Shown here piece by piece: positions 1 to 64,000 of a DNA stretch of 64,000 nt; positions within the stretch are counted from its first letter, which is position 1, and each line of letters begins with the position of its first letter. A program made the position numbers and the translations under genes. Under the pieces are notes generated by a model. The model had not been told where the DNA came from. It saw only the letters and a list, made by a program, of their open reading frames with translations, and searched no databases. This DNA is from Nocardioidaceae bacterium (GTDB taxonomy: Bacteria; Actinomycetota; Actinomycetes; Propionibacteriales; Nocardioidaceae), in NCBI GenBank assembly GCA_018672315.1, contig CP076053.1, forward strand, positions 124,001 to 188,000, read 5' to 3'.

Positions 1-392
1 GCGAGAGTCTGGTTGTCGTGAACGACGTGCGGTCGCGCCGCGGGCTCCGCCACCAGACGGTCGCGCAGGAGGCGCTCCACGCGCAGGGCGAAGGTGCGCG
101 GCTCGGGGAACCGACCCAGCCACATCGTCGCCAGCTCGAGCAGGTCGACGGGGTCGCGGCGCTGCAGCAGCTCGCGCGGATGGGGCGTACGGAACGGGTC
201 GTCGTCGCGGTAGAGGTCCAGCGAGGGGACCTTCGTCAGGCGTACGCCCGGGTCGAGCTCGGGGTAGGGCTGCGCGGAGAGCACCTCGACGTCGTGCCCG
301 AGCGCGACGAGCTCGCGCGAGAGGTGACGGACGTACACGCCCTGGCCGCCGACGTGGGACTTGCTCCGGTAGGACAGCAGCGCGACGCGCAC
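1..392 (-). CDS. GT4-family glycosyltransferase, N-terminal part (cut by window edge)
   Basis: This reading frame is open from a GTG at 392 to the left edge, giving about 130 residues. The start LLSYRSKSHVGGQGVYVRHL followed by ELVALGHDVEVLSAQP is the typical first strand, glycine-rich loop and helix of GT-B fold retaining glycosyltransferases (family GT4), which transfer sugars from nucleotide or phospho-sugar donors to lipids or glycans. A purine-rich AGAGAGAGGGG lies about 6 bases before the GTG. The donor-binding C-terminal half is outside the window, so acceptor and donor cannot be inferred. It follows the reductase gene on the same strand, but a hairpin separates them, so it is probably its own unit. 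Confidence 0.8.
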   Translation of the reverse strand, partial: MRVALLSYRSKSHVGGQGVYVRHLSRELVALGHDVEVLSAQPYPELDPGVRLTKVPSLDLYRDDDPFRTPHPRELLQRRDPVDLLELATMWLGRFPEPRTFALRVERLLRDRLVAEPAARPHVVHDNQTL

Positions 393-503
393 CGGACCCC
401 TCTCTCTGCTCTGGGAACCCGCTGACCGCGGGCAGGTCGGACCGGCCGATTCTGTCACGCGCCGGCCCCGGGCCGGGGGCACGGTGGGGGTCATCACAGC
501 GCC

Positions 504-523
504 CGGGGGCCGGTGGGCCCCCG
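504..523 (-). terminator. hairpin after the reductase gene
   Basis: A perfect 8-bp inverted repeat (CGGGGGCC / GGCCCCCG) with a 4-base loop begins 7 bases past the reductase stop codon. It has no T-run, as is usual for high-GC actinobacterial terminators. A second GC palindrome (CCGGCCC/GGGCCGG, 462-476) follows it. The rest of the 393-529 gap shows nothing else. Confidence 0.5.
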
Positions 524-529
524 CCCGTC

Positions 530-1603
530 TCAGACGTCGCTGGAGTGTCCGGGGAACAGCGAGGACTCCGGGTCCAGGGTGACGGCGATGTTGTTGACGG
601 CCGTGGCCGCTTCCCCGAAGCCGACCGAGATCAGCCGCACCTTGCCGGGGTACTCGGTGATGTCGCCCGCGGCGTACACGCGGGGCACGCTGGTCGCCAT
701 CGTCGTGTCGACGCGGACGTGCCGGGCGTCCAGGTCCAGGCCCCACTCCTTCAGCGCGGAGATGTCGGCGAGGAACCCGAGGGCCGCGACGACCTGGTGC
801 GCCGCGAGGACCTCGCGGCGCTTCTCCTCGCCGCGGGCGCCCAGCTCGACCTCGACGCAGGCCAGGGGCGAGCCCGAGCTCCCGTCACCGCCCTCGCTGT
901 CACGCAGGGCGACGACCTCGGCCGGGGCCACGATGCGTACGCCCGCCTCACGCACCGCGTCGATCGTCGCCTGGTGCGCGCGGAACCGGTCGCGACGGTG
1001 CACCAGCGTCACGGTCCGAGCGACCTCGTGCAGGTGCAGTGCCCAGTCGAACGCGGAGTCGCCACCCCCGACGATGACGACGTCGGCGTCGACGTACGGG
1101 TCGAGGGAGGGCACGAAGAACTCGATGCCGGCGCCCTGCCACGTCTCCGCTGCGGGCAGTGGCCGCGGTGCGAAGGTGCCGATGCCGGCGGTGACCAGGG
1201 CGGCCCCGCAGGTGAGTCCCCGCGTCGACCCGGTCATGTCGTGCCCGTCACCGCCCAGGCCGATCTCGAGGCCGGTCGGCTCCCCGTCGACGCCCAGCAC
1301 CGGTTCGATCGTGACCGCGGTGCGTCCGAGCAGGTACGTCGGCTCACTCGCCGCGGCCTGCTCGACCAGGCCCGCGACCAGCTCCCGACCCTTGATGACC
1401 GGGAAGCCCGCGACGTCGAAGATCTTCTTCTCCGGGTACAGCGCCGTGACCTGCCCGCCGAGCTCCGGCAACGAGTCGACCACGGCCACGCTCAGACCGC
1501 GGAACCCCGCGTAGTAGGCGGCGTAGAGGCCCGTCGGGCCCGCCCCCACCACGACGAGGTCGACGTGGTCCGGTGTGTCTCCCGCGGACGTGACGTGGCT
1601 CAT
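530..1603 (-). CDS. FAD/NAD(P)-dependent oxidoreductase, type 2 ferredoxin/flavodoxin-NADP+ reductase-like
   Basis: The 357-residue protein has the thioredoxin-reductase fold but no CxxC redox pair. That combination is characteristic of the YumC-type ferredoxin (or flavodoxin)-NADP+ reductases. The FAD-binding GAGPTG is at residues 20-25, followed by YAAYYAG. The NAD(P)-binding VVIVGGGDSAFD is at about 175-186, and a C-terminal YAAGDITEYPGK segment contacts FAD at about 311-322. It would move electrons between NADPH and a small iron-sulfur protein or flavodoxin in the cytosol. It starts 6 bases after the stop of the hemerythrin gene, so the two are probably co-transcribed, which hints at redox or oxygen/NO-linked roles. 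The partner is unknown. Confidence 0.85.
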   Translation of the reverse strand: MSHVTSAGDTPDHVDLVVVGAGPTGLYAAYYAGFRGLSVAVVDSLPELGGQVTALYPEKKIFDVAGFPVIKGRELVAGLVEQAAASEPTYLLGRTAVTIEPVLGVDGEPTGLEIGLGGDGHDMTGSTRGLTCGAALVTAGIGTFAPRPLPAAETWQGAGIEFFVPSLDPYVDADVVIVGGGDSAFDWALHLHEVARTVTLVHRRDRFRAHQATIDAVREAGVRIVAPAEVVALRDSEGGDGSSGSPLACVEVELGARGEEKRREVLAAHQVVAALGFLADISALKEWGLDLDARHVRVDTTMATSVPRVYAAGDITEYPGKVRLISVGFGEAATAVNNIAVTLDPESSLFPGHSSDV

Positions 1604-1609
1604 GCCACG

Positions 1610-2152
1610 TCAGTCAAGCAGACCCTTGTCCTCAGCCTTGTTCACGATGGACCGGACGCGGTCGATGTCGACGCCCTCGTCGATGATCTGGTTGCGCTTG
1701 TCGCAGAAGGCCTTGCCGAGCTCGGCCATGCGGTCGGCCGCCATGGACTCGCGGGCGGGCGTGAGGATGTTGATCTCCTCCTCGCCGAGGTGGTGGTTGA
1801 TCATCTCGCCGAGGTGCTCGGCCGCCTCCTCGAAGTCCTCCCCCTCGAGGGCGTCGAGCTCCATGACCTTCAGCAGCGCCTCGTTGCCCTCAGCGTGCTC
1901 CTCGGTCCCGTGCTCGGCCTCGTCGGCATCGACGCCGTCCTTCTTCTTCACGACCGGGTAGACCTCGGACTCCTCGGCGTGGGCGTGTGCCACGTGCAGG
2001 GTGGCGAAGGCGTCGAGGGCGGCGCGGCGCCCGTCCTTGTCGCCGCGGAGGTCGCGCAGGAGGTCCTCGAACCGACGGTGGTCGGCGAGGATGAGGTCGA
2101 TGACGTTGCCGTCGGTCGGACGGCCGAGGTCGGTGCTGTTCGTGGTGGTCAT
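1610..2152 (-). CDS. hemerythrin HHE-domain protein
   Basis: This 180-residue protein is a four-helix hemerythrin-like (HHE cation-binding) domain. Candidate di-iron ligands are the early DHRRFEDLL histidine (about 29), the HVAHAHAEESEVYP cluster (about 52-65, H-x3-E spacing) and NHHLGEEE (about 118-125). A charged Asp/Glu-rich insert (about 70-90) separates the second and third helices. Members bind O2 or NO or store iron; the specific role here is not visible. It heads an operon with the reductase downstream, a sensible electron source. The C-terminal 40 residues are basic/acidic and outside the core domain. Confidence 0.85.
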   Translation of the reverse strand: MTTTNSTDLGRPTDGNVIDLILADHRRFEDLLRDLRGDKDGRRAALDAFATLHVAHAHAEESEVYPVVKKKDGVDADEAEHGTEEHAEGNEALLKVMELDALEGEDFEEAAEHLGEMINHHLGEEEINILTPARESMAADRMAELGKAFCDKRNQIIDEGVDIDRVRSIVNKAEDKGLLD

Positions 2153-2244
2153 GGTTCAGGTCTGCCCGCCTGCTCCGTCGGTCATGCCCGGGCCCTGGGG
2201 GTGGGTCGGACGGGTGCCGAGGCCGTCTCTGCGAGAGTCACGGG

Positions 2245-3390
2245 GTGGCGGTCGACGGCGGGGCGGAGTCCGGGCCCGGGCTCCTGGGGCGTTGGGTGCT
2301 CGTGACGGCGGCCGTCGCGGCGGCCACGGCGGCGTGTCTGCTCATCGGCCTTCCCTCGCCGGTGTTGTTCGGGGCGCTGGTCGGGACCGTCGCGCTGTCG
2401 CTGGGAGCCCCGCGGCTCACCGCACCACTGTCGTTCCCCGCAGCCCTCTTCCGGGTCGGCCAGGCCGCGATCGGCGTGGTCATCGGTGCCATCGTGCAGG
2501 TCGGCACGATCACCCGCCTCGCCGAGAACTGGGTCGCGGTGACGCTGGTCGTGGTCGGCACCCTGGGGCTGAGCATCGCCACGGGTCGCCTGCTGGCGCT
2601 GCTCCCCCACGTCGATCGCGCGACCGGCATCTGCTCGATGGTCGCCGGTGGCGCCTCGGGGGTCGTCGCGATCGCCCGCGACGTCGGGGCGGACGATCGC
2701 ACCGTCGCGGTCGTGCAGTACGTGCGCGTGCTCGTCGTCGTGCTCAGCCTCCCCGTCATCGCCGGACTGTTCTTCGATGCCGCCGGCGACGGGGGCACCG
2801 GCGTTGCAGGCGGAGACGGGACGCTGGGCGCGGGCCTCGCGGTCTCCGCCGTCTCGATCGTCGGCGGCCTACTCTTCGCCCGTCTCGTCCCGCTGCCGGC
2901 GGCGGCCCTCCTCGCACCGCTGGCCATCGCCGCGACGCTCTCGGCGACCGGAGCATTCGGGGAGCCGGCCGTCCCGGCGCTGCTCGAGCAGGGGGCGTAC
3001 GTCGTGATCGGGGTGGCGGTCGGCCTGCGCTTCACCCGCTCCTCCATCCGTCACGTCGCGCGGCTGCTGCCGTGGGCGATGGTCGCGATCGTCGTGGTCA
3101 TCGCCGGCTCCGGCCTGATGGGCGTCGCGCTGGCCGCGGTGACCGGGGTGAGCCAGCTGACCGCGTACCTCGCCACCACACCCGGAGGGCTCTTCGCCGT
3201 GCTGCCGCTGGCCGCCGGGGCCGGCGCCGACGTGACCTTCGTGCTGACGCTGCAGGTCGTACGCATCGTCGTCATGCTCGCGGTCACCCCGCTCCTGGCG
3301 AACTGGCTCACGAGGCACGCCGACACCGACGGCCCCGACAGACCACCCGGCCCGCGAGAGGACCCCCCGGAGGAGCTGGACGACGGGTGA
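2245..3390 (+). CDS. AbrB-family (PF05145) multi-pass membrane protein
   Basis: A 381-residue hydrophobic protein with about ten membrane segments in two similar halves. Glycine-rich GALVGTVALSLGAP, GQAAIGVVIGAIV and GGASGVVAIARDVGADDR segments match the AbrB duplication family, long mislabelled 'ammonia monooxygenase'. Transport activity is assumed for the family, but no substrate is established. The GTG start at 2245 is the first in frame after the divergent promoter region shared with the hemerythrin gene (2153-2244). The acidic, proline-rich tail (last 30 residues) is probably cytoplasmic. It ends 22 bases from the convergent antiporter gene. Confidence 0.75.
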   Translation: MAVDGGAESGPGLLGRWVLVTAAVAAATAACLLIGLPSPVLFGALVGTVALSLGAPRLTAPLSFPAALFRVGQAAIGVVIGAIVQVGTITRLAENWVAVTLVVVGTLGLSIATGRLLALLPHVDRATGICSMVAGGASGVVAIARDVGADDRTVAVVQYVRVLVVVLSLPVIAGLFFDAAGDGGTGVAGGDGTLGAGLAVSAVSIVGGLLFARLVPLPAAALLAPLAIAATLSATGAFGEPAVPALLEQGAYVVIGVAVGLRFTRSSIRHVARLLPWAMVAIVVVIAGSGLMGVALAAVTGVSQLTAYLATTPGGLFAVLPLAAGAGADVTFVLTLQVVRIVVMLAVTPLLANWLTRHADTDGPDRPPGPREDPPEELDDG

Positions 3391-3412
3391 GGGGCGGGGG
3401 CGCGCGTACGCG

Positions 3413-4510
3413 TCAGCGCGGCACGAGCGGGTGCCCCCCACCGCGGCGTCTCCCGAGCTCGTAGGACGTGAGGGCGACCAGCACGACCCCCAGCAGCGGC
3501 AGGACGAACCACACCATCACCAGCTCGAAGTCCCGCAGCGCGTCGTGGTCCGCCGCGTCGAGCAGCACGTACGCCGTGTACGCCACGTAGAGCGCCAGGA
3601 AGAGCGCACCCTCCCAGCGCGCGATCGCCAGCCCGGTGAAGGCGATCGGGATCAGCACGACCGCCGAGGCGAGCATGAGGGGGATGTCGAGCGCCACGGC
3701 GGCCCCGGCGACCGGGACACCGTCGGGGGCGACCAGCCCGGTGACGCCCAGCACGAGACCGATGTTGGCGATGCCGCTGCCGACCACGTTGCCCACGGCC
3801 ATGTCGCGGTCGCCCTTGGCCACCGCCACCAGGACGGTCACGAGCTCGGGCACCGACGTGCCGATCGCGACCACGGTCAACCCGATGACGAGATCGGAGA
3901 CGCCCAGACTGCTCGCGATGCCGGCGGCTCCCGCGACCAGGGCGCGCGCCCCGCCGACGAGGAGAGCCAGCCCGGCGGCCAACGCCAGGAGCGACATCGG
4001 CAACGACGTCGTCGGTCCTGCCTCCTCCGCCGGGGCCGTCGCGCCGGTGGTGTCGTCCCCGCGCGTCCGGACGAGGACGACGAGGTAGACCGCGGTGGCT
4101 GCGAGCAGGAGCAGACCGTCGAGTCGCGAGAGGTTGCCGTCGAGCGCCAGCACGAGCAGGGCGACCGAGAAGGCCACGAGCACGGGCAGGTCGACGCGGA
4201 CCAGCGCCGCCTGCACGAGCAGCGGCAGCAGCACCGCGGCGGAGCCGAGGATGAGCAGCACCAGGGCGATGTTGCTGCCCACGACGTTGCCGACCGCCAG
4301 ACCACCCCGGTCGTCGAGGACGGCGTCGACCGACACCGCCATCTCCGGCGCCGAGGTCGCGAAGGCCACGACCGTGAGGCCCGTGACGAGGGTGGAGAGC
4401 CCCGCGTGGCGGGCGATGCCCGTCGCGCCGCGCACCAGCAGGTCACCGCCGAGCACCAGCACACCGAGGCCGAGCACGACCAGCAGCGGGTCGGGGATGT
4501 CCACGCTCAC
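3413..4510 (-). CDS. calcium/sodium (cation) antiporter, CaCA superfamily
   Basis: The 365-residue membrane protein has two inverted alpha-repeats, the hallmark of the Ca2+:cation antiporter superfamily (YrbG-like). The first repeat has SAPEMAVSVDA and GNVVGSNIALVLLILG; the second has GTSVPELVTVLVA and GNVVGSGIANIGLVLG. The acidic residue in each SAPE/SVPE motif coordinates the cation. About ten to eleven transmembrane helices are visible, with an acidic loop between the halves (TRGDDTTGATAP region). It would exchange Ca2+ or Na+ across the membrane. The GTG start lies 13 bases after the uvrB stop, so it is the third gene of a miaA-uvrB-antiporter run. Confidence 0.85.
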   Translation of the reverse strand: MSVDIPDPLLVVLGLGVLVLGGDLLVRGATGIARHAGLSTLVTGLTVVAFATSAPEMAVSVDAVLDDRGGLAVGNVVGSNIALVLLILGSAAVLLPLLVQAALVRVDLPVLVAFSVALLVLALDGNLSRLDGLLLLAATAVYLVVLVRTRGDDTTGATAPAEEAGPTTSLPMSLLALAAGLALLVGGARALVAGAAGIASSLGVSDLVIGLTVVAIGTSVPELVTVLVAVAKGDRDMAVGNVVGSGIANIGLVLGVTGLVAPDGVPVAGAAVALDIPLMLASAVVLIPIAFTGLAIARWEGALFLALYVAYTAYVLLDAADHDALRDFELVMVWFVLPLLGVVLVALTSYELGRRRGGGHPLVPR

Positions 4511-4523
4511 AGTCTGCCGTGGC

Positions 4524-6635
4524 TCAGCTGACGCCGGCCTCCATCATCTGCCGGAGCTCCTTCTTCAGGTCGCCGATCTCGTCCCTGAGCCGGGCTGCCA
4601 CCTCGAACTGCAGCTCGGCCGCGGCGGTGTGCATCTGCTCGGTGAGCTCCTGCACCAGCTGCGCGAGCTCGGCGGAGGGCATGTCGGCGCGATCGGGTGC
4701 GCCGCCCATCTTCGACAGACCCGGGACCGGCGCCTTCTTGGACTTGTCGCCACGCGCCCCGGTGCCCTGCCAGGTCTTGAGCAGCTCCTGGGTCGTCTCG
4801 TCCTCGCGGGCCAGCATCTCGGTGATGTCGGCGATCTTCTTGCGCAGCGGCTGGGGGTCGACACCGCGCTCGGTGTTGTAGGCGATCTGCTTCTCGCGCC
4901 GTCGGTTGGTCTCGTCGATGGCGAGCTCCATCGAGGGGGTGACCTTGTCGGCGTACATCACGACCTGGCCGGACACGTTGCGCGCCGCGCGACCGATCGT
5001 CTGGATCAGCGACTTGTCCGAGCGGAGGAAGCCCTCCTTGTCGGCGTCGAGGATCGCGACCAGCGAGACCTCGGGCAGGTCCAGGCCCTCGCGGAGCAGG
5101 TTGATGCCGACCAGCACGTCGTACTCCCCCATCCGCAGCTCGCGCAGAAGCTCGATGCGCCGCAGGGTGTCGACCTCGGAGTGCAGGTAGCGCGTGCGGA
5201 CACCGTGCTCGAGGAGGTAGTCGGTGAGGTCCTCGCTCATCTTCTTGGTCAGGGTCGTGACCAGCACACGCTCGTTGCGCTCGACCCGCAGGCCGATCTC
5301 GTGCAGCAGGTCGTCGATCTGACCCTTCGTGGGGCGTACGAGCACCTCGGGGTCGATCAGCCCGGTCGGCCGGATGATCTGCTCGACGAACTCCCCGCCG
5401 GTCTTGGCCATCTCGTAGTCGCCCGGGGTCGCCGAGAGGTAGATCGTCTGGCCGATGCGCTCGAGGAACTCCTCCCACTTCAGCGGGCGGTTGTCCATCG
5501 CGGAGGGCAACCGGAAGCCGTGGTCGACGAGGTTGCGCTTGCGGCTCATGTCGCCCTCGTACATGCCGCCGATCTGCGGCACCGCGACGTGCGACTCGTC
5601 GACCACGAGCACGAAGTCCTCGGGGAAGTAGTCGAGCAGACAGTTCGACGCCGACCCGCGGCTGCGCCCGTCGATGTGCATCGAGTAGTTCTCGATGCCC
5701 GAGCAGGAGCCGACCTGCCGCATCATCTCGATGTCGTAGGTGGTGCGCATCCGCAGCCGCTGCGCCTCCAGCAGCTTGCCCTGCGCCTCGAACTCCGCCA
5801 GCCGCTCCTCGAGCTCGGCCTCGATGCCCTTGATGGCGCGCTCCATGCGCTCGGGACCGGCCACGTAGTGGGTGGCGGGGAAGACGTAGACCTCGGTGTC
5901 CTCGCTGATGACGTCGCCGGTGATCGGGTGGAGCGTCATCAACCGCTCGATCTCGTCGCCGAAGAACTCCACCCGGATCGCCATCTCCTCGTAGACCGGG
6001 AAGATCTCCAGGGTGTCGCCGCGCACCCGGAAGGTGCCGCGGGTGAAGGACAGGTCGTTGCGCGTGTACTGGATCTCCACGAGCTGGCGCAGGATCGAGT
6101 CGCGGTCGCGCTCGTCGCCGACCTTGAGCCGCAGCATGCGGTCGACGTACTCCTGCGGCGTGCCGAGGCCGTAGATGCAGGAGACGGTCGAGACCACGAT
6201 CGTGTCGCGCCGGGTCAGCAGCGAGTTGGTGGCGGAGTGCCGGAGCCGCTCCACCTCCTCGTTGATCGAGGAGTCCTTCTCGATGTAGGTGTCGGTCTGG
6301 GGGACGTACGCCTCGGGCTGGTAGTAGTCGTAGTAGGAGACGAAGTACTCCACCGCGTTGTTCGGGAAGAGTTGTCGCAGCTCGTTCGCGAACTGTGCCG
6401 CGAGTGTCTTGTTGGGCTGCATCACCAGCATCGGACGCTGCAGCTGCTCCGCGACCCACGCGACGGTGGCGGTCTTGCCGGTGCCGGTCGCGCCCAGCAG
6501 CACGACGTCGCTCTCACCGCCGTTGATGCGCTCGGAGATCGCCTTGATCGCGGTCGGCTGGTCGCCGGAGGGTGAGTAGTCGCTGACGACCTCGAAGGGG
6601 GCGACGCGACGCTCGATGTCGGAGACCGGTCTCAT
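4524..6635 (-). CDS. uvrB: excinuclease ABC subunit B
   Basis: UvrB is the damage-verifying helicase-like subunit of nucleotide excision repair, working with UvrA and UvrC. The 703-residue length is normal. Walker A GATGTGKT lies at about 47-54. The strand-separating beta-hairpin [20 protein letters not shown] follows at about 103-122. The DEAD-like DESH, helicase motif VI (QTIGRAARN) and a C-terminal UVR domain that contacts UvrC (last 40 residues, [14 protein letters not shown]) are all present. The ATG lies 9 bases after the miaA stop and has no Shine-Dalgarno but a TAGTCT hexamer 6 bases upstream. I see no LexA box at this gene. Confidence 0.97.
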
Positions 6636-6641
6636 GCGTCC

Positions 6642-6647
6642 AGACTA
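6642..6647 (-). promoter_or_regulatory. candidate leaderless -10 element of uvrB
   Basis: TAGTCT sits 6 bases before the uvrB ATG, where transcription would start on the ATG itself. Its TAG is also the miaA stop codon, so coincidence is possible. This is the least certain member of the set of sixteen. Confidence 0.35.
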
Positions 6648-7568
6648 CGAGCGACCACCGACGATCCAGGATGCTGCCTGGTCAGCCGCCTCGGGGTGGT
6701 CGTGGGGCAGCCAGGTGATGCGGGGGTCCTTGCGCCACCAGGCGAGCTGGCGGCGGACGAACCGTCTGGTCGCCGTCGCCGTGTCGGCCTGCGCCTGCTC
6801 CTCGGTCAGTGTCCCGTCGAGCTGGTCCACCGCCTGCCGGTAGCCGATCGCCGCGGCCGCCGTACGCGACTCCCGCAGCCCGCGCGCGAGCAGCGACTCG
6901 ACCTCGTCGAGGAGTCCGGCGCGCCACATCGCGTCCACCCGCTGCCCGATGCGGTCGTCGACGACTTCGCGAGGGATGTCGATGCCGATCTGCACGACGC
7001 CCTCGAGCGCGTACGCCTGCCGCGGCAGCGTGGCGCTGAACGGCCGCCCGGTGAGGGCGATCACCTCCAGCGCCCGGACCACCCGGCGCCGGTTGCCGGG
7101 CTCGATGGCCGCGGCCGCCGCGGGATCGGCGTCGGCCAGGCGGGCGTACGCGGCCACGAGTCCGTCACGGTCGACCTCGGCCTCCACCTCGGCGCGCAGG
7201 TCCGGGTCGGTGCCGGGGAAGGTGAACTGGTCGACGACGGCGCGGTTGTAGAGCGCCGACCCCCCGACGAGGATCGGCGTACGCCCCCTCCCCCGGATGT
7301 CGGCGACGGCGTCACGCGCCCAGGCCTGGAACTGTGCCACGGAGGCCGCCTCGTGCACCTCGAGCACGTCGAGCAGGTGGTGGGGGATGCCGCGACGCTC
7401 GGCGACCGGCAGCTTCGCGGTGCCGATGTCCATGCCGCGGTAGAGCTGCATGGCGTCGGTGTTGACGATCTCGCCGTCGAGCCGCTCGGCCAGGTCGAGG
7501 CTCAGCCCCGTCTTGCCCGACGCGGTCGGACCGACCAGCAGCACGACGGGCGGGAGGTGTGTGGGCAC
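6645..7568 (-). CDS. miaA: tRNA dimethylallyltransferase
   Basis: MiaA adds a dimethylallyl group to N6 of adenosine 37 in tRNAs that read UNN codons; MiaB, also in this window, then methylthiolates the product. The 307-residue protein has the P-loop GPTASGKT (about 13-20), the NTDAMQLYRGMDIGTAK segment (about 36-52) with the catalytic aspartate, and the IPHHLLDVLE motif. A GTG start is used, preceded by GAGAGGAT. Downstream comes uvrB with a 9-base gap. The frequent actinobacterial neighbours dapF and hflX are not here. Confidence 0.96.
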   Translation of the reverse strand: MPTHLPPVVLLVGPTASGKTGLSLDLAERLDGEIVNTDAMQLYRGMDIGTAKLPVAERRGIPHHLLDVLEVHEAASVAQFQAWARDAVADIRGRGRTPILVGGSALYNRAVVDQFTFPGTDPDLRAEVEAEVDRDGLVAAYARLADADPAAAAAIEPGNRRRVVRALEVIALTGRPFSATLPRQAYALEGVVQIGIDIPREVVDDRIGQRVDAMWRAGLLDEVESLLARGLRESRTAAAAIGYRQAVDQLDGTLTEEQAQADTATATRRFVRRQLAWWRKDPRITWLPHDHPEAADQAASWIVGGRS

Positions 7569-7640
7569 GCCCGGATCCTCTCAGTGACGTGTCCCGCCGC
7601 TGCGGGTGTGGCGTGCGGCTCGGCTGGACAGGGTGAGCCC

Positions 7641-7904
7641 ATGAGCCGAGACCTGGGAGACCAGCCCGAGCCGACCGTCGATGAGTCGCAACCGCCGCGG
7701 GCACCGGGTCGTCAGGACAACGCACCGACGGCGAAGGACCTCTCCTCACCCCGCGAGGAGCCACCCCTGCCGACGGACCAGCCGCGTGCGGCGCAGACCG
7801 AGGACTCCGCGGTCTCGCAGAAGCTCGGCGAGCAGGAGCGGTCGACCGACGACGAGGGCCCGGACTCCGGCGACCCCGAGGCGCCGTCCGAGGCACCCGG
7901 CTGA
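7641..7904 (+). CDS. small acidic, proline-rich disordered protein A (tandem paralogue of the next gene)
   Basis: This 87-residue ORF (ATG at 7641) encodes a hydrophilic protein rich in Pro, Glu, Asp and Ala, with no Cys, Trp, Tyr or Phe. It is predicted to be intrinsically disordered. I recognise no family. Its first 58 residues align with the next gene throughout: both begin MS-x-LGD, then carry TVD(E/D)(S/T)QPPRA, DLS(S/T)PR(E/D)E, PLP(T/A)DQP(R/K)AAQT and a D(S/T)A(V/I) ending. The tails differ. The conserved pattern in two adjacent copies supports real coding despite the small size. GGGTGA precedes the ATG. It lies on the opposite strand to miaA and miaB. Confidence 0.7.
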   Translation: MSRDLGDQPEPTVDESQPPRAPGRQDNAPTAKDLSSPREEPPLPTDQPRAAQTEDSAVSQKLGEQERSTDDEGPDSGDPEAPSEAPG

Positions 7905-7937
7905 TTGAGATTCGCGGCGAGTGGTGATGCTCACACC

Positions 7938-8171
7938 ATGAGCGAGCTCGGTGACATGCCCGACGTGACCGTCGACGACACCCAGCCACCCCGCGCCGCG
8001 GGCGGCATCGACGCCTCCCCGACGGCACTCGACCTCTCGACCCCGCGCGATGAGGCGCCGCTGCCGGCCGACCAGCCGAAGGCGGCGCAGACACCCGACA
8101 CGGCGATCCCCGACGGGGTGACCTCGGAGCGCCGCATGGAGCAGCAGCGCGAGGCCCTTGGCGACGACTGA
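7938..8171 (+). CDS. small acidic, proline-rich disordered protein B (tandem paralogue of the previous gene)
   Basis: A 77-residue protein starting MSELGDMPDVTVDD at the ATG at 7938. I chose this over an earlier in-frame start because homology with the upstream paralogue begins here. The shared blocks are TVDDTQPPRA, DLSTPRDEAPLPADQPKAAQT and DTAI; after that this copy has a different basic/acidic tail (TSERRMEQQREALGDD). It has no aromatic residue and no transmembrane segment, so it is probably soluble and disordered. A GTGGTGA stretch lies before the ATG. Function is unknown. The two genes are 33 bases apart and look like a local tandem duplication that has diverged. Confidence 0.7.
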   Translation: MSELGDMPDVTVDDTQPPRAAGGIDASPTALDLSTPRDEAPLPADQPKAAQTPDTAIPDGVTSERRMEQQREALGDD

Positions 8172-8190
8172 CGACGACTGAGGACGACTG
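8163..8190. repeat. three tandem 10-bp units with core GACGACTG
   Basis: GACGACTG occurs at 8163, 8173 and 8183 with an exact 10-base period. The first copy holds the last two codons and stop of small protein B (GAC GAC TGA). It fills part of the 42-base gap before the convergent peptidase gene. Probably a slippage-derived minisatellite. Confidence 0.7.
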
Positions 8191-8213
8191 GGGCGTCCGG
8201 GGCCTCTGGGACG

Positions 8214-8939
8214 TCAGAGCCGTTCGATGTCGAGCGCCGTCTCCTCCGCCCGACCGTCGGCGGTCCGTCGCACCGCGTACGCCCCCGCGGAGCGTCGCTC
8301 GGCGTAGGCACCCACCATCTCGGTGCCGCGGTAGAGGACGCCTGCCCCGTCGTCGGTGGCGTAGCCGTCGGGCAGGGTCCCGTCGGCGACCAGCGACTGG
8401 AACAGCGGCCGCCGCTGCTCCTCGGAGTCGTAGTGCACCCCGTTGCTGTACGGCACCAGCCCGAGTCCGTCGGTGACCGGACGCAGGTCGGGACCGTAGG
8501 AGTCGGTCGTGCCTCCTGCGTGCCAGCAGATCGAGCCTGCCGAGACGCCGGTCAGCACGACGCCTCGCTGCCAGGCGGTGCGTACGGCGGTGTCGACGCC
8601 GTGCATGCGCCACATCGCGAGCAGGCCGGCGACCGACCCGCCCCACACCCAGACCACGTCCACGTCGCACAGGTGGGCGGCGACGTCGGCGTGGTTGGGC
8701 ATCGGGAAGAGCTGCAGGTGGCTGGGCTGCCAGCCGCGGGCCGTGGCGGCGGCGTAGAAGGCGCTGATCGTGCTCTGGTCGTCGCCGAGCGCGGTCGCGA
8801 GGAAGCAGACTTTCGGGGTGCCCTCGACGCCGGAGAGGTCGACGGCCAGCTCGGTGAGCGGACCGGGCCGCCACCGCAGCCGAGGGTCGGCGACGGCCCC
8901 GCCGGAGGTGGCGAGGATGGTCGGCTGCTCGGCGGGCAC
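8214..8939 (-). CDS. peptidase E (S51 family) homologue
   Basis: Family S51 serine peptidases (dipeptidase E, cyanophycinase) share a class-I glutamine amidotransferase-like fold. This 241-residue protein has ILATSGGAVADP at the start, the WVWGGSVAGL turn at about 98-107, and the nucleophile elbow GVSAGSICW (about 131-139) with the catalytic Ser. VHYDSEEQ (about 168-175) supplies a candidate His and acidic residue. The length suits cytosolic aspartyl dipeptidases better than cyanophycinase. It begins with GTG 9 bases after the miaB stop with GAGGGG upstream, so it is co-transcribed with miaB. Substrate is not determined. Confidence 0.8.
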   Translation of the reverse strand: MPAEQPTILATSGGAVADPRLRWRPGPLTELAVDLSGVEGTPKVCFLATALGDDQSTISAFYAAATARGWQPSHLQLFPMPNHADVAAHLCDVDVVWVWGGSVAGLLAMWRMHGVDTAVRTAWQRGVVLTGVSAGSICWHAGGTTDSYGPDLRPVTDGLGLVPYSNGVHYDSEEQRRPLFQSLVADGTLPDGYATDDGAGVLYRGTEMVGAYAERRSAGAYAVRRTADGRAEETALDIERL

Positions 8940-8948
8940 GGTGACCCC

Positions 8949-10451
8949 TCAGCCGCAGGGGGTCGTCACGGGAGGCAGCGGCGGCGGGACGCCGATGCCG
9001 GGCAGGCCGAGCGAGACGCCCTGGCCGCCGGTCTCGGGCTGGTCCTGTCGACGCTGCCACGCGTCGCCGGAGCGCGTACGCCGCACCTCGAGCACCGGTC
9101 CGTCGGCGTTGAGGTGGTGGGGCGCGGCGTAGGTGACCTCGACGAGGACGGTGTCACCGGGGCGTACGTCGACCGAGGACCCGTCGGCGTCGACGGGCCG
9201 GAAGTGCACCAGCCGGTTGTCGGGTGCGCGGCCCGACAGCCGCTGGGTGGCGTCGTCCTTGCGGCCCTGGCCCTCCGCGACCATCAGCTCGAGGTGACGG
9301 CCGACCTGCCGCTTGTTCTCCTCCCAGGCGATGTCGTTGACGAGCTCGACCAGGCGCTCGTAGCGGGCCTGCACGACCTTCTTCGGCACCTGGTCCTCGA
9401 GCTCGGCAGCGGGCGTGCCGGGACGTGGGGAGTACTGGAAGGTGAAGGCCTGCGCGAACCGGGAGGCGGCCACGACGCGCATCGTCTCCTCGAAGTCCTC
9501 CTCGGTCTCGCCGGGGAAGCCCACGATGATGTCGGTGCTGATCGCGGCCTCGGGCATCGCGGCACGGACACGGTCGAGGATGCCCAGGAACCGCTCCGAG
9601 CGGTACGAACGGCGCATCGCCTTCAGGACGCGGTCGGAGCCGGACTGCAGCGGCATGTGCAGCTGGGGCATGACATTCGGCGTCTCGGCCATGGCGGCGA
9701 TGACGTCGTCGGTGAACGCGGCCGGGTGCGGGCTGGTGAAGCGCACCCGCTCGAGACCGTCGATCTCGCCGCACGCGCGCAGCAGCTTGGAGAAGGCCTG
9801 ACGGTCGCCGAACTCGACGCCGTAGGAGTTCACGTTCTGCCCGAGCAGCGTGACCTCGGAGACGCCGTCGGCGACGAGGGCCTCGATCTCGGCGAGCACC
9901 TCCCCCGGGCGGCGGTCGCGCTCCTTGCCGCGCAGGCTCGGGACGATGCAGAAGGTGCAGGTGTTGTTGCAGCCGACGGAGATCGAGACCCAGGCGGCGT
10001 ACGCGGACTCCCGCTTCGTCGGCAGCGTGGAGGGGAAGACCTCGAGGCTCTCGAGGATCTCGACCTGGGCCTCCTCCTGGACGCGCGCCCGCTCCAGCAG
10101 CGCCGGTAGGGAGCCGATGTTGTGCGTGCCGAAGACGACATCGACCCAGGGCGCCTTCTTCGTGATGGTGTCGCGGTCCTTCTGCGCCAGACAGCCGCCG
10201 ACCGCGATCTGCATGCCAGGCCTGCCTGCCTTGACCGGGGCGAGGTGGCCGAGGTTGCCGTAGAGGCGGTTGTCGGCGTTCTCGCGCACGGCGCAGGTGT
10301 TGAAGACGACCACGTCGGCCTGCTCACCCGCGGGCGCGCTCGTGTAGCCGGCGTCCTCCAGGAGGCCCGTGAGGCGCTCGGAGTCGTGGACGTTCATCTG
10401 GCACCCGTAGGTCTTGACCTCGTAGGTGCGGGGCTCGGCTGCAGCAGTCAT
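8949..10451 (-). CDS. miaB: tRNA-2-methylthio-N6-dimethylallyladenosine synthase
   Basis: MiaB is a radical-SAM methylthiotransferase that converts i6A37 to ms2i6A37 in tRNA. I start it at the ATG at 10451 ([20 protein letters not shown]), giving 500 residues; the frame stays open further upstream but without family similarity. The N-terminal UPF0004 domain carries three cluster-binding cysteines (TYGCQMN, NTCAVRE, GGCLAQK). The radical-SAM motif is CNNTCTFC (C-x3-C-x2-C, about 163-170). A C-terminal TRAM RNA-binding domain ends the family region at about 465, and a proline/glycine tail of about 35 residues follows. It leads an operon with the S51 peptidase and is divergent from a lipoprotein gene. 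Confidence 0.97.
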
Positions 10452-10542
10452 GACAGCGACCGAGCGTACGTCCGGCTCCCCTGCTGCGTCACACCGCAGG
10501 CCGGTCCCTGCAAGCCTCGGCCTGGGTGCGAGGGCCGCTGAG

Positions 10543-10548
10543 TAGGGT
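10543..10548 (+). promoter_or_regulatory. candidate leaderless -10 element of the lipoprotein gene
   Basis: TAGGGT lies 6 bases before the GTG at 10555, with no Shine-Dalgarno between. The 10452-10554 gap is otherwise a divergent promoter region shared with miaB, where a TACGCT at 17-12 bases before miaB may serve that gene with a short leader. Confidence 0.5.
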
Positions 10549-10554
10549 CGCGGC

Positions 10555-11235
10555 GTGTCCCGCCGCGCTCTCCGTCCCCTCGCGACCGCCGTCCTGACGG
10601 CCGGTGCGCTGCTGCTGGGCGGATGCAGCGGTGACACATCACCGTCGGACCCGAGCGTGCCCGCAGCGCCGTCCTCCACGGACAGTTCGGCGTCGTCGAT
10701 GCCCCCCGACCGGAGTCTCGGCGGCGGAGGCAGCCGCGAGGGTGATCTCCCGACGCTGCCCGACGCCGAGCAGGGCGAGCTCATCGGACAGTTCGTGAAC
10801 TTCGCACTGCGTCCCGACACCCAGGCCGCGGGCACCGTCGACTTCGCCGACGAGGTCGATCTCGGCCTGGGCACCGAGGTGCGACGCACGCTCAGTGGCA
10901 GCGACCTGGGCAACCCGCGCCGCTGGTTGCTGCCCACCGAGGGGTACGCCGGGCGCGACCGCTTCCTCAGCGCGCTGCGCCAGGTCACCCAGCAGGCGCA
11001 GCGCGCGCTGCGCGAGCAGCAGGACACCGGGATCTTCGTCACGGTCGCGGGAGAGCACGACCAGTGCGCCGCCGACCCCACCGCGCCGCTCGAGGGCTAC
11101 GACGTCGACCAGCAGCTTGCGGTGATGCCGGGCGCTCGCTCCATCGAGTCGTGTGCGCAGTGGTTCGCGGTCGACCTCTACACCGACGACGCGGGCGACA
11201 TCGCCGCCGTCCGGCTGGACCTCGTCGGTCCCTGA
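10555..11235 (+). CDS. lipoprotein of unknown function
   Basis: A 226-residue protein with a lipoprotein signal: basic n-region (MSRRALRP), hydrophobic core and lipobox LLGGC with Cys24 as the lipidated residue. A Ser/Pro/Gly-rich linker (about 25-65) follows. A folded domain of about 150 residues comes next, with [15 protein letters not shown], a helix [19 protein letters not shown] and two cysteines ([15 protein letters not shown]) that may form a disulfide outside the cell. I recognise no family. The GTG start is supported by the signal sequence and by the -10 element 6 bases before it. It stands alone, divergent from miaB and convergent with the SDR gene. Confidence 0.75.
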
Positions 11236-11253
11236 GCGACCCCGGCGGTCACC

Positions 11254-12213
11254 TCAGGACCAGCGCCTGCCCATCGACGCCCGCCGTGCGCCCTCCCGCT
11301 CGACCTGCGCGGCGAACAGACCGCGCATCTTCTTCGCCGCGCGCTCCTGGTCGCGCACGAGAGGACGCGAGTTGAGCGCGTTGCGCAGCTGGAACGCGAG
11401 ACCCACGAAGCCCGGCAGGAAGGTGCGGGAGTCCCGTGCGGCCATCCCGTCCACGAGCGTCGGGATGACGTCCGCGAGCGGATAGGTCTTGTCGACCGGC
11501 GGCTTCAGCGACGCGCGCATCGCGGCGAAGGCGTCGTTCTCCTCGTCACCGTCGCGCACCATGTCGGTGTCGATCCAGGTGGGGTGGACTGCCTGCACCG
11601 TCACGCCCTGGTGCGCGACCTCGCTGCGCAGCGAGTCGGCGAACGCCTCGGCGCCGGCCTTCGACGCCGCGTACGCCGAGAGTCCCGGTGCGTGCGCGAA
11701 GCTCGCCAGCGAGCACGTGACCACCACGTGCCCCTTCGCGTCGATGATCGCAGGCAGGGCCGCGCGGACCGTGCGGAAGGCGCCCAGGAGGTTCACCTCC
11801 ACGACCCGCGCCCACCCCTCGACATCCATCAGCTCCACGGGACCTCCCGTGCCGATGCCCGCGTTGGCCCAGACGATGTCGAGTCGCCCGTGGCGCTCCA
11901 CCGCGGCTCTCACAGCCGCCTCGCACGAGGACAGGTCGGTCACGTCGCAGGTGACGACGAGCGGGTCCACGAGCCCGAGGTCCGCCAGGTTCGTCGCGGT
12001 CGCAGCGGCCGCATCGGTGTCGACGTCGGCGAGCACCGGCACCGCGCCGCGGCGTACGAGCTCAGCGGCAGCAGCAGCACCGATGCCGCGCGCACCGCCG
12101 GTGACCAGCACGACCTTGCCGGTCAGGTCCCATGCCTGCCCGTGGCCGCCCACGAAGGGCAGGGCGGAGACGGCGCCGCCGACTCGGGCAGCGAGGGAGG
12201 ACAACGTGCTCAT
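11254..12213 (-). CDS. SDR-family oxidoreductase (classical short-chain dehydrogenase)
   Basis: A 319-residue protein starting at the ATG at 12213 (MSTLSSLAARVGG), with GGAG upstream and a 13-base gap from the preceding SDR gene. A Rossmann TGGARGIG binds NAD(P). The NAG motif is NAGIG, the catalytic serine lies in TCSLASF and the catalytic YxxxK is YAASK. An N-terminal extension of about 30 residues and a C-terminal 60-residue extension rich in Arg/Ala (RAAKKMRGLFAAQVEREGARR) are outside the core and could bind membrane or a partner. Substrate is unknown. Pairing with an acyl-CoA-dehydrogenase-like SDR suggests lipid or fatty-acid metabolism; that is inference. Confidence 0.85.
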   Translation of the reverse strand: MSTLSSLAARVGGAVSALPFVGGHGQAWDLTGKVVLVTGGARGIGAAAAAELVRRGAVPVLADVDTDAAAATATNLADLGLVDPLVVTCDVTDLSSCEAAVRAAVERHGRLDIVWANAGIGTGGPVELMDVEGWARVVEVNLLGAFRTVRAALPAIIDAKGHVVVTCSLASFAHAPGLSAYAASKAGAEAFADSLRSEVAHQGVTVQAVHPTWIDTDMVRDGDEENDAFAAMRASLKPPVDKTYPLADVIPTLVDGMAARDSRTFLPGFVGLAFQLRNALNSRPLVRDQERAAKKMRGLFAAQVEREGARRASMGRRWS

Positions 12214-12226
12214 GCTCAGGCTCCGA

Positions 12227-13003
12227 TCACTTGGGAGGCATGCGGATGCCGCCGTCGACGCGGATGACCTCCGCATTGAGGTAGGAGTTCGTCACGGCCT
12301 CGAGGACCATCGAGGCGAGCTCGGAGGGCTGCCCGAGGCGCTTGGGGAAGAGAACCGATTCCCCCAGCTTCGCCTTGAACTGCTCGGCCTGCTCGCCGTC
12401 GCCGTAGATCGGGGTGTCGATCAGGCCCGGCGCGATCGTGTTGACGCGGATGCCCGCGGCCGAGAGGTCCCGGGCGACCGGCAGGGTCATCCCCACCACG
12501 CCGCCCTTCGAGGCGCTGTACGCCGCCTGTCCGATCTGTCCGTCGAACGCTGCGACCGAAGCCATGGACACGATCGCGCCACGCTCCCCGGACTCGGTCG
12601 GGTCGAGCGCGCTCATCGCCGAGCCCGCCACCCGGATGCAGTCGAAGGTGCCGATCAGGTTGATCGCCAGCACCTTCTTGTACGCATCCAGGTCGTGCGC
12701 CGACTCGACACTGCCGTCACGCCCGATCGTGCGCTGCGCCCAGCCGATGCCGGCCGAGTTGACCAGCACCCGCAGTGGTCCGAGCTCGCCGGCGAGGCTC
12801 ACCGCCTGCTCGATCTGGGAGGTGTCGGTGACGTCGACCTTCGCGAAGGTGCCGCCGATCTCCTCCGCCAGGGCCTGGCCCGGGCCCTCCTGGATGTCGG
12901 CGACGACGACCCTGGCTCCGCGCTCCGCGAGCTGGCGGCACACTGCTTCCCCGATGCCCGAGGATCCGCCGGTGACGAGGGCGCTGGCTGCTGTGATGTC
13001 CAT
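12227..13003 (-). CDS. SDR oxidoreductase, 3-hydroxyacyl-CoA dehydrogenase type-2-like
   Basis: A 258-residue classical SDR. Motifs are TGGSSGIG (cofactor), ADIQEG after the second strand (an Asp that favours NAD+), NSAGIG, SMASVAAFDGQIGQ and the catalytic YSASK. The AFDGQIGQAAYSASKGGVVGMTLPVARDL-type segment resembles bacterial and mitochondrial 3-hydroxy-2-methylbutyryl-/3-hydroxyacyl-CoA dehydrogenases (HSD10 group), which oxidise 3-hydroxyacyl-CoA in beta-oxidation. It leads a two-gene operon with the downstream SDR. TAGGGT is 6 bases before the ATG and there is no Shine-Dalgarno, so it is probably leaderless. Confidence 0.85.
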   Translation of the reverse strand: MDITAASALVTGGSSGIGEAVCRQLAERGARVVVADIQEGPGQALAEEIGGTFAKVDVTDTSQIEQAVSLAGELGPLRVLVNSAGIGWAQRTIGRDGSVESAHDLDAYKKVLAINLIGTFDCIRVAGSAMSALDPTESGERGAIVSMASVAAFDGQIGQAAYSASKGGVVGMTLPVARDLSAAGIRVNTIAPGLIDTPIYGDGEQAEQFKAKLGESVLFPKRLGQPSELASMVLEAVTNSYLNAEVIRVDGGIRMPPK

Positions 13004-13009
13004 GCTCGG

Positions 13010-13015
13010 ACCCTA
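13010..13015 (-). promoter_or_regulatory. candidate leaderless -10 element of the acyl-CoA dehydrogenase-type SDR
   Basis: TAGGGT ends 6 bases before the ATG at 13003, inside the 20-base gap after the hotdog-protein gene. Confidence 0.5.
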
Positions 13016-13023
13016 GCGGCGGG

Positions 13024-13545
13024 CTACTTCTTCGCCGGCTTCCTGGTCACCCACAGGTTGATCGTGCCCTCCACGACCGTGGTGCCGTCCTCACGGACCG
13101 CCTTGACGCGGACCGGGAGATCGGGGTCGTCACCGGTCCACTGCGACCGGTCGGTCTCGGCGATGCAGGTGATGTCGCTGGTCGACTTCGCGGTGTAGGA
13201 GACCTGCATGCCCTTGGGCAGCCACCGCTTGTCGTCAGGGATCGACACCTCCGCCAGCGCGCCCATCGCAGCCTCGAGGCCGTTGCACACCGCGATGGCG
13301 TGCAGCGTGCCGATGTGGTTCTGCGTCGACTTGCGAAGCGGGATCACGAGCTCGGCGTAGTCCTCGCGGAGCTCGACGAAGCGAGGCGAGACCGTCGCGA
13401 AGTACGGGGCCTTGCGCGAGAAAGCAAGGGAGAACGCCCGCTTGCCATGCGGCACCTTCGAGGCGCCCTGCCACAGCTGCAGCAGCGTCGGCGGCGACGG
13501 GAGGGTGACGGGCAGGCTGACAGGGAGCGACGGCAACGACGGCAT
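13024..13545 (-). CDS. DUF4442 hotdog-fold protein
   Basis: A 173-residue protein of the DUF4442 group, which has the hotdog fold of acyl-CoA thioesterases. The segment NHIGTLHAIAVCNGLEAAMG (about 95-114) is the long hotdog helix region with the usual N/H and E positions. Flanking beta strands (YAELVIPLRKST, MQVSYTAKSTSDI) complete the fold. Thioesterase activity is plausible but unproven for this subfamily. The N-terminus PSLPSLPVSLPVTLPSPP is an unusual Pro/Leu repeat. Its placement ahead of the two SDR genes and the CoA-type neighbour supports a lipid role. The ATG has TAGCCT 6 bases upstream. Confidence 0.8.
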   Translation of the reverse strand: MPSLPSLPVSLPVTLPSPPTLLQLWQGASKVPHGKRAFSLAFSRKAPYFATVSPRFVELREDYAELVIPLRKSTQNHIGTLHAIAVCNGLEAAMGALAEVSIPDDKRWLPKGMQVSYTAKSTSDITCIAETDRSQWTGDDPDLPVRVKAVREDGTTVVEGTINLWVTRKPAKK

Positions 13546-13551
13546 GCGCGC

Positions 13552-13557
13552 AGGCTA
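13552..13557 (-). promoter_or_regulatory. candidate leaderless -10 element of the DUF4442 gene
   Basis: TAGCCT ends 6 bases before the ATG at 13545, just past the recX stop at 13565. It gives the downstream lipid-type genes their own start separate from recA-recX. Confidence 0.5.
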
Positions 13558-13564
13558 CTACGGG

Positions 13565-14113
13565 CTACTCGTCGGTAACTTGCTGCTCCAGTGCCTCACG
13601 GACCACCTCGGAGACCAGTGAACCCGGGTATCCCTTGCGCGCCAGGAAGCCCTCGAGGCGACGTCGTTGCACGGGCGGGTCGAGCCGCGAGAGCGTACGC
13701 AGGCGCTTCTCGGCGAGCGCCCGAGCGGCTTCGCGTTCCTCGTCCGCGCCGATCTCGGCGAGCGCGGCCTCGATGTGGACCTGGTCGACACCCTTGAGCC
13801 GCAGCTCCTGCACGAGCGCGCGGCGGCCGAGCCCCTTGGTGCGGCTGCGCTGCTCGACCCACGACTGCGCGAACGCCGCGTCGTCGATGAGACCGACCTC
13901 GGTGAAGCGGTCGAGCAGGGGCTCGGCGACCTCGTGGGGCACGTCCTTGCCGCGCAGCTTCTCGGCCAGCTCGTGGCGACTGCGTGCTCGCACCGCGAGC
14001 TGGTCGAGCATCGTCTGCCGCGCGACGCCCTCGGGGTCGGTGTCGACCGGTCGAGGTCGGGCGGTGTCCTCCTGGACGCCGCCCGACCGTCGACCGCGCG
14101 GGTGGGTGCTCAG
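13565..14113 (-). CDS. recX: RecX regulatory protein, apparent CTG start overlapping recA
   Basis: RecX binds RecA filaments and limits recombinase activity. The three-helix repeats are visible ([51 protein letters not shown]). The family-conserved DPEGVARQ segment lies upstream of the only nearby ATG (14011), so that ATG would truncate the protein. In frame between recA's end and DPEGVAR there is no ATG, GTG or TTG. The best-placed start is CTG at 14113, which overlaps the recA TGA as CTGA and gives 182 residues. Translational coupling to recA is inferred. The gene is certain; the start is not. Confidence 0.85.
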
Positions 14114-15150
14114 AAGTCGATCCCGGTCGGCTGCTCCTCGGCGGGTGCGTCGACCTGCGCACCGATGCCGAGCTTCTCGAGGATCTTCTTCTCCAGCTCG
14201 TTGGCGAGGTCGGGGTTGTCGCGCAGGAAGTTGCGCGCGTTCTCCTTGCCCTGGCCCAGCTGGTCGCCCTCGTAGGTGTACCAAGCGCCCGCCTTGCGGA
14301 CCAGACCCGCCTCGACGCCCACGTCGATCAGGCCGCCCTCGCGGGAGATGCCCTTGCCGTACATGATGTCGAACTCGGCCTGCTTGAACGGCGGCGCCAC
14401 CTTGTTCTTCACGACCTTGACGCGGGTGCGGTTGCCGACCATGTCGGTGCCGTCCTTCAGCGTCTCGATGCGTCGCACGTCGAGTCGGACCGAGGCGTAG
14501 AACTTCAGCGCCCGACCACCGGTGGTGGTCTCGGGCGAGCCGAACATGACCCCGATCTTCTCGCGCAGCTGGTTGATGAAGATCGCCGTCGTGCCCGACT
14601 GGTGCAGGGCGCCGGTCATCTTGCGCAGCGCCTGGCTCATCAGGCGGGCCTGCAGACCGACGTGGCTGTCACCCATCTCGCCCTCGATCTCGGCGCGGGG
14701 CACCAGGGCGGCGACCGAGTCGATGACGATCAGGTCGAGCGCACCCGAGCGCACCAGCATGTCGGCGATCTCCAGCGCCTGCTCACCGGAGTCGGGCTGG
14801 GAGACCAGCAGGGCGTCGGTGTCGACACCGAGGGACTTCGCGTACTCCGGGTCGAGCGCGTGCTCGGCGTCGATGAAGGCGACGATGCCGCCGGCGGCCT
14901 GCGCGTTGGCCACCGCGTGGAGGGCGACCGTCGTCTTACCGGAGGACTCCGGACCGTACACCTCGACCACGCGACCCCGCGGGAGGCCGCCGAGGCCCAG
15001 GGCGACGTCGAGAGAGATAGAACCGGTCGGGATGACCTCCAGCGGGGCTCGGGTCTCGTCGCCGAGGCGCATCACCGAGCCCTTGCCGAACTGGCGCTCG
15101 ATGTTGGCGAGGGCGGCGTCGAGGGACTTGTCGCGGTCTGCTGCAGCCAT
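14110..15150 (-). CDS. recA: recombinase RecA
   Basis: RecA forms filaments on single-stranded DNA, drives strand exchange and triggers LexA self-cleavage. The 346-residue protein starts at the ATG at 15150 with GGAGACACCC before it. Walker A is GPESSGKTT (about 68-76), with the [15 protein letters not shown] Walker B region, the L2 loop ([19 protein letters not shown]) and an acidic C-terminus. No intein is present. The upstream gap (15151-15378) has no gene and holds a LexA operator. recX overlaps its stop. Confidence 0.98.
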
Positions 15151-15306
15151 GGGTGTCTCCTGTGCGTGTGGAGGTCGCGGTGACCTGTGTGCTCGTCTGC
15201 GCACAGACGTTAGGGGCACCCGCCGACATTTCCGACGGGCAGACCGTGGCCTGTGGAGAACCGCCTCCGAACTTCCGGTGGCGGTCCCGACACCCCTGAC
15301 GATAGG

Positions 15307-15320
15307 CGAACACCTGTTCG
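15307..15320. promoter_or_regulatory. LexA (SOS) box upstream of recA
   Basis: CGAACACCTGTTCG is a near-perfect palindrome matching the mycobacterial/Gram-positive LexA operator CGAAC-N4-GTTCG. It lies about 157 bases before the recA ATG, in the only gene-free stretch there. It is the single such box I found in the window. Confidence 0.85.
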
Positions 15321-15378
15321 ATCTCGATCAGGTTCCGCCGCGTGTCGGCGTGCACCGCCGACGAGGGCGCCGACCCGG

Positions 15379-16806
15379 TCACCAGGCCGCGTCGGTCTCC
15401 TCGACGCCGTGACGCGCTGCCCGTCGCGCGACCTCCGCCGCCGTGGCCACCCCGCAGGCCAGGAACGCCGCACCGAAGGCCAGCGCCGGGAAGCCGAGCA
15501 CGTCCACCACGACGCCTCCGAGCGCGGCGGCCACGGCCGCCCCCAGGTTCATCAGCAGGTCGGCCGCCCCCTGCACGTCGGTGCGGGACTCGTCCGGTGG
15601 CGTGGCCGCGGTCAGCAGCGTCGAGGCGGCGATCGTCGCGAAGGACCAGCCGAGCCCCAGCAGGAACAGGCCGAGCGTCAGTCCCGGCGAGGAGCCCTCC
15701 GGCGCCACTCCGCACAGCAGCAGCGAGACCAGCAGCACGGGGGTCGCCGCCGCCATCACGGTCGCGGCCCCGACGCGGTCCACGGCCGCACCGACCAGGG
15801 GCGAGAAGGCGAACATGCCGAGCACGTGCAGGCTGATGACCAGTCCGATGACACGCAGACCCGCCCCGCCGTGGTCCATGTGCAGCGGGGTCATCACCAT
15901 CACCGAGACCATCACCGCGTGCGCGAGCGCGAGACCCGCGACCGCGGCGCGCACGGCAGGCAGCCGCTGCAGCAGGCCGACCACGCGCCGCACGGAGGAG
16001 GGCTCCCCCGCCACCCGATCCCTGCGTCGCGCCACCAACGCGGCCTCTTGCGCCACGTGCAGCGAGTCGGGACGGAGTCGCGTCGCGACCAGCACCCCCG
16101 CGGCCACGGTGGCCAGCGCCCCCAGCAGGTAGGGACCGGCCAGGGGCGGCAACCCGAGTGCCCGTGCCACCGACGGTCCGACGCCCGAGAGGTTCGGGCC
16201 GACGACGGCCCCCACGGTCGTCGCCCACACCACCAGCGACAGGTCCCGTGCCCGACGGGAGGGCACCGCGAGGTCGGTGGCCGCGTAGCGCGACTGGGCG
16301 TTGGCCGCCGTCACCGTGCCCAGCAGCAGGGTGCCCACCAGCAGCACCACGAACGAGGAGAGCGCTGCCGCGACCACGCAGAGCACGCCGCCGAGCGCTC
16401 CGACGGCGTACCCTGCCACGAGCCCGAGCCGCCGCCCGCGCGACCCCATGAGCTGGGCGAGCCACCACGACGCGAGCCCCGCACCGAGCACCTGGCTCGT
16501 CTGCGCCAGACCGGCCAGGGACTCCGACCCCGACACGTCGCGCGCGAGCAGCGACACCGCGGCGATTCCGATGGTGAGTCCCAGCCCGGCCAGCACCTGC
16601 GCCCCGACCAGGGTCCAGATCGTGCGGCGTTGCACCGCGGCCACACGCTCGGGCGGCCACCGCAGACCCCCGACGACCCCGGCCGCCATCCCGGAGCCGA
16701 GCGCCGCCCCCTCGCGGGCGACCGAGGCGCTGACGGCGCCGAGGAAGCGTCCGACACGCCCGGCCCGCTCACCGGGGCCAGGGCCCGTGGGGCCGGGCGT
16801 ACGCAT
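15379..16806 (-). CDS. MFS transporter
   Basis: A 475-residue protein with twelve hydrophobic segments and the major facilitator layout. The N-terminal half includes QLMGSRGRRLGLVAGYAVGALGG, a degenerate motif A between TM2 and TM3. A cytoplasmic loop of about 40 residues (PDSLHVAQEAALVARRRDRVAGEPSSVRR) separates the halves. It would be a secondary transporter, likely a drug or metabolite exporter; substrate cannot be told. The first 50 residues are hydrophilic and cytosolic. Its ATG overlaps the DUF3046 stop by one base (TGATG), so the two are co-translated. It sits between DUF3046 and recA, which are more often direct neighbours in actinobacteria. Confidence 0.85.
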   Translation of the reverse strand: MRTPGPTGPGPGERAGRVGRFLGAVSASVAREGAALGSGMAAGVVGGLRWPPERVAAVQRRTIWTLVGAQVLAGLGLTIGIAAVSLLARDVSGSESLAGLAQTSQVLGAGLASWWLAQLMGSRGRRLGLVAGYAVGALGGVLCVVAAALSSFVVLLVGTLLLGTVTAANAQSRYAATDLAVPSRRARDLSLVVWATTVGAVVGPNLSGVGPSVARALGLPPLAGPYLLGALATVAAGVLVATRLRPDSLHVAQEAALVARRRDRVAGEPSSVRRVVGLLQRLPAVRAAVAGLALAHAVMVSVMVMTPLHMDHGGAGLRVIGLVISLHVLGMFAFSPLVGAAVDRVGAATVMAAATPVLLVSLLLCGVAPEGSSPGLTLGLFLLGLGWSFATIAASTLLTAATPPDESRTDVQGAADLLMNLGAAVAAALGGVVVDVLGFPALAFGAAFLACGVATAAEVARRAARHGVEETDAAW

Positions 16807-17000
16807 CAGCGCTCCCGGTCGGGCAGGTCCAGGTGGGACCAGACCGCGCGCCAGACGTCCTTGGCGTCCTCACCCTGGGCGAGCGCGTCGTTGACCGTTC
16901 GGCCGCCGAGCCCTGAGATGACCTGCGTGTCGGCCCACACCCCGGCGTACGTCTCCCCCAGGGCCTCCTCGAGGCGGGCCCAGAGCTCGGTGTGTCGCAC
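16806..17000 (-). CDS. DUF3046 family protein
   Basis: This 64-residue protein (MRHTELWARLEEALG..., then WADTQVISGLGGRTVNDALAQG and DVWRAVW) is a typical DUF3046 member. The family is small, cytosolic, confined to actinobacteria and commonly located beside recA/recX; its function is unknown. Full length. The GTG start has TACGCT 7 bases upstream and no Shine-Dalgarno, so leaderless expression is likely. The downstream MFS gene is translationally coupled. Confidence 0.9.
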   Translation of the reverse strand: MRHTELWARLEEALGETYAGVWADTQVISGLGGRTVNDALAQGEDAKDVWRAVWSHLDLPDRER

Positions 17001-17007
17001 GCGAGAG

Positions 17008-17013
17008 AGCGTA
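17008..17013 (-). promoter_or_regulatory. candidate leaderless -10 element of the DUF3046 gene
   Basis: TACGCT ends 7 bases before the GTG at 17000, in the 63-base gap after the ABC operon. Confidence 0.45.
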
Positions 17014-17063
17014 CGACCCGGTTTCGAGACGCTCGGCTGGCGCCTCGCTCCTCAACCACCGGC

Positions 17064-17900
17064 TCAGCTGAGCAGCAGCCGCTCGAGGCGCCGCGAGACC
17101 GCCCACAGCGCCACCGCGCCCAGCACCAGCAGGTAGACCACGGAGATCAGCGACTCCACCCCGGGCGTGCCCGTCGTCAGCTCGCGGCAGAGCACCACGC
17201 CGCGGTAGAGCGGACTCCACTCCACGATCGGCTGCAGCCACCCCGGGAACGCCGTCAGCGGGAAGAACGTGGCGCTGAAGAGGAACAGCGGGAGGGTCAC
17301 GAGGGTGACGTACTCGAGGTCGGAGAAGCTCTTCGCGTACGCGGTCGCCGTCATCGCGAGGCCGCCGAAGGCCAGTCCCACCATGATCGCCGCGGGCAGC
17401 GCCAGCACCGCCCACCACGAGCTGGTGAGACCGAGCACGACCATGGCGACGAGGAAGAAGGCGGAGTACATCGCACCGCGCAGCAGCGCGGACACGAGCT
17501 GCCCGGCGCCCACCGCGACCGGCGTCAGCGGGGTCGAGAGCTGCTGGGTGTAGACCTTGTCGAACTTGAGCCGGAAGAAGAAGTTGAACGACCCGTCCAT
17601 CACCGCGCCGTTCATCGCGGCCGCAGCCAGCAGGCCGGGAGCGACGTACGCCGCGTAGTCGACCTGCTGCCCGTCGATGGTGAAGCCCTCGACGAGCCCG
17701 CCGACCCCGATGCCGATGCTCAGGAGGTAGAGCAGCGGCTCGGCGAGGCCGGTGACCACGACGTACCAGCGGGTCTGCGAGGCCTTGAAGTTGCGGGCGA
17801 CCACCAGGCCGGTGCCCGAGAGCACGCGACCGGCGTACGAACCGGTGACGACCCTGCTCGTCGGCTCGGCCGGACCGGGCAGGGCGACGTCGGCGCTCAT
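17064..17900 (-). CDS. ABC-2 type transporter permease, second subunit
   Basis: A 278-residue permease with six predicted membrane segments and the ABC-2 family signature region (LFLFSATFFPLTAFPGWLQPIVEWSPLYRGV, about 200-230). The ATG at 17900 overlaps the upstream permease stop as ATGA, so expression is coupled. With the other permease and the ATPase it makes a heterodimeric exporter, similar in layout to NodIJ/daunorubicin-type systems. The N-terminal 30 residues are hydrophilic. The transported molecule is unknown. It is the last gene of the operon. Confidence 0.88.
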   Translation of the reverse strand: MSADVALPGPAEPTSRVVTGSYAGRVLSGTGLVVARNFKASQTRWYVVVTGLAEPLLYLLSIGIGVGGLVEGFTIDGQQVDYAAYVAPGLLAAAAMNGAVMDGSFNFFFRLKFDKVYTQQLSTPLTPVAVGAGQLVSALLRGAMYSAFFLVAMVVLGLTSSWWAVLALPAAIMVGLAFGGLAMTATAYAKSFSDLEYVTLVTLPLFLFSATFFPLTAFPGWLQPIVEWSPLYRGVVLCRELTTGTPGVESLISVVYLLVLGAVALWAVSRRLERLLLS

Positions 17901-18775
17901 GCGACCATCCGCTTCGTCAGGCGCTTCGGCGCCAGCCAGGCGCCGAGGCCCGCGTACGCACCGAGCACCGCCAGGTTGACCAGGGCGAGACCGAGGGTCG
18001 CCTGGCCGAGGAACAGGCCGCGGGCCAGGTCGACGCCGTGCCACAGCGGCGTCACGTACGCCACCCACTCCACCGCGTCGGGCAGGTTCGCCACAGGGAA
18101 GAACGCGCCCGAGAACAGGAAGATCGGCACCATCACCAGGCGCAGGATCACCGTGAAGGACTTCTCGCTGGTCAGACCGGCGGCGTAGGCGTAGGTGGGC
18201 AGGCAGAAGGCGGCCGCGAGCAGCACCATCACCGGGAGCGCCAGCAGCGCCCCCCACCAGGAGACGATGACCCCGAAGGGCACGAGCACCGCGGTGAAGA
18301 CCACGGCGGTGAGCAGCGCCCGCGCCAGGATCGAGACGACGTGGGCCAGCACCAGGTCGCCGATCTGCAGCGAGGTCGCCCACATGGCCCAGTACGCCTT
18401 CGACCACTTCGTCATCGAGAAGACCGGGAAGGTCGACTGGGTCATCGCCACCTGCATCACCTGTCCGGCGAGCAGCCCAGGAGCCACGAAGGCGAGGTAG
18501 TCAGGCGCTCCGTCCAGTCGCGCGGGGTCGCCGGTGACGAAGTCCCCGAGCAGCACCCCCATGGCGATCAGGAAGAGCACGGGCGCGACGAACGCGGTGG
18601 TGACCGTGCCGCGCCAGGAGCGCCGGTAGGTGATCAGCCAGTAGTCGGTCATGCGGGCCGCGCGCGCGACGGTGCCGCGCCAGCCGGCCTCGCCGGTGCC
18701 CGACGCGTCCGCTGCGCGCGACGCGTCCGCCGCGCGCTGCGCTGAGCCCGCCGACGGAGAGGTGTCCAGCGCCAT
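17897..18775 (-). CDS. ABC-2 type transporter permease, first subunit
   Basis: A 292-residue ABC-2 permease, homologous to the following one but clearly diverged. It has six hydrophobic segments and the conserved FLFSGAFFPVANLPDAVEWVAYVTPLWHGV near residues 215-245. The ATG at 18775 shares one base with the ATPase stop (TGATG). The N-terminal 40 residues hold a small Ala/Asp/Ser repeat (RAADASRAADASG) from a 15-base DNA repeat. It presumably pairs with the second permease to form the membrane path. Confidence 0.88.
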   Translation of the reverse strand: MALDTSPSAGSAQRAADASRAADASGTGEAGWRGTVARAARMTDYWLITYRRSWRGTVTTAFVAPVLFLIAMGVLLGDFVTGDPARLDGAPDYLAFVAPGLLAGQVMQVAMTQSTFPVFSMTKWSKAYWAMWATSLQIGDLVLAHVVSILARALLTAVVFTAVLVPFGVIVSWWGALLALPVMVLLAAAFCLPTYAYAAGLTSEKSFTVILRLVMVPIFLFSGAFFPVANLPDAVEWVAYVTPLWHGVDLARGLFLGQATLGLALVNLAVLGAYAGLGAWLAPKRLTKRMVA

Positions 18776-19770
18776 CAGTCGACCAGCGTCCGGCCGGTGA
18801 GGGTCAGGAACACGTCCTCGAGCGTCGCCCGCCGCACCAGGGTCGATCGGGGCTCGAGGCCGGCCTCGGCGATGGCTCGCAGGGCGGCGTCGCCGTCGTC
18901 GGTGTAGACGAGCAGCCTGTCCGGGAGCACCTCGACCCGGGCCTCGACGCCCGAGGCCGCGGACACGGCCCGGCGTACGCCGTCGGCGTGCGCCTGCTGC
19001 TCGTCGATGCCGAAGCGGAGCTCGGCCACCTCCGGCGTGGCGTGGTCCTCGATGAGGCTCTTCGGCGACCCCTCGGCGACGATCTCGCCCTCGTCCATGA
19101 CCACGAGCCGGTCGCACAGCTGCTCGGCCTCGTCCATGTAGTGCGTCGTGAGCACGAGGGTGACCCCCTGCTCCTTGAGCCGGTAGAGCTGGTCCCACAG
19201 CAGATGCCGGGCCTGCGGGTCGAGGCCGGTGGTGGGCTCGTCGAGGAGCAGCACGTCGGGCCGGTTGATGAGCGACCGCGCGATGGTCAGGCGACGCTTC
19301 ATGCCGCCGGAGAGCTCGTCGACGAGGTTGTCCGCCTTGTCGGCCAGCTTCGCGAAGTCCAGCAGCTCGATGACCCGCTCGCGCACGACCTTGCGGGGCA
19401 GCCCGAAGTAGCGGCCGTAGACGTAGAGGTTGTCGCGCACGGTCAGCTCGATGTCGAGCAGGTCCTCCTGGGGGCACACCCCCAGGCGCGCCTTGACCCG
19501 CGAGGAGTCGGCCCAGGGGTCCATGCCCAGCACCGTCAGCTGGCCGGAGGTCACCGGCGAGATCGCCGAGATCATGCGCATCGTGGAGGACTTGCCGGCG
19601 CCGTTCGGGCCGAGGAAGCCGAAGACCTCGCCGCGGCGTACGTCGACGTCGATGCCCTTGACGGCCTCGAAGTCGCCGAAGCTCTTGCGGAGATCCCGCG
19701 CACGGACCATCACGTCGTCGTCGCGGCTGGAGGCCGCCGCGGGTGTTGCGTCTGTCAAGGAATGCGGCAC
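18775..19770 (-). CDS. ABC transporter ATP-binding protein (exporter type)
   Basis: The 331-residue nucleotide-binding subunit has Walker A GPNGAGKSST (about 54-63), a Q-loop at CPQEDLL, signature LSGGMKRRL, Walker B DVLLLDEPTTGLDPQ and the H-loop TTHYMDEAEQL. The C-terminal 90 residues, absent from import-type ATPases, match the NodI/DrrA exporter group. The GTG start at 19770 (MPHSLTD) has TAGGGT 6 bases upstream and no Shine-Dalgarno. It leads the three-gene operon and is divergent from lhr with only 47 bases between start codons. Confidence 0.93.
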   Translation of the reverse strand: MPHSLTDATPAAASSRDDDVMVRARDLRKSFGDFEAVKGIDVDVRRGEVFGFLGPNGAGKSSTMRMISAISPVTSGQLTVLGMDPWADSSRVKARLGVCPQEDLLDIELTVRDNLYVYGRYFGLPRKVVRERVIELLDFAKLADKADNLVDELSGGMKRRLTIARSLINRPDVLLLDEPTTGLDPQARHLLWDQLYRLKEQGVTLVLTTHYMDEAEQLCDRLVVMDEGEIVAEGSPKSLIEDHATPEVAELRFGIDEQQAHADGVRRAVSAASGVEARVEVLPDRLLVYTDDGDAALRAIAEAGLEPRSTLVRRATLEDVFLTLTGRTLVD

Positions 19771-19776
19771 GCCCCA

Positions 19777-19786
19777 ACCCTAGAGT
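19777..19786. promoter_or_regulatory. overlapping divergent -10 elements of the ABC operon and lhr
   Basis: On the minus strand TAGGGT (19782-19777) lies 6 bases before the ABC ATPase GTG. On the plus strand TAGAGT (19781-19786) lies upstream of lhr. The two hexamers share the TA at 19781-19782, so RNA polymerase could occupy only one at a time. Confidence 0.5.
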
Positions 19787-19817
19787 GGGCGGTGGAGGGA
19801 CCGGACACTATGGGGAC

Positions 19818-24476
<4,659 letters not shown>

Positions 24477-24491
24477 TCAGGGGACGCCGGA

Positions 24492-25307
24492 GTGCCCGAG
24501 GGCGACACCGTCTGGCGCAGCGCACGGTCCCTGGACCGGGCGCTGAGCGGTCACGTGCTCACCGGGTGCGACCTGCGGGTGCCGGCGCTGGCGGACGTGG
24601 ACCTCGCGGGGCAGACGGTCCACCGTACGCTCGCCCGCGGCAAGCACCTGCTCACCCGGATCGGGGTCCACACCCTCCACACCCACCTGCGGATGGAGGG
24701 CTCGTGGCACCTGCACCGCACCCCGGAGGTCGCGTCCGGTGCCGACCGGTGGCGGCGACCGGCGCACCAGGTGCGGGCCGTGCTCACGACCGACGCGTGG
24801 CAGGCGGTCGGGCACAGCCTCGGCGTCGTGGAGCTGCTCCCCACCTCCGCGGAGCACGAGGTCGTCGGCCACCTCGGCCCCGACCTGCTCGACGCCGACT
24901 GGGACGCGGCGTGCGTCTCCGAGGCGGTCCGCCGACTCCGACAGCGGCCCGACCGGCCCCTGGTCGAGGCGTTGCTCGACCAGCGCAACCTGGCCGGCAT
25001 CGGCAACATGTACGCCGCCGAGCTCGCATTCCTCCACGGCCGGGATCCCCTCACACCGGTCGGCGACGTCGAGGACCTCGACCGCCTGGTGGACCGCGCG
25101 CGCCGGGTGCTCCTGGTCGGTGCGCAGGGCACCAGCCAGTCGACCACGGGCAGCACGCGGCGCGGTGAGACCCACTGGGTCTACCGCCGGGACCGACAGG
25201 CGTGCCGGCGGTGCGGCACCCGGATCAGGGTCGGGATGCGACGCGATGCCGACAGTCCTGAACGTGGCGAGCGGGCGAGCTACTGGTGCCCGACCTGCCA
25301 GCGTTGA
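24492..25307 (+). CDS. Fpg/Nei-family DNA glycosylase (Nei2-like endonuclease VIII)
   Basis: A 271-residue base-excision repair enzyme that removes oxidised bases and nicks the abasic site. After removal of Met the N-terminal PEGDTV gives the catalytic Pro and Glu typical of Nei. The H2TH region includes LLDQRNLAGIGNMYAAELAF (about 158-177). A C-terminal zinc finger has C-x2-C (ACRRCG) and C-x2-C (YWCPTCQ). GTG start. Co-transcription with lhr is conserved in actinobacteria and suggests joint work on damage repair. It ends 12 bases from the convergent clgR. Confidence 0.93.
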   Translation: MPEGDTVWRSARSLDRALSGHVLTGCDLRVPALADVDLAGQTVHRTLARGKHLLTRIGVHTLHTHLRMEGSWHLHRTPEVASGADRWRRPAHQVRAVLTTDAWQAVGHSLGVVELLPTSAEHEVVGHLGPDLLDADWDAACVSEAVRRLRQRPDRPLVEALLDQRNLAGIGNMYAAELAFLHGRDPLTPVGDVEDLDRLVDRARRVLLVGAQGTSQSTTGSTRRGETHWVYRRDRQACRRCGTRIRVGMRRDADSPERGERASYWCPTCQR

Positions 25308-25319
25308 ACCGGCTCGTGC

Positions 25320-25655
25320 CTACGCTGCGGCGACGACGTCGCCGTCGATGTCCTTCACGGGCTCGATCGTGAGCGGCACGGGCACGGTGACGGTCGCGTC
25401 GACGGCGGCGGCCAGCTGCGTCTCCTCCGCGGTCACGAGGTCCCCGACCTCACGGAGCACGTCGCCGAGACCCACGTCGAGCGCGTCGCACAGCGACGCG
25501 AGCAGCTCCGAGGACGCCTCCTTCTGGCCACGCTCCACCTCGGAGATGTAGCCCGTCGAGACCCTCGCCATGGCGGAGAGCTCGCGCAGCGTGAGGGCCC
25601 GCTCGAGCCGCGCGGCACGCAGCACGGTCCCGAGGTGACGTCGTACGAGCACCAT
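25320..25655 (-). CDS. clgR: ClgR-type XRE transcriptional regulator
   Basis: ClgR activates clp protease and other stress genes in actinobacteria and is itself controlled by Clp proteolysis. The 111-residue protein starts MVLVRRHLGTVLRAAR at the ATG at 25655, with a strong AAGGAGG 5 bases before it. The helix-turn-helix covers about 13-70 (TLRELSAMARVSTGYISEVE, RGQKEASSELLASLCDAL), an almost exact match to the family. The C-terminus ends in VVAAA; an Ala-Ala end is the classic ClpP1P2 degradation signal in ClgR. It is read toward lhr-nei2. Its usual neighbour pgsA lies beyond an inserted TetR gene. Confidence 0.93.
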   Translation of the reverse strand: MVLVRRHLGTVLRAARLERALTLRELSAMARVSTGYISEVERGQKEASSELLASLCDALDVGLGDVLREVGDLVTAEETQLAAAVDATVTVPVPLTIEPVKDIDGDVVAAA

Positions 25656-25697
25656 GCTGACCTCCTTCGGCGGACACGGCGGGTGATCTGCTGCTGA

Positions 25698-25746
25698 CAA
25701 CACCGCTCCGGCCGTCCGTGTTCCTTCGGTGTTCCCTCGGTGTTCC
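25698..25746 (-). promoter_or_regulatory. ECF-sigma-type promoter of clgR with three phased GGAAC repeats
   Basis: On the minus strand GGAAC (25724-25720) and GTTG (25701-25698) are separated by exactly 18 bases, the spacing of SigE/SigH-type promoters, giving a leader of about 35 nt that contains the AAGGAGG. Two further GGAAC copies lie exactly 11 and 22 bases upstream (25731-25735, 25742-25746 on the plus strand). The rest of the 220-base gap to the TetR gene has no other clear signal. Confidence 0.6.
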
Positions 25747-25862
25747 TCGGGGACGCCGACCGTCGCGCTGCGGAGGGCCAGCGTAGCCAACGGTGCGGCG
25801 ATCCCGTCGCGCTGTGGGCAAGACCGCGTGCCCGAGGACAGCCGGGTCGGGTGAATTTTCGG

Positions 25863-25868
25863 TACGGT
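25863..25868 (+). promoter_or_regulatory. candidate leaderless -10 element of the TetR gene
   Basis: TACGGT lies 7 bases before the GTG at 25876, in an unusually A+T-rich patch (GAATTTTCGGTACGGTTAC) for this genome. Confidence 0.55.
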
Positions 25869-25875
25869 TACTTCC

Positions 25876-26511
25876 GTGTCAACCACTTCTCGCGTGAACC
25901 CGACGGCCGCCGCCACCCCCAGCCCTCGCCGGGCCCGGGTCCGTCCCCTGCGCGCGGACGTGCGCGAGGGGGTCCTCGCCGCCGGCCGCGACGCGTTCCG
26001 TGAGCTGGGCTACCACGGTGCCTCGCTCGACGGCATCGCGCGACGGGCCGGCTTCTCCAAGGGTGCGGTCTACTCCAACTTCGACTCCAAGGAGAGCCTC
26101 TTCCTGGCCTGCATGGACGTCGAGATGAAGGAGCTCGGCGACAAGCGCCGCGAGACCACGAGCACCACCGACACCGATGCCTACTTCCGCGACCTCGCGA
26201 CCTGGCTCCTCGGGATCGCCTCCGACGGGCGCGGGCAGCGCGCCTTCACCGAGTTCGCGGCCTACGCCGCCCGCGACGCCGAGCTGTCGGCGCGTCTGGT
26301 GGAGGTACGCCGGCCGTTGACCGAGCGCACGATGCACACGCTCGCCGCCGTCGCCCAGGAGCAGGGCCGTGACCTCGCGGTCTCCGCCGCCGACGCCGCC
26401 GCGATGGTGCTCAGCCTCGCGAACGGTCTCTCCCTGGAGCAGATCGGCCGCGAGGAGCCCGTGATGACCGTCGACGGTCTCGCGACGCTGCTCCGCGCGC
26501 TGTACGTCTGA
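25876..26511 (+). CDS. TetR/AcrR-family transcriptional regulator
   Basis: A 211-residue repressor-type protein. The DNA-binding domain is at about 25-75: GRDAFRELGYHGASLDGIARRAGFSKGAVYSNFDSKESLF, a very typical TetR helix-turn-helix. The C-terminal ligand-binding half is helical and hydrophobic without a recognisable effector signature. The N-terminal 24 residues are Thr/Pro/Arg-rich and disordered. It stands alone between clgR and pgsA, so its target is not evident; it may control itself through the promoter at its own start. The position is one where cinA is often found in relatives. Confidence 0.9.
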   Translation: MSTTSRVNPTAAATPSPRRARVRPLRADVREGVLAAGRDAFRELGYHGASLDGIARRAGFSKGAVYSNFDSKESLFLACMDVEMKELGDKRRETTSTTDTDAYFRDLATWLLGIASDGRGQRAFTEFAAYAARDAELSARLVEVRRPLTERTMHTLAAVAQEQGRDLAVSAADAAAMVLSLANGLSLEQIGREEPVMTVDGLATLLRALYV

Positions 26512-26557
26512 GCGGGCCCCTGGCTGCCCCTGCCCGCCCTGGCCTGCCCTGGGCTGC

Positions 26558-27214
26558 TCAGGACTGCGCCGGCACCCCGTCGCCGTCGACCCGGCGACCG
26601 CGCACGACCTGCCGGAAGAACTGGGCACCCGACACGATGGTCATGACGACCGCAGCGGCCATCAGCGCGACCGCGACCCACCAGGCGATCAGCCCGGGGA
26701 CCTCCCACGCACCGTCCGCCAGCCGCAACGGCATGAGCAGGCCGGCCAGCGCCATGGACTGCAGCACCGTCTTGATCTTTCCGAGCTTGTCGGCGGCGAT
26801 GACGACGCGGCGGCGTACGGCCATGCGGGTGACGGTGACGGCCAGCTCACGCACGATCACCACGACCGCGACCCACGCGAACAGCTCGTCGATGACCGCG
26901 AGCCCGATGAACGCCATGCCCGTCAAGGCCTTGTCGGCGACCGGGTCGGCGATCTTGCCGAAGTCGGTGACCTGACCGCGGCTGCGCGCGATGTCGCCGT
27001 CGAGCTTGTCGGTGTACATCGCGAGCGAGAACAGCAGCACGGCCAGCCAGCGCCACCCCACCGAGTCGCCGCCGTCCTGCAGCAGCACCCACCCGAAGAC
27101 CGGCACCACGACGATGCGCGAGGCGGTGAGGACGTTCGGCAGGTTCCAGTTGCTCGGCGAGGTCGCCCGGTCTGCGGGACCCGACGCGGACGTGTCGGTG
27201 CGCGTGTCGGTCAT
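26558..27214 (-). CDS. pgsA: CDP-diacylglycerol-glycerol-3-phosphate 3-phosphatidyltransferase
   Basis: PgsA makes phosphatidylglycerophosphate, the first committed step to phosphatidylglycerol and cardiolipin, in the cytoplasmic membrane. The 218-residue protein contains the CDP-alcohol phosphotransferase signature [19 protein letters not shown]...DPVADK (D-x2-D-G-x2-A-R-x8-G-x3-D-x3-D), about 90-115, and five to six membrane segments. A hydrophilic Thr/Ser-rich N-terminus of about 22 residues precedes the first helix ([11 protein letters not shown]). Its ATG overlaps the rimO stop as ATGA, so the two are translationally coupled. No cinA follows it. Confidence 0.94.
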
Positions 27215-28758
27215 CGGTCGCCTCCCTCGGTCAAGACGGCGACCAGGTCGATCCCCGCTGCCTGCTCCACCCGTGCGGCCACGATGTCACCGATCCGGGG
27301 TGGCGCGCCGGAAGGCACCTGCACCGTGACCGAACCGTCGACCTCGGGGCCCTGGTGGGCCGCGCGCCCCTCGAGCGAGCCGTCGTCGCCGATGCTCTCC
27401 ACGAGCACCTCGACGACCTCACCGATGCGCTCCTCGGCCCGTTGGGCGGTCAGCTCCTCGACGAGGTCCGAGACGTGCGCCGCCCGCGCGGCGATCTCGT
27501 CCTCGTCGAGCTTGCCGTCGTAGCCGGCCGCTTCCGTGCCGTCCTCGTCGGAGTAGCCGAACACCCCGGTGGCGTCGAGGCGCGCGGCGACGAGGAAGTC
27601 GCAGAGCGTCTCGAGGTCCTCCTCGGTCTCACCGGGGAAGCCGACGATGACGTTGGAGCGTACGCCCGCCTCCGGGGCCAGGTCGCGAACCTGCCCGAGG
27701 AGGGACAGGAAGGAGTCGGGGTCGCCGAAGCGACGCATGCGGCGCAGCAGCGGACCGCTGGCGTGCTGGAAGGAGAGGTCGAAGTACGGCGCCACCCCTG
27801 GTGTGGTGGCGATGGCACGCACCAGGCCGGGGCGGGTCTCGGCCGGCTGCAGGTAGGAGACGCGGACCCGCTCGACGCCGTCGACGGCAGCGAGCTCGGG
27901 GAGCAGCGACTCCAGCAGCGTCAGGTCGCCGAGGTCCTTGCCGTAGGAGGTGGAGTTCTCCGAGACCAGGAACAGCTCCTTCGTGCCCTGCTCGGCGAGC
28001 CAACGGGCCTCGGCGACGACGTCGGTGGGCCGCCGGGACACGAACGAGCCGCGGAAGGAGGGGATGGCGCAGAACGCGCAGCGTCGGTCGCAGCCGCTGG
28101 CCAGTTTCAACGGCGCCATGGGACCCCTGTCGAGGCGTCGGCGCACCGCGCGGGGCCCGGAGGCGGGGGCGAGGCCGGTCGGCAGGTCCGGCGCGGCGGG
28201 GACGAGAGGGTCCTCCGCCTGCTGGTGGCCAGGGATCGCCACGCCTGCGGCGCCCGCCCGGTCGACCGGTGAGATGGGGAGCAGGCGGCGTCGGTCGGAC
28301 GGCGTGTGCGCCTGGTGGGACTCACCCGCGACGATCGAGCGCAGTCGTGCGGCGATGTCGGGGTAGTCGTCGAAGCCTAGGACCGCGTCCGCCTCCGGCA
28401 GCGACGCCGCGAGATCCGCCCCGTAGCGCTCCGCGAGACAGCCGACCGCCACGACCTGCTGCGTGGGGCCGCTGCCCTTGAGGTCGGCAGCGGCCAGCAG
28501 CGTGTCGACCGAGTCCTTCTTGGCCGACTCCACGAACCCGCACGTGTTCACCACGACGGTCTGCGCGCTGTCGGGGTCGTCGACCAGCGTGAAACCTCCA
28601 GCCTCGAGGCGCCCCGCCATCTCCTCGCTGTCGACCTCGTTGCGGGCGCAGCCGAGCGTCACGATGGCGACGCTGACGGGTGCGTGCGCCCCCGAGGAGT
28701 CGAGGGTCTCCGAGGCGGGACGCGACGGAGCGGGGGACGAAGGCAGGGAGTTCGACAT
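27211..28758 (-). CDS. rimO: ribosomal protein uS12 methylthiotransferase RimO
   Basis: RimO is a radical-SAM enzyme that methylthiolates an aspartate of ribosomal protein S12. The N-terminal domain has [15 protein letters not shown] and the cysteines in NTCGF and GCLAERYG. The radical-SAM motif is CDRRCAFC at about 224-231. A C-terminal TRAM domain ends at about 510. At 515 residues it is longer than the typical 430-490. The excess is a low-complexity linker (about 142-215, rich in Pro/Ala/Arg) between the two catalytic domains, plus an N-terminal Ser/Pro tail of 25 residues. MiaB in this window is its paralogue and lacks the linker. Confidence 0.96.
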
Positions 28759-28790
28759 CTGAGTGCCGAGTATGCCCGTCCCCCGCGCCC

Positions 28791-31202
28791 TCAGCGAAGT
28801 CGCGACGCGCTCGGGAGAGCAGCCTCACCCTCACGACCGGGCACGACCACTCCGTCGGCGGCGAGCTGACCACGCGCCTCGCCGGCATACCGCAGCTGCA
28901 CGGGGCCACCCTCGCTGACGAGCACCCGCACCGGGAGCGCCAGGCGGACGCGGCGGGTCTCACCGGGCTGCAGCTCGGTCACGAGCACCACGGCTCCGTC
29001 GGCGTCGCGCACCGTCACCGACGCGGCCTGGTCGGCCGTTCGCAGCTGCAGCGTACGGACGGGGGCCGCGGTCGGCAGGTCGGCCTGCTGGCCGGCGTCC
29101 GGTGCCACGAGCGGGGCGGGGGTGACGACCTCGACGGGCTCGTCGGACAGCGACGTCGCCGCGGCCCACACCACGCCGAGGGCGAGCACCACGGCCGCCA
29201 CGAGCGACCAGTGCGGGCCCGACCGGGGGCCGCGGGGCGCACGCACAGCGGTCGCGAGCTCGGCCTCGAAGACACGCTTGGCGGTCGTCGGTCCCCCGGC
29301 GTACCGGCTGTCGAAGAGGTGGACCCACACCTCCGCGTCCTTGCCGAGCACCCGGCCGAGGGTGCGCAGGTGGCCCCGGGCGTACACGTCGCCGCCCGAG
29401 GGCGCGAAGTCGTCGACCTCGATGGACTCCAGCACGTGCGGCCGGATGCGGGTGCGGTCGGCGAGGTCGTCGATGCTGAACCCGAGCCGGGTGCGCGCGG
29501 CGCGCACCTCCGGACCGATGACGGGGTCGTACGCCGGGCGGGTGGCGAAGCCCCCCAGCACCAGCGGTGCGACCGCGTCTCCGGGGCGGGCGAGCGGCGT
29601 CGCGCCGGAGGCCCCGGGCGTCGCGGGCGAGGCGTACGGCGACCCGGCCAGCAGGTCGTCGCTGCCCGGACGCAACGCTGCGGACTCGGGGAGCAGGTGC
29701 ACGCCGTGGTCGTCCGTGCCGCTGTCGAGTGCGGCGGCTCCGTGACTGGGCGCGTCGTCCACCCGGTGCACGACCTCGACCCTGCGCGCGGAGGACCGCG
29801 ACGGCACGAGCGGAGCGACGCTCACGTGGGCCGCGGGCGTCATCGACGGCTGCTCCGGCGCGTCAGGACCCGCCGACTCACCCGACCCGTCCGAGCCCTC
29901 CGGCGCCACCGACGACCCCGGGTCAGTCGCAGCCGGCGAGGTCGAGCCGACGCCGATGACCGGTCGCGGTGTCGGAGCGGTCGGGGCGGTGTCCTCGACG
30001 ACGTCGTCGGTGACCTCGTCCCCCATGACGGTCGGCAGGTCCGTGGACTCGTCAGCGGCCCGGTCGGTGTCGACGGGCTCGACGGTGGCTTCTTCCTCGG
30101 TCTCTACCGCGTCGGCGCGGGCGGACCTGGAGCGCCACGACCTCGTGCGGCGTCGGCGCCACCACGGCGTCCGCGCGGCGCCATCCGGCAGGGTCTCGCT
30201 GATCTCGTCGACATCGTCGAGGTCATCGAGGTCGTCGCCGGCGTTCGCGTCCACGGTCTCGGCCGGGCTGACGGTGTCGACGGTCTCGGTCACCTCGGCC
30301 GTTGCCGGGCGCTCCTCGAGGTCGTCCGCCACCGCCTCGGCGGCGGCGTCGTGCTCGGACGGACGCAGGTCGAAGAGCCGACCGAGGACGCTGAACTCCT
30401 GGGGGGCCTCGTCCCCGTCGTGGTCCTGCTCGTCGTCGCGGCCGCTCTGCTCGGGCACCAGCGCCACGTGGCTGACCTCGTCGGCGCGCACCGGCGGCAC
30501 ACCGGGCAGGGTGCGGACGACGGCCTCGCGGCGTTCCAGCACCTCCTCGGTGAGACGCGCGCGCTCCTCGAGCGTGCCCTGGGCCTCGGGCAGGGACGCC
30601 GGGTCGATCACGACGTCGGCGTGCTCGCCGGCGAGCGCGCGCAGGCGAGTCACGAGGTCCCCACTGCCGCTGACCTTGGTGGTGGCACCCAGCGGGGTGG
30701 CCAGGGGTGCGCCGTGGAAGCGCTGCGTCAGGCGCATGGAGCGTACGGAGGCGTTGTCGAGTCCCTCGACGACGTGACCGAGGTCGGTCGGCACGACCAC
30801 CAGGCGCTCGTCGCGGGTGATGCCGTCACGCGGCAGCAGCCACATGCCGTCCACGGACTCCCAGGGCAGTCCCCGCCACTCGCGGCCCACGCGGACGCGT
30901 ACGCCGAGCTCGTCGACCACCAGCAGCGGTGCGCGGGCGTCGATGAGCGCCGTGAGGTAGCCCGCTCCCATGGCGCCCAGCACGGCACACACGAGGGCGT
31001 CGACCCAGGAGCCGGAGCCGGTGGCGCGCCAGAGGAATGCGATGGCGAGGCTCGAGGCGAGCGCACCCAGGGTCAGCAGCAGAGCCGCGCGGCGGCGGAC
31101 GACGACGGGACCGACGGGCACGTCGCTGTCGAACGGTGTCGCGCCGTGGTCACCCGGTGTCTCCTCGAGACCGGACGGACGCTCCGTGGAGGTGGTGCTC
31201 AC
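28791..31202 (-). CDS. large RodZ-like protein: N-terminal membrane domain, acidic linker, HTH, TM, DUF4115
   Basis: The GTG at 31202 overlaps the ftsK stop as GTGA; 803 residues. Two membrane segments (about 36-57, 64-85) precede a beta-rich stretch with [15 protein letters not shown], which reads like a bacterial PH-type domain (uncertain). A disordered Asp/Glu/Pro-rich linker runs from about 170 to 545. The HTH ([20 protein letters not shown], about 560-620) follows, then one TM (about 667-685) and a C-terminal DUF4115 beta domain. The last three parts equal RodZ, the MreB-linked cell-shape protein; standard RodZ-like proteins are 250-350 residues. The extra N-terminal half is the odd part, and it would put the linker and HTH in the cytosol. 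Confidence 0.8.
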
Positions 31203-33856
31203 TGCTCCCCCTGCATCAGGTTGGCGAGGACCTCGTCGAGGTCGTCGGGTTGGACGAGCACGTCGCGTGCCTTCGACCCCTCGCTGGGGCCGACGATCTC
31301 GCGCGACTCGAGGATGTCCATGAGTCGGCCCGCCTTGGCGAAGCCGACGCGCAGCTTGCGCTGCAGCATCGAGGTGGATCCGAACTGCGTGGTCACGACC
31401 AGCTCGACGGCGGCGACCACCAGCTCCATGTCGTCGCCGATGTCGTCGTCGAGGTCGCGCTTGGCGGTCGCGGGGGCGATGACGTCCTCGCGGTAGCTCG
31501 GCTTCAGCTGCTCCTTGCAGTGCGCGACGACCTGCGCGATCTCCTTCTCGGTGACCCACGAGCCCTGCACGCGGATCGGCTTGGAGGCGCCCATCGGCAG
31601 GAACAGTCCGTCACCCTGGCCGACGAGCTTCTCGGCGCCGGGCTGGTCGAGGATGACGCGGCTGTCGGCCAGCGACGAGGTCGCGAACGCCAGCCGTGAC
31701 GGCACGTTGGCCTTGATCAGACCGGTGACCACGTCGACGGAGGGGCGCTGGGTCGCCAGCACCAGGTGGATGCCCGCCGCGCGGGCCAGCTGGGTGATGC
31801 GGACGACCGAGTCCTCGACGTCGCGCGGGGCGACCATCATCAGGTCGGCGAGCTCGTCGACGACCACCACGAGGTACGGGTACGGCGCGAGGGTGCGCTC
31901 GGACCCGAGCGGCACCTCCACCTCGCCCGCACGCACGGCGCGGTTGAACTCGTCGATGTGCCGGAAGCCGAAGTTGGCGAGGTCGTCGTAGCGCAGGTCC
32001 ATCTCGCGCACGACCCACTGCAGCGCCTCGGCCGCCTTCTTGGCGTCGGTGATGATCGGGGTGATCAGGTGCGGGATGCCCTCGTACGCGTTCAGCTCGA
32101 CCCGCTTGGGGTCGACCAGCACCATGCGCACCTCGTCGGGCGTCGAGCGCATCAGGATCGAGCTGATCATCGAGTTCACGAACGACGACTTGCCGGATCC
32201 CGTGGCGCCCGCGACCAGCAGGTGGGGCATCTTCGCGAGGTTGGCGACGACGAAGCCGCCCTCGACGTCCTTGCCCAGGCCGACCACCATCGGGTGGTGG
32301 TCGCCGCGGGCGACCCCGGAGCGGAGGACGTCGCCGAGGGAGACGACCTCCTTGTCGGTGTTCGGGATCTCGATGCCCACCGCCGAGCGGCCGGGGATCG
32401 GGGAGAGGATGCGGACGTCGGCGGAGGCGACGGCGTACGCGATGTTCTTCTGGATGCCGGTGATCTTCTCGACCTTGACCGCCGGACCGAGCTCGACCAC
32501 GTAGCGGGTCACCGTCGGACCGCGCGTGTAGCCGGTGACCTGGGCGTCGATGTCGAACTGCTGCAGCACCTCGGTCAGCGCGTCGACGATCGCGTCGGAG
32601 GCGGCGGACCGCGCCTTGTGGGCGGAGCCGGGCTTCAGCACGTCGTTGGCCGGCAGCGAGTACGTCACGTCGCCGGAGAGCGACAGCTGCTCGACGCGCT
32701 GCGGCAGCGGCGAGTGGGGCGGGGCCTCCAGGGTCTCGGGCGGACCGGTGTCCTCGGCCACGGCACCCGGTGCCGTGGCCGCACCCGTGGCGGCTGCCGC
32801 GCCCGCGGCCGCCTCACGCGCGGTCTCGGTGCCCTCGGGCGACCACGAGGTCGCCGTGTCGATGGCGTCTCCGGACCCGGTGTCCTTCCTGCGACCCAGG
32901 CGACGCTTCGGCTTGACCGCGTCCTCGTCGATCACGGGGCTGTCGTAGGCGACGTCGTCGACGCGCGGCGCCCTCCCGGCGCGGCCGGAGGGACCGGCCT
33001 CCTCGACGTCCGCGGCGTCGGTGCCGACCGCGTCGGTCGCGAAGCCCGTGGGTCCGGCACTCCCACCGAGCAGCCTGTCGCGCACCTGGGCGAGCCGCTC
33101 GGGGATGCGGTAGACCGGGGTGGCGGTGATGACCAGAACCCCGAAGACGGCGAGCAGCACCAGCAGCGGCGCGACGACGAACGGCGTCCGCAGCAGGTCC
33201 ATCAGCAGGCTCGCGGTGACGTAGCCGAGCGCGCCACCAGCACGCTGGAGCTCGGTCGTGTCGCCCAGCGCCGGCTGCGGCGACCCGTTGGCGAGGTGCA
33301 CCAGGCCGAGGACGCCGAGCAGCAGCGCCGTCCAGCCCACGACCTGGCGGCCGGCGGGGCCGTTGGCCTCCGGGTTGCGCATCGTGCGCCACCCGATGCC
33401 GACCAGGAGCAGCGGCGAGAACCAGCCGACGATGCCGATCGAGCCCGCGACGATCGTGCGGACGAGGTCGGGCGCGGCGCCCGGCAGCTGCCACCACGAG
33501 GCGGCCGCGACGACGATCGCCGCGGCGATCAGCAGCAGGCCGACACCGTCGCGACGGTGCTCGGGCTCGAGCTCGGCAGCGGTGTGCCCGATGCGCCGCA
33601 CGATGCCTCCGACGACCGAGGCGAGGCCCATCCACACGGCCCGCAGCCCGCGCCCGACGGCGCGGACGAGCAGCACGAGGGGGCTGGGACCCGAACGCTC
33701 GGCGCGTGGCGCCGGCCGGGAGCCCTTCGAGGTCTTCTTGGACGTCGATGAGCTGCCGGACGAACGAGATCGCGTGCTGCCCCCCGAGCTCCTGCTGCTG
33801 CCGGAGGACGAGGATCTGCTGCGCGTACCCGTCGGGGAAGACGTGCGGGTCGCCAT
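31199..33856 (-). CDS. ftsK: DNA translocase FtsK/SpoIIIE
   Basis: FtsK pumps chromosome ends through the division septum and activates dimer resolution. The 885-residue protein has a Ser/Arg/Thr-rich N-terminus (1-60), four membrane segments (about 75-255), a variable linker (about 260-390) and the motor: VAGATGSGKSSFVNSM Walker A (about 545-560), LVVVVDELADLMM Walker B and LATQRPSVDVVTG. The winged-helix gamma domain (TTQFGSTSMLQRKLRVGFAK...) at the C-terminus reads KOPS/SRS sites. TACCCT lies 7 bases before the ATG with no Shine-Dalgarno. The RodZ-like gene is coupled downstream. Confidence 0.97.
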   Translation of the reverse strand: MATRTSSPTGTRSRSSSSGSSRSSGGSTRSRSSGSSSTSKKTSKGSRPAPRAERSGPSPLVLLVRAVGRGLRAVWMGLASVVGGIVRRIGHTAAELEPEHRRDGVGLLLIAAAIVVAAASWWQLPGAAPDLVRTIVAGSIGIVGWFSPLLLVGIGWRTMRNPEANGPAGRQVVGWTALLLGVLGLVHLANGSPQPALGDTTELQRAGGALGYVTASLLMDLLRTPFVVAPLLVLLAVFGVLVITATPVYRIPERLAQVRDRLLGGSAGPTGFATDAVGTDAADVEEAGPSGRAGRAPRVDDVAYDSPVIDEDAVKPKRRLGRRKDTGSGDAIDTATSWSPEGTETAREAAAGAAAATGAATAPGAVAEDTGPPETLEAPPHSPLPQRVEQLSLSGDVTYSLPANDVLKPGSAHKARSAASDAIVDALTEVLQQFDIDAQVTGYTRGPTVTRYVVELGPAVKVEKITGIQKNIAYAVASADVRILSPIPGRSAVGIEIPNTDKEVVSLGDVLRSGVARGDHHPMVVGLGKDVEGGFVVANLAKMPHLLVAGATGSGKSSFVNSMISSILMRSTPDEVRMVLVDPKRVELNAYEGIPHLITPIITDAKKAAEALQWVVREMDLRYDDLANFGFRHIDEFNRAVRAGEVEVPLGSERTLAPYPYLVVVVDELADLMMVAPRDVEDSVVRITQLARAAGIHLVLATQRPSVDVVTGLIKANVPSRLAFATSSLADSRVILDQPGAEKLVGQGDGLFLPMGASKPIRVQGSWVTEKEIAQVVAHCKEQLKPSYREDVIAPATAKRDLDDDIGDDMELVVAAVELVVTTQFGSTSMLQRKLRVGFAKAGRLMDILESREIVGPSEGSKARDVLVQPDDLDEVLANLMQGEQ

Positions 33857-33863
33857 GGTGCCG

Positions 33864-33869
33864 AGGGTA
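33864..33869 (-). promoter_or_regulatory. candidate leaderless -10 element of ftsK
   Basis: TACCCT ends 7 bases before the ftsK ATG, within the 27-base gap after the methyltransferase gene. Confidence 0.5.
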
Positions 33870-33883
33870 GGTCCGCCGGGGCC

Positions 33884-34789
33884 TCAGCCGGCGTCTGCCA
33901 CGCCGGGGCTGCCCGGTCCGCTGGCACCGACCGGCTTCACCGCGATGCGACCGGTGCTGATCGGCACGAGCAGCAGCTGGGCCCCGGTCTCCGCGAGGAA
34001 CTCCTCGGTGGCGCGGCGCGAACCTTCCCAGTGGCCGTAGTCGTCGATGATGAGGACGCCTCCGGGCACCAGGCGGTCGTAGAGATGGGTCAGCTCGTGC
34101 CTGGTCGAGGAGTACCAGTCGGTGTCCAGGCGCAGGATCGCGATCTGCTCCGGAGCCCGGGCGGGGATCGTGTCCTCGACGCGACCCTCGTGGTAGCTGA
34201 CGTGCGAGGCCGGCCACTCGATCTCCGCCATGGCCTCCTTCACGTCGGCCAGGTCGGCGACGGCCCAGACGGCCGCGTCGCGGTCCGCCGCGTCGAGCAG
34301 ACCCTGGGCGTGGGTGCCGTCGTGGCGTACGTCGTGCTCCCCTGGCGGCGGCATGCCCTCGAAGGTGTCGAAGAGGTGCAGGTGCCGGTGCTCGCCGAGC
34401 TGCAACAGCGTCAGCGCCGCCGCCTGCATCGAGCCTCCCCGCCACACGCCGCACTCGACGATGTCTCCGGGGATGCGGTGCTCGTGCACGTAGCGCACCG
34501 CGAGCACCAGGGCCTGGAGCTTCGGCCAGGAGGTCATGGTGCGCGGACGGGCGCGCAGCAGGATGTCGCGATCGCGCTCGTCCACCCCCCGCGGGAGCGG
34601 GGCGTCCGCCCCGCCGCGAGCCGGCTTGCCGCCCTTCTTGCCCGCCTGCTTGCCGGCCTGCTTGCCCGGCTTCGCCGCGCCGGCCGCGCCCGCCGCGCCG
34701 GGTGGCGCCTGCTCGGCTCCGCCACCGCCGGCCCGACGGATCTCGTAGCCGAACTTCCCGAGTGTGCTCTGGACAACGTCACGCCACAT
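33884..34789 (-). CDS. TylF/MycF-type class I methyltransferase
   Basis: A 301-residue SAM-dependent methyltransferase. The C-terminal 220 residues match the TylF/MycF macrocin O-methyltransferase family: GDIVECGVWRGGSM (SAM loop, about 108-121), HLFDTFEGMPPP, RLDTDWYSSTRHEL and LIIDDYGHWEG, whose Asp-Asp pair binds Mg2+ in characterised members. The N-terminal 70 residues carry a Lys/Gly/Ala repeat (PGKQAGKQAGKKGGK) of likely disordered, basic character. In this conserved cell-division and RNA block no antibiotic cluster is present, so a sugar or polysaccharide substrate is more likely; that is inference. TAGCGT is 6 bases before the ATG. Confidence 0.85.
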   Translation of the reverse strand: MWRDVVQSTLGKFGYEIRRAGGGGAEQAPPGAAGAAGAAKPGKQAGKQAGKKGGKPARGGADAPLPRGVDERDRDILLRARPRTMTSWPKLQALVLAVRYVHEHRIPGDIVECGVWRGGSMQAAALTLLQLGEHRHLHLFDTFEGMPPPGEHDVRHDGTHAQGLLDAADRDAAVWAVADLADVKEAMAEIEWPASHVSYHEGRVEDTIPARAPEQIAILRLDTDWYSSTRHELTHLYDRLVPGGVLIIDDYGHWEGSRRATEEFLAETGAQLLLVPISTGRIAVKPVGASGPGSPGVADAG

Positions 34790-34795
34790 ACCGCG

Positions 34796-34801
34796 ACGCT
34801 A
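34796..34801 (-). promoter_or_regulatory. candidate leaderless -10 element of the TylF-type gene
   Basis: TAGCGT ends 6 bases before the ATG at 34789. It lies in the 65-base gap after rnj. Confidence 0.5.
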
Positions 34802-34854
34802 TGCGCACACACCGGCGACCCCGGGTCGCGACGCGCCCGGACGGCGCGCCGAAG

Positions 34855-36546
34855 TCAGGTGCCGACGACCACCGGCACGATCATCGGGCGGCGGCGGTGG
34901 GTCTTGTTGACCCAGCGTCCCAGCACCCGGCGCATCGCCTGCTGCAGCTGGTAGTGGTCGTCGGTGCCCTCGGCCATCGCGTTCTCCAGCGCGCGGACGA
35001 GCTGCGGCACCACCTGGCCGAAGGTCGACTCCTCCTCGGCGAAGCCGCGGGCGTGGATCTCCGGGCCCGAGACCACCTTGCCCGCCGAGACGTCCACGAC
35101 CGCGATGGCCGAGATGAAGCCCTCCTCGGCCAGGATGCGCCGGTCCTTCATGGAGTTCTCGCTGACGTCGCCGACCGAGGAGCCGTCGACGAAGACGTAG
35201 CCCACGTCGACCTTGCCGGCGATGCGGGCGACACCGTCGACGAGGTCGACCACGATGCCGTCCTCGCCCTCGATGATCCGGTCCTTCGGCACGCCGGTGC
35301 GGCGGGCCAGCTCGGCGTTGGCCTTCATGTGCCGTGCCTCGCCGTGCACCGGCAGCACGTTGCGCGGCTTGACGATGTTGTAGCAGTAGAGGAGCTCACC
35401 GGCACTGGCGTGGCCGGAGACGTGCACGAGGGCGTTGCCCTTGTGCACCACGTTGGCGCCGCACCGGGTGAGGCCGTTGATGACGCGGTAGACGGAGTTC
35501 TCGTTGCCCGGGATCAGCGAGCTGGCGAGCACGACCGTGTCGCCCTCGACGAGGTGGATGAAGGAGTGCGTGCCCTGGGCCATGCGAGCCAGGGCGCTCA
35601 TCGGCTCGCCCTGGGAGCCGGTCGAGATCAGCACGACCTTCTCCGGCGGGTAGTCGCCGATCTTCTTGCCGTCGATGAGGGTGTGCGGCGGCACGTGGAG
35701 GTAGCCGAGCTCCTCGGCGATGGCCATGTTGCGCACCATGGAGCGACCGACGTACGCCACCTTGCGGCCGTGGGAGACGGCGGTGTCCATGACCTGCTGG
35801 ACGCGGTGCACGTGCGAGGCGAAGCAGGCCACGATGATGCGCTGGCTGCTCGCCCCGAAGGCGCGCTCGAGGGCCGGCGCGATGTCGCGTTCGGGCGTGG
35901 TGAAGCCGGGCACGTCGGCGTTGGTGGAGTCGGTGAGAAAGAGGTCGACACCCTCCTCCCCCAGCCGTGCGAACGCCCGGAGGTCGGTGATGCGGTTGTC
36001 CAGCGGCAGCTGGTCCATCTTGAAGTCGCCGGTGTGCAGCACCATGCCGGCGCCCGTGCGGATGGCGACGGCGAGCGCGTCGGGGATCGAGTGGTTCACC
36101 GCGACGAACTCCAGGCTGAACGGCCCGAAGTCGATCGTGTCGCCCTCCTTCACCGTGTGGGTGACGGTGTGCTTGAGGCGGTGCTCGCGGATCTTGTTGT
36201 TGAGGAGCCCCAGCGTCAGCTCGGAGCCGACGACCGGGATGTCACCGCGCTCGCGCAGCAGGTAGGGCACGGCACCGATGTGGTCCTCGTGCCCGTGCGT
36301 CAGCACGAGGGCGTCGATGCGGTCGAGGCGGTCCCGGATCGGGTCGAAGTCCGGCAGGATCAGGTCGACACCGGGGTGGTCCTCGTCGGGGAACAGCACG
36401 CCGGCGTCGACGATCAGGAGTCGCCCGTCGTACTCGAAGACGGTCATGTTGCGGCCGATCTCGCCGAGGCCGCCCAGGGGGATGACCCGCAGGCCTCCCT
36501 TCGGGAGCTTGCCGGGGGCGCTGAGCTCGGGGTGCGCGTGCGTCAT
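34855..36546 (-). CDS. rnj: ribonuclease J
   Basis: RNase J is a metallo-beta-lactamase/beta-CASP nuclease with 5'-3' exo- and endo-activity in mRNA decay and rRNA maturation. The 563-residue protein has the zinc motif LTHGHEDHIGAVP (about 79-91), the HTGDFK region (about 170), the beta-CASP SHVHRVQQ and TGSQGEPMSAL segments, HVSGHASAGEL and a C-terminal dimer domain ending in NKTHRRRPMIVPVV. It lies 87 bases past dapA on the same strand, the usual actinobacterial pair. Confidence 0.96.
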   Translation of the reverse strand: MTHAHPELSAPGKLPKGGLRVIPLGGLGEIGRNMTVFEYDGRLLIVDAGVLFPDEDHPGVDLILPDFDPIRDRLDRIDALVLTHGHEDHIGAVPYLLRERGDIPVVGSELTLGLLNNKIREHRLKHTVTHTVKEGDTIDFGPFSLEFVAVNHSIPDALAVAIRTGAGMVLHTGDFKMDQLPLDNRITDLRAFARLGEEGVDLFLTDSTNADVPGFTTPERDIAPALERAFGASSQRIIVACFASHVHRVQQVMDTAVSHGRKVAYVGRSMVRNMAIAEELGYLHVPPHTLIDGKKIGDYPPEKVVLISTGSQGEPMSALARMAQGTHSFIHLVEGDTVVLASSLIPGNENSVYRVINGLTRCGANVVHKGNALVHVSGHASAGELLYCYNIVKPRNVLPVHGEARHMKANAELARRTGVPKDRIIEGEDGIVVDLVDGVARIAGKVDVGYVFVDGSSVGDVSENSMKDRRILAEEGFISAIAVVDVSAGKVVSGPEIHARGFAEEESTFGQVVPQLVRALENAMAEGTDDHYQLQQAMRRVLGRWVNKTHRRRPMIVPVVVGT

Positions 36547-36592
36547 GCAGGTCCGTTCTTCTCGGGGGTGGTCCGGTGGCCCGTCGGGGCCG

Positions 36593-36640
36593 GCCCGCTG
36601 TGCGGGCGAGGTCTTGTGGGGGTCAGGCGTGTCTCACGCC
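36593..36640 (-). terminator. small hairpins between dapA and rnj
   Basis: GGCGTG/CACGCC (36626-36640) spans the dapA stop codon, and GCCCGC/GCGGGC (36593-36607) follows. Both are perfect 6-bp stems with 3-base loops and no T-run. They may attenuate read-through into rnj; weak evidence. Confidence 0.3.
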
Positions 36641-37542
36641 GGGAGGAGACCGGAGGCGGCGAGCCCGTCGCGCAGCGCGGCCACCTCGGTCTCGTCGAGC
36701 TCGGCGAGCGGGGAGCGTACGCGCCGGTTGTCGATCACCCCGAGCAGCTGCATGGCGGCCTTGGCCGTCGTGGCGCCGTAGTTCGGGACGCCCATGACCG
36801 CCTCGAAGGCGGGCACGAGACGCTGGTGCAGGGCCACGGCCTGGCGCAGGTCACCGCGGTCCAGCGCGTCGATCATCCGTGCGATCTCTCGTCCGGCCGC
36901 GTGGGCGGCGACGGAGACGACACCGCAGCCGCCGTACGCGAGGTAGCCGAGGGTGTTGGCGTCGTCGCCGGAGTAGACGGCGTAGCCCATGCCGGCGAGC
37001 AGGGCCGCGCGCGAGACGTCGCCGGCGGCGTCCTTCACGGCGACGACCTGCTCCCAGGCGGCCATCTCCGCGTAGGAGTCCAGCGAGATCAGCGAGCCCG
37101 TGCGACCGGGCACGTCGTAGAGCATGACCGGCACCTCGGCGGCGTCGACGACCTGGCGGAAGTGGCCCAGGAGCCCCCGCTGGCCGGGCTTGTTGTAGTA
37201 CGGGCTGACCAGCAGCACGCAGTCCGCGCCGCGGTCGCGCGCCTGGCGGGCGAGGCCCAGGGAGGTACGCGTGTCGTTGGTGCCCACGCCGGCCACGAGC
37301 GGCACGTCGGGTCCGACGGCGGCGCGGACGGCGGCGAGGATCTCGCCGTCCTCGTCCGGGGTGGTGGTCGGGGACTCACCGGTCGTGCCGGAGACGACGA
37401 GGCCGTCGTTGCCCGCCGCGAGGAGCGCGGTCGCGACGGCGGCCACCCCGTCGAGGTCGACCGCGCCCTCCGGCGTGAAGGGCGTCACCATCGCGGTGAG
37501 CACTCGCCCGAAGGGCGCGTCGGGGAGGGCTCGCGATGTCAT
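36634..37542 (-). CDS. dapA: 4-hydroxy-tetrahydrodipicolinate synthase
   Basis: DapA condenses pyruvate with aspartate semialdehyde, opening the branch to diaminopimelate and lysine. The 302-residue TIM-barrel protein has the GTTGESPT motif (about 53-60), the PYYNKP segment, the Tyr in VMLYDVPGRTG (about 140-150) and the Schiff-base Lys in VVAVKDAAGD (about 173). It fits the actinobacterial chain with rnj downstream and dapB elsewhere in this window. TAGCCT lies 6 bases before the ATG without Shine-Dalgarno, so leaderless expression is likely. Confidence 0.96.
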   Translation of the reverse strand: MTSRALPDAPFGRVLTAMVTPFTPEGAVDLDGVAAVATALLAAGNDGLVVSGTTGESPTTTPDEDGEILAAVRAAVGPDVPLVAGVGTNDTRTSLGLARQARDRGADCVLLVSPYYNKPGQRGLLGHFRQVVDAAEVPVMLYDVPGRTGSLISLDSYAEMAAWEQVVAVKDAAGDVSRAALLAGMGYAVYSGDDANTLGYLAYGGCGVVSVAAHAAGREIARMIDALDRGDLRQAVALHQRLVPAFEAVMGVPNYGATTAKAAMQLLGVIDNRRVRSPLAELDETEVAALRDGLAASGLLPA

Positions 37543-37548
37543 GGGCTC

Positions 37549-37554
37549 AGGCTA
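37549..37554 (-). promoter_or_regulatory. candidate leaderless -10 element of dapA
   Basis: TAGCCT ends 6 bases before the dapA ATG. Confidence 0.55.
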
Positions 37555-37594
37555 TCCGTCCGCGTGATCGGCCCCGCAGTCCGCCACGGCCACC

Positions 37595-37600
37595 TACGAT
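37595..37600 (+). promoter_or_regulatory. candidate leaderless -10 element of the M14 carboxypeptidase gene
   Basis: TACGAT ends 6 bases before the GTG at 37607. It is divergent from the dapA element 41 bases away; both fit the same start geometry. Confidence 0.55.
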
Positions 37601-37606
37601 GACGCG

Positions 37607-38485
37607 GTGGCCGACTCCTCCCGTTCTGCCCTTTCCGTCCGCTGCGCGCCGGTCGCGGCGCTCGCCCTGCTGACCTCGCTCCTGCTCGTCGCACCGGGCT
37701 TCGCGAGTGCCGCCCCGGCAGCCGATCCGTCTCGCGGCGCGGTGCCGGTCTCGCAGGCCGACGACGAGCCGCCGGCCGCCGAGCCGGGGTCCGAGCCGGA
37801 GGCGCGTACGTTCGTCCGTCGCAAGCGTCTGGTGGGCCGGTCGGTCCAGGGGCGGCCGATCAGGGCCTTCTACCGTGGGGACCCGGGCGCCGACCTGGTG
37901 ACGATGGTGATCGGGTCGATGCACGGCAACGAGCGCGCCGGGGAGTCGACCGCACGGTGGATGAAGCGCCACACCCGGCCCCGGCGCGGCACCGGCGTGT
38001 GGATCGTGCCGACGATGAACCCCGACGGGGCCCGGGCGTACACGCGGCAGAACGCGCGCGGCGTCGACCTCAACCGCAACTGGCCGACGTCGGGCTGGAC
38101 CGACGCCTCCTCGAGCTGCTGCTACGGCGGACCGTCGCGCGCCTCTGAACCGGAGACCCGCGCCATGAGGCGGTTCCTGCTGGACGTGAGGCCCACGTCG
38201 GTGGCCTCCATCCACCAGCCCTACCGGGTCGTCGCCGCCAACGGCAAGGACCCCCGCCTGGAGCGGCGCCTCGCGCGTTTCCTCCAGCTGCCGCTCGACG
38301 AGGTCGGTGTCGGCAACCCCGGCGGCACCCTCGCCCCGACGATGAGCAGCTGGTACAACGACCGCGTCGCCGAGGGCACCATGGTGACGGTGGAGTACGC
38401 GCGGTCGACCAGCAAGGCGTACCGCACCTCCTTCGCCGGTCGTGCCGTCCAGCGCGCGCTGAGGCTGGGCACCCAGGAGCAGTGA
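37607..38485 (+). CDS. secreted M14-family zinc carboxypeptidase
   Basis: A 292-residue exported peptidase. The signal peptide covers about 1-36 (VAALALLTSLLLVAPGFASA). The zinc ligands of clan MC are visible: H106 and E109 in GSMHGNERAG and H203 in SIHQPYR. The catalytic Glu262 lies in VTVEYAR. The substrate-binding NPDGARAYTRQNARGVDLNRNWP (about 138-160) is also standard. The family includes D,D/L,D-type peptidoglycan cleavers and metallocarboxypeptidases; which applies is not visible. GTG start, -10 element 6 bases upstream. Its stop overlaps the following lipoprotein's GTG as GTGA, so the two exported proteins are co-translated. Confidence 0.9.
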   Translation: MADSSRSALSVRCAPVAALALLTSLLLVAPGFASAAPAADPSRGAVPVSQADDEPPAAEPGSEPEARTFVRRKRLVGRSVQGRPIRAFYRGDPGADLVTMVIGSMHGNERAGESTARWMKRHTRPRRGTGVWIVPTMNPDGARAYTRQNARGVDLNRNWPTSGWTDASSSCCYGGPSRASEPETRAMRRFLLDVRPTSVASIHQPYRVVAANGKDPRLERRLARFLQLPLDEVGVGNPGGTLAPTMSSWYNDRVAEGTMVTVEYARSTSKAYRTSFAGRAVQRALRLGTQEQ

Positions 38486-39102
38486 GAGCCACGTCTTGGC
38501 GGCGGACGCTCTCGACCGCGGCGGCCGCGACGCTGGCGGCGTCCGTCGCCGGCTGCTCCGAGGACCCGCAGTCGACGTCAGGCCCCCTGCCGCCGCCGAA
38601 GTCCCACTTCGCCACGACGACCCGTCAGGTCGGCGTGCCGTTCACCGACGGCTTCGAGACCATCGTGATCCCTGACGGCGTCACGAGACTGCGACTCCTC
38701 TCGGTGGAGGCCGTCGGCGATCCCGACCTCGAGCTCATCGGCTGGAAGATCGCGGACGATCGGCGTCGTTTCGGATCCATCCAGTTCATGCCCTGGCCAC
38801 CCCGAGACGATCTGCTCGCGCCGGAGTCGATCGTCGACGGCCCCGGCTACTCGGTGAGAGTGACTCCGGAGCTCCGCGAGTCCGGTCTCGAGCTGCTCCT
38901 CGGGATGCGACCGACGTCGACCGGCTACCTCGAGCGTCGAGGCCTCCGCCTCACCTACGAGGCGGACGGCGAGCGCCATCGCGTCTTCTTCGACGCCGGG
39001 CTCTACGTCTGCGCCGAGCCCGACCCGGTGCCCCAGGCCCGCACCTCGGAGTGCCCGGATCCGCAGGACGTCGGTCGCGAGCCGCACATGGGACCGGGGT
39101 GA
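38482..39102 (+). CDS. lipoprotein of unknown function, coupled to the carboxypeptidase
   Basis: A 206-residue protein with an export signal (RRTLSTAAAATLAASVAGC) and a lipobox with Cys25. The mature part is beta-rich (ATTTRQVGVPFTDGFETIVIPDG, LRLLSVEAVGDPDLELIGWKI) and looks like a single sandwich domain, with two cysteines in the C-terminal stretch (VCAEPD, TSECPD). No family is recognised. The GTG start overlaps the carboxypeptidase stop by four bases, so the two are likely expressed in fixed ratio and may act together at the cell surface. It ends 8 bases from the convergent folA. Confidence 0.8.
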   Translation: MRATSWRRTLSTAAAATLAASVAGCSEDPQSTSGPLPPPKSHFATTTRQVGVPFTDGFETIVIPDGVTRLRLLSVEAVGDPDLELIGWKIADDRRRFGSIQFMPWPPRDDLLAPESIVDGPGYSVRVTPELRESGLELLLGMRPTSTGYLERRGLRLTYEADGERHRVFFDAGLYVCAEPDPVPQARTSECPDPQDVGREPHMGPG

Positions 39103-39110
39103 AGCCATGA

Positions 39111-39611
39111 TCACCGACGCCGCACGAGTCGCACCTGGGTGAACCCGTCGTACGCGGTGCGGTCGGTCTCCACCCAGTCGACCTCGTCGTACGCCGGGTA
39201 GTGCACGTCGCCGGGAGGTGAGAGCGGCACGCGGGTGAGCAGCTGCTCGTCGGCGTACGGCATCGCGGCGGCGTACACCTGCGCTCCCCCGCCGATCCGC
39301 ACCTCGGCGGTGGTGCCGCCGACGAGCTCGTCAGCGAGCGCCAGGGCGGCTGCCAGGTCGGCGGCGACGTGCACACCGTCCGCGGACCAATCGACCTGAC
39401 GCGTGAGGACCACGGTGGTCCGTCCCGGCAGCGGCCGCCCGATCGACTCGTGCGTGGTGCGGCCGAGCACCAGCACGTGGCCGACCGTGGCTTCCTTGAA
39501 GAGCCGCTGCTCCCCCGGGAGGTGCCACGGGATATCGGGTCCGTCGCCGATGACGCCGTTCTCGGCGACGGCGGCGACCATGACGACGCGTACGCCCCCC
39601 GGGGTGCTCAC
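39111..39611 (-). CDS. folA: dihydrofolate reductase
   Basis: DHFR reduces dihydrofolate with NADPH and recycles the cofactor consumed by ThyA. The 166-residue protein has VMVAAVAENGVIGDGPDIPW with the Trp and the active-site Asp position in PDIPWHLPGE, the GRTTHESIGRPLPGRTTVVLT block (about 49-70) and IGGGAQVY. Start: GTG at 39611 (18 bases after thyA); an ATG at 39581 (MVAAVAENG) is also possible, and neither has a good Shine-Dalgarno. thyA-folA is a conserved pair. Confidence 0.95.
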   Translation of the reverse strand: MSTPGGVRVVMVAAVAENGVIGDGPDIPWHLPGEQRLFKEATVGHVLVLGRTTHESIGRPLPGRTTVVLTRQVDWSADGVHVAADLAAALALADELVGGTTAEVRIGGGAQVYAAAMPYADEQLLTRVPLSPPGDVHYPAYDEVDWVETDRTAYDGFTQVRLVRRR

Positions 39612-39628
39612 GACCGATGCACCCGGGC

Positions 39629-40453
39629 TCAGACCGCGACCGGCGCCTTGATGCCCGGGTGGGGGTCGTACGCCTCGATCGAGACCTGGTCGAGCTCGAG
39701 CCGCCCCAGGTGCTCGACGGTGCGGATGCCCTCGTCGAGCGCCAGCCGGGGAAGCGGCCGCGGCTGCCTGGTCAGCTGGAGCCTGGCCTGGTCGAGGTGG
39801 TTGCTGTAGAGGTGTGCGTCGCCGAGTGTGTGCACGAAGTCGCCCACGTCGAGGTCGCACACCTGCGCGACGAGGTGGGTGAGCAGGGCGTACGAGGCGA
39901 TGTTGAACGGCACGCCCAGGAACACGTCGCCCGAGCGCTGGTAGAGCTGGCACGAGAGCCGACCGCGCGTCTCCCCCGCGGCCGGTGGCGCGACGTAGAA
40001 CTGGAAGAAGGTGTGGCACGGCGGCAACGCCATCTCCGGCAGGGCGGCGACGTTCCAGGCGCTGACGAGGTGCCGGCGGGAGTCCGGGTTCTCGCGGATC
40101 GCGGTGACGACCTGCGTCAGCTGGTCGATGGTGCCGCCGTCGGGCGCGGGCCACGAGCGCCACTGGTGACCGTAGATCGGGCCGAGCTCGCCGGCGTCGT
40201 CAGCCCACTCGTCCCAGATCGAGACACCTCGCTCCTGCAGCCAGCGCACGTTGGTCTCGCCCCGCAGGAACCACAGCAGCTCGGCCACCACGGACTTCAC
40301 GTGCACCTTCTTGGTGGTCACCAGCGGGAAGCCGGCGCGCAGGTCGAAGCGCATCTGGTGCCCGAAGACGCTGAGGGTGCCGGTGCCGGTGCGGTCGTCC
40401 TTGGCGACGCCCTCGTCGAGCACGCGGGTCAGGAGATCGAGGTACTGCTGCAC
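39629..40453 (-). CDS. thyA: thymidylate synthase (ThyA type)
   Basis: ThyA methylates dUMP to dTMP using methylenetetrahydrofolate, producing dihydrofolate for FolA next door. The 274-residue protein has [30 protein letters not shown], the catalytic Cys in [12 protein letters not shown] (about 157) and [14 protein letters not shown] with [12 protein letters not shown]. The start is GTG at 40453, with TAGGTT 6 bases upstream and no Shine-Dalgarno. The operon continues into folA. No thyX is in the window. Confidence 0.97.
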
Positions 40454-40459
40454 CGGCTC

Positions 40460-40465
40460 AACCTA
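40460..40465 (-). promoter_or_regulatory. candidate leaderless -10 element of thyA
   Basis: TAGGTT ends 6 bases before the thyA GTG, in the 55-base gap after the convergent-side protease gene. Confidence 0.55.
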
Positions 40466-40508
40466 ACCCGCGGATCGGCCGGACGCCGCGGCGCCGCCTC
40501 TGCGTGTG

Positions 40509-41378
40509 TCAGCGTCGGGCGGGGAAGACGTGGCGGGCGAGGAACCGGCCGACCGCGGGACTGCCGACCTCGGCGTACACGCCGGGGAAGCCCGGTGTCG
40601 CGCAGCCGACGCCGAAGCTGACGACGCCGACCAGCAGCGGGCGTCGCTTGCCACGGTCCCGCACCAGCGGACCGCCGGAGTCGCCCTGGCAGGAGTCGCC
40701 GAGCAATCGCGAGGCACACACCTCGTCGTCAGGGGTGAAGCCGGACAGCGCGTTCAGACCCGAGCCGCACTGCTGATCACCCACCACGTCGAGGCTCGCC
40801 GCGCGCATGCGGTCCGGCGCCGTCGCGCCGATCAGGTCGGGGAAGACCTGTGCCCCCCAGCCGCTGACCACGACGCCGGTGCCCTCGCGCTCCGCGGCAC
40901 GGTGCCGAGGGCCCGGCACGGCGGCGAGGCGCGTGCGGACGGGCTCGGCCACCCGCAGCAGCGCGACGTCGGTGCCGCGGCGCGCGTACGCCGGGTGGAC
41001 GATGATGCGCCGCACCCCGATGACGTGACCGTCGCCCCGGCTGAGCACCGTGCGGCCGGTGACCGCCTGCAGGTCACCCGGGCTCGTGTCCTCCACGCAG
41101 TGGGCGGCGGTCAGCACCCAGAAGCGCTTGATCGCGGTGCCGCCACAGAAGTGGCCGCTGCCGTCGGCGGGGCCGGAGGCCTGCAGCGAGACCGTGTACG
41201 CCCGCTTCCCGTCCGGCACCGGGGAGCCACCCACCACGGCCTGCGCCGGTACGGCGGTCGCGACGGCCGTGGCGAGGCCGGCGCAGACCGCGAGCACCGA
41301 CGTCGCGAGGCGACGACGCAACGACGGGACGCGGCGGGGCGCTGGGTGGGTCGCTGGGTGGGTCGCCAGGCGGGTCAT
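40509..41378 (-). CDS. secreted trypsin-like serine protease (S1)
   Basis: A 289-residue exported protease starting at the ATG at 41378 with GGAGG 4 bases upstream. The signal peptide spans about 1-47 with a basic Arg cluster (RRVPSLRRR) and a hydrophobic core ending AVPAQA. The mature enzyme begins at VVGG (48-51), so no separate propeptide is needed if signal peptidase exposes it. The triad is H93 (TAAHC), D137 (TDVALLRV) and S234 (GDSGGP). D228, six residues before Ser234, predicts cleavage after Lys/Arg. Three likely disulfides: Cys78-94, Cys204-221 and Cys230-259. Confidence 0.93.
   Translation of the reverse strand: MTRLATHPATHPAPRRVPSLRRRLATSVLAVCAGLATAVATAVPAQAVVGGSPVPDGKRAYTVSLQASGPADGSGHFCGGTAIKRFWVLTAAHCVEDTSPGDLQAVTGRTVLSRGDGHVIGVRRIIVHPAYARRGTDVALLRVAEPVRTRLAAVPGPRHRAAEREGTGVVVSGWGAQVFPDLIGATAPDRMRAASLDVVGDQQCGSGLNALSGFTPDDEVCASRLLGDSCQGDSGGPLVRDRGKRRPLLVGVVSFGVGCATPGFPGVYAEVGSPAVGRFLARHVFPARR
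41341..41364. repeat. two tandem copies of a 12-bp unit in the protease signal region
   Basis: GCTGGGTGGGTC occurs twice back to back and encodes the ATHPATHP stretch near the protease N-terminus. The copy number is a multiple of three bases, so it cannot break the frame. Confidence 0.75.
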
Positions 41379-41445
41379 CGGGCCTCCGGGGGGTGAGATG
41401 GGAGCCAGTGTGCCCCAGGCCCGGCGGCCTGTCAGGCTTGGCGAC

Positions 41446-42006
41446 ATGGCTCCCACCGCCGACGTGTCCTGCCGGGTCGCCTGGGCCGACGACGCCGAGG
41501 CGGTCGCCCGGGTCCAGCTGGCCGCCCTGCGTGCCGACAGCCCCGAGCTGCTGCCGAGTGAGCTGCGCAGTCCGGGCGAGCACGACGCGGAAGCCCTCGC
41601 GGAGCTGACCGGCATCTGGCGCGGCTCGCTCAGCCGTCCCACCGAGGCGCGGCAGCGGGTGCTGGTCGCGCTGGAGCGCAGCGCCGTCCGCGGCTTCGCC
41701 CTCACCTCTCCCGCCGGCGACCCCGACGCGGATCCGGGTGACGGTGAGCTGGTCGACCTCGTGGTCGACCCGGCCCACCGACGCGACGGCCACGGGTCCC
41801 GGCTGCTGCAGGCGGCGGTGGACACCTTGAAGGCCGACCGGTTCGAGCGTGCGACCACCTGGGTGGTGAGCGAGGACGACGCGCGCCGCGCGTTCCTCAC
41901 CTCCGCCGGGTGGGAGGCCGACGGCGCGCACCGCACCCTGGGCGAGGGGTCCGAGGGAGCCAGCGCCCGCCAGGTGCGGCTGCACGTCGGCATCGCCGAC
42001 GGCTGA
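41446..42006 (+). CDS. GNAT-family N-acetyltransferase
   Basis: A 186-residue GNAT protein from the ATG at 41446. Acetyl-CoA binding motif A is LVDLVVDPAHRRDGHGSRLLQAA (about 100-122, with R-R-D-G-H-G in place of the usual Q/R-x2-G-x-G/A). A later strand, ATTWVVSEDDARRAFLTSAGW (about 135-155), is motif B. The N-terminal RVAWADDAEAVARVQ matches the family. Substrate is not indicated. It lies between the protease gene (divergent) and dapB (convergent) with gaps of 67 and 6 bases. Confidence 0.88.
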   Translation: MAPTADVSCRVAWADDAEAVARVQLAALRADSPELLPSELRSPGEHDAEALAELTGIWRGSLSRPTEARQRVLVALERSAVRGFALTSPAGDPDADPGDGELVDLVVDPAHRRDGHGSRLLQAAVDTLKADRFERATTWVVSEDDARRAFLTSAGWEADGAHRTLGEGSEGASARQVRLHVGIADG

Positions 42007-42012
42007 CCGACC

Positions 42013-43358
<1,346 letters not shown>

Positions 43359-43380
43359 CCGGGCGACAGCTGCGACCGGG

Positions 43381-44691
43381 TCAGGCCGGCCCGACGACCG
43401 CGAGGGTCTCGGGCCGGCTGAACACCTCGGCGGCCAGTGCCGTGACGTCCTCGACCGTGACGCTGTCGATGCGCTCGATCAGCGCCTCGACGCCCAGCAG
43501 GTCCTCGCCGACCAGCTCGGTCTTGCCGTTGCGGAACATGCGCGAGGCCGTGTCCTCGAGGCCGAGCACGATGCCGCCGCGCAGTTGTCCCTTGCCCCGC
43601 TCGACCTCCTCGCTCGTGACACCCCCGCGAGCCATGTCGGCGAGCTGATCGCGGACCACGGCGAGCAGCGGCTCGACCTTGGTCGGCAGGCACCCGGCGC
43701 CGACGCCGACGATGCCCGTGTCGGTGTAGTGCGAGGCGAAGCTGAAGACCGAGTACGCCAGGCCGCGCCGCTCGCGCACCTCCTGGAAGAGGCGTGAGCT
43801 GGTGCCTCCGCCGAGCGCGGCGTCGAGCACCCCGAGCGTGTGGCGACGGCGGTCGCCCCGCGGGAGCCCGGGGAAGCCGAGCACCAGGTTGACCTGCTCG
43901 AACCCCTTAGACGACCTCACCGTGCCCGCTCGCATGCGGCGGCGCACCGACGTGCGCCGCTGCGGCACCGAGGCCGTGGCCTGCTCCAGGAAGCCGGCCC
44001 GGGAGAAGGCCCGTGCGACGAGATCCACGACCTCGTCGTGGTCGACGTTGCCGGCCACCGAGACGACCATCGCGCTCGGCGTGTAGCGCGAGCGGTAGTA
44101 GCGGCGGATCTGCTCACGGCTCATCGCGGAGATCGAGTCGTGGGTGCCCGCGACGGGCCGCCCGAGGGGTGAGTCCCCGAAGGCGTGGGCGGCGAAGAGG
44201 TTGTGCGCGACGTCGTCGGGGTCGTCGTCGTGCATCGCGATCTCGTCGAGGATGACCTCGCGCTCGGCCTCCACGTCGGCGGCGGTGAAGGCGGAGGCCG
44301 TCATCATGTCGCCGAGGACGTCGATGGCGACCGGCAGGTCGCGGTCGAGCACGCGGGCGTGGAAGCAGGTGCTCTCCTTCGCGGTGAAGGCGTTCATCTC
44401 ACCGCCCACCTCGTCGAGCTGCACCGAGATGTCCCAGGCCGACCGCTCGCGGGTGCCCTTGAAGAGCAGGTGCTCGAGGAAGTGGCTGGCCCCGTTGAGT
44501 GCCGGGGTCTCATCGCGCGATCCGGCGGCGACCCAGACGCCGACCGCGGCGGAGCGTACGCCCGGCACGGACTCCGTGATGACACGAAGCCCCCCTGGGA
44601 GCACCGAGCGACGGACACGGCCGAGGACCGCGCCGTCGTCGTCGGTGCTCTCCAGGAGGGTCTGCGTGGAGAGCGGGGTGAGCTGGATCAG
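43381..44691 (-). CDS. M16-family zinc metallopeptidase (processing-peptidase type), apparent CTG start
   Basis: A zinc protease of the pitrilysin/mitochondrial processing peptidase family. The inverted motif HxxEH is HFLEH, with [14 protein letters not shown] giving the third ligand about 76 residues on. The second, inactive domain is complete. The first canonical start in frame (GTG at 44604) falls inside the conserved first strand [14 protein letters not shown], so it would clip the fold. The frame continues upstream without ATG/GTG/TTG to CTG at 44691, overlapping the pnp stop as CTGA and preceded by GAGGAGAG; that gives 436 residues, the normal length. Coupling with pnp is conserved in actinobacteria. 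Confidence 0.88.
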
Positions 44692-46907
44692 CTCTCCTCA
44701 CCCGCGTCGGAGCCGCCCTCGGCGTCCTCGACCACCGGCGCGAGGCTGAGCTTGCCGCGGTCGTCGACCTCGGCGATCTCGACCTGCACCTTCTGGCCGA
44801 CGGACACGACGTCCTCGACGTTCTCCACCCGCTTGCCGCCGGCGAGCGCGCGGAGCTTGGAGATGTGCAGCAGGCCGTCCTTGCCCGGCATCAGCGAGAC
44901 GAACGCACCGAAGTTCGTCGTCTTCACCACGGTGCCGAGGTAGCGCTCGCCGACCTCGGGCATCGTCGGGTTCGCGATCTGGTTGACGGCGTTGCGCGCG
45001 GCGTCGGCGGCCTCACCGTTCGTGGCACCGATGTAGATCGTGCCGTCGTCCTCGATCGAGATCGAGGCGCCGGTGTCGTCCTGGATCTGGTTGATGACCT
45101 TGCCCTTGGGGCCGATGACCTCGCCGATCTTGTCGACGGGGATCTTCACGGTGATGATGCGCGGCGCGTGCTGCGACATCTCCTCGGGGCCGTCAATGGC
45201 CTCGGCCATCACGTCGAGGATCGCGAAGCGGGCGTCGCGGGCCTGCGTCAACGCACCGGCCAGCACGTCGGCGGGGATGCCGTCGAGCTTGGTGTCGAGC
45301 TGCAGCGCGGTGACGAAGTCACGGGTGCCGGCGACCTTGAAGTCCATGTCGCCGAAGGCGTCCTCGGCGCCGAGGATGTCGGTCAGCGTGACGAACTCGG
45401 TCTTGCCGTCGATCTCGCCGGAGATGAGACCCATCGCGATGCCGGCGACGGGGGCCTTCAGCGGCACACCGGCCTGCAGCAGCGACAGCGTCGAGGCGCA
45501 GACCGAGCCCATCGAGGTCGAGCCGTTGGAGCCCATGGCCTCGGAGAGCTGGCGGATGGCGTACGGGAACTCCTCGCGGGTCGGCAGCACCGGCAGGATC
45601 GCCCGACGCGCCAGGGCGCCGTGGCCGATCTCGCGGCGCTTCGGGGCGCCGACGCGGCCGGTCTCACCGGTGGAGAAGGGCGGGAAGACGTACTTGTGCA
45701 TGTAGCGGCGGTGCTTCTCGGGGCTCAGGGTGTCGAGCTGCTGCTCGAGCTTGAGCATGTTGAGCGTGGTGACACCGAGGATCTGGGTCTCGCCGCGCTC
45801 GAAGAGCGCTGAGCCGTGCACGCGGGGGATGACGCCGGCCTCGGCGTACAGGTCGCGGATGTCGGTCAGGCCGCGGCCGTCGATGCGGACCTTGTCGCGG
45901 AGCACGCGCTCGCGCACGACCTCCTTGGTCAGCGCGCGGAACGCGGCGCCGATCTCCTTCTCGCGACCCTCGAAGTCGCCGCCGATCGTCTCCAGCAGCG
46001 CGGCCTTGACCTCGTCGAGACGGTCGTCGCGCTCCTGCTTGCCCGCGATCTGCATCGCCGTCGAGAGGTCCTCGCGTGAGTTCTTCTCGACCGCGGCGTA
46101 GACGTCGTCCTGGAAGTCCAGGAAGACCGGGAAGTCCTGCACCGGCTTGGCGGCCTCGGCGGCAAGCTGGCTCTGCGCCTCGACGAGCTGCTTGATGAAG
46201 GGCTTGGCGGCGTCGAGACCCTCGGCGACGCGCTCCTCGGTCGGGCTGGTGGCGCCGCCGCGGACCATGTCGAAGGTCTTCTCGGTGGCCTCGGCCTCGA
46301 CCATCATGATCGCGACGTCACCGGTGTCGGTGACGCGACCGGCCACGACCATGTCGAAGACGGCGTCCTCGAGCTGCGTGTGGCTGGGGAAGGCGACCCA
46401 GGTGCCCTCGATGAGCGCGATGCGCACCGCACCGACGGGGCCGGAGAACGGCAGACCCGACAGCTGCGTCGAGATCGACGCCGCGTTCATGGCCAGCACG
46501 TCGTAGGGCTGGTCGGGGTCGAGCGCCATCACGGTGATGACGACCTGGACCTCGTTGCGCAGACCCTTCTTGAAGGTCGGGCGCAGCGGACGGTCGATGA
46601 GACGGCAGGTGAGGATGGCGTCTTCCGATGGTCGACCCTCGGAGCGGAAGAACGAGCCGGGGATCTGGCCCACGGCGTACATGCGCTCCTCGACGTCGAT
46701 GGTCAGCGGGAAGAAGTCCAGCTGGTCCTTGGGCCGCTTGCCGGCCGTGGTGGCCGACAGCAGCATGGTCTCGTCGTCGAGGTAGGCGGTGACCGAGCCG
46801 GCCGCCTGACGGGCCAGCAGGCCGGTCTCGAACTTGACGGTGCGGGTGCCGAAGGAGCCGTTGTCGATCACGGTCTCCACGGTGGAGATGACGGGGCCCT
46901 CGTTCAT
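44688..46907 (-). CDS. pnp: polyribonucleotide nucleotidyltransferase (PNPase)
   Basis: PNPase degrades RNA 3'-5' with phosphate and can add tails. The 739-residue protein starts at the ATG at 46907 with GAAGGGAGG upstream. Two RNase PH domains are present ([21 protein letters not shown], about 85-105; [15 protein letters not shown] and [16 protein letters not shown] in the second). A KH domain ([26 protein letters not shown]) at about 605-630 and a C-terminal S1 domain ([21 protein letters not shown]) follow. An acidic tail ends the protein. It is preceded by rpsO and a structured 377-base gap. Confidence 0.98.
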
Positions 46908-47222
46908 GGGGCCTCCCTTCTTGTCGCGGAGCGTGCCGCGATGGCGCCCTTCTCGGCGCACGGGTCCCACCCGTCTGTGGCGGGACCTGGGAACTGCGGT
47001 GAGTGCCGGCCTTCGATCGAGGCCCACGGCCGCCCCGGGAGCCGTGCTGTCGCACGGCACCGGGGACTCCGGAGGCCACTACCGAGGACCGGGGCGGACG
47101 CCGCGGTCGCTCCTGGATGTGGTTCGTGTTGAGTTGTGGCGTACGGGGTCGTTCCCCGTGTCACTCGTGCCGGGCCGGTGGCCCGCGCCGAGCCTAGTGC
47201 GGTGGTTCGCCCGGAACGAGTC
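46908..47222 (-). promoter_or_regulatory. long pnp leader region with candidate promoter
   Basis: This gene-free stretch between the rpsO terminator and pnp holds a candidate -10 TAGGCT (47196-47191 on the minus strand), which would give a leader of about 280 bases, and the strong hairpin listed separately. No ORF of note and no riboswitch motif is seen. Confidence 0.4.
47033..47065 (-). ncRNA. hairpin in the pnp leader, candidate RNase III/autoregulation site
   Basis: CCCCGG-(2)-GCCGTGC-TGTC-GCACGGC-(1)-CCGGGG forms a 13-bp stem with a small bulge and a 4-base loop, about 126 bases before the pnp ATG. A stem-loop between rpsO and pnp is the RNase III target and autoregulatory element described in Streptomyces and E. 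coli; equivalence here is inferred from position and shape. Confidence 0.5.
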
Positions 47223-47286
47223 AGGAGCGGCCCCCGGCGTGGGGAGCCGCTCCTGTCAGGTCTGCGGGAGCCTCCCGGGGAGGCTC
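47223..47286 (-). terminator. two tandem hairpins after rpsO
   Basis: GAGCCTC/GAGGCTC (47268-47286) starts at the rpsO stop codon. AGGAGCGGC/GCCGCTCCT, a perfect 9-bp outer stem with an inner CCCC/GGGG, follows at 47223-47254. Neither has a T-run. Together they fit an rpsO terminator or 3'-end stabiliser upstream of pnp. Confidence 0.6.
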
Positions 47287-47560
47287 AGCGCCGCAGGCCG
47301 AGGCGCTCGACGATCGAGCGGTACCGCTCGATGTCGGTCTTGTTCAGGTAGTTCAGCAGCCGCCGGCGCCGACCGACGAGCAGCAGCAGACCACGACGGG
47401 TGTGGTGGTCGTGCTTGTGCTGCTGCAGGTGCTCGGTGAGGTGGCGGATGCGGTGGCTCAGGAGTGCGATCTGCACCTCGGGCGAACCGGTGTCGCCCTC
47501 CTTGGTGGCGTACTCCGCGATGATCTGCTTCTTGGTGGCGGCGTCGGTGCCGATGCTCAT
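47285..47560 (-). CDS. rpsO: 30S ribosomal protein S15
   Basis: S15 binds 16S rRNA early in small-subunit assembly. The 91-residue protein has the normal length and the family core [22 protein letters not shown] and [26 protein letters not shown] start it at the ATG at 47560 with CAGGAGACACGC before it. It precedes pnp, as in most bacteria. Its promoter lies about 165 bases upstream, inside the gap shared with the SulP gene. Confidence 0.98.
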
Positions 47561-47723
47561 GCGTGTCTCCTGTGCTCTCTCGCTGCGCGGCGCGCCGGGG
47601 CCTGTCCACCCGGGCACTCTCGATCCGCGGCCGTTCCACGGCGTGGTGTCGGTGTCGTCCGCAACGGCCGTCGCAACCCGCTCGTGAGAGACGGGGCGTA
47701 CGCCACTCGGACAACCTGTGCAG

Positions 47724-47752
47724 ACTATCAGCGCGCGAGCGACGCACGCCAA
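47724..47752 (-). promoter_or_regulatory. housekeeping-type promoter of rpsO
   Basis: On the minus strand TTGGCG (47752-47747) and GATAGT (47729-47724) are separated by 17 bases. Expected transcription start is near 47717, which leaves a leader of about 157 bases before the rpsO ATG, long enough for S15 feedback control. It sits immediately beside the divergent SulP start. Confidence 0.6.
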
Positions 47753-47778
47753 TCGTCGTCCGTGGGAAGGTGTCGGCC

Positions 47779-49293
47779 GTGGCCCGACCCGCGTTGCCCC
47801 CGCCGCCGACCGGGGCCGACGCGTTGGCGGCGCTGAACGTCGCGCTCATCCTCGTCCCACAGAGTCTCGCGTACGCCACGATCGCGGGTCTGGACCCCGT
47901 GTACGGCCTGTACGCCGCGGTCGCCGCACCGATCGCCGGTGCGCTGGTCGGGTCCTCGCCGTACCTGCAGACCGGCCCGGTGGCCGTCACGAGCCTGCTC
48001 ACCTTCGGTGCCCTGGCGCCCCTGGCGGAGCCGACGAGCGCCCGGTTCGCGGCGCTGGCAGCGGCGCTCGCCGTGCTCGTCGGCCTCGTCCGTGTCGTGA
48101 TCGGTCTCGTGCGCGCGGGTCCGATCGCGTTCCTGATGAGCCAGCCGGTTCTCGTGAGCTTCACGAGCGCCGCGGCCGTGCTCATCATCGCCACCCAGGT
48201 GCCGGGACTCGTCGGACTGGACACCGACGCCCGCAACCCGCTGCTCGGTGCCCTCGAGGTGATGGCACAGCCCACGGCGTGGCGGATCGACGCGCTGGTG
48301 CTCGGTCTCGCGGCCTTCGTCGTGCTGCTCGGCGGCCGCGCGGTGTCATCGTTCTTCCCCGGTGCCCTCGTCGCCGTCGTGGCGACCACGGCGTACGCAG
48401 CGCTCGCCGACTACGGCGGTGCCACGGTCGGCGAGGTGAGCCTCGACTGGGCGTTGCCGCGTGGCATCGCTCCGGCGGACGTGGTCGGTCTCCTCGTGCC
48501 TGCTGCCATCATCGCCGTGGTCGGCTTCGCCGAGCCCGCCTCGATCGCCCGCAAGTTCGCCGCCCAGGACCGGCGTCGCTGGGACGCGGACCGAGAGTTC
48601 GTCGGCCAGGGCCTGGCCAACCTGGCCTCGGGGGTCGCCGGCGGCTTCCCGGTCGGAGGGTCCTTCTCCAGGACGGCGCTCAACCGGCTCGCCGGAGCCC
48701 GCACCCGGTGGTCGGGGGCCCTCACCGGCGTGGTCGTGCTGCTCGCGCTGCCCTTCGTCGGACTGCTCGAGCAGCTGCCCGTGGCCGCCCTGTCGGGCCT
48801 CGTCATCGCGGCTGTGGTCAACCTGGTCGACGTCCGGGCGCCACGGCGCTACTGGGGCTGGTCGAAGCCGCAGTTCGCCGTCGGCACCGTCACCGCTGTC
48901 GCGACCCTCGTCCTGGCTCCACGGGTCGACCTCGGGGTGCTCGTCGGGGTCGGCTCCGCACTGGCGGTGCACCTGTGGCGCGAGGCCCGCGTCCAGGTGC
49001 CGACCGAGGTGCAGGGCGACACCTTGCACATCCGTCCCGCAGGCATCCTGTACTTCGTCTCCGCCCCGATGGTCGAGGCCGTGCTCGACTCCGCGATTGC
49101 CGACCACCCCGCGGTCGACCACGTCGTGGTGCACCTCGACCGGGTGGGTCGCCTCGACGTCAGCGGTGTGCTGACGCTCCAGACCCTGGTCGAGCGGGCG
49201 TACGACGGTGGTTGCACGGTGCGCTTCAGCGGCGGAGCCCTGCGGCACCGTGCGCTCATCGGTCGGATGCTCGGCGAGGACGTGCTGGGCTGA
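47779..49293 (+). CDS. SulP-family anion transporter with STAS domain
   Basis: A 504-residue SLC26/SulP transporter. The signature [28 protein letters not shown] (about 17-44) starts the first membrane segment. Ten or more further segments follow. The [17 protein letters not shown] substrate-site motif is at about 290-306. A STAS domain occupies the last 110 residues ([12 protein letters not shown]..., [21 protein letters not shown]). The family carries sulfate, bicarbonate or other anions; the ion is not predictable. Start: GTG at 47779 with GGGAAGG 9 bases upstream, preferred over GTG at 47770. It leads a pair with the molybdopterin oxidoreductase 38 bases downstream. Confidence 0.9.
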
Positions 49294-49331
49294 GGCGGCC
49301 ACACCTGCGCCACGGGTGCGAGGATCGGACG

Positions 49332-51551
49332 ATGAGTACCGCCACGTCCTCCGAGCAGCCCACGCCGCCCGTGCAGTCCGGCTCGCATCCCACCCGCACC
49401 GTGCACGGGGTCTGCAACCTGTGCGAGGCCATCTGCGGTCTGCTGCTCACCGTCGAGGACCGCCCGCGCACCGAGGGCGGGCCTCACGTCACCGGCGTAC
49501 GCGGCAACCCTGACGACCCGCTCTCCCGAGGCCACATCTGCCCCAAGGGCGTCGCGCTGCCCGACATCCACGCCGACCCGGACCGCCTCCGCCGCCCCGT
49601 CAAGCGCGTGGGCGAGGGTGACGACGCCACCTGGGTCGAGATCGACTGGGACGAGGCCCTCGACATCGCCGCCGACGCCATCGCCTCCACCGTCAACGCC
49701 CACGGCGACGACGCCCTCGCGCTCTACCTCGGCAACCCCAACGTGCACTCGCTCGGTGCCATGACGCACGGCACCGCCTTCGCCGGTTCGTTCCGCACCC
49801 GCAACAAGCACTCCGCGACCAGCGTCGACCAGCTGCCGCTGCAGCTCGCCTGCTACCTGATGTACGGCCACCAGTTCCTCATCCCGGTGCCCGACATCGA
49901 CCGCACGAGCTTCTTCCTGGTCTTCGGTGGCAACCCGATGGCCTCGAACGGGTCCCTGATGACGGTGCCGGACTTCCCCGGCCGGCTGCGCGAGCTGAAG
50001 GCTAGCGGCGGCCGGATGGTCGTGCTCGACCCACGGCGCACCGAGACCGCGAAGGTCGCCGACGAGCACCACTTCGTACGCCCCGGCACCGACGCCTGGG
50101 TGCTGCTCGCCATGCTCCACACGCTGTTCGCCGAGGGCCTCGCCACACCTCCGGCCTGGGTCGACGGCGTGGGTGAGGTGCGTGAGGCCGTGGAGTCGTG
50201 GACTCCCGAGCTCGCCGAGCAGGTCTCCCGCGTCCCGGCCGCGGACATCCGACGCCTTACCCGCGACCTCGCGTCCGCCGACGGCGGTGCGGCGTACGGA
50301 CGCCTGGGCATCTCCACCCAGGAGTTCGGCCTGGTCTGCCAGTGGGCGGTGCAGTGCCTCAACGTCCTCACCGGCAACCTCGACTCCCCCGGCGGCACCA
50401 TGCTCACCAAGCCCCTGGTCGACGTCGTCGACTGGGGTCTGCTGCACCGCGGAGGGTTCGCGCGACGTCGCAGCCGGGTGCGCGAGCTGCCCGAGTTCGG
50501 CGGTGAGCTGCCCGTCTCCGCGCTGGCTGAGGAGATCGAGACGCCGGGCAAGGGTCAGGTGCGCGCCCTGATCACCTCGGCGGGCAACCCGGTGCTCTCC
50601 ACGCCGGACGGCGCGCGCCTCGCCGAGGCGATCGAGGGCCTCGACCACCTGGTCGCGGTCGACATCTACCTCAACGAGACCACCCGGCACGCCGATGTCG
50701 TGCTGCCCCCGACCACGGCGCTGGAGCGCGACCACTACGACCTCGTGTTCCAGGCCCTCGCCGTGCGCGACACGGCTCGCTTCACCCCGGCGGTGCTGCC
50801 CAAGCCCGACGACGCCCGCCACGACTGGGAGATCTTCCGCGACCTCTTCGCGCGGGTGCAGCAACGGCTGGACCGGCCGATGCCGCGGCGACGACGCCTG
50901 GCGACCCGGGCCCGCCTCGCGCTCTCCCCCGCCTTCTCGATCGCCACCCTGCTGCGCCTCAAGCGCGCCTCGGTGCTGATGAGCGACCTGCGCAAGAACC
51001 CCGCGGGTGTCGACCTCGGGCCGCTGAAGCCGCAGCTCCCGGAGCGGCTCGCGACGAAGGACAGGCGCGTACGCCTCGCGCCGGCACCGGTCATGGACGA
51101 TCTTTCCCGCCTGCGCGCCGTCAGCGACGAGCGTGAGGCCGCCGGCGAGGACCACGGACTCGTCCTGATCGGCCGCCGGCACCAGCGCGACAACAACTCC
51201 TGGATGCACAACCAGGAGCGGCTCACCCGGGGCAGGCCCCGCCACCAGCTGTTCGTCCACCCGGAGGACCTGGTCGCGCGCGACCTCGAGGACGGGCAGC
51301 GCGTACGCGTCACCTCGGCCGTCGGCGCCGTCGAGGTCGAGGTCAGAGCCACCGACGAGGTCATGCGCGGGGTCGTCTCCCTCCCCCACGGGTACGGCCA
51401 CGCCCGCCACGGCACACCGCAGCAGCGCGCCGCCGGTGTGCCCGGGGTGTCCATCAACGACCTGACCGACCCCGCCAGACTCGACGTCGCGTCCGGCAAC
51501 GCGGTGCTCAGCGGCGTACCGGTCGAGGTGGTGGCCGCCTCACCCGCGTGA
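49332..51551 (+). CDS. molybdopterin-dependent oxidoreductase, large-subunit type, with one [4Fe-4S] site
   Basis: A 739-residue protein of the DMSO reductase superfamily. The N-terminal cluster motif is C28-x2-C31-x3-C35 with C70 in HICPKG. The MGD-binding halves are at about 100-600 (GGNPMASNGSL..., GNPVLSTPDGARL) and a C-terminal domain (LVLIGRRHQRDNNSWMHN..., VHPEDLVARDLEDGQRVRV) is typical of the nitrate/formate group. No twin-arginine signal is present, so it is cytosolic. The region where Cys or SeCys should bind molybdenum (about 155-168, RTRNKHSATSVDQ) has no Cys. The substrate is unknown. It overlaps the convergent membrane-protein gene by 12 bases. Confidence 0.88.
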   Translation: MSTATSSEQPTPPVQSGSHPTRTVHGVCNLCEAICGLLLTVEDRPRTEGGPHVTGVRGNPDDPLSRGHICPKGVALPDIHADPDRLRRPVKRVGEGDDATWVEIDWDEALDIAADAIASTVNAHGDDALALYLGNPNVHSLGAMTHGTAFAGSFRTRNKHSATSVDQLPLQLACYLMYGHQFLIPVPDIDRTSFFLVFGGNPMASNGSLMTVPDFPGRLRELKASGGRMVVLDPRRTETAKVADEHHFVRPGTDAWVLLAMLHTLFAEGLATPPAWVDGVGEVREAVESWTPELAEQVSRVPAADIRRLTRDLASADGGAAYGRLGISTQEFGLVCQWAVQCLNVLTGNLDSPGGTMLTKPLVDVVDWGLLHRGGFARRRSRVRELPEFGGELPVSALAEEIETPGKGQVRALITSAGNPVLSTPDGARLAEAIEGLDHLVAVDIYLNETTRHADVVLPPTTALERDHYDLVFQALAVRDTARFTPAVLPKPDDARHDWEIFRDLFARVQQRLDRPMPRRRRLATRARLALSPAFSIATLLRLKRASVLMSDLRKNPAGVDLGPLKPQLPERLATKDRRVRLAPAPVMDDLSRLRAVSDEREAAGEDHGLVLIGRRHQRDNNSWMHNQERLTRGRPRHQLFVHPEDLVARDLEDGQRVRVTSAVGAVEVEVRATDEVMRGVVSLPHGYGHARHGTPQQRAAGVPGVSINDLTDPARLDVASGNAVLSGVPVEVVAASPA

Positions 51552-52733
51552 GGCGCCTCGACCCTGCTCCTGCCCTCGGGCCGGCCCCTCGCGCTGCTCC
51601 CGAGCGTCGGCCCGGCCGCTCGCCACTGCTTCCTGCAGGGCCGCGAGCTCGGCCGCGTCCACCGCGACCTCGTCCGGACCGAGGACGGTCGACGGCGCGA
51701 TGCCGTCGACCTGCACCGGTGAGAGCTGCGCGTACGGCGCGCCGGGCACCTGCACCGGACCGAGCTCCCGGCGGCTGCCGAATCCGCGCCGCTCGACCTG
51801 GCGCACGGGCAGCGGGAAGACGTTGCGCTGCACCACCTCACCGTTGCGCCATCCCGAGGAGATGAAGCGGCCGTCCCCGTCGCCTCGCACGCGCGTCGCC
51901 ACGACGTCGAGGGGCCGACCGGCCTGGTCGACGAGCTGCACACCGACCAGCGGCGTGCCGTCGGCGGCGTAGGCGAACACCTGCCGCACCTCCTCGTCAC
52001 CCAGCCAGAGACCCTCGCGGGACACGTCGTACGCCCCGGGGCCGTAGACGGTGCCGTAGGTGGCGACGTCGTGGAGCTGGTCCGACGACAGCGCCGAGCC
52101 CAGCACGTACGGCAGCGCGACGAGGACGCCGAGCGTGTTCGCGGCGAGGATGCCGCGCCGCGACCACGTCCTGACCCCCGGACGCACGCTGCGCGCCCCG
52201 GGCCAGCGACCACGACCAATCTGCACGCTCAGGACGACGGCGGCCACCAGGGCAGCGAGGCTCACCACGGGGTTGCCGAGCGAGGGCAGCAGGCTGAGGT
52301 ACTCCCACGGACCGACGAGCACGTCGACCAGCTGCAGACCGATCCAGGCGCGCAGCACCCACCACGCCGGGCGGATCGAGGCCAGGAACGACGCGGTGGC
52401 CGCTCCGGTCGGGGTGCGCAGCGCGGCGTCGACACGGTCCCGCCACTGCTGCCCCGCACCCGCAGCGCGTACGCGGCCGAGGCGTCGCCGACGCGTGACC
52501 TCGGCCGGCAGCCCGGCGGCGGCCCGCAGCTCGGCGGCGTACGAGGCCGGGTCCTCCAGCACGGCCGGACCCTGCTCGGCGACCTGCTCGGAGAGATCGG
52601 CGGCGAGCCCGTCGGTCAGCTCCTCGCGCGTCTCGGGATCGAGATCGCCGAGGTGCTCACGCACCTCCGCCACGAAACGGAGGGCACCCGAGGCACGAAG
52701 GGCCGAGACATCGAGGGCGAGGGTGTCGTTCAT
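51540..52733 (-). CDS. HAAS-type membrane protein paired with a PadR regulator
   Basis: A 397-residue protein with an N-terminal helical domain (about 15-85, VAEVREHLGDLDPETREELTDGLAADL) of the HAAS kind that commonly accompanies PadR regulators. About four membrane segments (about 120-220) and an extracytoplasmic C-terminal domain ending in an Ala/Glu/Arg-rich tail follow. The outer domain has IFAYAADGTPLVGVQLVDQAGRPL-like strands. Its ATG overlaps the padR stop as ATGA. The pair is thought to sense envelope or lipid stress, but no signal is known. Function here is inferred from the pairing only. Confidence 0.75.
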   Translation of the reverse strand: MNDTLALDVSALRASGALRFVAEVREHLGDLDPETREELTDGLAADLSEQVAEQGPAVLEDPASYAAELRAAAGLPAEVTRRRRLGRVRAAGAGQQWRDRVDAALRTPTGAATASFLASIRPAWWVLRAWIGLQLVDVLVGPWEYLSLLPSLGNPVVSLAALVAAVVLSVQIGRGRWPGARSVRPGVRTWSRRGILAANTLGVLVALPYVLGSALSSDQLHDVATYGTVYGPGAYDVSREGLWLGDEEVRQVFAYAADGTPLVGVQLVDQAGRPLDVVATRVRGDGDGRFISSGWRNGEVVQRNVFPLPVRQVERRGFGSRRELGPVQVPGAPYAQLSPVQVDGIAPSTVLGPDEVAVDAAELAALQEAVASGRADAREQREGPARGQEQGRGASRG

Positions 52734-53068
52734 CGGGCCTCCTGGGCACGCGAGTTGCCGAGCAGGCGCTCGACGGAGTGGGAGAAGTGCGACCAGTCGT
52801 CGTGCTGCCGCTTGAGCTGGTCACGACCGACGGCGGTGATGCCGTAGTACTTGCGGTGGGGGCCGGACTCGGACGGCACCACGTAGGAGGTCAGCGCCCC
52901 GGCACCGAAGAGACGGCGCAGCGTGCCGTACACCGAGGCCTCCCCCACCTCCTCGAGACCGGACTCGCGAAGGCGGCGCACGATGTCGTAGCCGTAGCCG
53001 TCCTCCGCGTCCACGACGGCCAGCACGGCCAGGTCGAGCACGCCGCGGAGCAGTTGCGTCTGATCCAT
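52730..53068 (-). CDS. PadR-family transcriptional regulator
   Basis: A 112-residue winged-helix regulator starting at the ATG at 53068 (MDQTQLLRGVLDLAVLAVV). The core GYGYDIVRRLRESGLEEVGEASVYGTLRRLFGAGAL followed by SGPHRKYYGITAVGRDQL is diagnostic of PadR. It is the short PadR-s2 type without the second domain. TACCGT is 7 bases before the start. Translational coupling to the HAAS membrane protein suggests the two form one sensory switch. The 217-base gap to the next gene is its promoter region and is otherwise empty. Confidence 0.92.
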   Translation of the reverse strand: MDQTQLLRGVLDLAVLAVVDAEDGYGYDIVRRLRESGLEEVGEASVYGTLRRLFGAGALTSYVVPSESGPHRKYYGITAVGRDQLKRQHDDWSHFSHSVERLLGNSRAQEAR

Positions 53069-53075
53069 GCGAGGG

Positions 53076-53081
53076 ACGGTA
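53076..53081 (-). promoter_or_regulatory. candidate leaderless -10 element of padR
   Basis: TACCGT ends 7 bases before the ATG at 53068. Confidence 0.45.
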
Positions 53082-53285
53082 CTCCGCGAGCCGGGATACC
53101 TCGCGACGCGACACACCGGACGGTCGATGCGGAGAAGACCGAGGGAAGGGGCCCAGGCTGAGGGGTCACGCCCGACCCGTCTGGTCCGTTGCCGCATCGT
53201 GACCATCCGCACAGTGACGGCGTACGAACCACGATCGTTCAGACACCAGTCCCGCCGTGTCGTGCCGTCCACCGAAGGAAACTCC

Positions 53286-53948
53286 ATGAGCTTCTCGCCC
53301 CGTCTCCGCCGCACCGTCGTCGGTGCTGCGTCCGCCAGCCTCCTCGCGTTCCCGCTCGCCGCGTGCGGCGGAGAGGACGGCTCGGACTTCGAGGGCTCGA
53401 CGCCGGTGGCCTCCATCAGCCCGCTCAGCGCCGGGAAGAACACGCAGATCGCCCTCGACCAGGGCTTTGTCGACGCGCTCGGGCAGCTCGAGCTGACCCC
53501 AAAGACGCTGAAGCAGGGCAAGCTGCGCAACGGCACCCTGGTCTTCCCAATCACCGGGGGCAACGTGTCGGTGTTCGACCCCGAGCAGGTCAAGCCCTAC
53601 GTCGTCGGCTCGGTGGAGCACGACACCTCCGGGCTCCAGCTCGCCGGTGGCGGCACCCGCGTACGCCTGCTGAACTTCACCATCGACCCGGGCGCGTCGA
53701 AGGTCTACGCCGACGTGCGCGTCGGCAAGCAGAAGGTCGCCGACCAGGCGTACGTCTTCTTCGCCGACGGCAGCACCCTCGAGCCCGCCGAGGTCGACTC
53801 CGAGGCCGGCACCGCCACCCTGACCGGCACCACCGTCAAGATCTCGCCGGTGGCCGCCGACCTGCTGAACTCGACCTTCGGCACCGACGCGGTCAAGCCC
53901 GGCCTCGTCGTCGGCACCGCGACGATCACGGCGGGCATCCCCTCCTGA
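53286..53948 (+). CDS. lipoprotein with a beta-rich domain, unknown function
   Basis: A 220-residue lipoprotein from the ATG at 53286 with GAAGGAAAC upstream. The signal core is followed by lipobox LAAC and Cys27. The mature part has repeated short strands (NGTLVFPITGGNVSVF, TRVRLLNFTIDPGASKVYADV, DQAYVFFADGSTL, GTTVKISPVAADLLNSTF), suggesting one beta sandwich of about 180 residues. The LLNFTIDP...YADV pattern resembles proteins annotated as HtaA-like or as unknown in actinobacteria; I cannot confirm either. It is a single-gene unit with its own terminator. Confidence 0.8.
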   Translation: MSFSPRLRRTVVGAASASLLAFPLAACGGEDGSDFEGSTPVASISPLSAGKNTQIALDQGFVDALGQLELTPKTLKQGKLRNGTLVFPITGGNVSVFDPEQVKPYVVGSVEHDTSGLQLAGGGTRVRLLNFTIDPGASKVYADVRVGKQKVADQAYVFFADGSTLEPAEVDSEAGTATLTGTTVKISPVAADLLNSTFGTDAVKPGLVVGTATITAGIPS

Positions 53949-53969
53949 TCGTCCCCGCCTGAGCTGCCT

Positions 53970-53999
53970 CGGCCGGTCCCGTACGCACGGGGCCGGCCG
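53970..53999 (+). terminator. hairpin after the lipoprotein gene
   Basis: CGGCCGG-T-CCCGT / ACGGG-G-CCGGCCG forms a 13-bp stem with one G-U pair and a 4-base loop, 22 bases past the stop. It is followed within 30 bases by the -10 element of the next gene. Confidence 0.65.
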
Positions 54000-54028
54000 T
54001 CGGCGTCTCCGGCACGGCCACAGCGGCG

Positions 54029-54034
54029 TACGGT
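54029..54034 (+). promoter_or_regulatory. candidate leaderless -10 element of the spermidine-synthase-like gene
   Basis: TACGGT ends 6 bases before the ATG at 54041. Confidence 0.55.
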
Positions 54035-54040
54035 CGGCCG

Positions 54041-54745
54041 ATGGGCAGACGACTCGAGGAGCTGGGCAGTGCCGCGACACGGATGGGCCTGCTGACGCTG
54101 CGACGTCGCTACGACCCGGCGCTGCGCCAGGACCTCTACGAGGTCAAGCTCGACGACGAGTTCCTCATGTCCAGCGCCTGGACCGTCGCCGAACGTCGCC
54201 TGGCCACCGCCGCCCTCGACCAGGTCGACACCGACGGCGGGCTGCGCGTCCTCGTCGGGGGTCTGGGCCTGGGCTACACGGCCCTGGCCGCGCTCGCCGA
54301 TGAGCGGGTGAGCGACCTCGTCGTCGTCGATGCCCTCGCCGCGATGATCGCCTGGCACCGCGAGGGTCTGCTGCCCGAGGCAGCACCTCTGGTCGAGGGC
54401 CCCCGGTGCCGCCTGGTCGAGGCGGACTTCTTCGCGTGGGCACGGGGCGCAACGGAGCTGGACGGGCCCGACGCGTACGACGTGGTGATGCTCGACGTCG
54501 ACCACTCGCCGCGGCACCTGCTCGACGCCTCGCACGCCGATCTCTACTCGGCTGCAGGCCTGAGGTCCCTGCGTCGCCGTCTCACCGCCGACGGTGTCTT
54601 CGCGCTGTGGTCGGACGACCCGCCGGACGACGACCTGCTCGCGGCCGCGCGCACGGTCTTCGACACCGTGCAGGCGGAGGTCGTCAGCTTTCCGAACCCC
54701 CTGACCAGGGGACGTTCCACCGCGACGGTCTACGTGGCCCGCTGA
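54041..54745 (+). CDS. spermidine synthase-like SAM-dependent methyltransferase-fold protein
   Basis: A 234-residue Rossmann-fold protein. Motif I is VLVGGLGLGYTALAAL (about 71-86), an acidic end of strand 2 follows in VVDALAAM, and YDVVMLDVDHSPRHLL (about 147-162) corresponds to the spermidine synthase region that holds the catalytic Asp. The usual first-domain beta hairpin and the second substrate loop of true spermidine synthases are missing, so it belongs to the broad 'spermidine synthase-like' group and polyamine synthesis is doubtful. It has its own leaderless-type start and stops exactly where the convergent epimerase gene ends (54745/54746). Confidence 0.78.
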   Translation: MGRRLEELGSAATRMGLLTLRRRYDPALRQDLYEVKLDDEFLMSSAWTVAERRLATAALDQVDTDGGLRVLVGGLGLGYTALAALADERVSDLVVVDALAAMIAWHREGLLPEAAPLVEGPRCRLVEADFFAWARGATELDGPDAYDVVMLDVDHSPRHLLDASHADLYSAAGLRSLRRRLTADGVFALWSDDPPDDDLLAAARTVFDTVQAEVVSFPNPLTRGRSTATVYVAR

Positions 54746-55672
54746 TCAGCCGAGCCCCGCGCGGAGCTCTGTCAGGGCGTCCTCGAGCGAGACCTTCGGG
54801 CTCCAGCCCCAGCCGCGGGCGCGGTCGTTGCGCAAGGTACCTGTCCAGGCGTCGTCGTCGTCCCAGACGGGCTCCTCACCGATCGCCTCGCACACCGCAC
54901 CGACGTAGTCACGCTGGGTGGCCCGCTCGGCGGTGACGTTGACCGGGGTGCAGCCGCCGGCCACCGGGCCGGTGCCGGCGTCCTCGGCCTCGTCGATGCG
55001 CCCGGTCACGACGTCGGCGATCATCGCGGCGAGGTCGTCGACGTGCACCCAGGCGAACGTCTTGTCCGGCACCGCGTGGCGCGCGGACTCCTCCTCGCGC
55101 ATGCGGTCGGGCAGGATCGTGTTCCAGATCGAGGACTCCGACTCCCCCAGGATCGCCGGGGGCCGCACCAGCGTGCGGGTGATGCCCTCGATCTCCGCGA
55201 GCGCGTGGTCGGTGTCGCGCTTCGTCGCGGCGTACGCGTCCTGCTCCTCGGTGCCCTCGGGCACCAGCGCCGACTGCTCGTCGACGTCACCCACACCGGC
55301 GACCCGTTCGTAGACGGCGGCCGTCGAGACGTGCACCATGCGCGGCACACCGCAGGCGCTCGCGGCGCGCGCGATGACGGGCGTGCCCTCGACGGCGACG
55401 GTGCGCTGGGTCTCGGCGTCGGCGCCGAGCGGGTGGACGGTGGTGACGAGGCCATCGGTCTCGTCGCACACGCGCGCAGCGAAGCGCGCGTCGGCGAAGT
55501 CGCCGACCCACTCCTCGATGCCCTCGGCCGAGGGCGCGACGCCCTCCCTGCGGACGACCGCGCGGACGGTCGCGCCCCGCTCGAGCAGGGCGTGGCAGAC
55601 GGTGGAGCCGACGAGTCCGTTGGCTCCCGTGACGACGACGACGGGGGCGCCTCGATCAGTTGATTCGCTCAT
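54746..55672 (-). CDS. NAD-dependent epimerase/dehydratase-family protein
   Basis: A 308-residue extended SDR. The cofactor motif is VTGANGLVGSTVCHALLERGATVRAV (about 13-38, T-G-x2-G-x2-G). The active site appears as S-x(n)-YAATKRD (Tyr and Lys at about 148 and 152), with a Thr/Ser VHVSTAAVY region before it. The remainder matches atypical/extended SDRs that act on nucleotide sugars or steroids; no substrate specificity is visible. The start ATG at 55672 has no clear Shine-Dalgarno. It lies downstream of another SDR on the same strand with a 52-base gap. Confidence 0.85.
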   Translation of the reverse strand: MSESTDRGAPVVVVTGANGLVGSTVCHALLERGATVRAVVRREGVAPSAEGIEEWVGDFADARFAARVCDETDGLVTTVHPLGADAETQRTVAVEGTPVIARAASACGVPRMVHVSTAAVYERVAGVGDVDEQSALVPEGTEEQDAYAATKRDTDHALAEIEGITRTLVRPPAILGESESSIWNTILPDRMREEESARHAVPDKTFAWVHVDDLAAMIADVVTGRIDEAEDAGTGPVAGGCTPVNVTAERATQRDYVGAVCEAIGEEPVWDDDDAWTGTLRNDRARGWGWSPKVSLEDALTELRAGLG

Positions 55673-55724
55673 GCATCAACCGTGTCCGCGAGCCCGTCAC
55701 CTCATGCACGCGCCGTGCGACCTC

Positions 55725-56555
55725 TCAGGACTTCGTACGCCCCTTGAAGTCGTCCATCGAGTTGTGGATGCCGATCTTGTCGGAGATGAAGTCGCGCAGC
55801 CGCACCGGGAGGATGCCCTTCATCGTCTCGTTCAGGGCGACCGTCTTCGGCATGATCACCATCGGCTTGCCCGACAGCATGCCGTCCCAGACCTCGGCGC
55901 AGACGTCCTCGGGCTCCAGCAGCGGCACCAGCAGCGCGGACTTCGCTCCCTCGAACATGCCCGTCTTGATGTAGTAGGGGCAGACCGTGGTGACCTTGAC
56001 GTGGTCGTGCCCGGCCTGCTCGAGCTCGAGCCGCACCGAGTCGGAGAAACCGATGGCCGCCCACTTCGACGCGGCGTACACGGCCATCCGGGGGTTCGCC
56101 ACGAAGCCGGCCGCCGAGGCGATGTTGACGATGCGGGCCTCGCCGCTCTGGGCGATCATCTCGGGCAGGAAGACGCGGGTGACGTACATCGGGGCGAGCG
56201 CGTTGATGGCGATCGTCTGCTCGGAGTCCTTGTTGTCCTCCCCGGTCTCCCAGAAGTAGGAGTTGCCGCGCACGATGCCCGCGTTGTTGAACACGACGTG
56301 CGGTGCGCCGACCTCGGAGAGGACCTGCGTGCCCGCCTCGGTGACGCGCGCGTTGTCGGAGACGTCGACGTTGTAGGTGTGCAGCTGCGTGCCGCGGCCC
56401 GAGAGCCCCTCGGACGTCTCCTTCATCGCCTCGTCGTTGATGTCCCACAGCACCACGTCGGAGGCGCCGCCCTCGACGGCCAGCCGCGCGAAGATCTTGC
56501 CCAGTCCCATGCCGCCGCCGGTGATCAGGACCTTCTTGCCGCGCACGTCGTCCAC
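55725..56555 (-). CDS. SDR-family oxidoreductase
   Basis: A 276-residue classical SDR. The GTG start at 56555 has AGAGGCGAG upstream, and the protein begins VDDVRGKKVLITGGGMGLGK. The cofactor loop is TGGGMGLG, strand 2 ends VVLWDIND (Asp, so NAD+ is likely), NNAGI is at about 90, and the catalytic residues are in IASAAGF and YAASKWAA. The C-terminal CPYYIKTGMFEGAKS segment and PEDVCAEVWDGMLSGK resemble the human retinol/17-beta-hydroxysteroid dehydrogenase-like (DHRS/RDH10) group, suggesting a lipophilic alcohol substrate. That is inference. Confidence 0.85.
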   Translation of the reverse strand: MDDVRGKKVLITGGGMGLGKIFARLAVEGGASDVVLWDINDEAMKETSEGLSGRGTQLHTYNVDVSDNARVTEAGTQVLSEVGAPHVVFNNAGIVRGNSYFWETGEDNKDSEQTIAINALAPMYVTRVFLPEMIAQSGEARIVNIASAAGFVANPRMAVYAASKWAAIGFSDSVRLELEQAGHDHVKVTTVCPYYIKTGMFEGAKSALLVPLLEPEDVCAEVWDGMLSGKPMVIMPKTVALNETMKGILPVRLRDFISDKIGIHNSMDDFKGRTKS

Positions 56556-56721
56556 TTGCTCGCCTCTTTCGTCGTCTGCCGGGTGGCGCTCTCGCCGCAG
56601 GATGAGCCGCCGTGACGGGTGCCACGGACTGGGGTCACCGTACTGAGCGCAGCACTCCCTGTCTGCCCGCTGCGAGGTTCGCGACACTCCGGCCGTGGGG
56701 CCGACGGCCCGACCCGCTGCG

Positions 56722-56727
56722 TACGCT
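56722..56727 (+). promoter_or_regulatory. candidate leaderless -10 element of the DUF1990 gene
   Basis: TACGCT ends 6 bases before the GTG at 56734. It lies in the 178-base divergent gap shared with the SDR gene, which is otherwise unremarkable. Confidence 0.45.
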
Positions 56728-56733
56728 CCGGAC

Positions 56734-57270
56734 GTGGTCACGACCCTGCCTCCCGCTGCGTCCGCACGGTTGCGTCGGCAGCGACTCACCTACGACACCG
56801 TCGGTGCGACGACACCGGGCGGCCCGCCGGTGCCGAGCGGCTGGCACAGCTTCGCCCACGAGCGCGTGCTGGAGCGTCGCGACCTCCAGGACCTCGCCGA
56901 GGAGCTGTTCGCCTGGCGGATGCAGGAGCACAGCGGCCTGCGGGCAGCCTCCTCGGAGGTCCCGCTCGTCGAGGGCACCGTCGTCGTGCTCCGCCTGGGG
57001 GTCGGGGCCTTGTCGTTGCGCATCCCCTGCCGAGTCGTCGCCGTCCACCGATCGGGCGAGGAGGCGTGGTTCGCGTACGGGACCCTGCCCGGCCACCCCG
57101 AGCGCGGCGAGGAGCGGTTCGGCATCCGACGACGCGACGACGGCGCCGTCGTGGCCTACGTCGTGGCCTTCTCCCGGCCGGCGAGCGTGCTCACGCGCCT
57201 CGGCGGACCGGCCACCAGGGCCTTCCAGCGCGTGATGGCCCACCGCTACCTCAGGGCGCTCGACCGGTGA
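56734..57270 (+). CDS. DUF1990 family protein
   Basis: A 178-residue protein of the DUF1990 family, shared by actinobacteria and plants and of unknown function. The family core is visible: LTYDTVGAT near residue 20, then GWHSFAHERVLERR, FAWRMQEHSGL, VVVLRLG, CRVVAVHRSGEEAWFAYGTLPGHPERGEERF and VVAYVVAFSRPASVLTRLGGPATRAFQ. The GTG start at 56734 is preferred over the GTG at 56695 because the -10 element falls between them and homology begins near it. Its last 20 bases overlap the convergent membrane protein gene. START-like fold suggested for the family is not testable here. Confidence 0.85.
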   Translation: MVTTLPPAASARLRRQRLTYDTVGATTPGGPPVPSGWHSFAHERVLERRDLQDLAEELFAWRMQEHSGLRAASSEVPLVEGTVVVLRLGVGALSLRIPCRVVAVHRSGEEAWFAYGTLPGHPERGEERFGIRRRDDGAVVAYVVAFSRPASVLTRLGGPATRAFQRVMAHRYLRALDR

Positions 57271-58384
57271 TCTCGTCCTCCGCCACTCCCTGGTCCGGGT
57301 CGCGCTCGTCGGGCTGGTCGTCGGGCTGGTCGTCGGGCTCGTCCACGGAGATGTCGGGAAGGCCCTGCTCCTCACGCAGCTCCAGGTAGGCCGCGCGCAC
57401 CGCCGTCGCCCGGTCCAGCTCGTCGACCACGGTGCCGAAGAACTCGGCGCGGAAGGTGTCGTCGGTGACGGCGTACACGGTGAAGTACAGCCCCGAGAAC
57501 GACGAGAGGAACACGCAGACCTGCAGCAGCTCGATCGAGAGGTTCGGCAGCCCACCCCAGGCGGTCAGGCTCTCCTCGGAGGTCCAGGTGGTGGCCACCA
57601 CGTCGTTCATCGCGATCAGTCCGAAGAGGAACAGGAACGCGAAGATGCCGGCCGCGACGAGGAGCACCTGCACGAACTGCGTCAGCAGCAGCACCAGCAT
57701 CAGGTTGAGCCGTTCGTACTGGCGCAGCGAGGTCACCGACCCCAGGTCGACGCCCTGCGCCTCGAGGCGGCGCGCCTGCTCCTCCATCGGCGTCCCGACG
57801 CACGCCCGCGCGACGGCCTCGGACTCGTAGGTGTGGTCGACCCGGTCGATCTCGGCGGGGATCGAGGTCAGGAAGAACGCGACCCCGACGACCGCGAAGA
57901 GCAGCACGACCAGCCACAGGGCGCCGCCGTCGAGGTTGGCCGAGAGCTGCCACACCTCGGCGTTGACGAACAGGAACGTCACGAACACCAGCAGCAGCGG
58001 CAGCGCACGCGTGATGGTCGGGATCAGCTGCCTGATCGAGCCGATGATGCGCCTGCCCGCCCAGGTCACGATGGGTCGCGCCCGAAGCGACGTGAGCGCG
58101 TAGAAGACCGCGGCCACGACGATGATCTGGGTCAGTGTCGCGGGCAGGAACGACAGGCTGCTGCGTACGAAGCTCAGCGCGGCCCCACCCGAGACGCCCA
58201 GCAGCGCCACCGCCAGCACCAGGGGAGCCAGGCGTCGCGGGGTCAGCGCCTTGCGGGCCTCGGCCCGTTCGGAGGGGACGAAGTAGGGCAGTCCGTTCTT
58301 CACGAACCACTTCTCGGTCGCCTGGATCGCGTCCGCCGGCTGCGACCTCCAGCGACCGCCGAGCCGCGGCGTCCCCCGGCTCAT
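57251..58384 (-). CDS. integral membrane protein of unknown function, coupled to ribF
   Basis: A 377-residue protein with six predicted membrane segments: about 51-72, 82-100, 128-146, 153-172, 225-255 and 285-305. A basic N-terminal segment (1-48) includes NGLPYFVPSERAEARKALTPRRLAPL. The cytoplasmic C-terminus (about 340-377) is acidic with a DDQPDDQPDE repeat. No transporter or enzyme motif is visible and I recognise no family. The ATG at 58384 overlaps the ribF stop as ATGA (ribF is upstream), so its translation is coupled to flavin cofactor synthesis. A biological link is not established. It ends inside the 3' end of the DUF1990 gene. Confidence 0.7.
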   Translation of the reverse strand: MSRGTPRLGGRWRSQPADAIQATEKWFVKNGLPYFVPSERAEARKALTPRRLAPLVLAVALLGVSGGAALSFVRSSLSFLPATLTQIIVVAAVFYALTSLRARPIVTWAGRRIIGSIRQLIPTITRALPLLLVFVTFLFVNAEVWQLSANLDGGALWLVVLLFAVVGVAFFLTSIPAEIDRVDHTYESEAVARACVGTPMEEQARRLEAQGVDLGSVTSLRQYERLNLMLVLLLTQFVQVLLVAAGIFAFLFLFGLIAMNDVVATTWTSEESLTAWGGLPNLSIELLQVCVFLSSFSGLYFTVYAVTDDTFRAEFFGTVVDELDRATAVRAAYLELREEQGLPDISVDEPDDQPDDQPDERDPDQGVAEDEITGRAP

Positions 58385-59349
58385 CGTTCGTGCCCGGCCG
58401 GGTGGTCGGTGGGATCGAGTCCCAGTGCCTGTCGCGTGCGTGCCACGTCGCCGGCCATCGCCTCGAGCAGCTCCTCGACCCCGTCGAAGCGAGCCATGCC
58501 GCGCACCTTCTGAACCATCTCGACGGTGACGGTGCGGTCGTAGAGCTCGAGGTCGTCGCGGTCCAGCACGTACGCCTCGACACGACGCTCACGCTCACCC
58601 TCGAACGTGGGGTTCGTGCCGACGCTGACGGCCGCGGGCAGCGGTCGGTCCTCCACGCCGTGGAGCCACCCGGCGTACACCCCGTCGGCCGGCACCGCGC
58701 CCGAGGCGGCGACGTTGGCGGTGGGGTAGCCGAGGTCGCGGCCGCGCTGGTCACCCCGCTCGACGGGTCCGGTCACGGTGACCGGACGACCCAGCGCCTC
58801 GGCCGCACCCGTGACGTCACCCGCGGCCAGGCACGTACGCACGTAGGTCGAGGACCACACCTGTGGCCCACCGTCGAGGTCGACGGCCTCGACGACGAAG
58901 TCGTGCGTGGCTCCCAGCTCGACCAGGGTCGCGGTGTCACCCGAGGCCTTGCGACCGAAGCGGAAGTTCGCGCCGACGACGACAGCGGCGGCGTGCAGCG
59001 TGTCGACGAGGATCTCCTCGACGAAGCGTTCCGGCGAGTACGCCGCCAGGTCCTTCGTGAAGGGCACGGCGAGCACGTCGTCGACCCCGGCGTCGTGGAG
59101 CAGCGTCGCGCGCTCGTCGATGCGCGTCAGCTGCACCGGCGCATGGTCCGGTCGCAGCACGGCGAACGGGTGCGGGTCGAAGGTCACCGCGACGACACGA
59201 GGCACACCGACGTCGGTCGCCACCGCCCGCGCTCGGCGTACGACAGCCCGGTGCCCGCGGTGCACGCCGTCGAAGTTGCCGATCGTGACGACGGTGCGTC
59301 CGAGCTCGGTGGCCCCGGGCACCTCCTCGAGGTCTCGCCACAGCTGCAT
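58381..59349 (-). CDS. ribF: bifunctional riboflavin kinase / FAD synthetase
   Basis: RibF phosphorylates riboflavin to FMN and adenylates FMN to FAD. The 322-residue protein has both halves: the N-terminal nucleotidyltransferase domain with TIGNFDGVHRGHRAV (about 21-35, G-x-F-D-G-x-H-x-G-H), and the C-terminal kinase domain with GRDLGYPTANVA (about 207-218), DGVYAGW, VSVGTNPTFEG and the ending R-x2-FDGVEELL. GGAGGAGAAG lies 7 bases before the ATG. It follows truB after a gap with tandem hairpins and is coupled to the membrane protein downstream. Confidence 0.96.
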   Translation of the reverse strand: MQLWRDLEEVPGATELGRTVVTIGNFDGVHRGHRAVVRRARAVATDVGVPRVVAVTFDPHPFAVLRPDHAPVQLTRIDERATLLHDAGVDDVLAVPFTKDLAAYSPERFVEEILVDTLHAAAVVVGANFRFGRKASGDTATLVELGATHDFVVEAVDLDGGPQVWSSTYVRTCLAAGDVTGAAEALGRPVTVTGPVERGDQRGRDLGYPTANVAASGAVPADGVYAGWLHGVEDRPLPAAVSVGTNPTFEGERERRVEAYVLDRDDLELYDRTVTVEMVQKVRGMARFDGVEELLEAMAGDVARTRQALGLDPTDHPAGHER

Positions 59350-59370
59350 CGCAGGTCTTCTCCTCCGGTC

Positions 59371-59411
59371 GGCACCTGGCCAGGCACCTGGCCAGGCGCG
59401 GGGGCCGCGCC
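59371..59411 (-). terminator. 12-bp tandem repeat and hairpins between truB and ribF
   Basis: GGCACCTGGCCA occurs twice in direct tandem (59371-59382, 59383-59394) and its CCTGGCCAGG halves can pair with each other. GGCGCGG/CCGCGCC, a 7-bp stem, follows (59395-59411). Being 12 bases past the truB stop, it may end or attenuate the infB-rbfA-truB transcript before ribF. Confidence 0.45.
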
Positions 59412-59422
59412 ACCCGCCGGGG

Positions 59423-60343
59423 TCAGCCTACGAACACCGCGACGGGACGCGCCTCCGGTTCCCCCTCGGGCGTGAGGTGACGCGCGTAGAGGGCGAGGAA
59501 GTCCCCGTCCGGCGCGAAGACCGCCGTGGTCTCGTCGTGGCCGAGGTCGAGGCCCAACCGCCGACCCACGCGTACGGCTGCTGCCTGCTCGGTGTCGAGG
59601 TCCAGCGCCGGGAAGGCCGCGCGAGTGGCCCGGGCCATCGTCAGCACCGGGAGCGGGTCGTCCGCCTCGCGCAGCGCGCCGAGCGCGTCGAGCGTGTGGG
59701 CGTCCTCGAGCGCGAAGGGGCCGAGTGTCGTACGCCGCAGGGCGGTGAGGTGACCGCCGACCCCGAGCCCGAACCCGAGGTCCCTCGCCAGCGACCGCAC
59801 GTAGAAGCCGGAGGAGACACGGACGGTCACGTCGACGTCGGTGAACAGCTCGACGCGGCGGACGTCGTGCACCGTCATCTCGTGCACGGTGACCTCACGC
59901 GCCTCGAGCGCGACCTGCTCGCCGTCGCGGACGCGTTGGTGGGCACGCTTGCCGTCGACCTTGATCGCCGACACCGCCGCCGGCACCTGCGGCTGGGTGC
60001 CCCGGAACGTCTCGAGCCGGGCACGCACGTCGGCCTCGGCCAGGTGGCTCGTGTCGCCGGCGCCCAGCGAGAGGCCCTCGGCGTCGTCCGTCGTCGTGGA
60101 CTCGCCGAGCCTGATCGTCGCCCGGTAGCTCTTCTCCCCCAGCGCCAGGTGTCCCAGCAGCCGGGTGGCACGGCCGACCCCGACGACGAGGAGACCTGTG
60201 GCCATCGGGTCGAGCGTGCCGGCGTGACCCACCTTGCGGGTGCCGGCCAGGCGGCGCATCCGGGCGACGACGTCGTGGGAGGTCCAGCCGGCGGGCTTGT
60301 CGACGACGACCAGGCCCGGTGTCGGCTCGGGTCGGGAGGCCAT
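59423..60343 (-). CDS. truB: tRNA pseudouridine-55 synthase
   Basis: TruB converts U55 in the T-loop of tRNAs to pseudouridine. The 306-residue protein has DKPAGWTSHDVVARMRRL (about 15-32), the catalytic Asp in VGHAGTLDPMATGLLVVGVG (about 38-58), the KSYRATIRLG strand and the KAHQR-like VDGKRAHQRVRDG. The C-terminal third is the PUA-like RNA-binding region. It lies 8 bases after rbfA, in the conserved infB-rbfA-truB-ribF order. Confidence 0.96.
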   Translation of the reverse strand: MASRPEPTPGLVVVDKPAGWTSHDVVARMRRLAGTRKVGHAGTLDPMATGLLVVGVGRATRLLGHLALGEKSYRATIRLGESTTTDDAEGLSLGAGDTSHLAEADVRARLETFRGTQPQVPAAVSAIKVDGKRAHQRVRDGEQVALEAREVTVHEMTVHDVRRVELFTDVDVTVRVSSGFYVRSLARDLGFGLGVGGHLTALRRTTLGPFALEDAHTLDALGALREADDPLPVLTMARATRAAFPALDLDTEQAAAVRVGRRLGLDLGHDETTAVFAPDGDFLALYARHLTPEGEPEARPVAVFVG

Positions 60344-60351
60344 GCCGGCGA

Positions 60352-60810
60352 TCAGTCCTCGTCGGGGTCGTCGAGGTCGTCGAAGTCGTCGTCGGCATGG
60401 GGCTTGCGGTACGGGTCCGGCTCGCCGGCGTACGCCGCCCCCGCCACCTCGGCGGCTCGCGCCGCGTCGGACTCGCGGACACGGCTCAGCAGGTCCTCGA
60501 TCTGCCGGGCGTTCTCCGGCAGCGCGTCGGCGACGAACTCCAGCGTCGGCACCGTGCGGGTGCCGAGCTGGCTGCCGACCTCCTTGCGGATGACGCCCTT
60601 GGCCGAGGCCAGGGCGACCTCGGTGCCGGCGCGGTCGGCGTCCTCGCCGAGCACCGTGTAGAAGATCGTGGCGTGCTGGCCGTCGCCGGAGACGCGTACG
60701 TCGGTCACGGTGACGAACCCGAGTCGCGGGTCCTTGACGCGGCGCTCGAGCATCTCGGCGACGATGACCTTGATGCGGTCGGCGATGCGGCGTACGCGTG
60801 GGTTGCTCAT
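60352..60810 (-). CDS. rbfA: ribosome-binding factor A
   Basis: RbfA assists late maturation of 16S rRNA in the 30S subunit. The 152-residue protein has the KH-type core: [48 protein letters not shown] and, in the second half, [23 protein letters not shown]. The first ~110 residues are the family domain. The remaining 40 residues are an acidic extension ([26 protein letters not shown]) typical of actinobacterial members. AGGAAGAAC precedes the ATG. It is the second gene after infB, with a strong hairpin between them. Confidence 0.95.
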
Positions 60811-60848
60811 GAGTTCTTCCTATCTGACGTCAGACGGTGCTGACCGGC

Positions 60849-60884
60849 ACGGCCGGCCCGCCCCTGTCGGGACGGGCCGGCCGT
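60849..60884 (-). terminator. strong hairpin between infB and rbfA
   Basis: ACGGCCGGCCCG / CGGGCCGGCCGT is a perfect 12-bp stem with a 12-base loop, 19 bases past the infB stop and 38 before rbfA. There is no T-run. In this position it can act as a partial terminator or a 3'-end stabiliser for infB mRNA. Confidence 0.6.
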
Positions 60885-60902
60885 TGCGGAGACGATCCCG
60901 GC

Positions 60903-63806
60903 TCAGGAGCGCGGGATTTCCTTCATCTCGAAGGCTTCGACGATGTCGCCTTCCTTGATGTCCTGGAAGTTGCGGAGCACGAGACCGCACTCGAACCCTT
61001 CCCGGACCTCGGACACGTCGTCCTTCTCGCGGCGCAGGGACGCCAGGTCGAGGTTGTCGGCCACGACGTTGCCGTCGCGCACCACCCTGACCTTGGCGTT
61101 GCGTCGGATGGTGCCGCTGGTGACCATGCAACCCGCGATGTTGCCGAGGCGGCTGGAGCGGAAGATCGCACGGATCTCCGCCTGGCCCAGCGTCTGCTCC
61201 TCGTACTCGGGCTTGAGCATGCCCTTGAGCGCCGCCTCGATCTCCTCGATGGCGTTGTAGATGACCGAGTAGTACCGGATCTCCACACCCTCGCGGTCGG
61301 CCAGCTCCGTCGCCTTGCCCTGGGGCCGGACGTTGAAGCCGATGATGATCGCGTCGGAGGCCGCCGCGAGCATCACGTTGGTCTCGGTGATCGCACCGAC
61401 ACCGCGGTCGATGACGCGCAGGTTGACGTCGTCGCCGACGTCGATCTTGGCCAGCGAGTCCTCCAGCGCCTCGACCGAACCGGACACGTCGCCCTTGAGG
61501 ATGAGGTTGAGCTCCTGGTTGTCGCCCGCCTCCATGGAGGCCATGAAGTCCTCGAGCGTACGACGCACCCGGCGCTGCGCCTGCAGCGCTGCGCGCTCAC
61601 GGGCCTCACGCTTCTCGGCGATCTGACGGGCCACGCGGTCGTCCTCGACCACGATGAAGTTCTGACCCGCGCCCGGCACACCGGACAGACCCAGCACCAT
61701 CGCGGGACGCGACGGGTCGGCCTCCTCGATGTTGTTGCCGAACTCGTCGAGCATGGCACGGACGCGGCCGTGGGCCGGACCGGCGACCAACGAGTCGCCG
61801 ACCCGCAGCGTGCCGCGCTGCACCAGCACCGTGGCGACCGGACCGCGACCGCGGTCCAGGTGCGCCTCGACGACTAGACCCTGGGCGTCCTGCTCGGGGT
61901 TGGCCCGCAGGTCCAAGGAGGCGTCCGTGGTGAGCACGATCGCCTCGAGCAGGCTGTCGAGGTTCTGCATGCCCTTGGCGGAGACGTCGACGAACATCGT
62001 GTCGCCGCCGTACTCCTCGGGCACCAGGCCGTACTCCGTCAGCTGACCGCGCACCTTGGTCGGGTCGGCCTCCGGCAGGTCGATCTTGTTGACCGCGACC
62101 ACGATCGGCACGCCGGCCGCCTGCGCGTGGTTGAGCGCCTCGACCGTCTGCGGCATGACGCCGTCGTTGGCGGCGACGACCAGCACGGCGATGTCGGAGC
62201 TCTTCGAGCCGCGGGCACGCATCGCGGTGAACGCCTCGTGACCCGGGGTGTCGATGAAGGTGATGCGACGCTCGTCGCCCTCGACCTCCGTCGCCACCTG
62301 GTAGGCCCCGATGTGCTGGGTGATGCCACCGGCCTCCTTGTCGACCACGTTGGCCGACCGGAGCGCGTCCAGCAGCTTGGTCTTGCCGTGGTCGACGTGA
62401 CCCATGACCGTGACGACCGGGGGCCGTGCCGCGAGGTCCTCCTCGTCGCCCTCGTCCTCACCGAACTCCAGGTCGAAGGACTCGAGCAGCTCGCGGTCCT
62501 CGTCCTCGGGGGAGACGACCTGCACGACGTAGTTGAGCTCCTCGCCGAGCAGCTCGAGCGTCGCGTCGTTGACCGACTCGGTCGCGGTGACCATCTCACC
62601 GAGGTGGAACAGCATCTGCACCAGCGAGGCCGCATCGACGCCGATCTTCTCGGCGAAGTCCGTCAGCGAGGAGCCGCGGGCGAGACGCACGGTCTCGCCG
62701 TTGCCCTTGCGGACGCGTACGCCGCCGATCGTCGGCGCCTCCATCTGCTCGAACTCCTGGCGGCGTGCACGACGCGACTTGCGGCCACGGCGCGGCGGGC
62801 CGCCGGGACGACCGAAGGCGCCCTGCGTGGACCCGCGACCGCCGGGGCGGCCGCGTCCGGGGGGACCACCGCCGGGACGACCCGGAGCACCACCGGGACC
62901 GCCGGGGCGGCCGGGGGCTCCGCGGCCCGGGGCTCCGGGCCGGCCCCGGCCGGGGGCAGGCTTGGCGCCCGGACCCGACCCGAAGGCCGCCGGGGACTTC
63001 GGCATCATGCCGGGGTTGGGGCGGGGCATGCCGGGGGCGCCGCCCCGGCCGGCCGGCGGCCGCGGCGGACGGTTGCCGTCCGCAGCACCGGCACCCGCGC
63101 CGGTCCCGGTGCCCGCGTCGTCACGCGGAGGCTGGGGTGCCGGACGTCGACCCATGCCCTGGGCGGGCGCGAACGGGTTGTTGCCCGGACGCGGCGCGCC
63201 CGGACGTCCGCCGCCTCCACCGCCGGGGCGCTGGGAGCCGCCGGGTCGGGGAGCCGCCCCGGGGCGACCCTGCGACGGGTTCGCCGAGCGAGGCGCGTTG
63301 CCCGTGCCGCCGGTCGGACCGGAGGGACGGGGGCCCGGACGACCGGGGGTCGCCGAGGGACGCGGGGTGTCGGTACCCGCCGACGCAGCCGGGGCTGCGG
63401 GGGCCTCGGGAGCCGTCGGCGCGTCCGTCGACTCGGGAGCCTGCGAGGGCTGCGGCGCCTGGGGCGACGGCGCAGGCCTGGGGGCGGCCGGGGTGCTCGG
63501 CTGCTCGGTGGGCGCCGGAGCTGCGGCGGCCGGCGAGGTCGGGCTCGGCGTCGGCTTCGGGGTCGGCTTCGGCGTCGCCGACGCGGTCTTCGCGGCGGGC
63601 TTGGGCGCATCGGCGGGCGCGTCCGCGCCACCACCGGCGGCCTTGAGCTCGGCGCCGTAGGCCTTCTTGAACTTCATCTCGACGGGCGGCTCGACAGTCG
63701 ACGACGCCGACTTGACGAACTCCCCCATCTCTTTCAGCTTCTCGAGAACGAACTTGCTCTCGACTCCGAACTCCTTGGCGAGTTCGTGAACGCGGGTCTT
63801 GGCCAC
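60903..63806 (-). CDS. infB: translation initiation factor IF-2
   Basis: IF-2 is the GTPase that places fMet-tRNA on the 30S subunit and drives subunit joining. The 967-residue protein starts at the GTG at 63806 with AAGGAGAATT before it. The N-terminal IF2_N helical domain ([24 protein letters not shown]) leads a long low-complexity Pro/Gly/Arg/Ala stretch (about 50-340). A second IF2_N domain follows ([21 protein letters not shown]). The G domain has [12 protein letters not shown] (about 469-480), DTPGHEAF and [10 protein letters not shown]. Domains II-IV complete it. The linker is longer than in E. coli, as usual for actinobacteria. Confidence 0.98.
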
Positions 63807-63867
63807 AATTCTCCTTCTGGCCCGAGCCCCGCTTGGGGTGGTCCCCGGACCGTTAGTGGTGGTGCAA

Positions 63868-63900
63868 ACTCATCGGGAAGTACTCATCGAGTGCTCATGA
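63868..63900 (-). promoter_or_regulatory. repeated GATGAGT motif in the infB leader
   Basis: Read on the minus strand, CATGAGC (63899-63893), CGATGAGT (63889-63882) and CGATGAGT (63875-63868) lie 62-93 bases before the infB GTG. Each contains an ATG, with short frames (MSTR-stop, MSTSR-stop) overlapping. Two of the copies are 14 bases apart. They may be an upstream-ORF or coupling device; no protein is implied. Confidence 0.35.
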
Positions 63901-64000
63901 GCTGCTGCTCCAGTCTCAGGTCGGCGGCCCCGGCGGGGCCGCTCACGGTCACTGTCCTTGCTGATCCTGCTGGTCTCGCGGGTCGTGCTGGTCCTGCTGC
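63870..64000 (-). CDS. ylxR: probable 3' end of ylxR (cut by window edge)
   Basis: ylxR (DUF448, an RNA-binding-like protein) directly precedes infB in most actinobacteria. All three minus-strand frames are open at the edge. The frame ending at 63870 has much higher third-position GC over the first 27 codons than the frame ending at 63884, so it is the best candidate; it ends in EHSMSTSR. A third frame ends earlier with a Gln/Asp-rich tail. No conserved ylxR residue is in view, so the call rests on position and codon use only. Confidence 0.4.
   Translation of the reverse strand, partial: SRTSTTRETSRISKDSDRERPRRGRRPETGAAAHEHSMSTSR

Follow-up and report, generated by a model that had tools for sequence, protein, structure and literature searches.

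Between miaA and miaB: a tandem gene pair and an unnamed family of small acidic, predicted disordered proteins in Nocardioidaceae

RESULTS

The tandem pair at the miaA–miaB locus

The window (the whole stretch of DNA analysed, 64,000 nt) carries two small adjacent open reading frames, P0001 and P0002, on the strand opposite to the flanking miaA and miaB (Table 1). Both anchor genes scored over their NCBIfam cut-offs, so the position given in the preliminary description stands, with the addition that a Peptidase_S51 gene also lies in the interval. The two frames at 7641–8171 do contain the three aligned blocks that had been described, namely TVDESQPPRA/TVDDTQPPRA, DLSSPREE/DLSTPRDE and PLPTDQPRAAQT/PLPADQPKAAQT (P0001/P0002), and the proposed composition, acidic and free of aromatic residues and Cys, is likewise found, since F, W, Y and C are absent from both proteins and acidic/basic residues number 21/8 in P0001 and 17/6 in P0002.

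Table 1. Features of the locus (positions in the window)
Feature	Position	Strand	Remark
miaA, syntenic anchor	6645..7568	-	TIGR00174 over cut-off; matched in 57/58 genomes
Divergent 72-nt spacer, miaA to P0001	7569..7640		No SigB/SigF-type site found
P0001, first copy, 87 aa	7641..7904	+	Family's acidic tail kept; second G, A and PD absent
P0001 residues 22-27 (PGRQDN)	7704..7721	+	Counterpart of family motif PGGxDA
P0002, second copy, 77 aa	7938..8171	+	GGxDA and PD kept; two prolines and C-terminal tail absent
P0002 residues 22-26 (GGIDA)	8001..8015	+	Family motif GGxDA
P0002 residues 58-59 (PD)	8109..8114	+	Family motif PD; SQ in P0001
Peptidase_S51 gene, between pair and miaB	8214..8939	-	PF03575, E 1.6e-29
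miaB, syntenic anchor	8949..10451	-	TIGR01574 over cut-off

The two predicted proteins are identical at 37 of 57 aligned residues; 10,000 codon shuffles gave 5.5 identities on average and never more than 17, so that their similarity is far above chance. Differences between the copies at codon positions 1/2/3 number 16/7/29 over the 57 aligned codons (dN 0.28, dS 0.87, dN/dS ~0.32), which is the codon-position bias that had been asked after, and GC3 is 0.86 and 0.92 for the two copies and 0.94 for miaA. We considered whether the frames might be spurious products of GC-rich DNA, the true gene lying on the other strand or being absent, given that a frame of 582 aa is open on the other strand (7312–9060, −), that single-sequence searches for relatives gave nothing convincing and that one antisense frame of the pair is as similar as the sense frame (37/56 identical, with one stop in copy 1). 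Since this antisense control fails to separate the strands, the sense of the pair rests on codon positions and on relatives. Against spurious frames stand the codon-position bias of the pair, the syntenic relatives in the same sense (see below) and a pN lower than pS in all 41 close pairs of relatives compared, the pairs not being independent of one another. Together with the pattern within the pair, this last finding also bears out the selection suggested by the preliminary description. The spurious-frame reading is already contradicted by these data and we hold it to be extremely improbable; the 582-aa frame is best read as a GC-rich shadow. We regard P0001 and P0002 as confirmed, at the level of sequence, as a real coding tandem pair under purifying selection.

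Identification and distribution of the family

Because direct searches were nearly empty, the family was reached through gene order at miaA. As a single sequence, P0001 had no match outside its own genome in a search of 58 genomes. The corresponding search with P0002 (58 genomes, the window's own included) returned three other genomes at E <= 0.01, and these were rejected, two having an internal stop and one (L007) being judged a chance match from its surroundings. A two-row profile matched 35 of 341 genomes (E <= 0.05). Apart from the places in the window itself, the place in genome G358 (L011) alone recurs under the seven-row profile described next, the matches inspected beyond it being L026, L028 and L037. 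A first scan of named genomes confirmed 0 of 84 pattern matches. With miaA as the synteny anchor (57/58 genomes), the region upstream of it was viewed in 30 loci, the window's among them, and small acidic frames divergent from miaA and alignable with the pair were found there. Four such frames, together with L011, P0001 and P0002, made up the first profile of seven rows.

The seven-row profile matched 83 of 341 Nocardioidaceae genomes, in 5 of 26 genera (E <= 0.001). With a 30-row profile, 75 of 391 genomes (4/41 genera) were matched in an order sample and 13 of 345 (3/127 genera) in a class sample, all of them within Nocardioidaceae, the family of the window's own genome; homologues in related genomes, which the preliminary description had made its test, therefore exist (83/341 and 75/391). 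When named genomes were scanned a second time, now with a 12-row alignment, 9 of 81 pattern matches were confirmed, and the named carriers are Marmoricola (a member of Nocardioidaceae) and Nocardioides species and two uncultured Nocardioidaceae. The window's genus is represented by one genome in the samples. All these genome counts are lower bounds, because 14–16 candidates were scored per genome in the two-row, seven-row and 30-row profile searches and because a probable member in genome G006 was missed. The latter (L157, 943–1245 in interval coordinates) lies at the same locus and is probably divergent, its score of 23 bits, with strong composition bias, being below the search threshold. Two further oddities are a member whose match is split in two and whose gene may be broken (G134:C105:562-852), and the member of L092, which has no ATG, GTG or TTG before its conserved part and may have an unusual start or a sequence error.

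Neither P0001 nor P0002 matched NCBIfam, and against Pfam they gave just two matches, far below cut-off (E 1.4 and 7.7). Thirty members scanned against Pfam, NCBIfam and PHROGs gave one chance-level match (DUF2981, Pfam, E 0.042) and, for NCBIfam and PHROGs, none at E <= 0.1. The claim that no described family fits thus holds for these three collections, and no paper in the part of the literature listings consulted names the family. By sequence, the pair belongs to a family without a name, whose proteins are small (median 82 aa), acidic and predicted to be disordered and were found here in Nocardioidaceae only.

Protein features and conservation

All 47 members examined lie on the disordered side of the charge-hydropathy line, lack Cys and have more acidic than basic residues; their median net charge is −23, and 25 of the 47 have no aromatic residue. 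An AlphaFold model of P0002 built from nine sequences has a mean pLDDT of 67.9, a pTM of 0.19 and one helix, at 59–75. Leaving the pair aside, the remaining 45 members share two invariant glycines and an invariant proline, with conservation of at least 87% at another eight positions. P0001 matches 7 of these 11 positions and P0002 8, the other 45 members 8 to 11, and both window copies are atypical members of the family. The proposal of a short linear-motif protein is supported by the occurrence of near-invariant short motifs, as putative binding motifs, in a predicted disordered background.

The gene row in relatives

In 20 of 21 fetched positive genomes the member is located in the miaA–miaB interval and is read in the direction opposite to miaA. 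The exception is G358, where neither gene occurs within the 10 kb taken; its member (L011, 1498–1743, −; L175, 5636–5881, −) lies away from miaA and miaB, flanked by what we take to be genes for a prolyl-oligopeptidase-like peptidase and a deoxyribose-phosphate-aldolase-like enzyme. In 19 intervals from other genomes the 30-row profile found no frame better than E 0.5.

Across 40 intervals (the window's and 39 others; frames GC3-filtered, the window's own pair being absent from that listing), the recurrent families on the pair's strand were F0 (31 loci), F1 (21), F2, which is the pair's family (19), F3 (10), F4 (7) and F6 (4). By Pfam, F0 is MT0933_antitox and F1 NUDIX, and F3, F4 and F6, with two examples of each scanned, had no Pfam match. 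F3, a disordered family without a name, has a conserved core resembling GGMGVSSERxGxxGPGQ and frequently stands directly after the member (L141 1327–1641, L149 1532–1954, L155 2612–2947; interval coordinates here and for F4 and F6). F4, also unnamed and disordered, has an ENAETSLDQPS-like end (L141 93–353, L150 333–572, L156 88–468), and F6, unnamed and acidic, has a DTGTxY...GExxxTPxD-like end and precedes the NUDIX gene (L141 378–575, L149 491–694, L155 1691–1888).

In 45 member loci, which are the best-scoring ones with an available stretch and not a random sample, the preceding recognised gene was NUDIX in 27, MT0933-like in 15 and not detected in 3, and an F3 gene came next after the member in 19; two rows in this gene-order tally are weak (F3 in L071, F4 in L130). 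The distance to the preceding gene was an exact 4-nt overlap in 13 of 42 loci and at most 60 nt in 33 of 42, the overlap counts depending on the choice of start codons, which was made by proximity to where the profile begins. Overlaps of 4 nt point to co-transcription and coupled translation, and their frequency here suggests that the row is a single operon whose translation is coupled.

The company of MT0933-like genes raises the question of whether the family forms part of a toxin–antitoxin-like module with the MT0933-like protein. Pfam PF14013 (MT0933_antitox) takes its name from the antitoxin type of Rv0909. The two kinds of protein are alike in being small and hydrophilic and are direct neighbours in relatives, the MT0933-like gene standing directly before the member in 15 of 45 loci, and Rv0909–Rv0910 offers the precedent of a tested toxin–antitoxin pair (PMC2781298). 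They differ, however, in that neither P0001 and P0002 nor the 30 scanned members match PF14013; moreover, no Rv0910-like toxin gene was recognised among the recurrent families that the comparison of frames in the intervals gave, an MT0933-like gene is missing from the examined stretch in 12 of the 45 loci, and the window's copies stand without one. We consider such a module very unlikely.

A stress-type promoter motif at the locus

Six promoter patterns were tried in the intervals, one of them of SigB/SigF type. This motif, G[GT]TT-N13-17-GGGTA[CT], was present within the leading 600 nt in 7 of the 40 intervals, where shuffling gave 0.12 on average and 2 at most; the bare -10, two SigH/SigE-like and two sigma-70-like patterns had no clear enrichment in the 40 intervals. 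Since 5 of the 7 motif-bearing intervals belong to genomes with no match to the pair's family, the motif goes with the locus and not with the family gene. Among member loci it was found in 10 of 42 (32 being without it), always on the operon's strand and never on the other, and 6 of these 10 hits come from one genus, so that they are not independent; that in L091 falls inside the NUDIX frame. In this analysis the motif occurred 7 times in 119,430 strand-bases inside intervals and 3 times in 515,600 outside. The 42 loci are the above 45 minus L011, which is not at the miaA–miaB locus, L072 and L073, and the genomes of the last two had no motif in the other interval set (as L136 and L137).

In form the motif agrees with promoters reported for SigB homologues of Streptomyces coelicolor, of which GTTTCC-N13-GGGTAT and GTTTGC-N14-GGGTAC are examples (PMC8346170). 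We infer that a general-stress sigma factor of SigB/SigF type drives the row in at least some species. At the window's pair, the 72-nt spacer included, the pattern search found no such site; in the window's genome two SigB/F/G factors scored over cut-off. One exact match to the pattern lies elsewhere, at 42787–42811 (+), and matches in the window are no more than expected by chance.

Duplication and the reduced row in the window's genome

P0001 and P0002 are sisters in the tree (support 97/92, and 98% of 200 bootstrap trees, from few columns), on long branches, from which it is most likely that the duplication arose in this lineage. Second copies close to the first also occur in L089 and L128. 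At the 11 conserved positions P0001 departs at four (the second G, A and PD) and P0002 at three (two prolines and the tail glutamate), never at a common one. As disjoint sets are expected by chance about 1 time in 5 (35/165), we do not claim subfunctionalization of the pair. The preliminary description had the copies share about 58 residues and then diverge; the shared part stands (37/57), whereas the tails are not simply divergent, P0001 having kept the C-terminal tail glutamate of the family and P0002 having lost the tail. A GACGACTGA-like repeat at 8160–8190 of the window runs across the P0002 stop codon and is a possible cause of that loss.

The two copies are the sole recognised members of the row at the window's locus, the MT0933-like and NUDIX genes being gone; away from this locus the genome has one MT0933-like gene, and its best-matching NUDIX relative of this type scores weakly (E 9e-6). 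That the row has shrunk here to two copies of the family gene is the best explanation. It is conceivable, and in our judgement unlikely, that decay has gone further and that the pair is a relic of the operon, two copies drifting with little function left. The lost genes, the long branches and the low number of conserved positions in both copies would fit such decay. The dN/dS of ~0.32 between the copies, the two intact frames and the retention of every conserved position by at least one copy, which is not significant alone, argue against it.

DISCUSSION

The analyses presented here lead us to suggest that the pair's family supplies a general-stress operon with a disordered accessory protein that bears short motifs, a reading to which we give about an even chance of being correct. 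In relatives the gene lies mostly in a row divergent from miaA, behind an MT0933-like gene, a NUDIX gene or both, and often before another gene for a disordered protein. We propose that this row would be expressed as one operon with coupled translation, under the SigB/SigF-type factor in at least some species, and that its product may be a soluble disordered adaptor in which a variable acidic linker separates two short motifs, GGxDA and PD(E), that would bind a partner during stress. Because several genomes, the window's included, have the protein with no NUDIX gene detected beside it, the partner cannot be the operon's NUDIX enzyme alone. Among the close relative pairs dN/dS is only moderate, with a median of 0.54 and a highest value of 0.89, which we count against the adaptor.

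The main rival is that of a bulk protectant akin to hydrophilins or LEA-like proteins, in which a hydrophilic, charged, proline-rich composition would shield the cell in drying or osmotic stress with no specific partner. The family is, like these proteins, hydrophilic, predicted to be disordered and probably stress-linked, and the composition and predicted disorder of the 47 members, the hydrophilic low-complexity families F3, F4 and F6 and the MT0933-like gene that share the interval, and the stress-type promoter motif at the locus would all suit a protectant. The simple composition rule for hydrophilins asks for Gly above 6% and hydrophilicity above 1 (measured here as minus GRAVY), and just 21 of the 47 members have this composition: P0001 does (Gly 0.07; hydrophilicity 1.53), whereas P0002, at a hydrophilicity of 0.85, falls outside. 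Moreover, the family has fixed motifs, and invariant residues at fixed positions exceed what composition needs. We therefore rate bulk protection as a serious contender that is still rather unlikely.

For the adaptor reading, a model of how such a protein could work is CrsL (MSMEG_5890/Rv3489), a disordered CarD-binding protein of 5.7 kDa that is reported from many actinobacteria and has a conserved region (residues 20–45) folding into two helices (PMC12709188). It is likewise a small disordered actinobacterial protein and sets a precedent for folding on a partner in stress adaptation. In contrast to the widespread CrsL, the pair's family was matched in Nocardioidaceae only (3/127 class-sample genera), and CrsL serves here as an analogy, which does not amount to evidence of kinship.

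Finally, we offer a speculation that is quite unlikely to be right. On this view the miaA–miaB interval of Nocardioidaceae would encode a stress unit specific to the lineage. As many as four unrelated disordered families, each with its own conserved short motif, would be produced in coupled fashion with the MT0933-like protein and the NUDIX hydrolase and would form a disordered scaffold or condensate holding these enzymes and clients in stress.

Small disordered proteins are easily overlooked by annotation, and this family could be reached through gene order alone. Within a single bacterial family it proved frequent; individual residues are conserved in it, and it is linked to a gene row of stress-like character. 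It may therefore offer a tractable case of a bacterial short-motif protein and, for environmental actinobacteria, a candidate new component of the general stress response.
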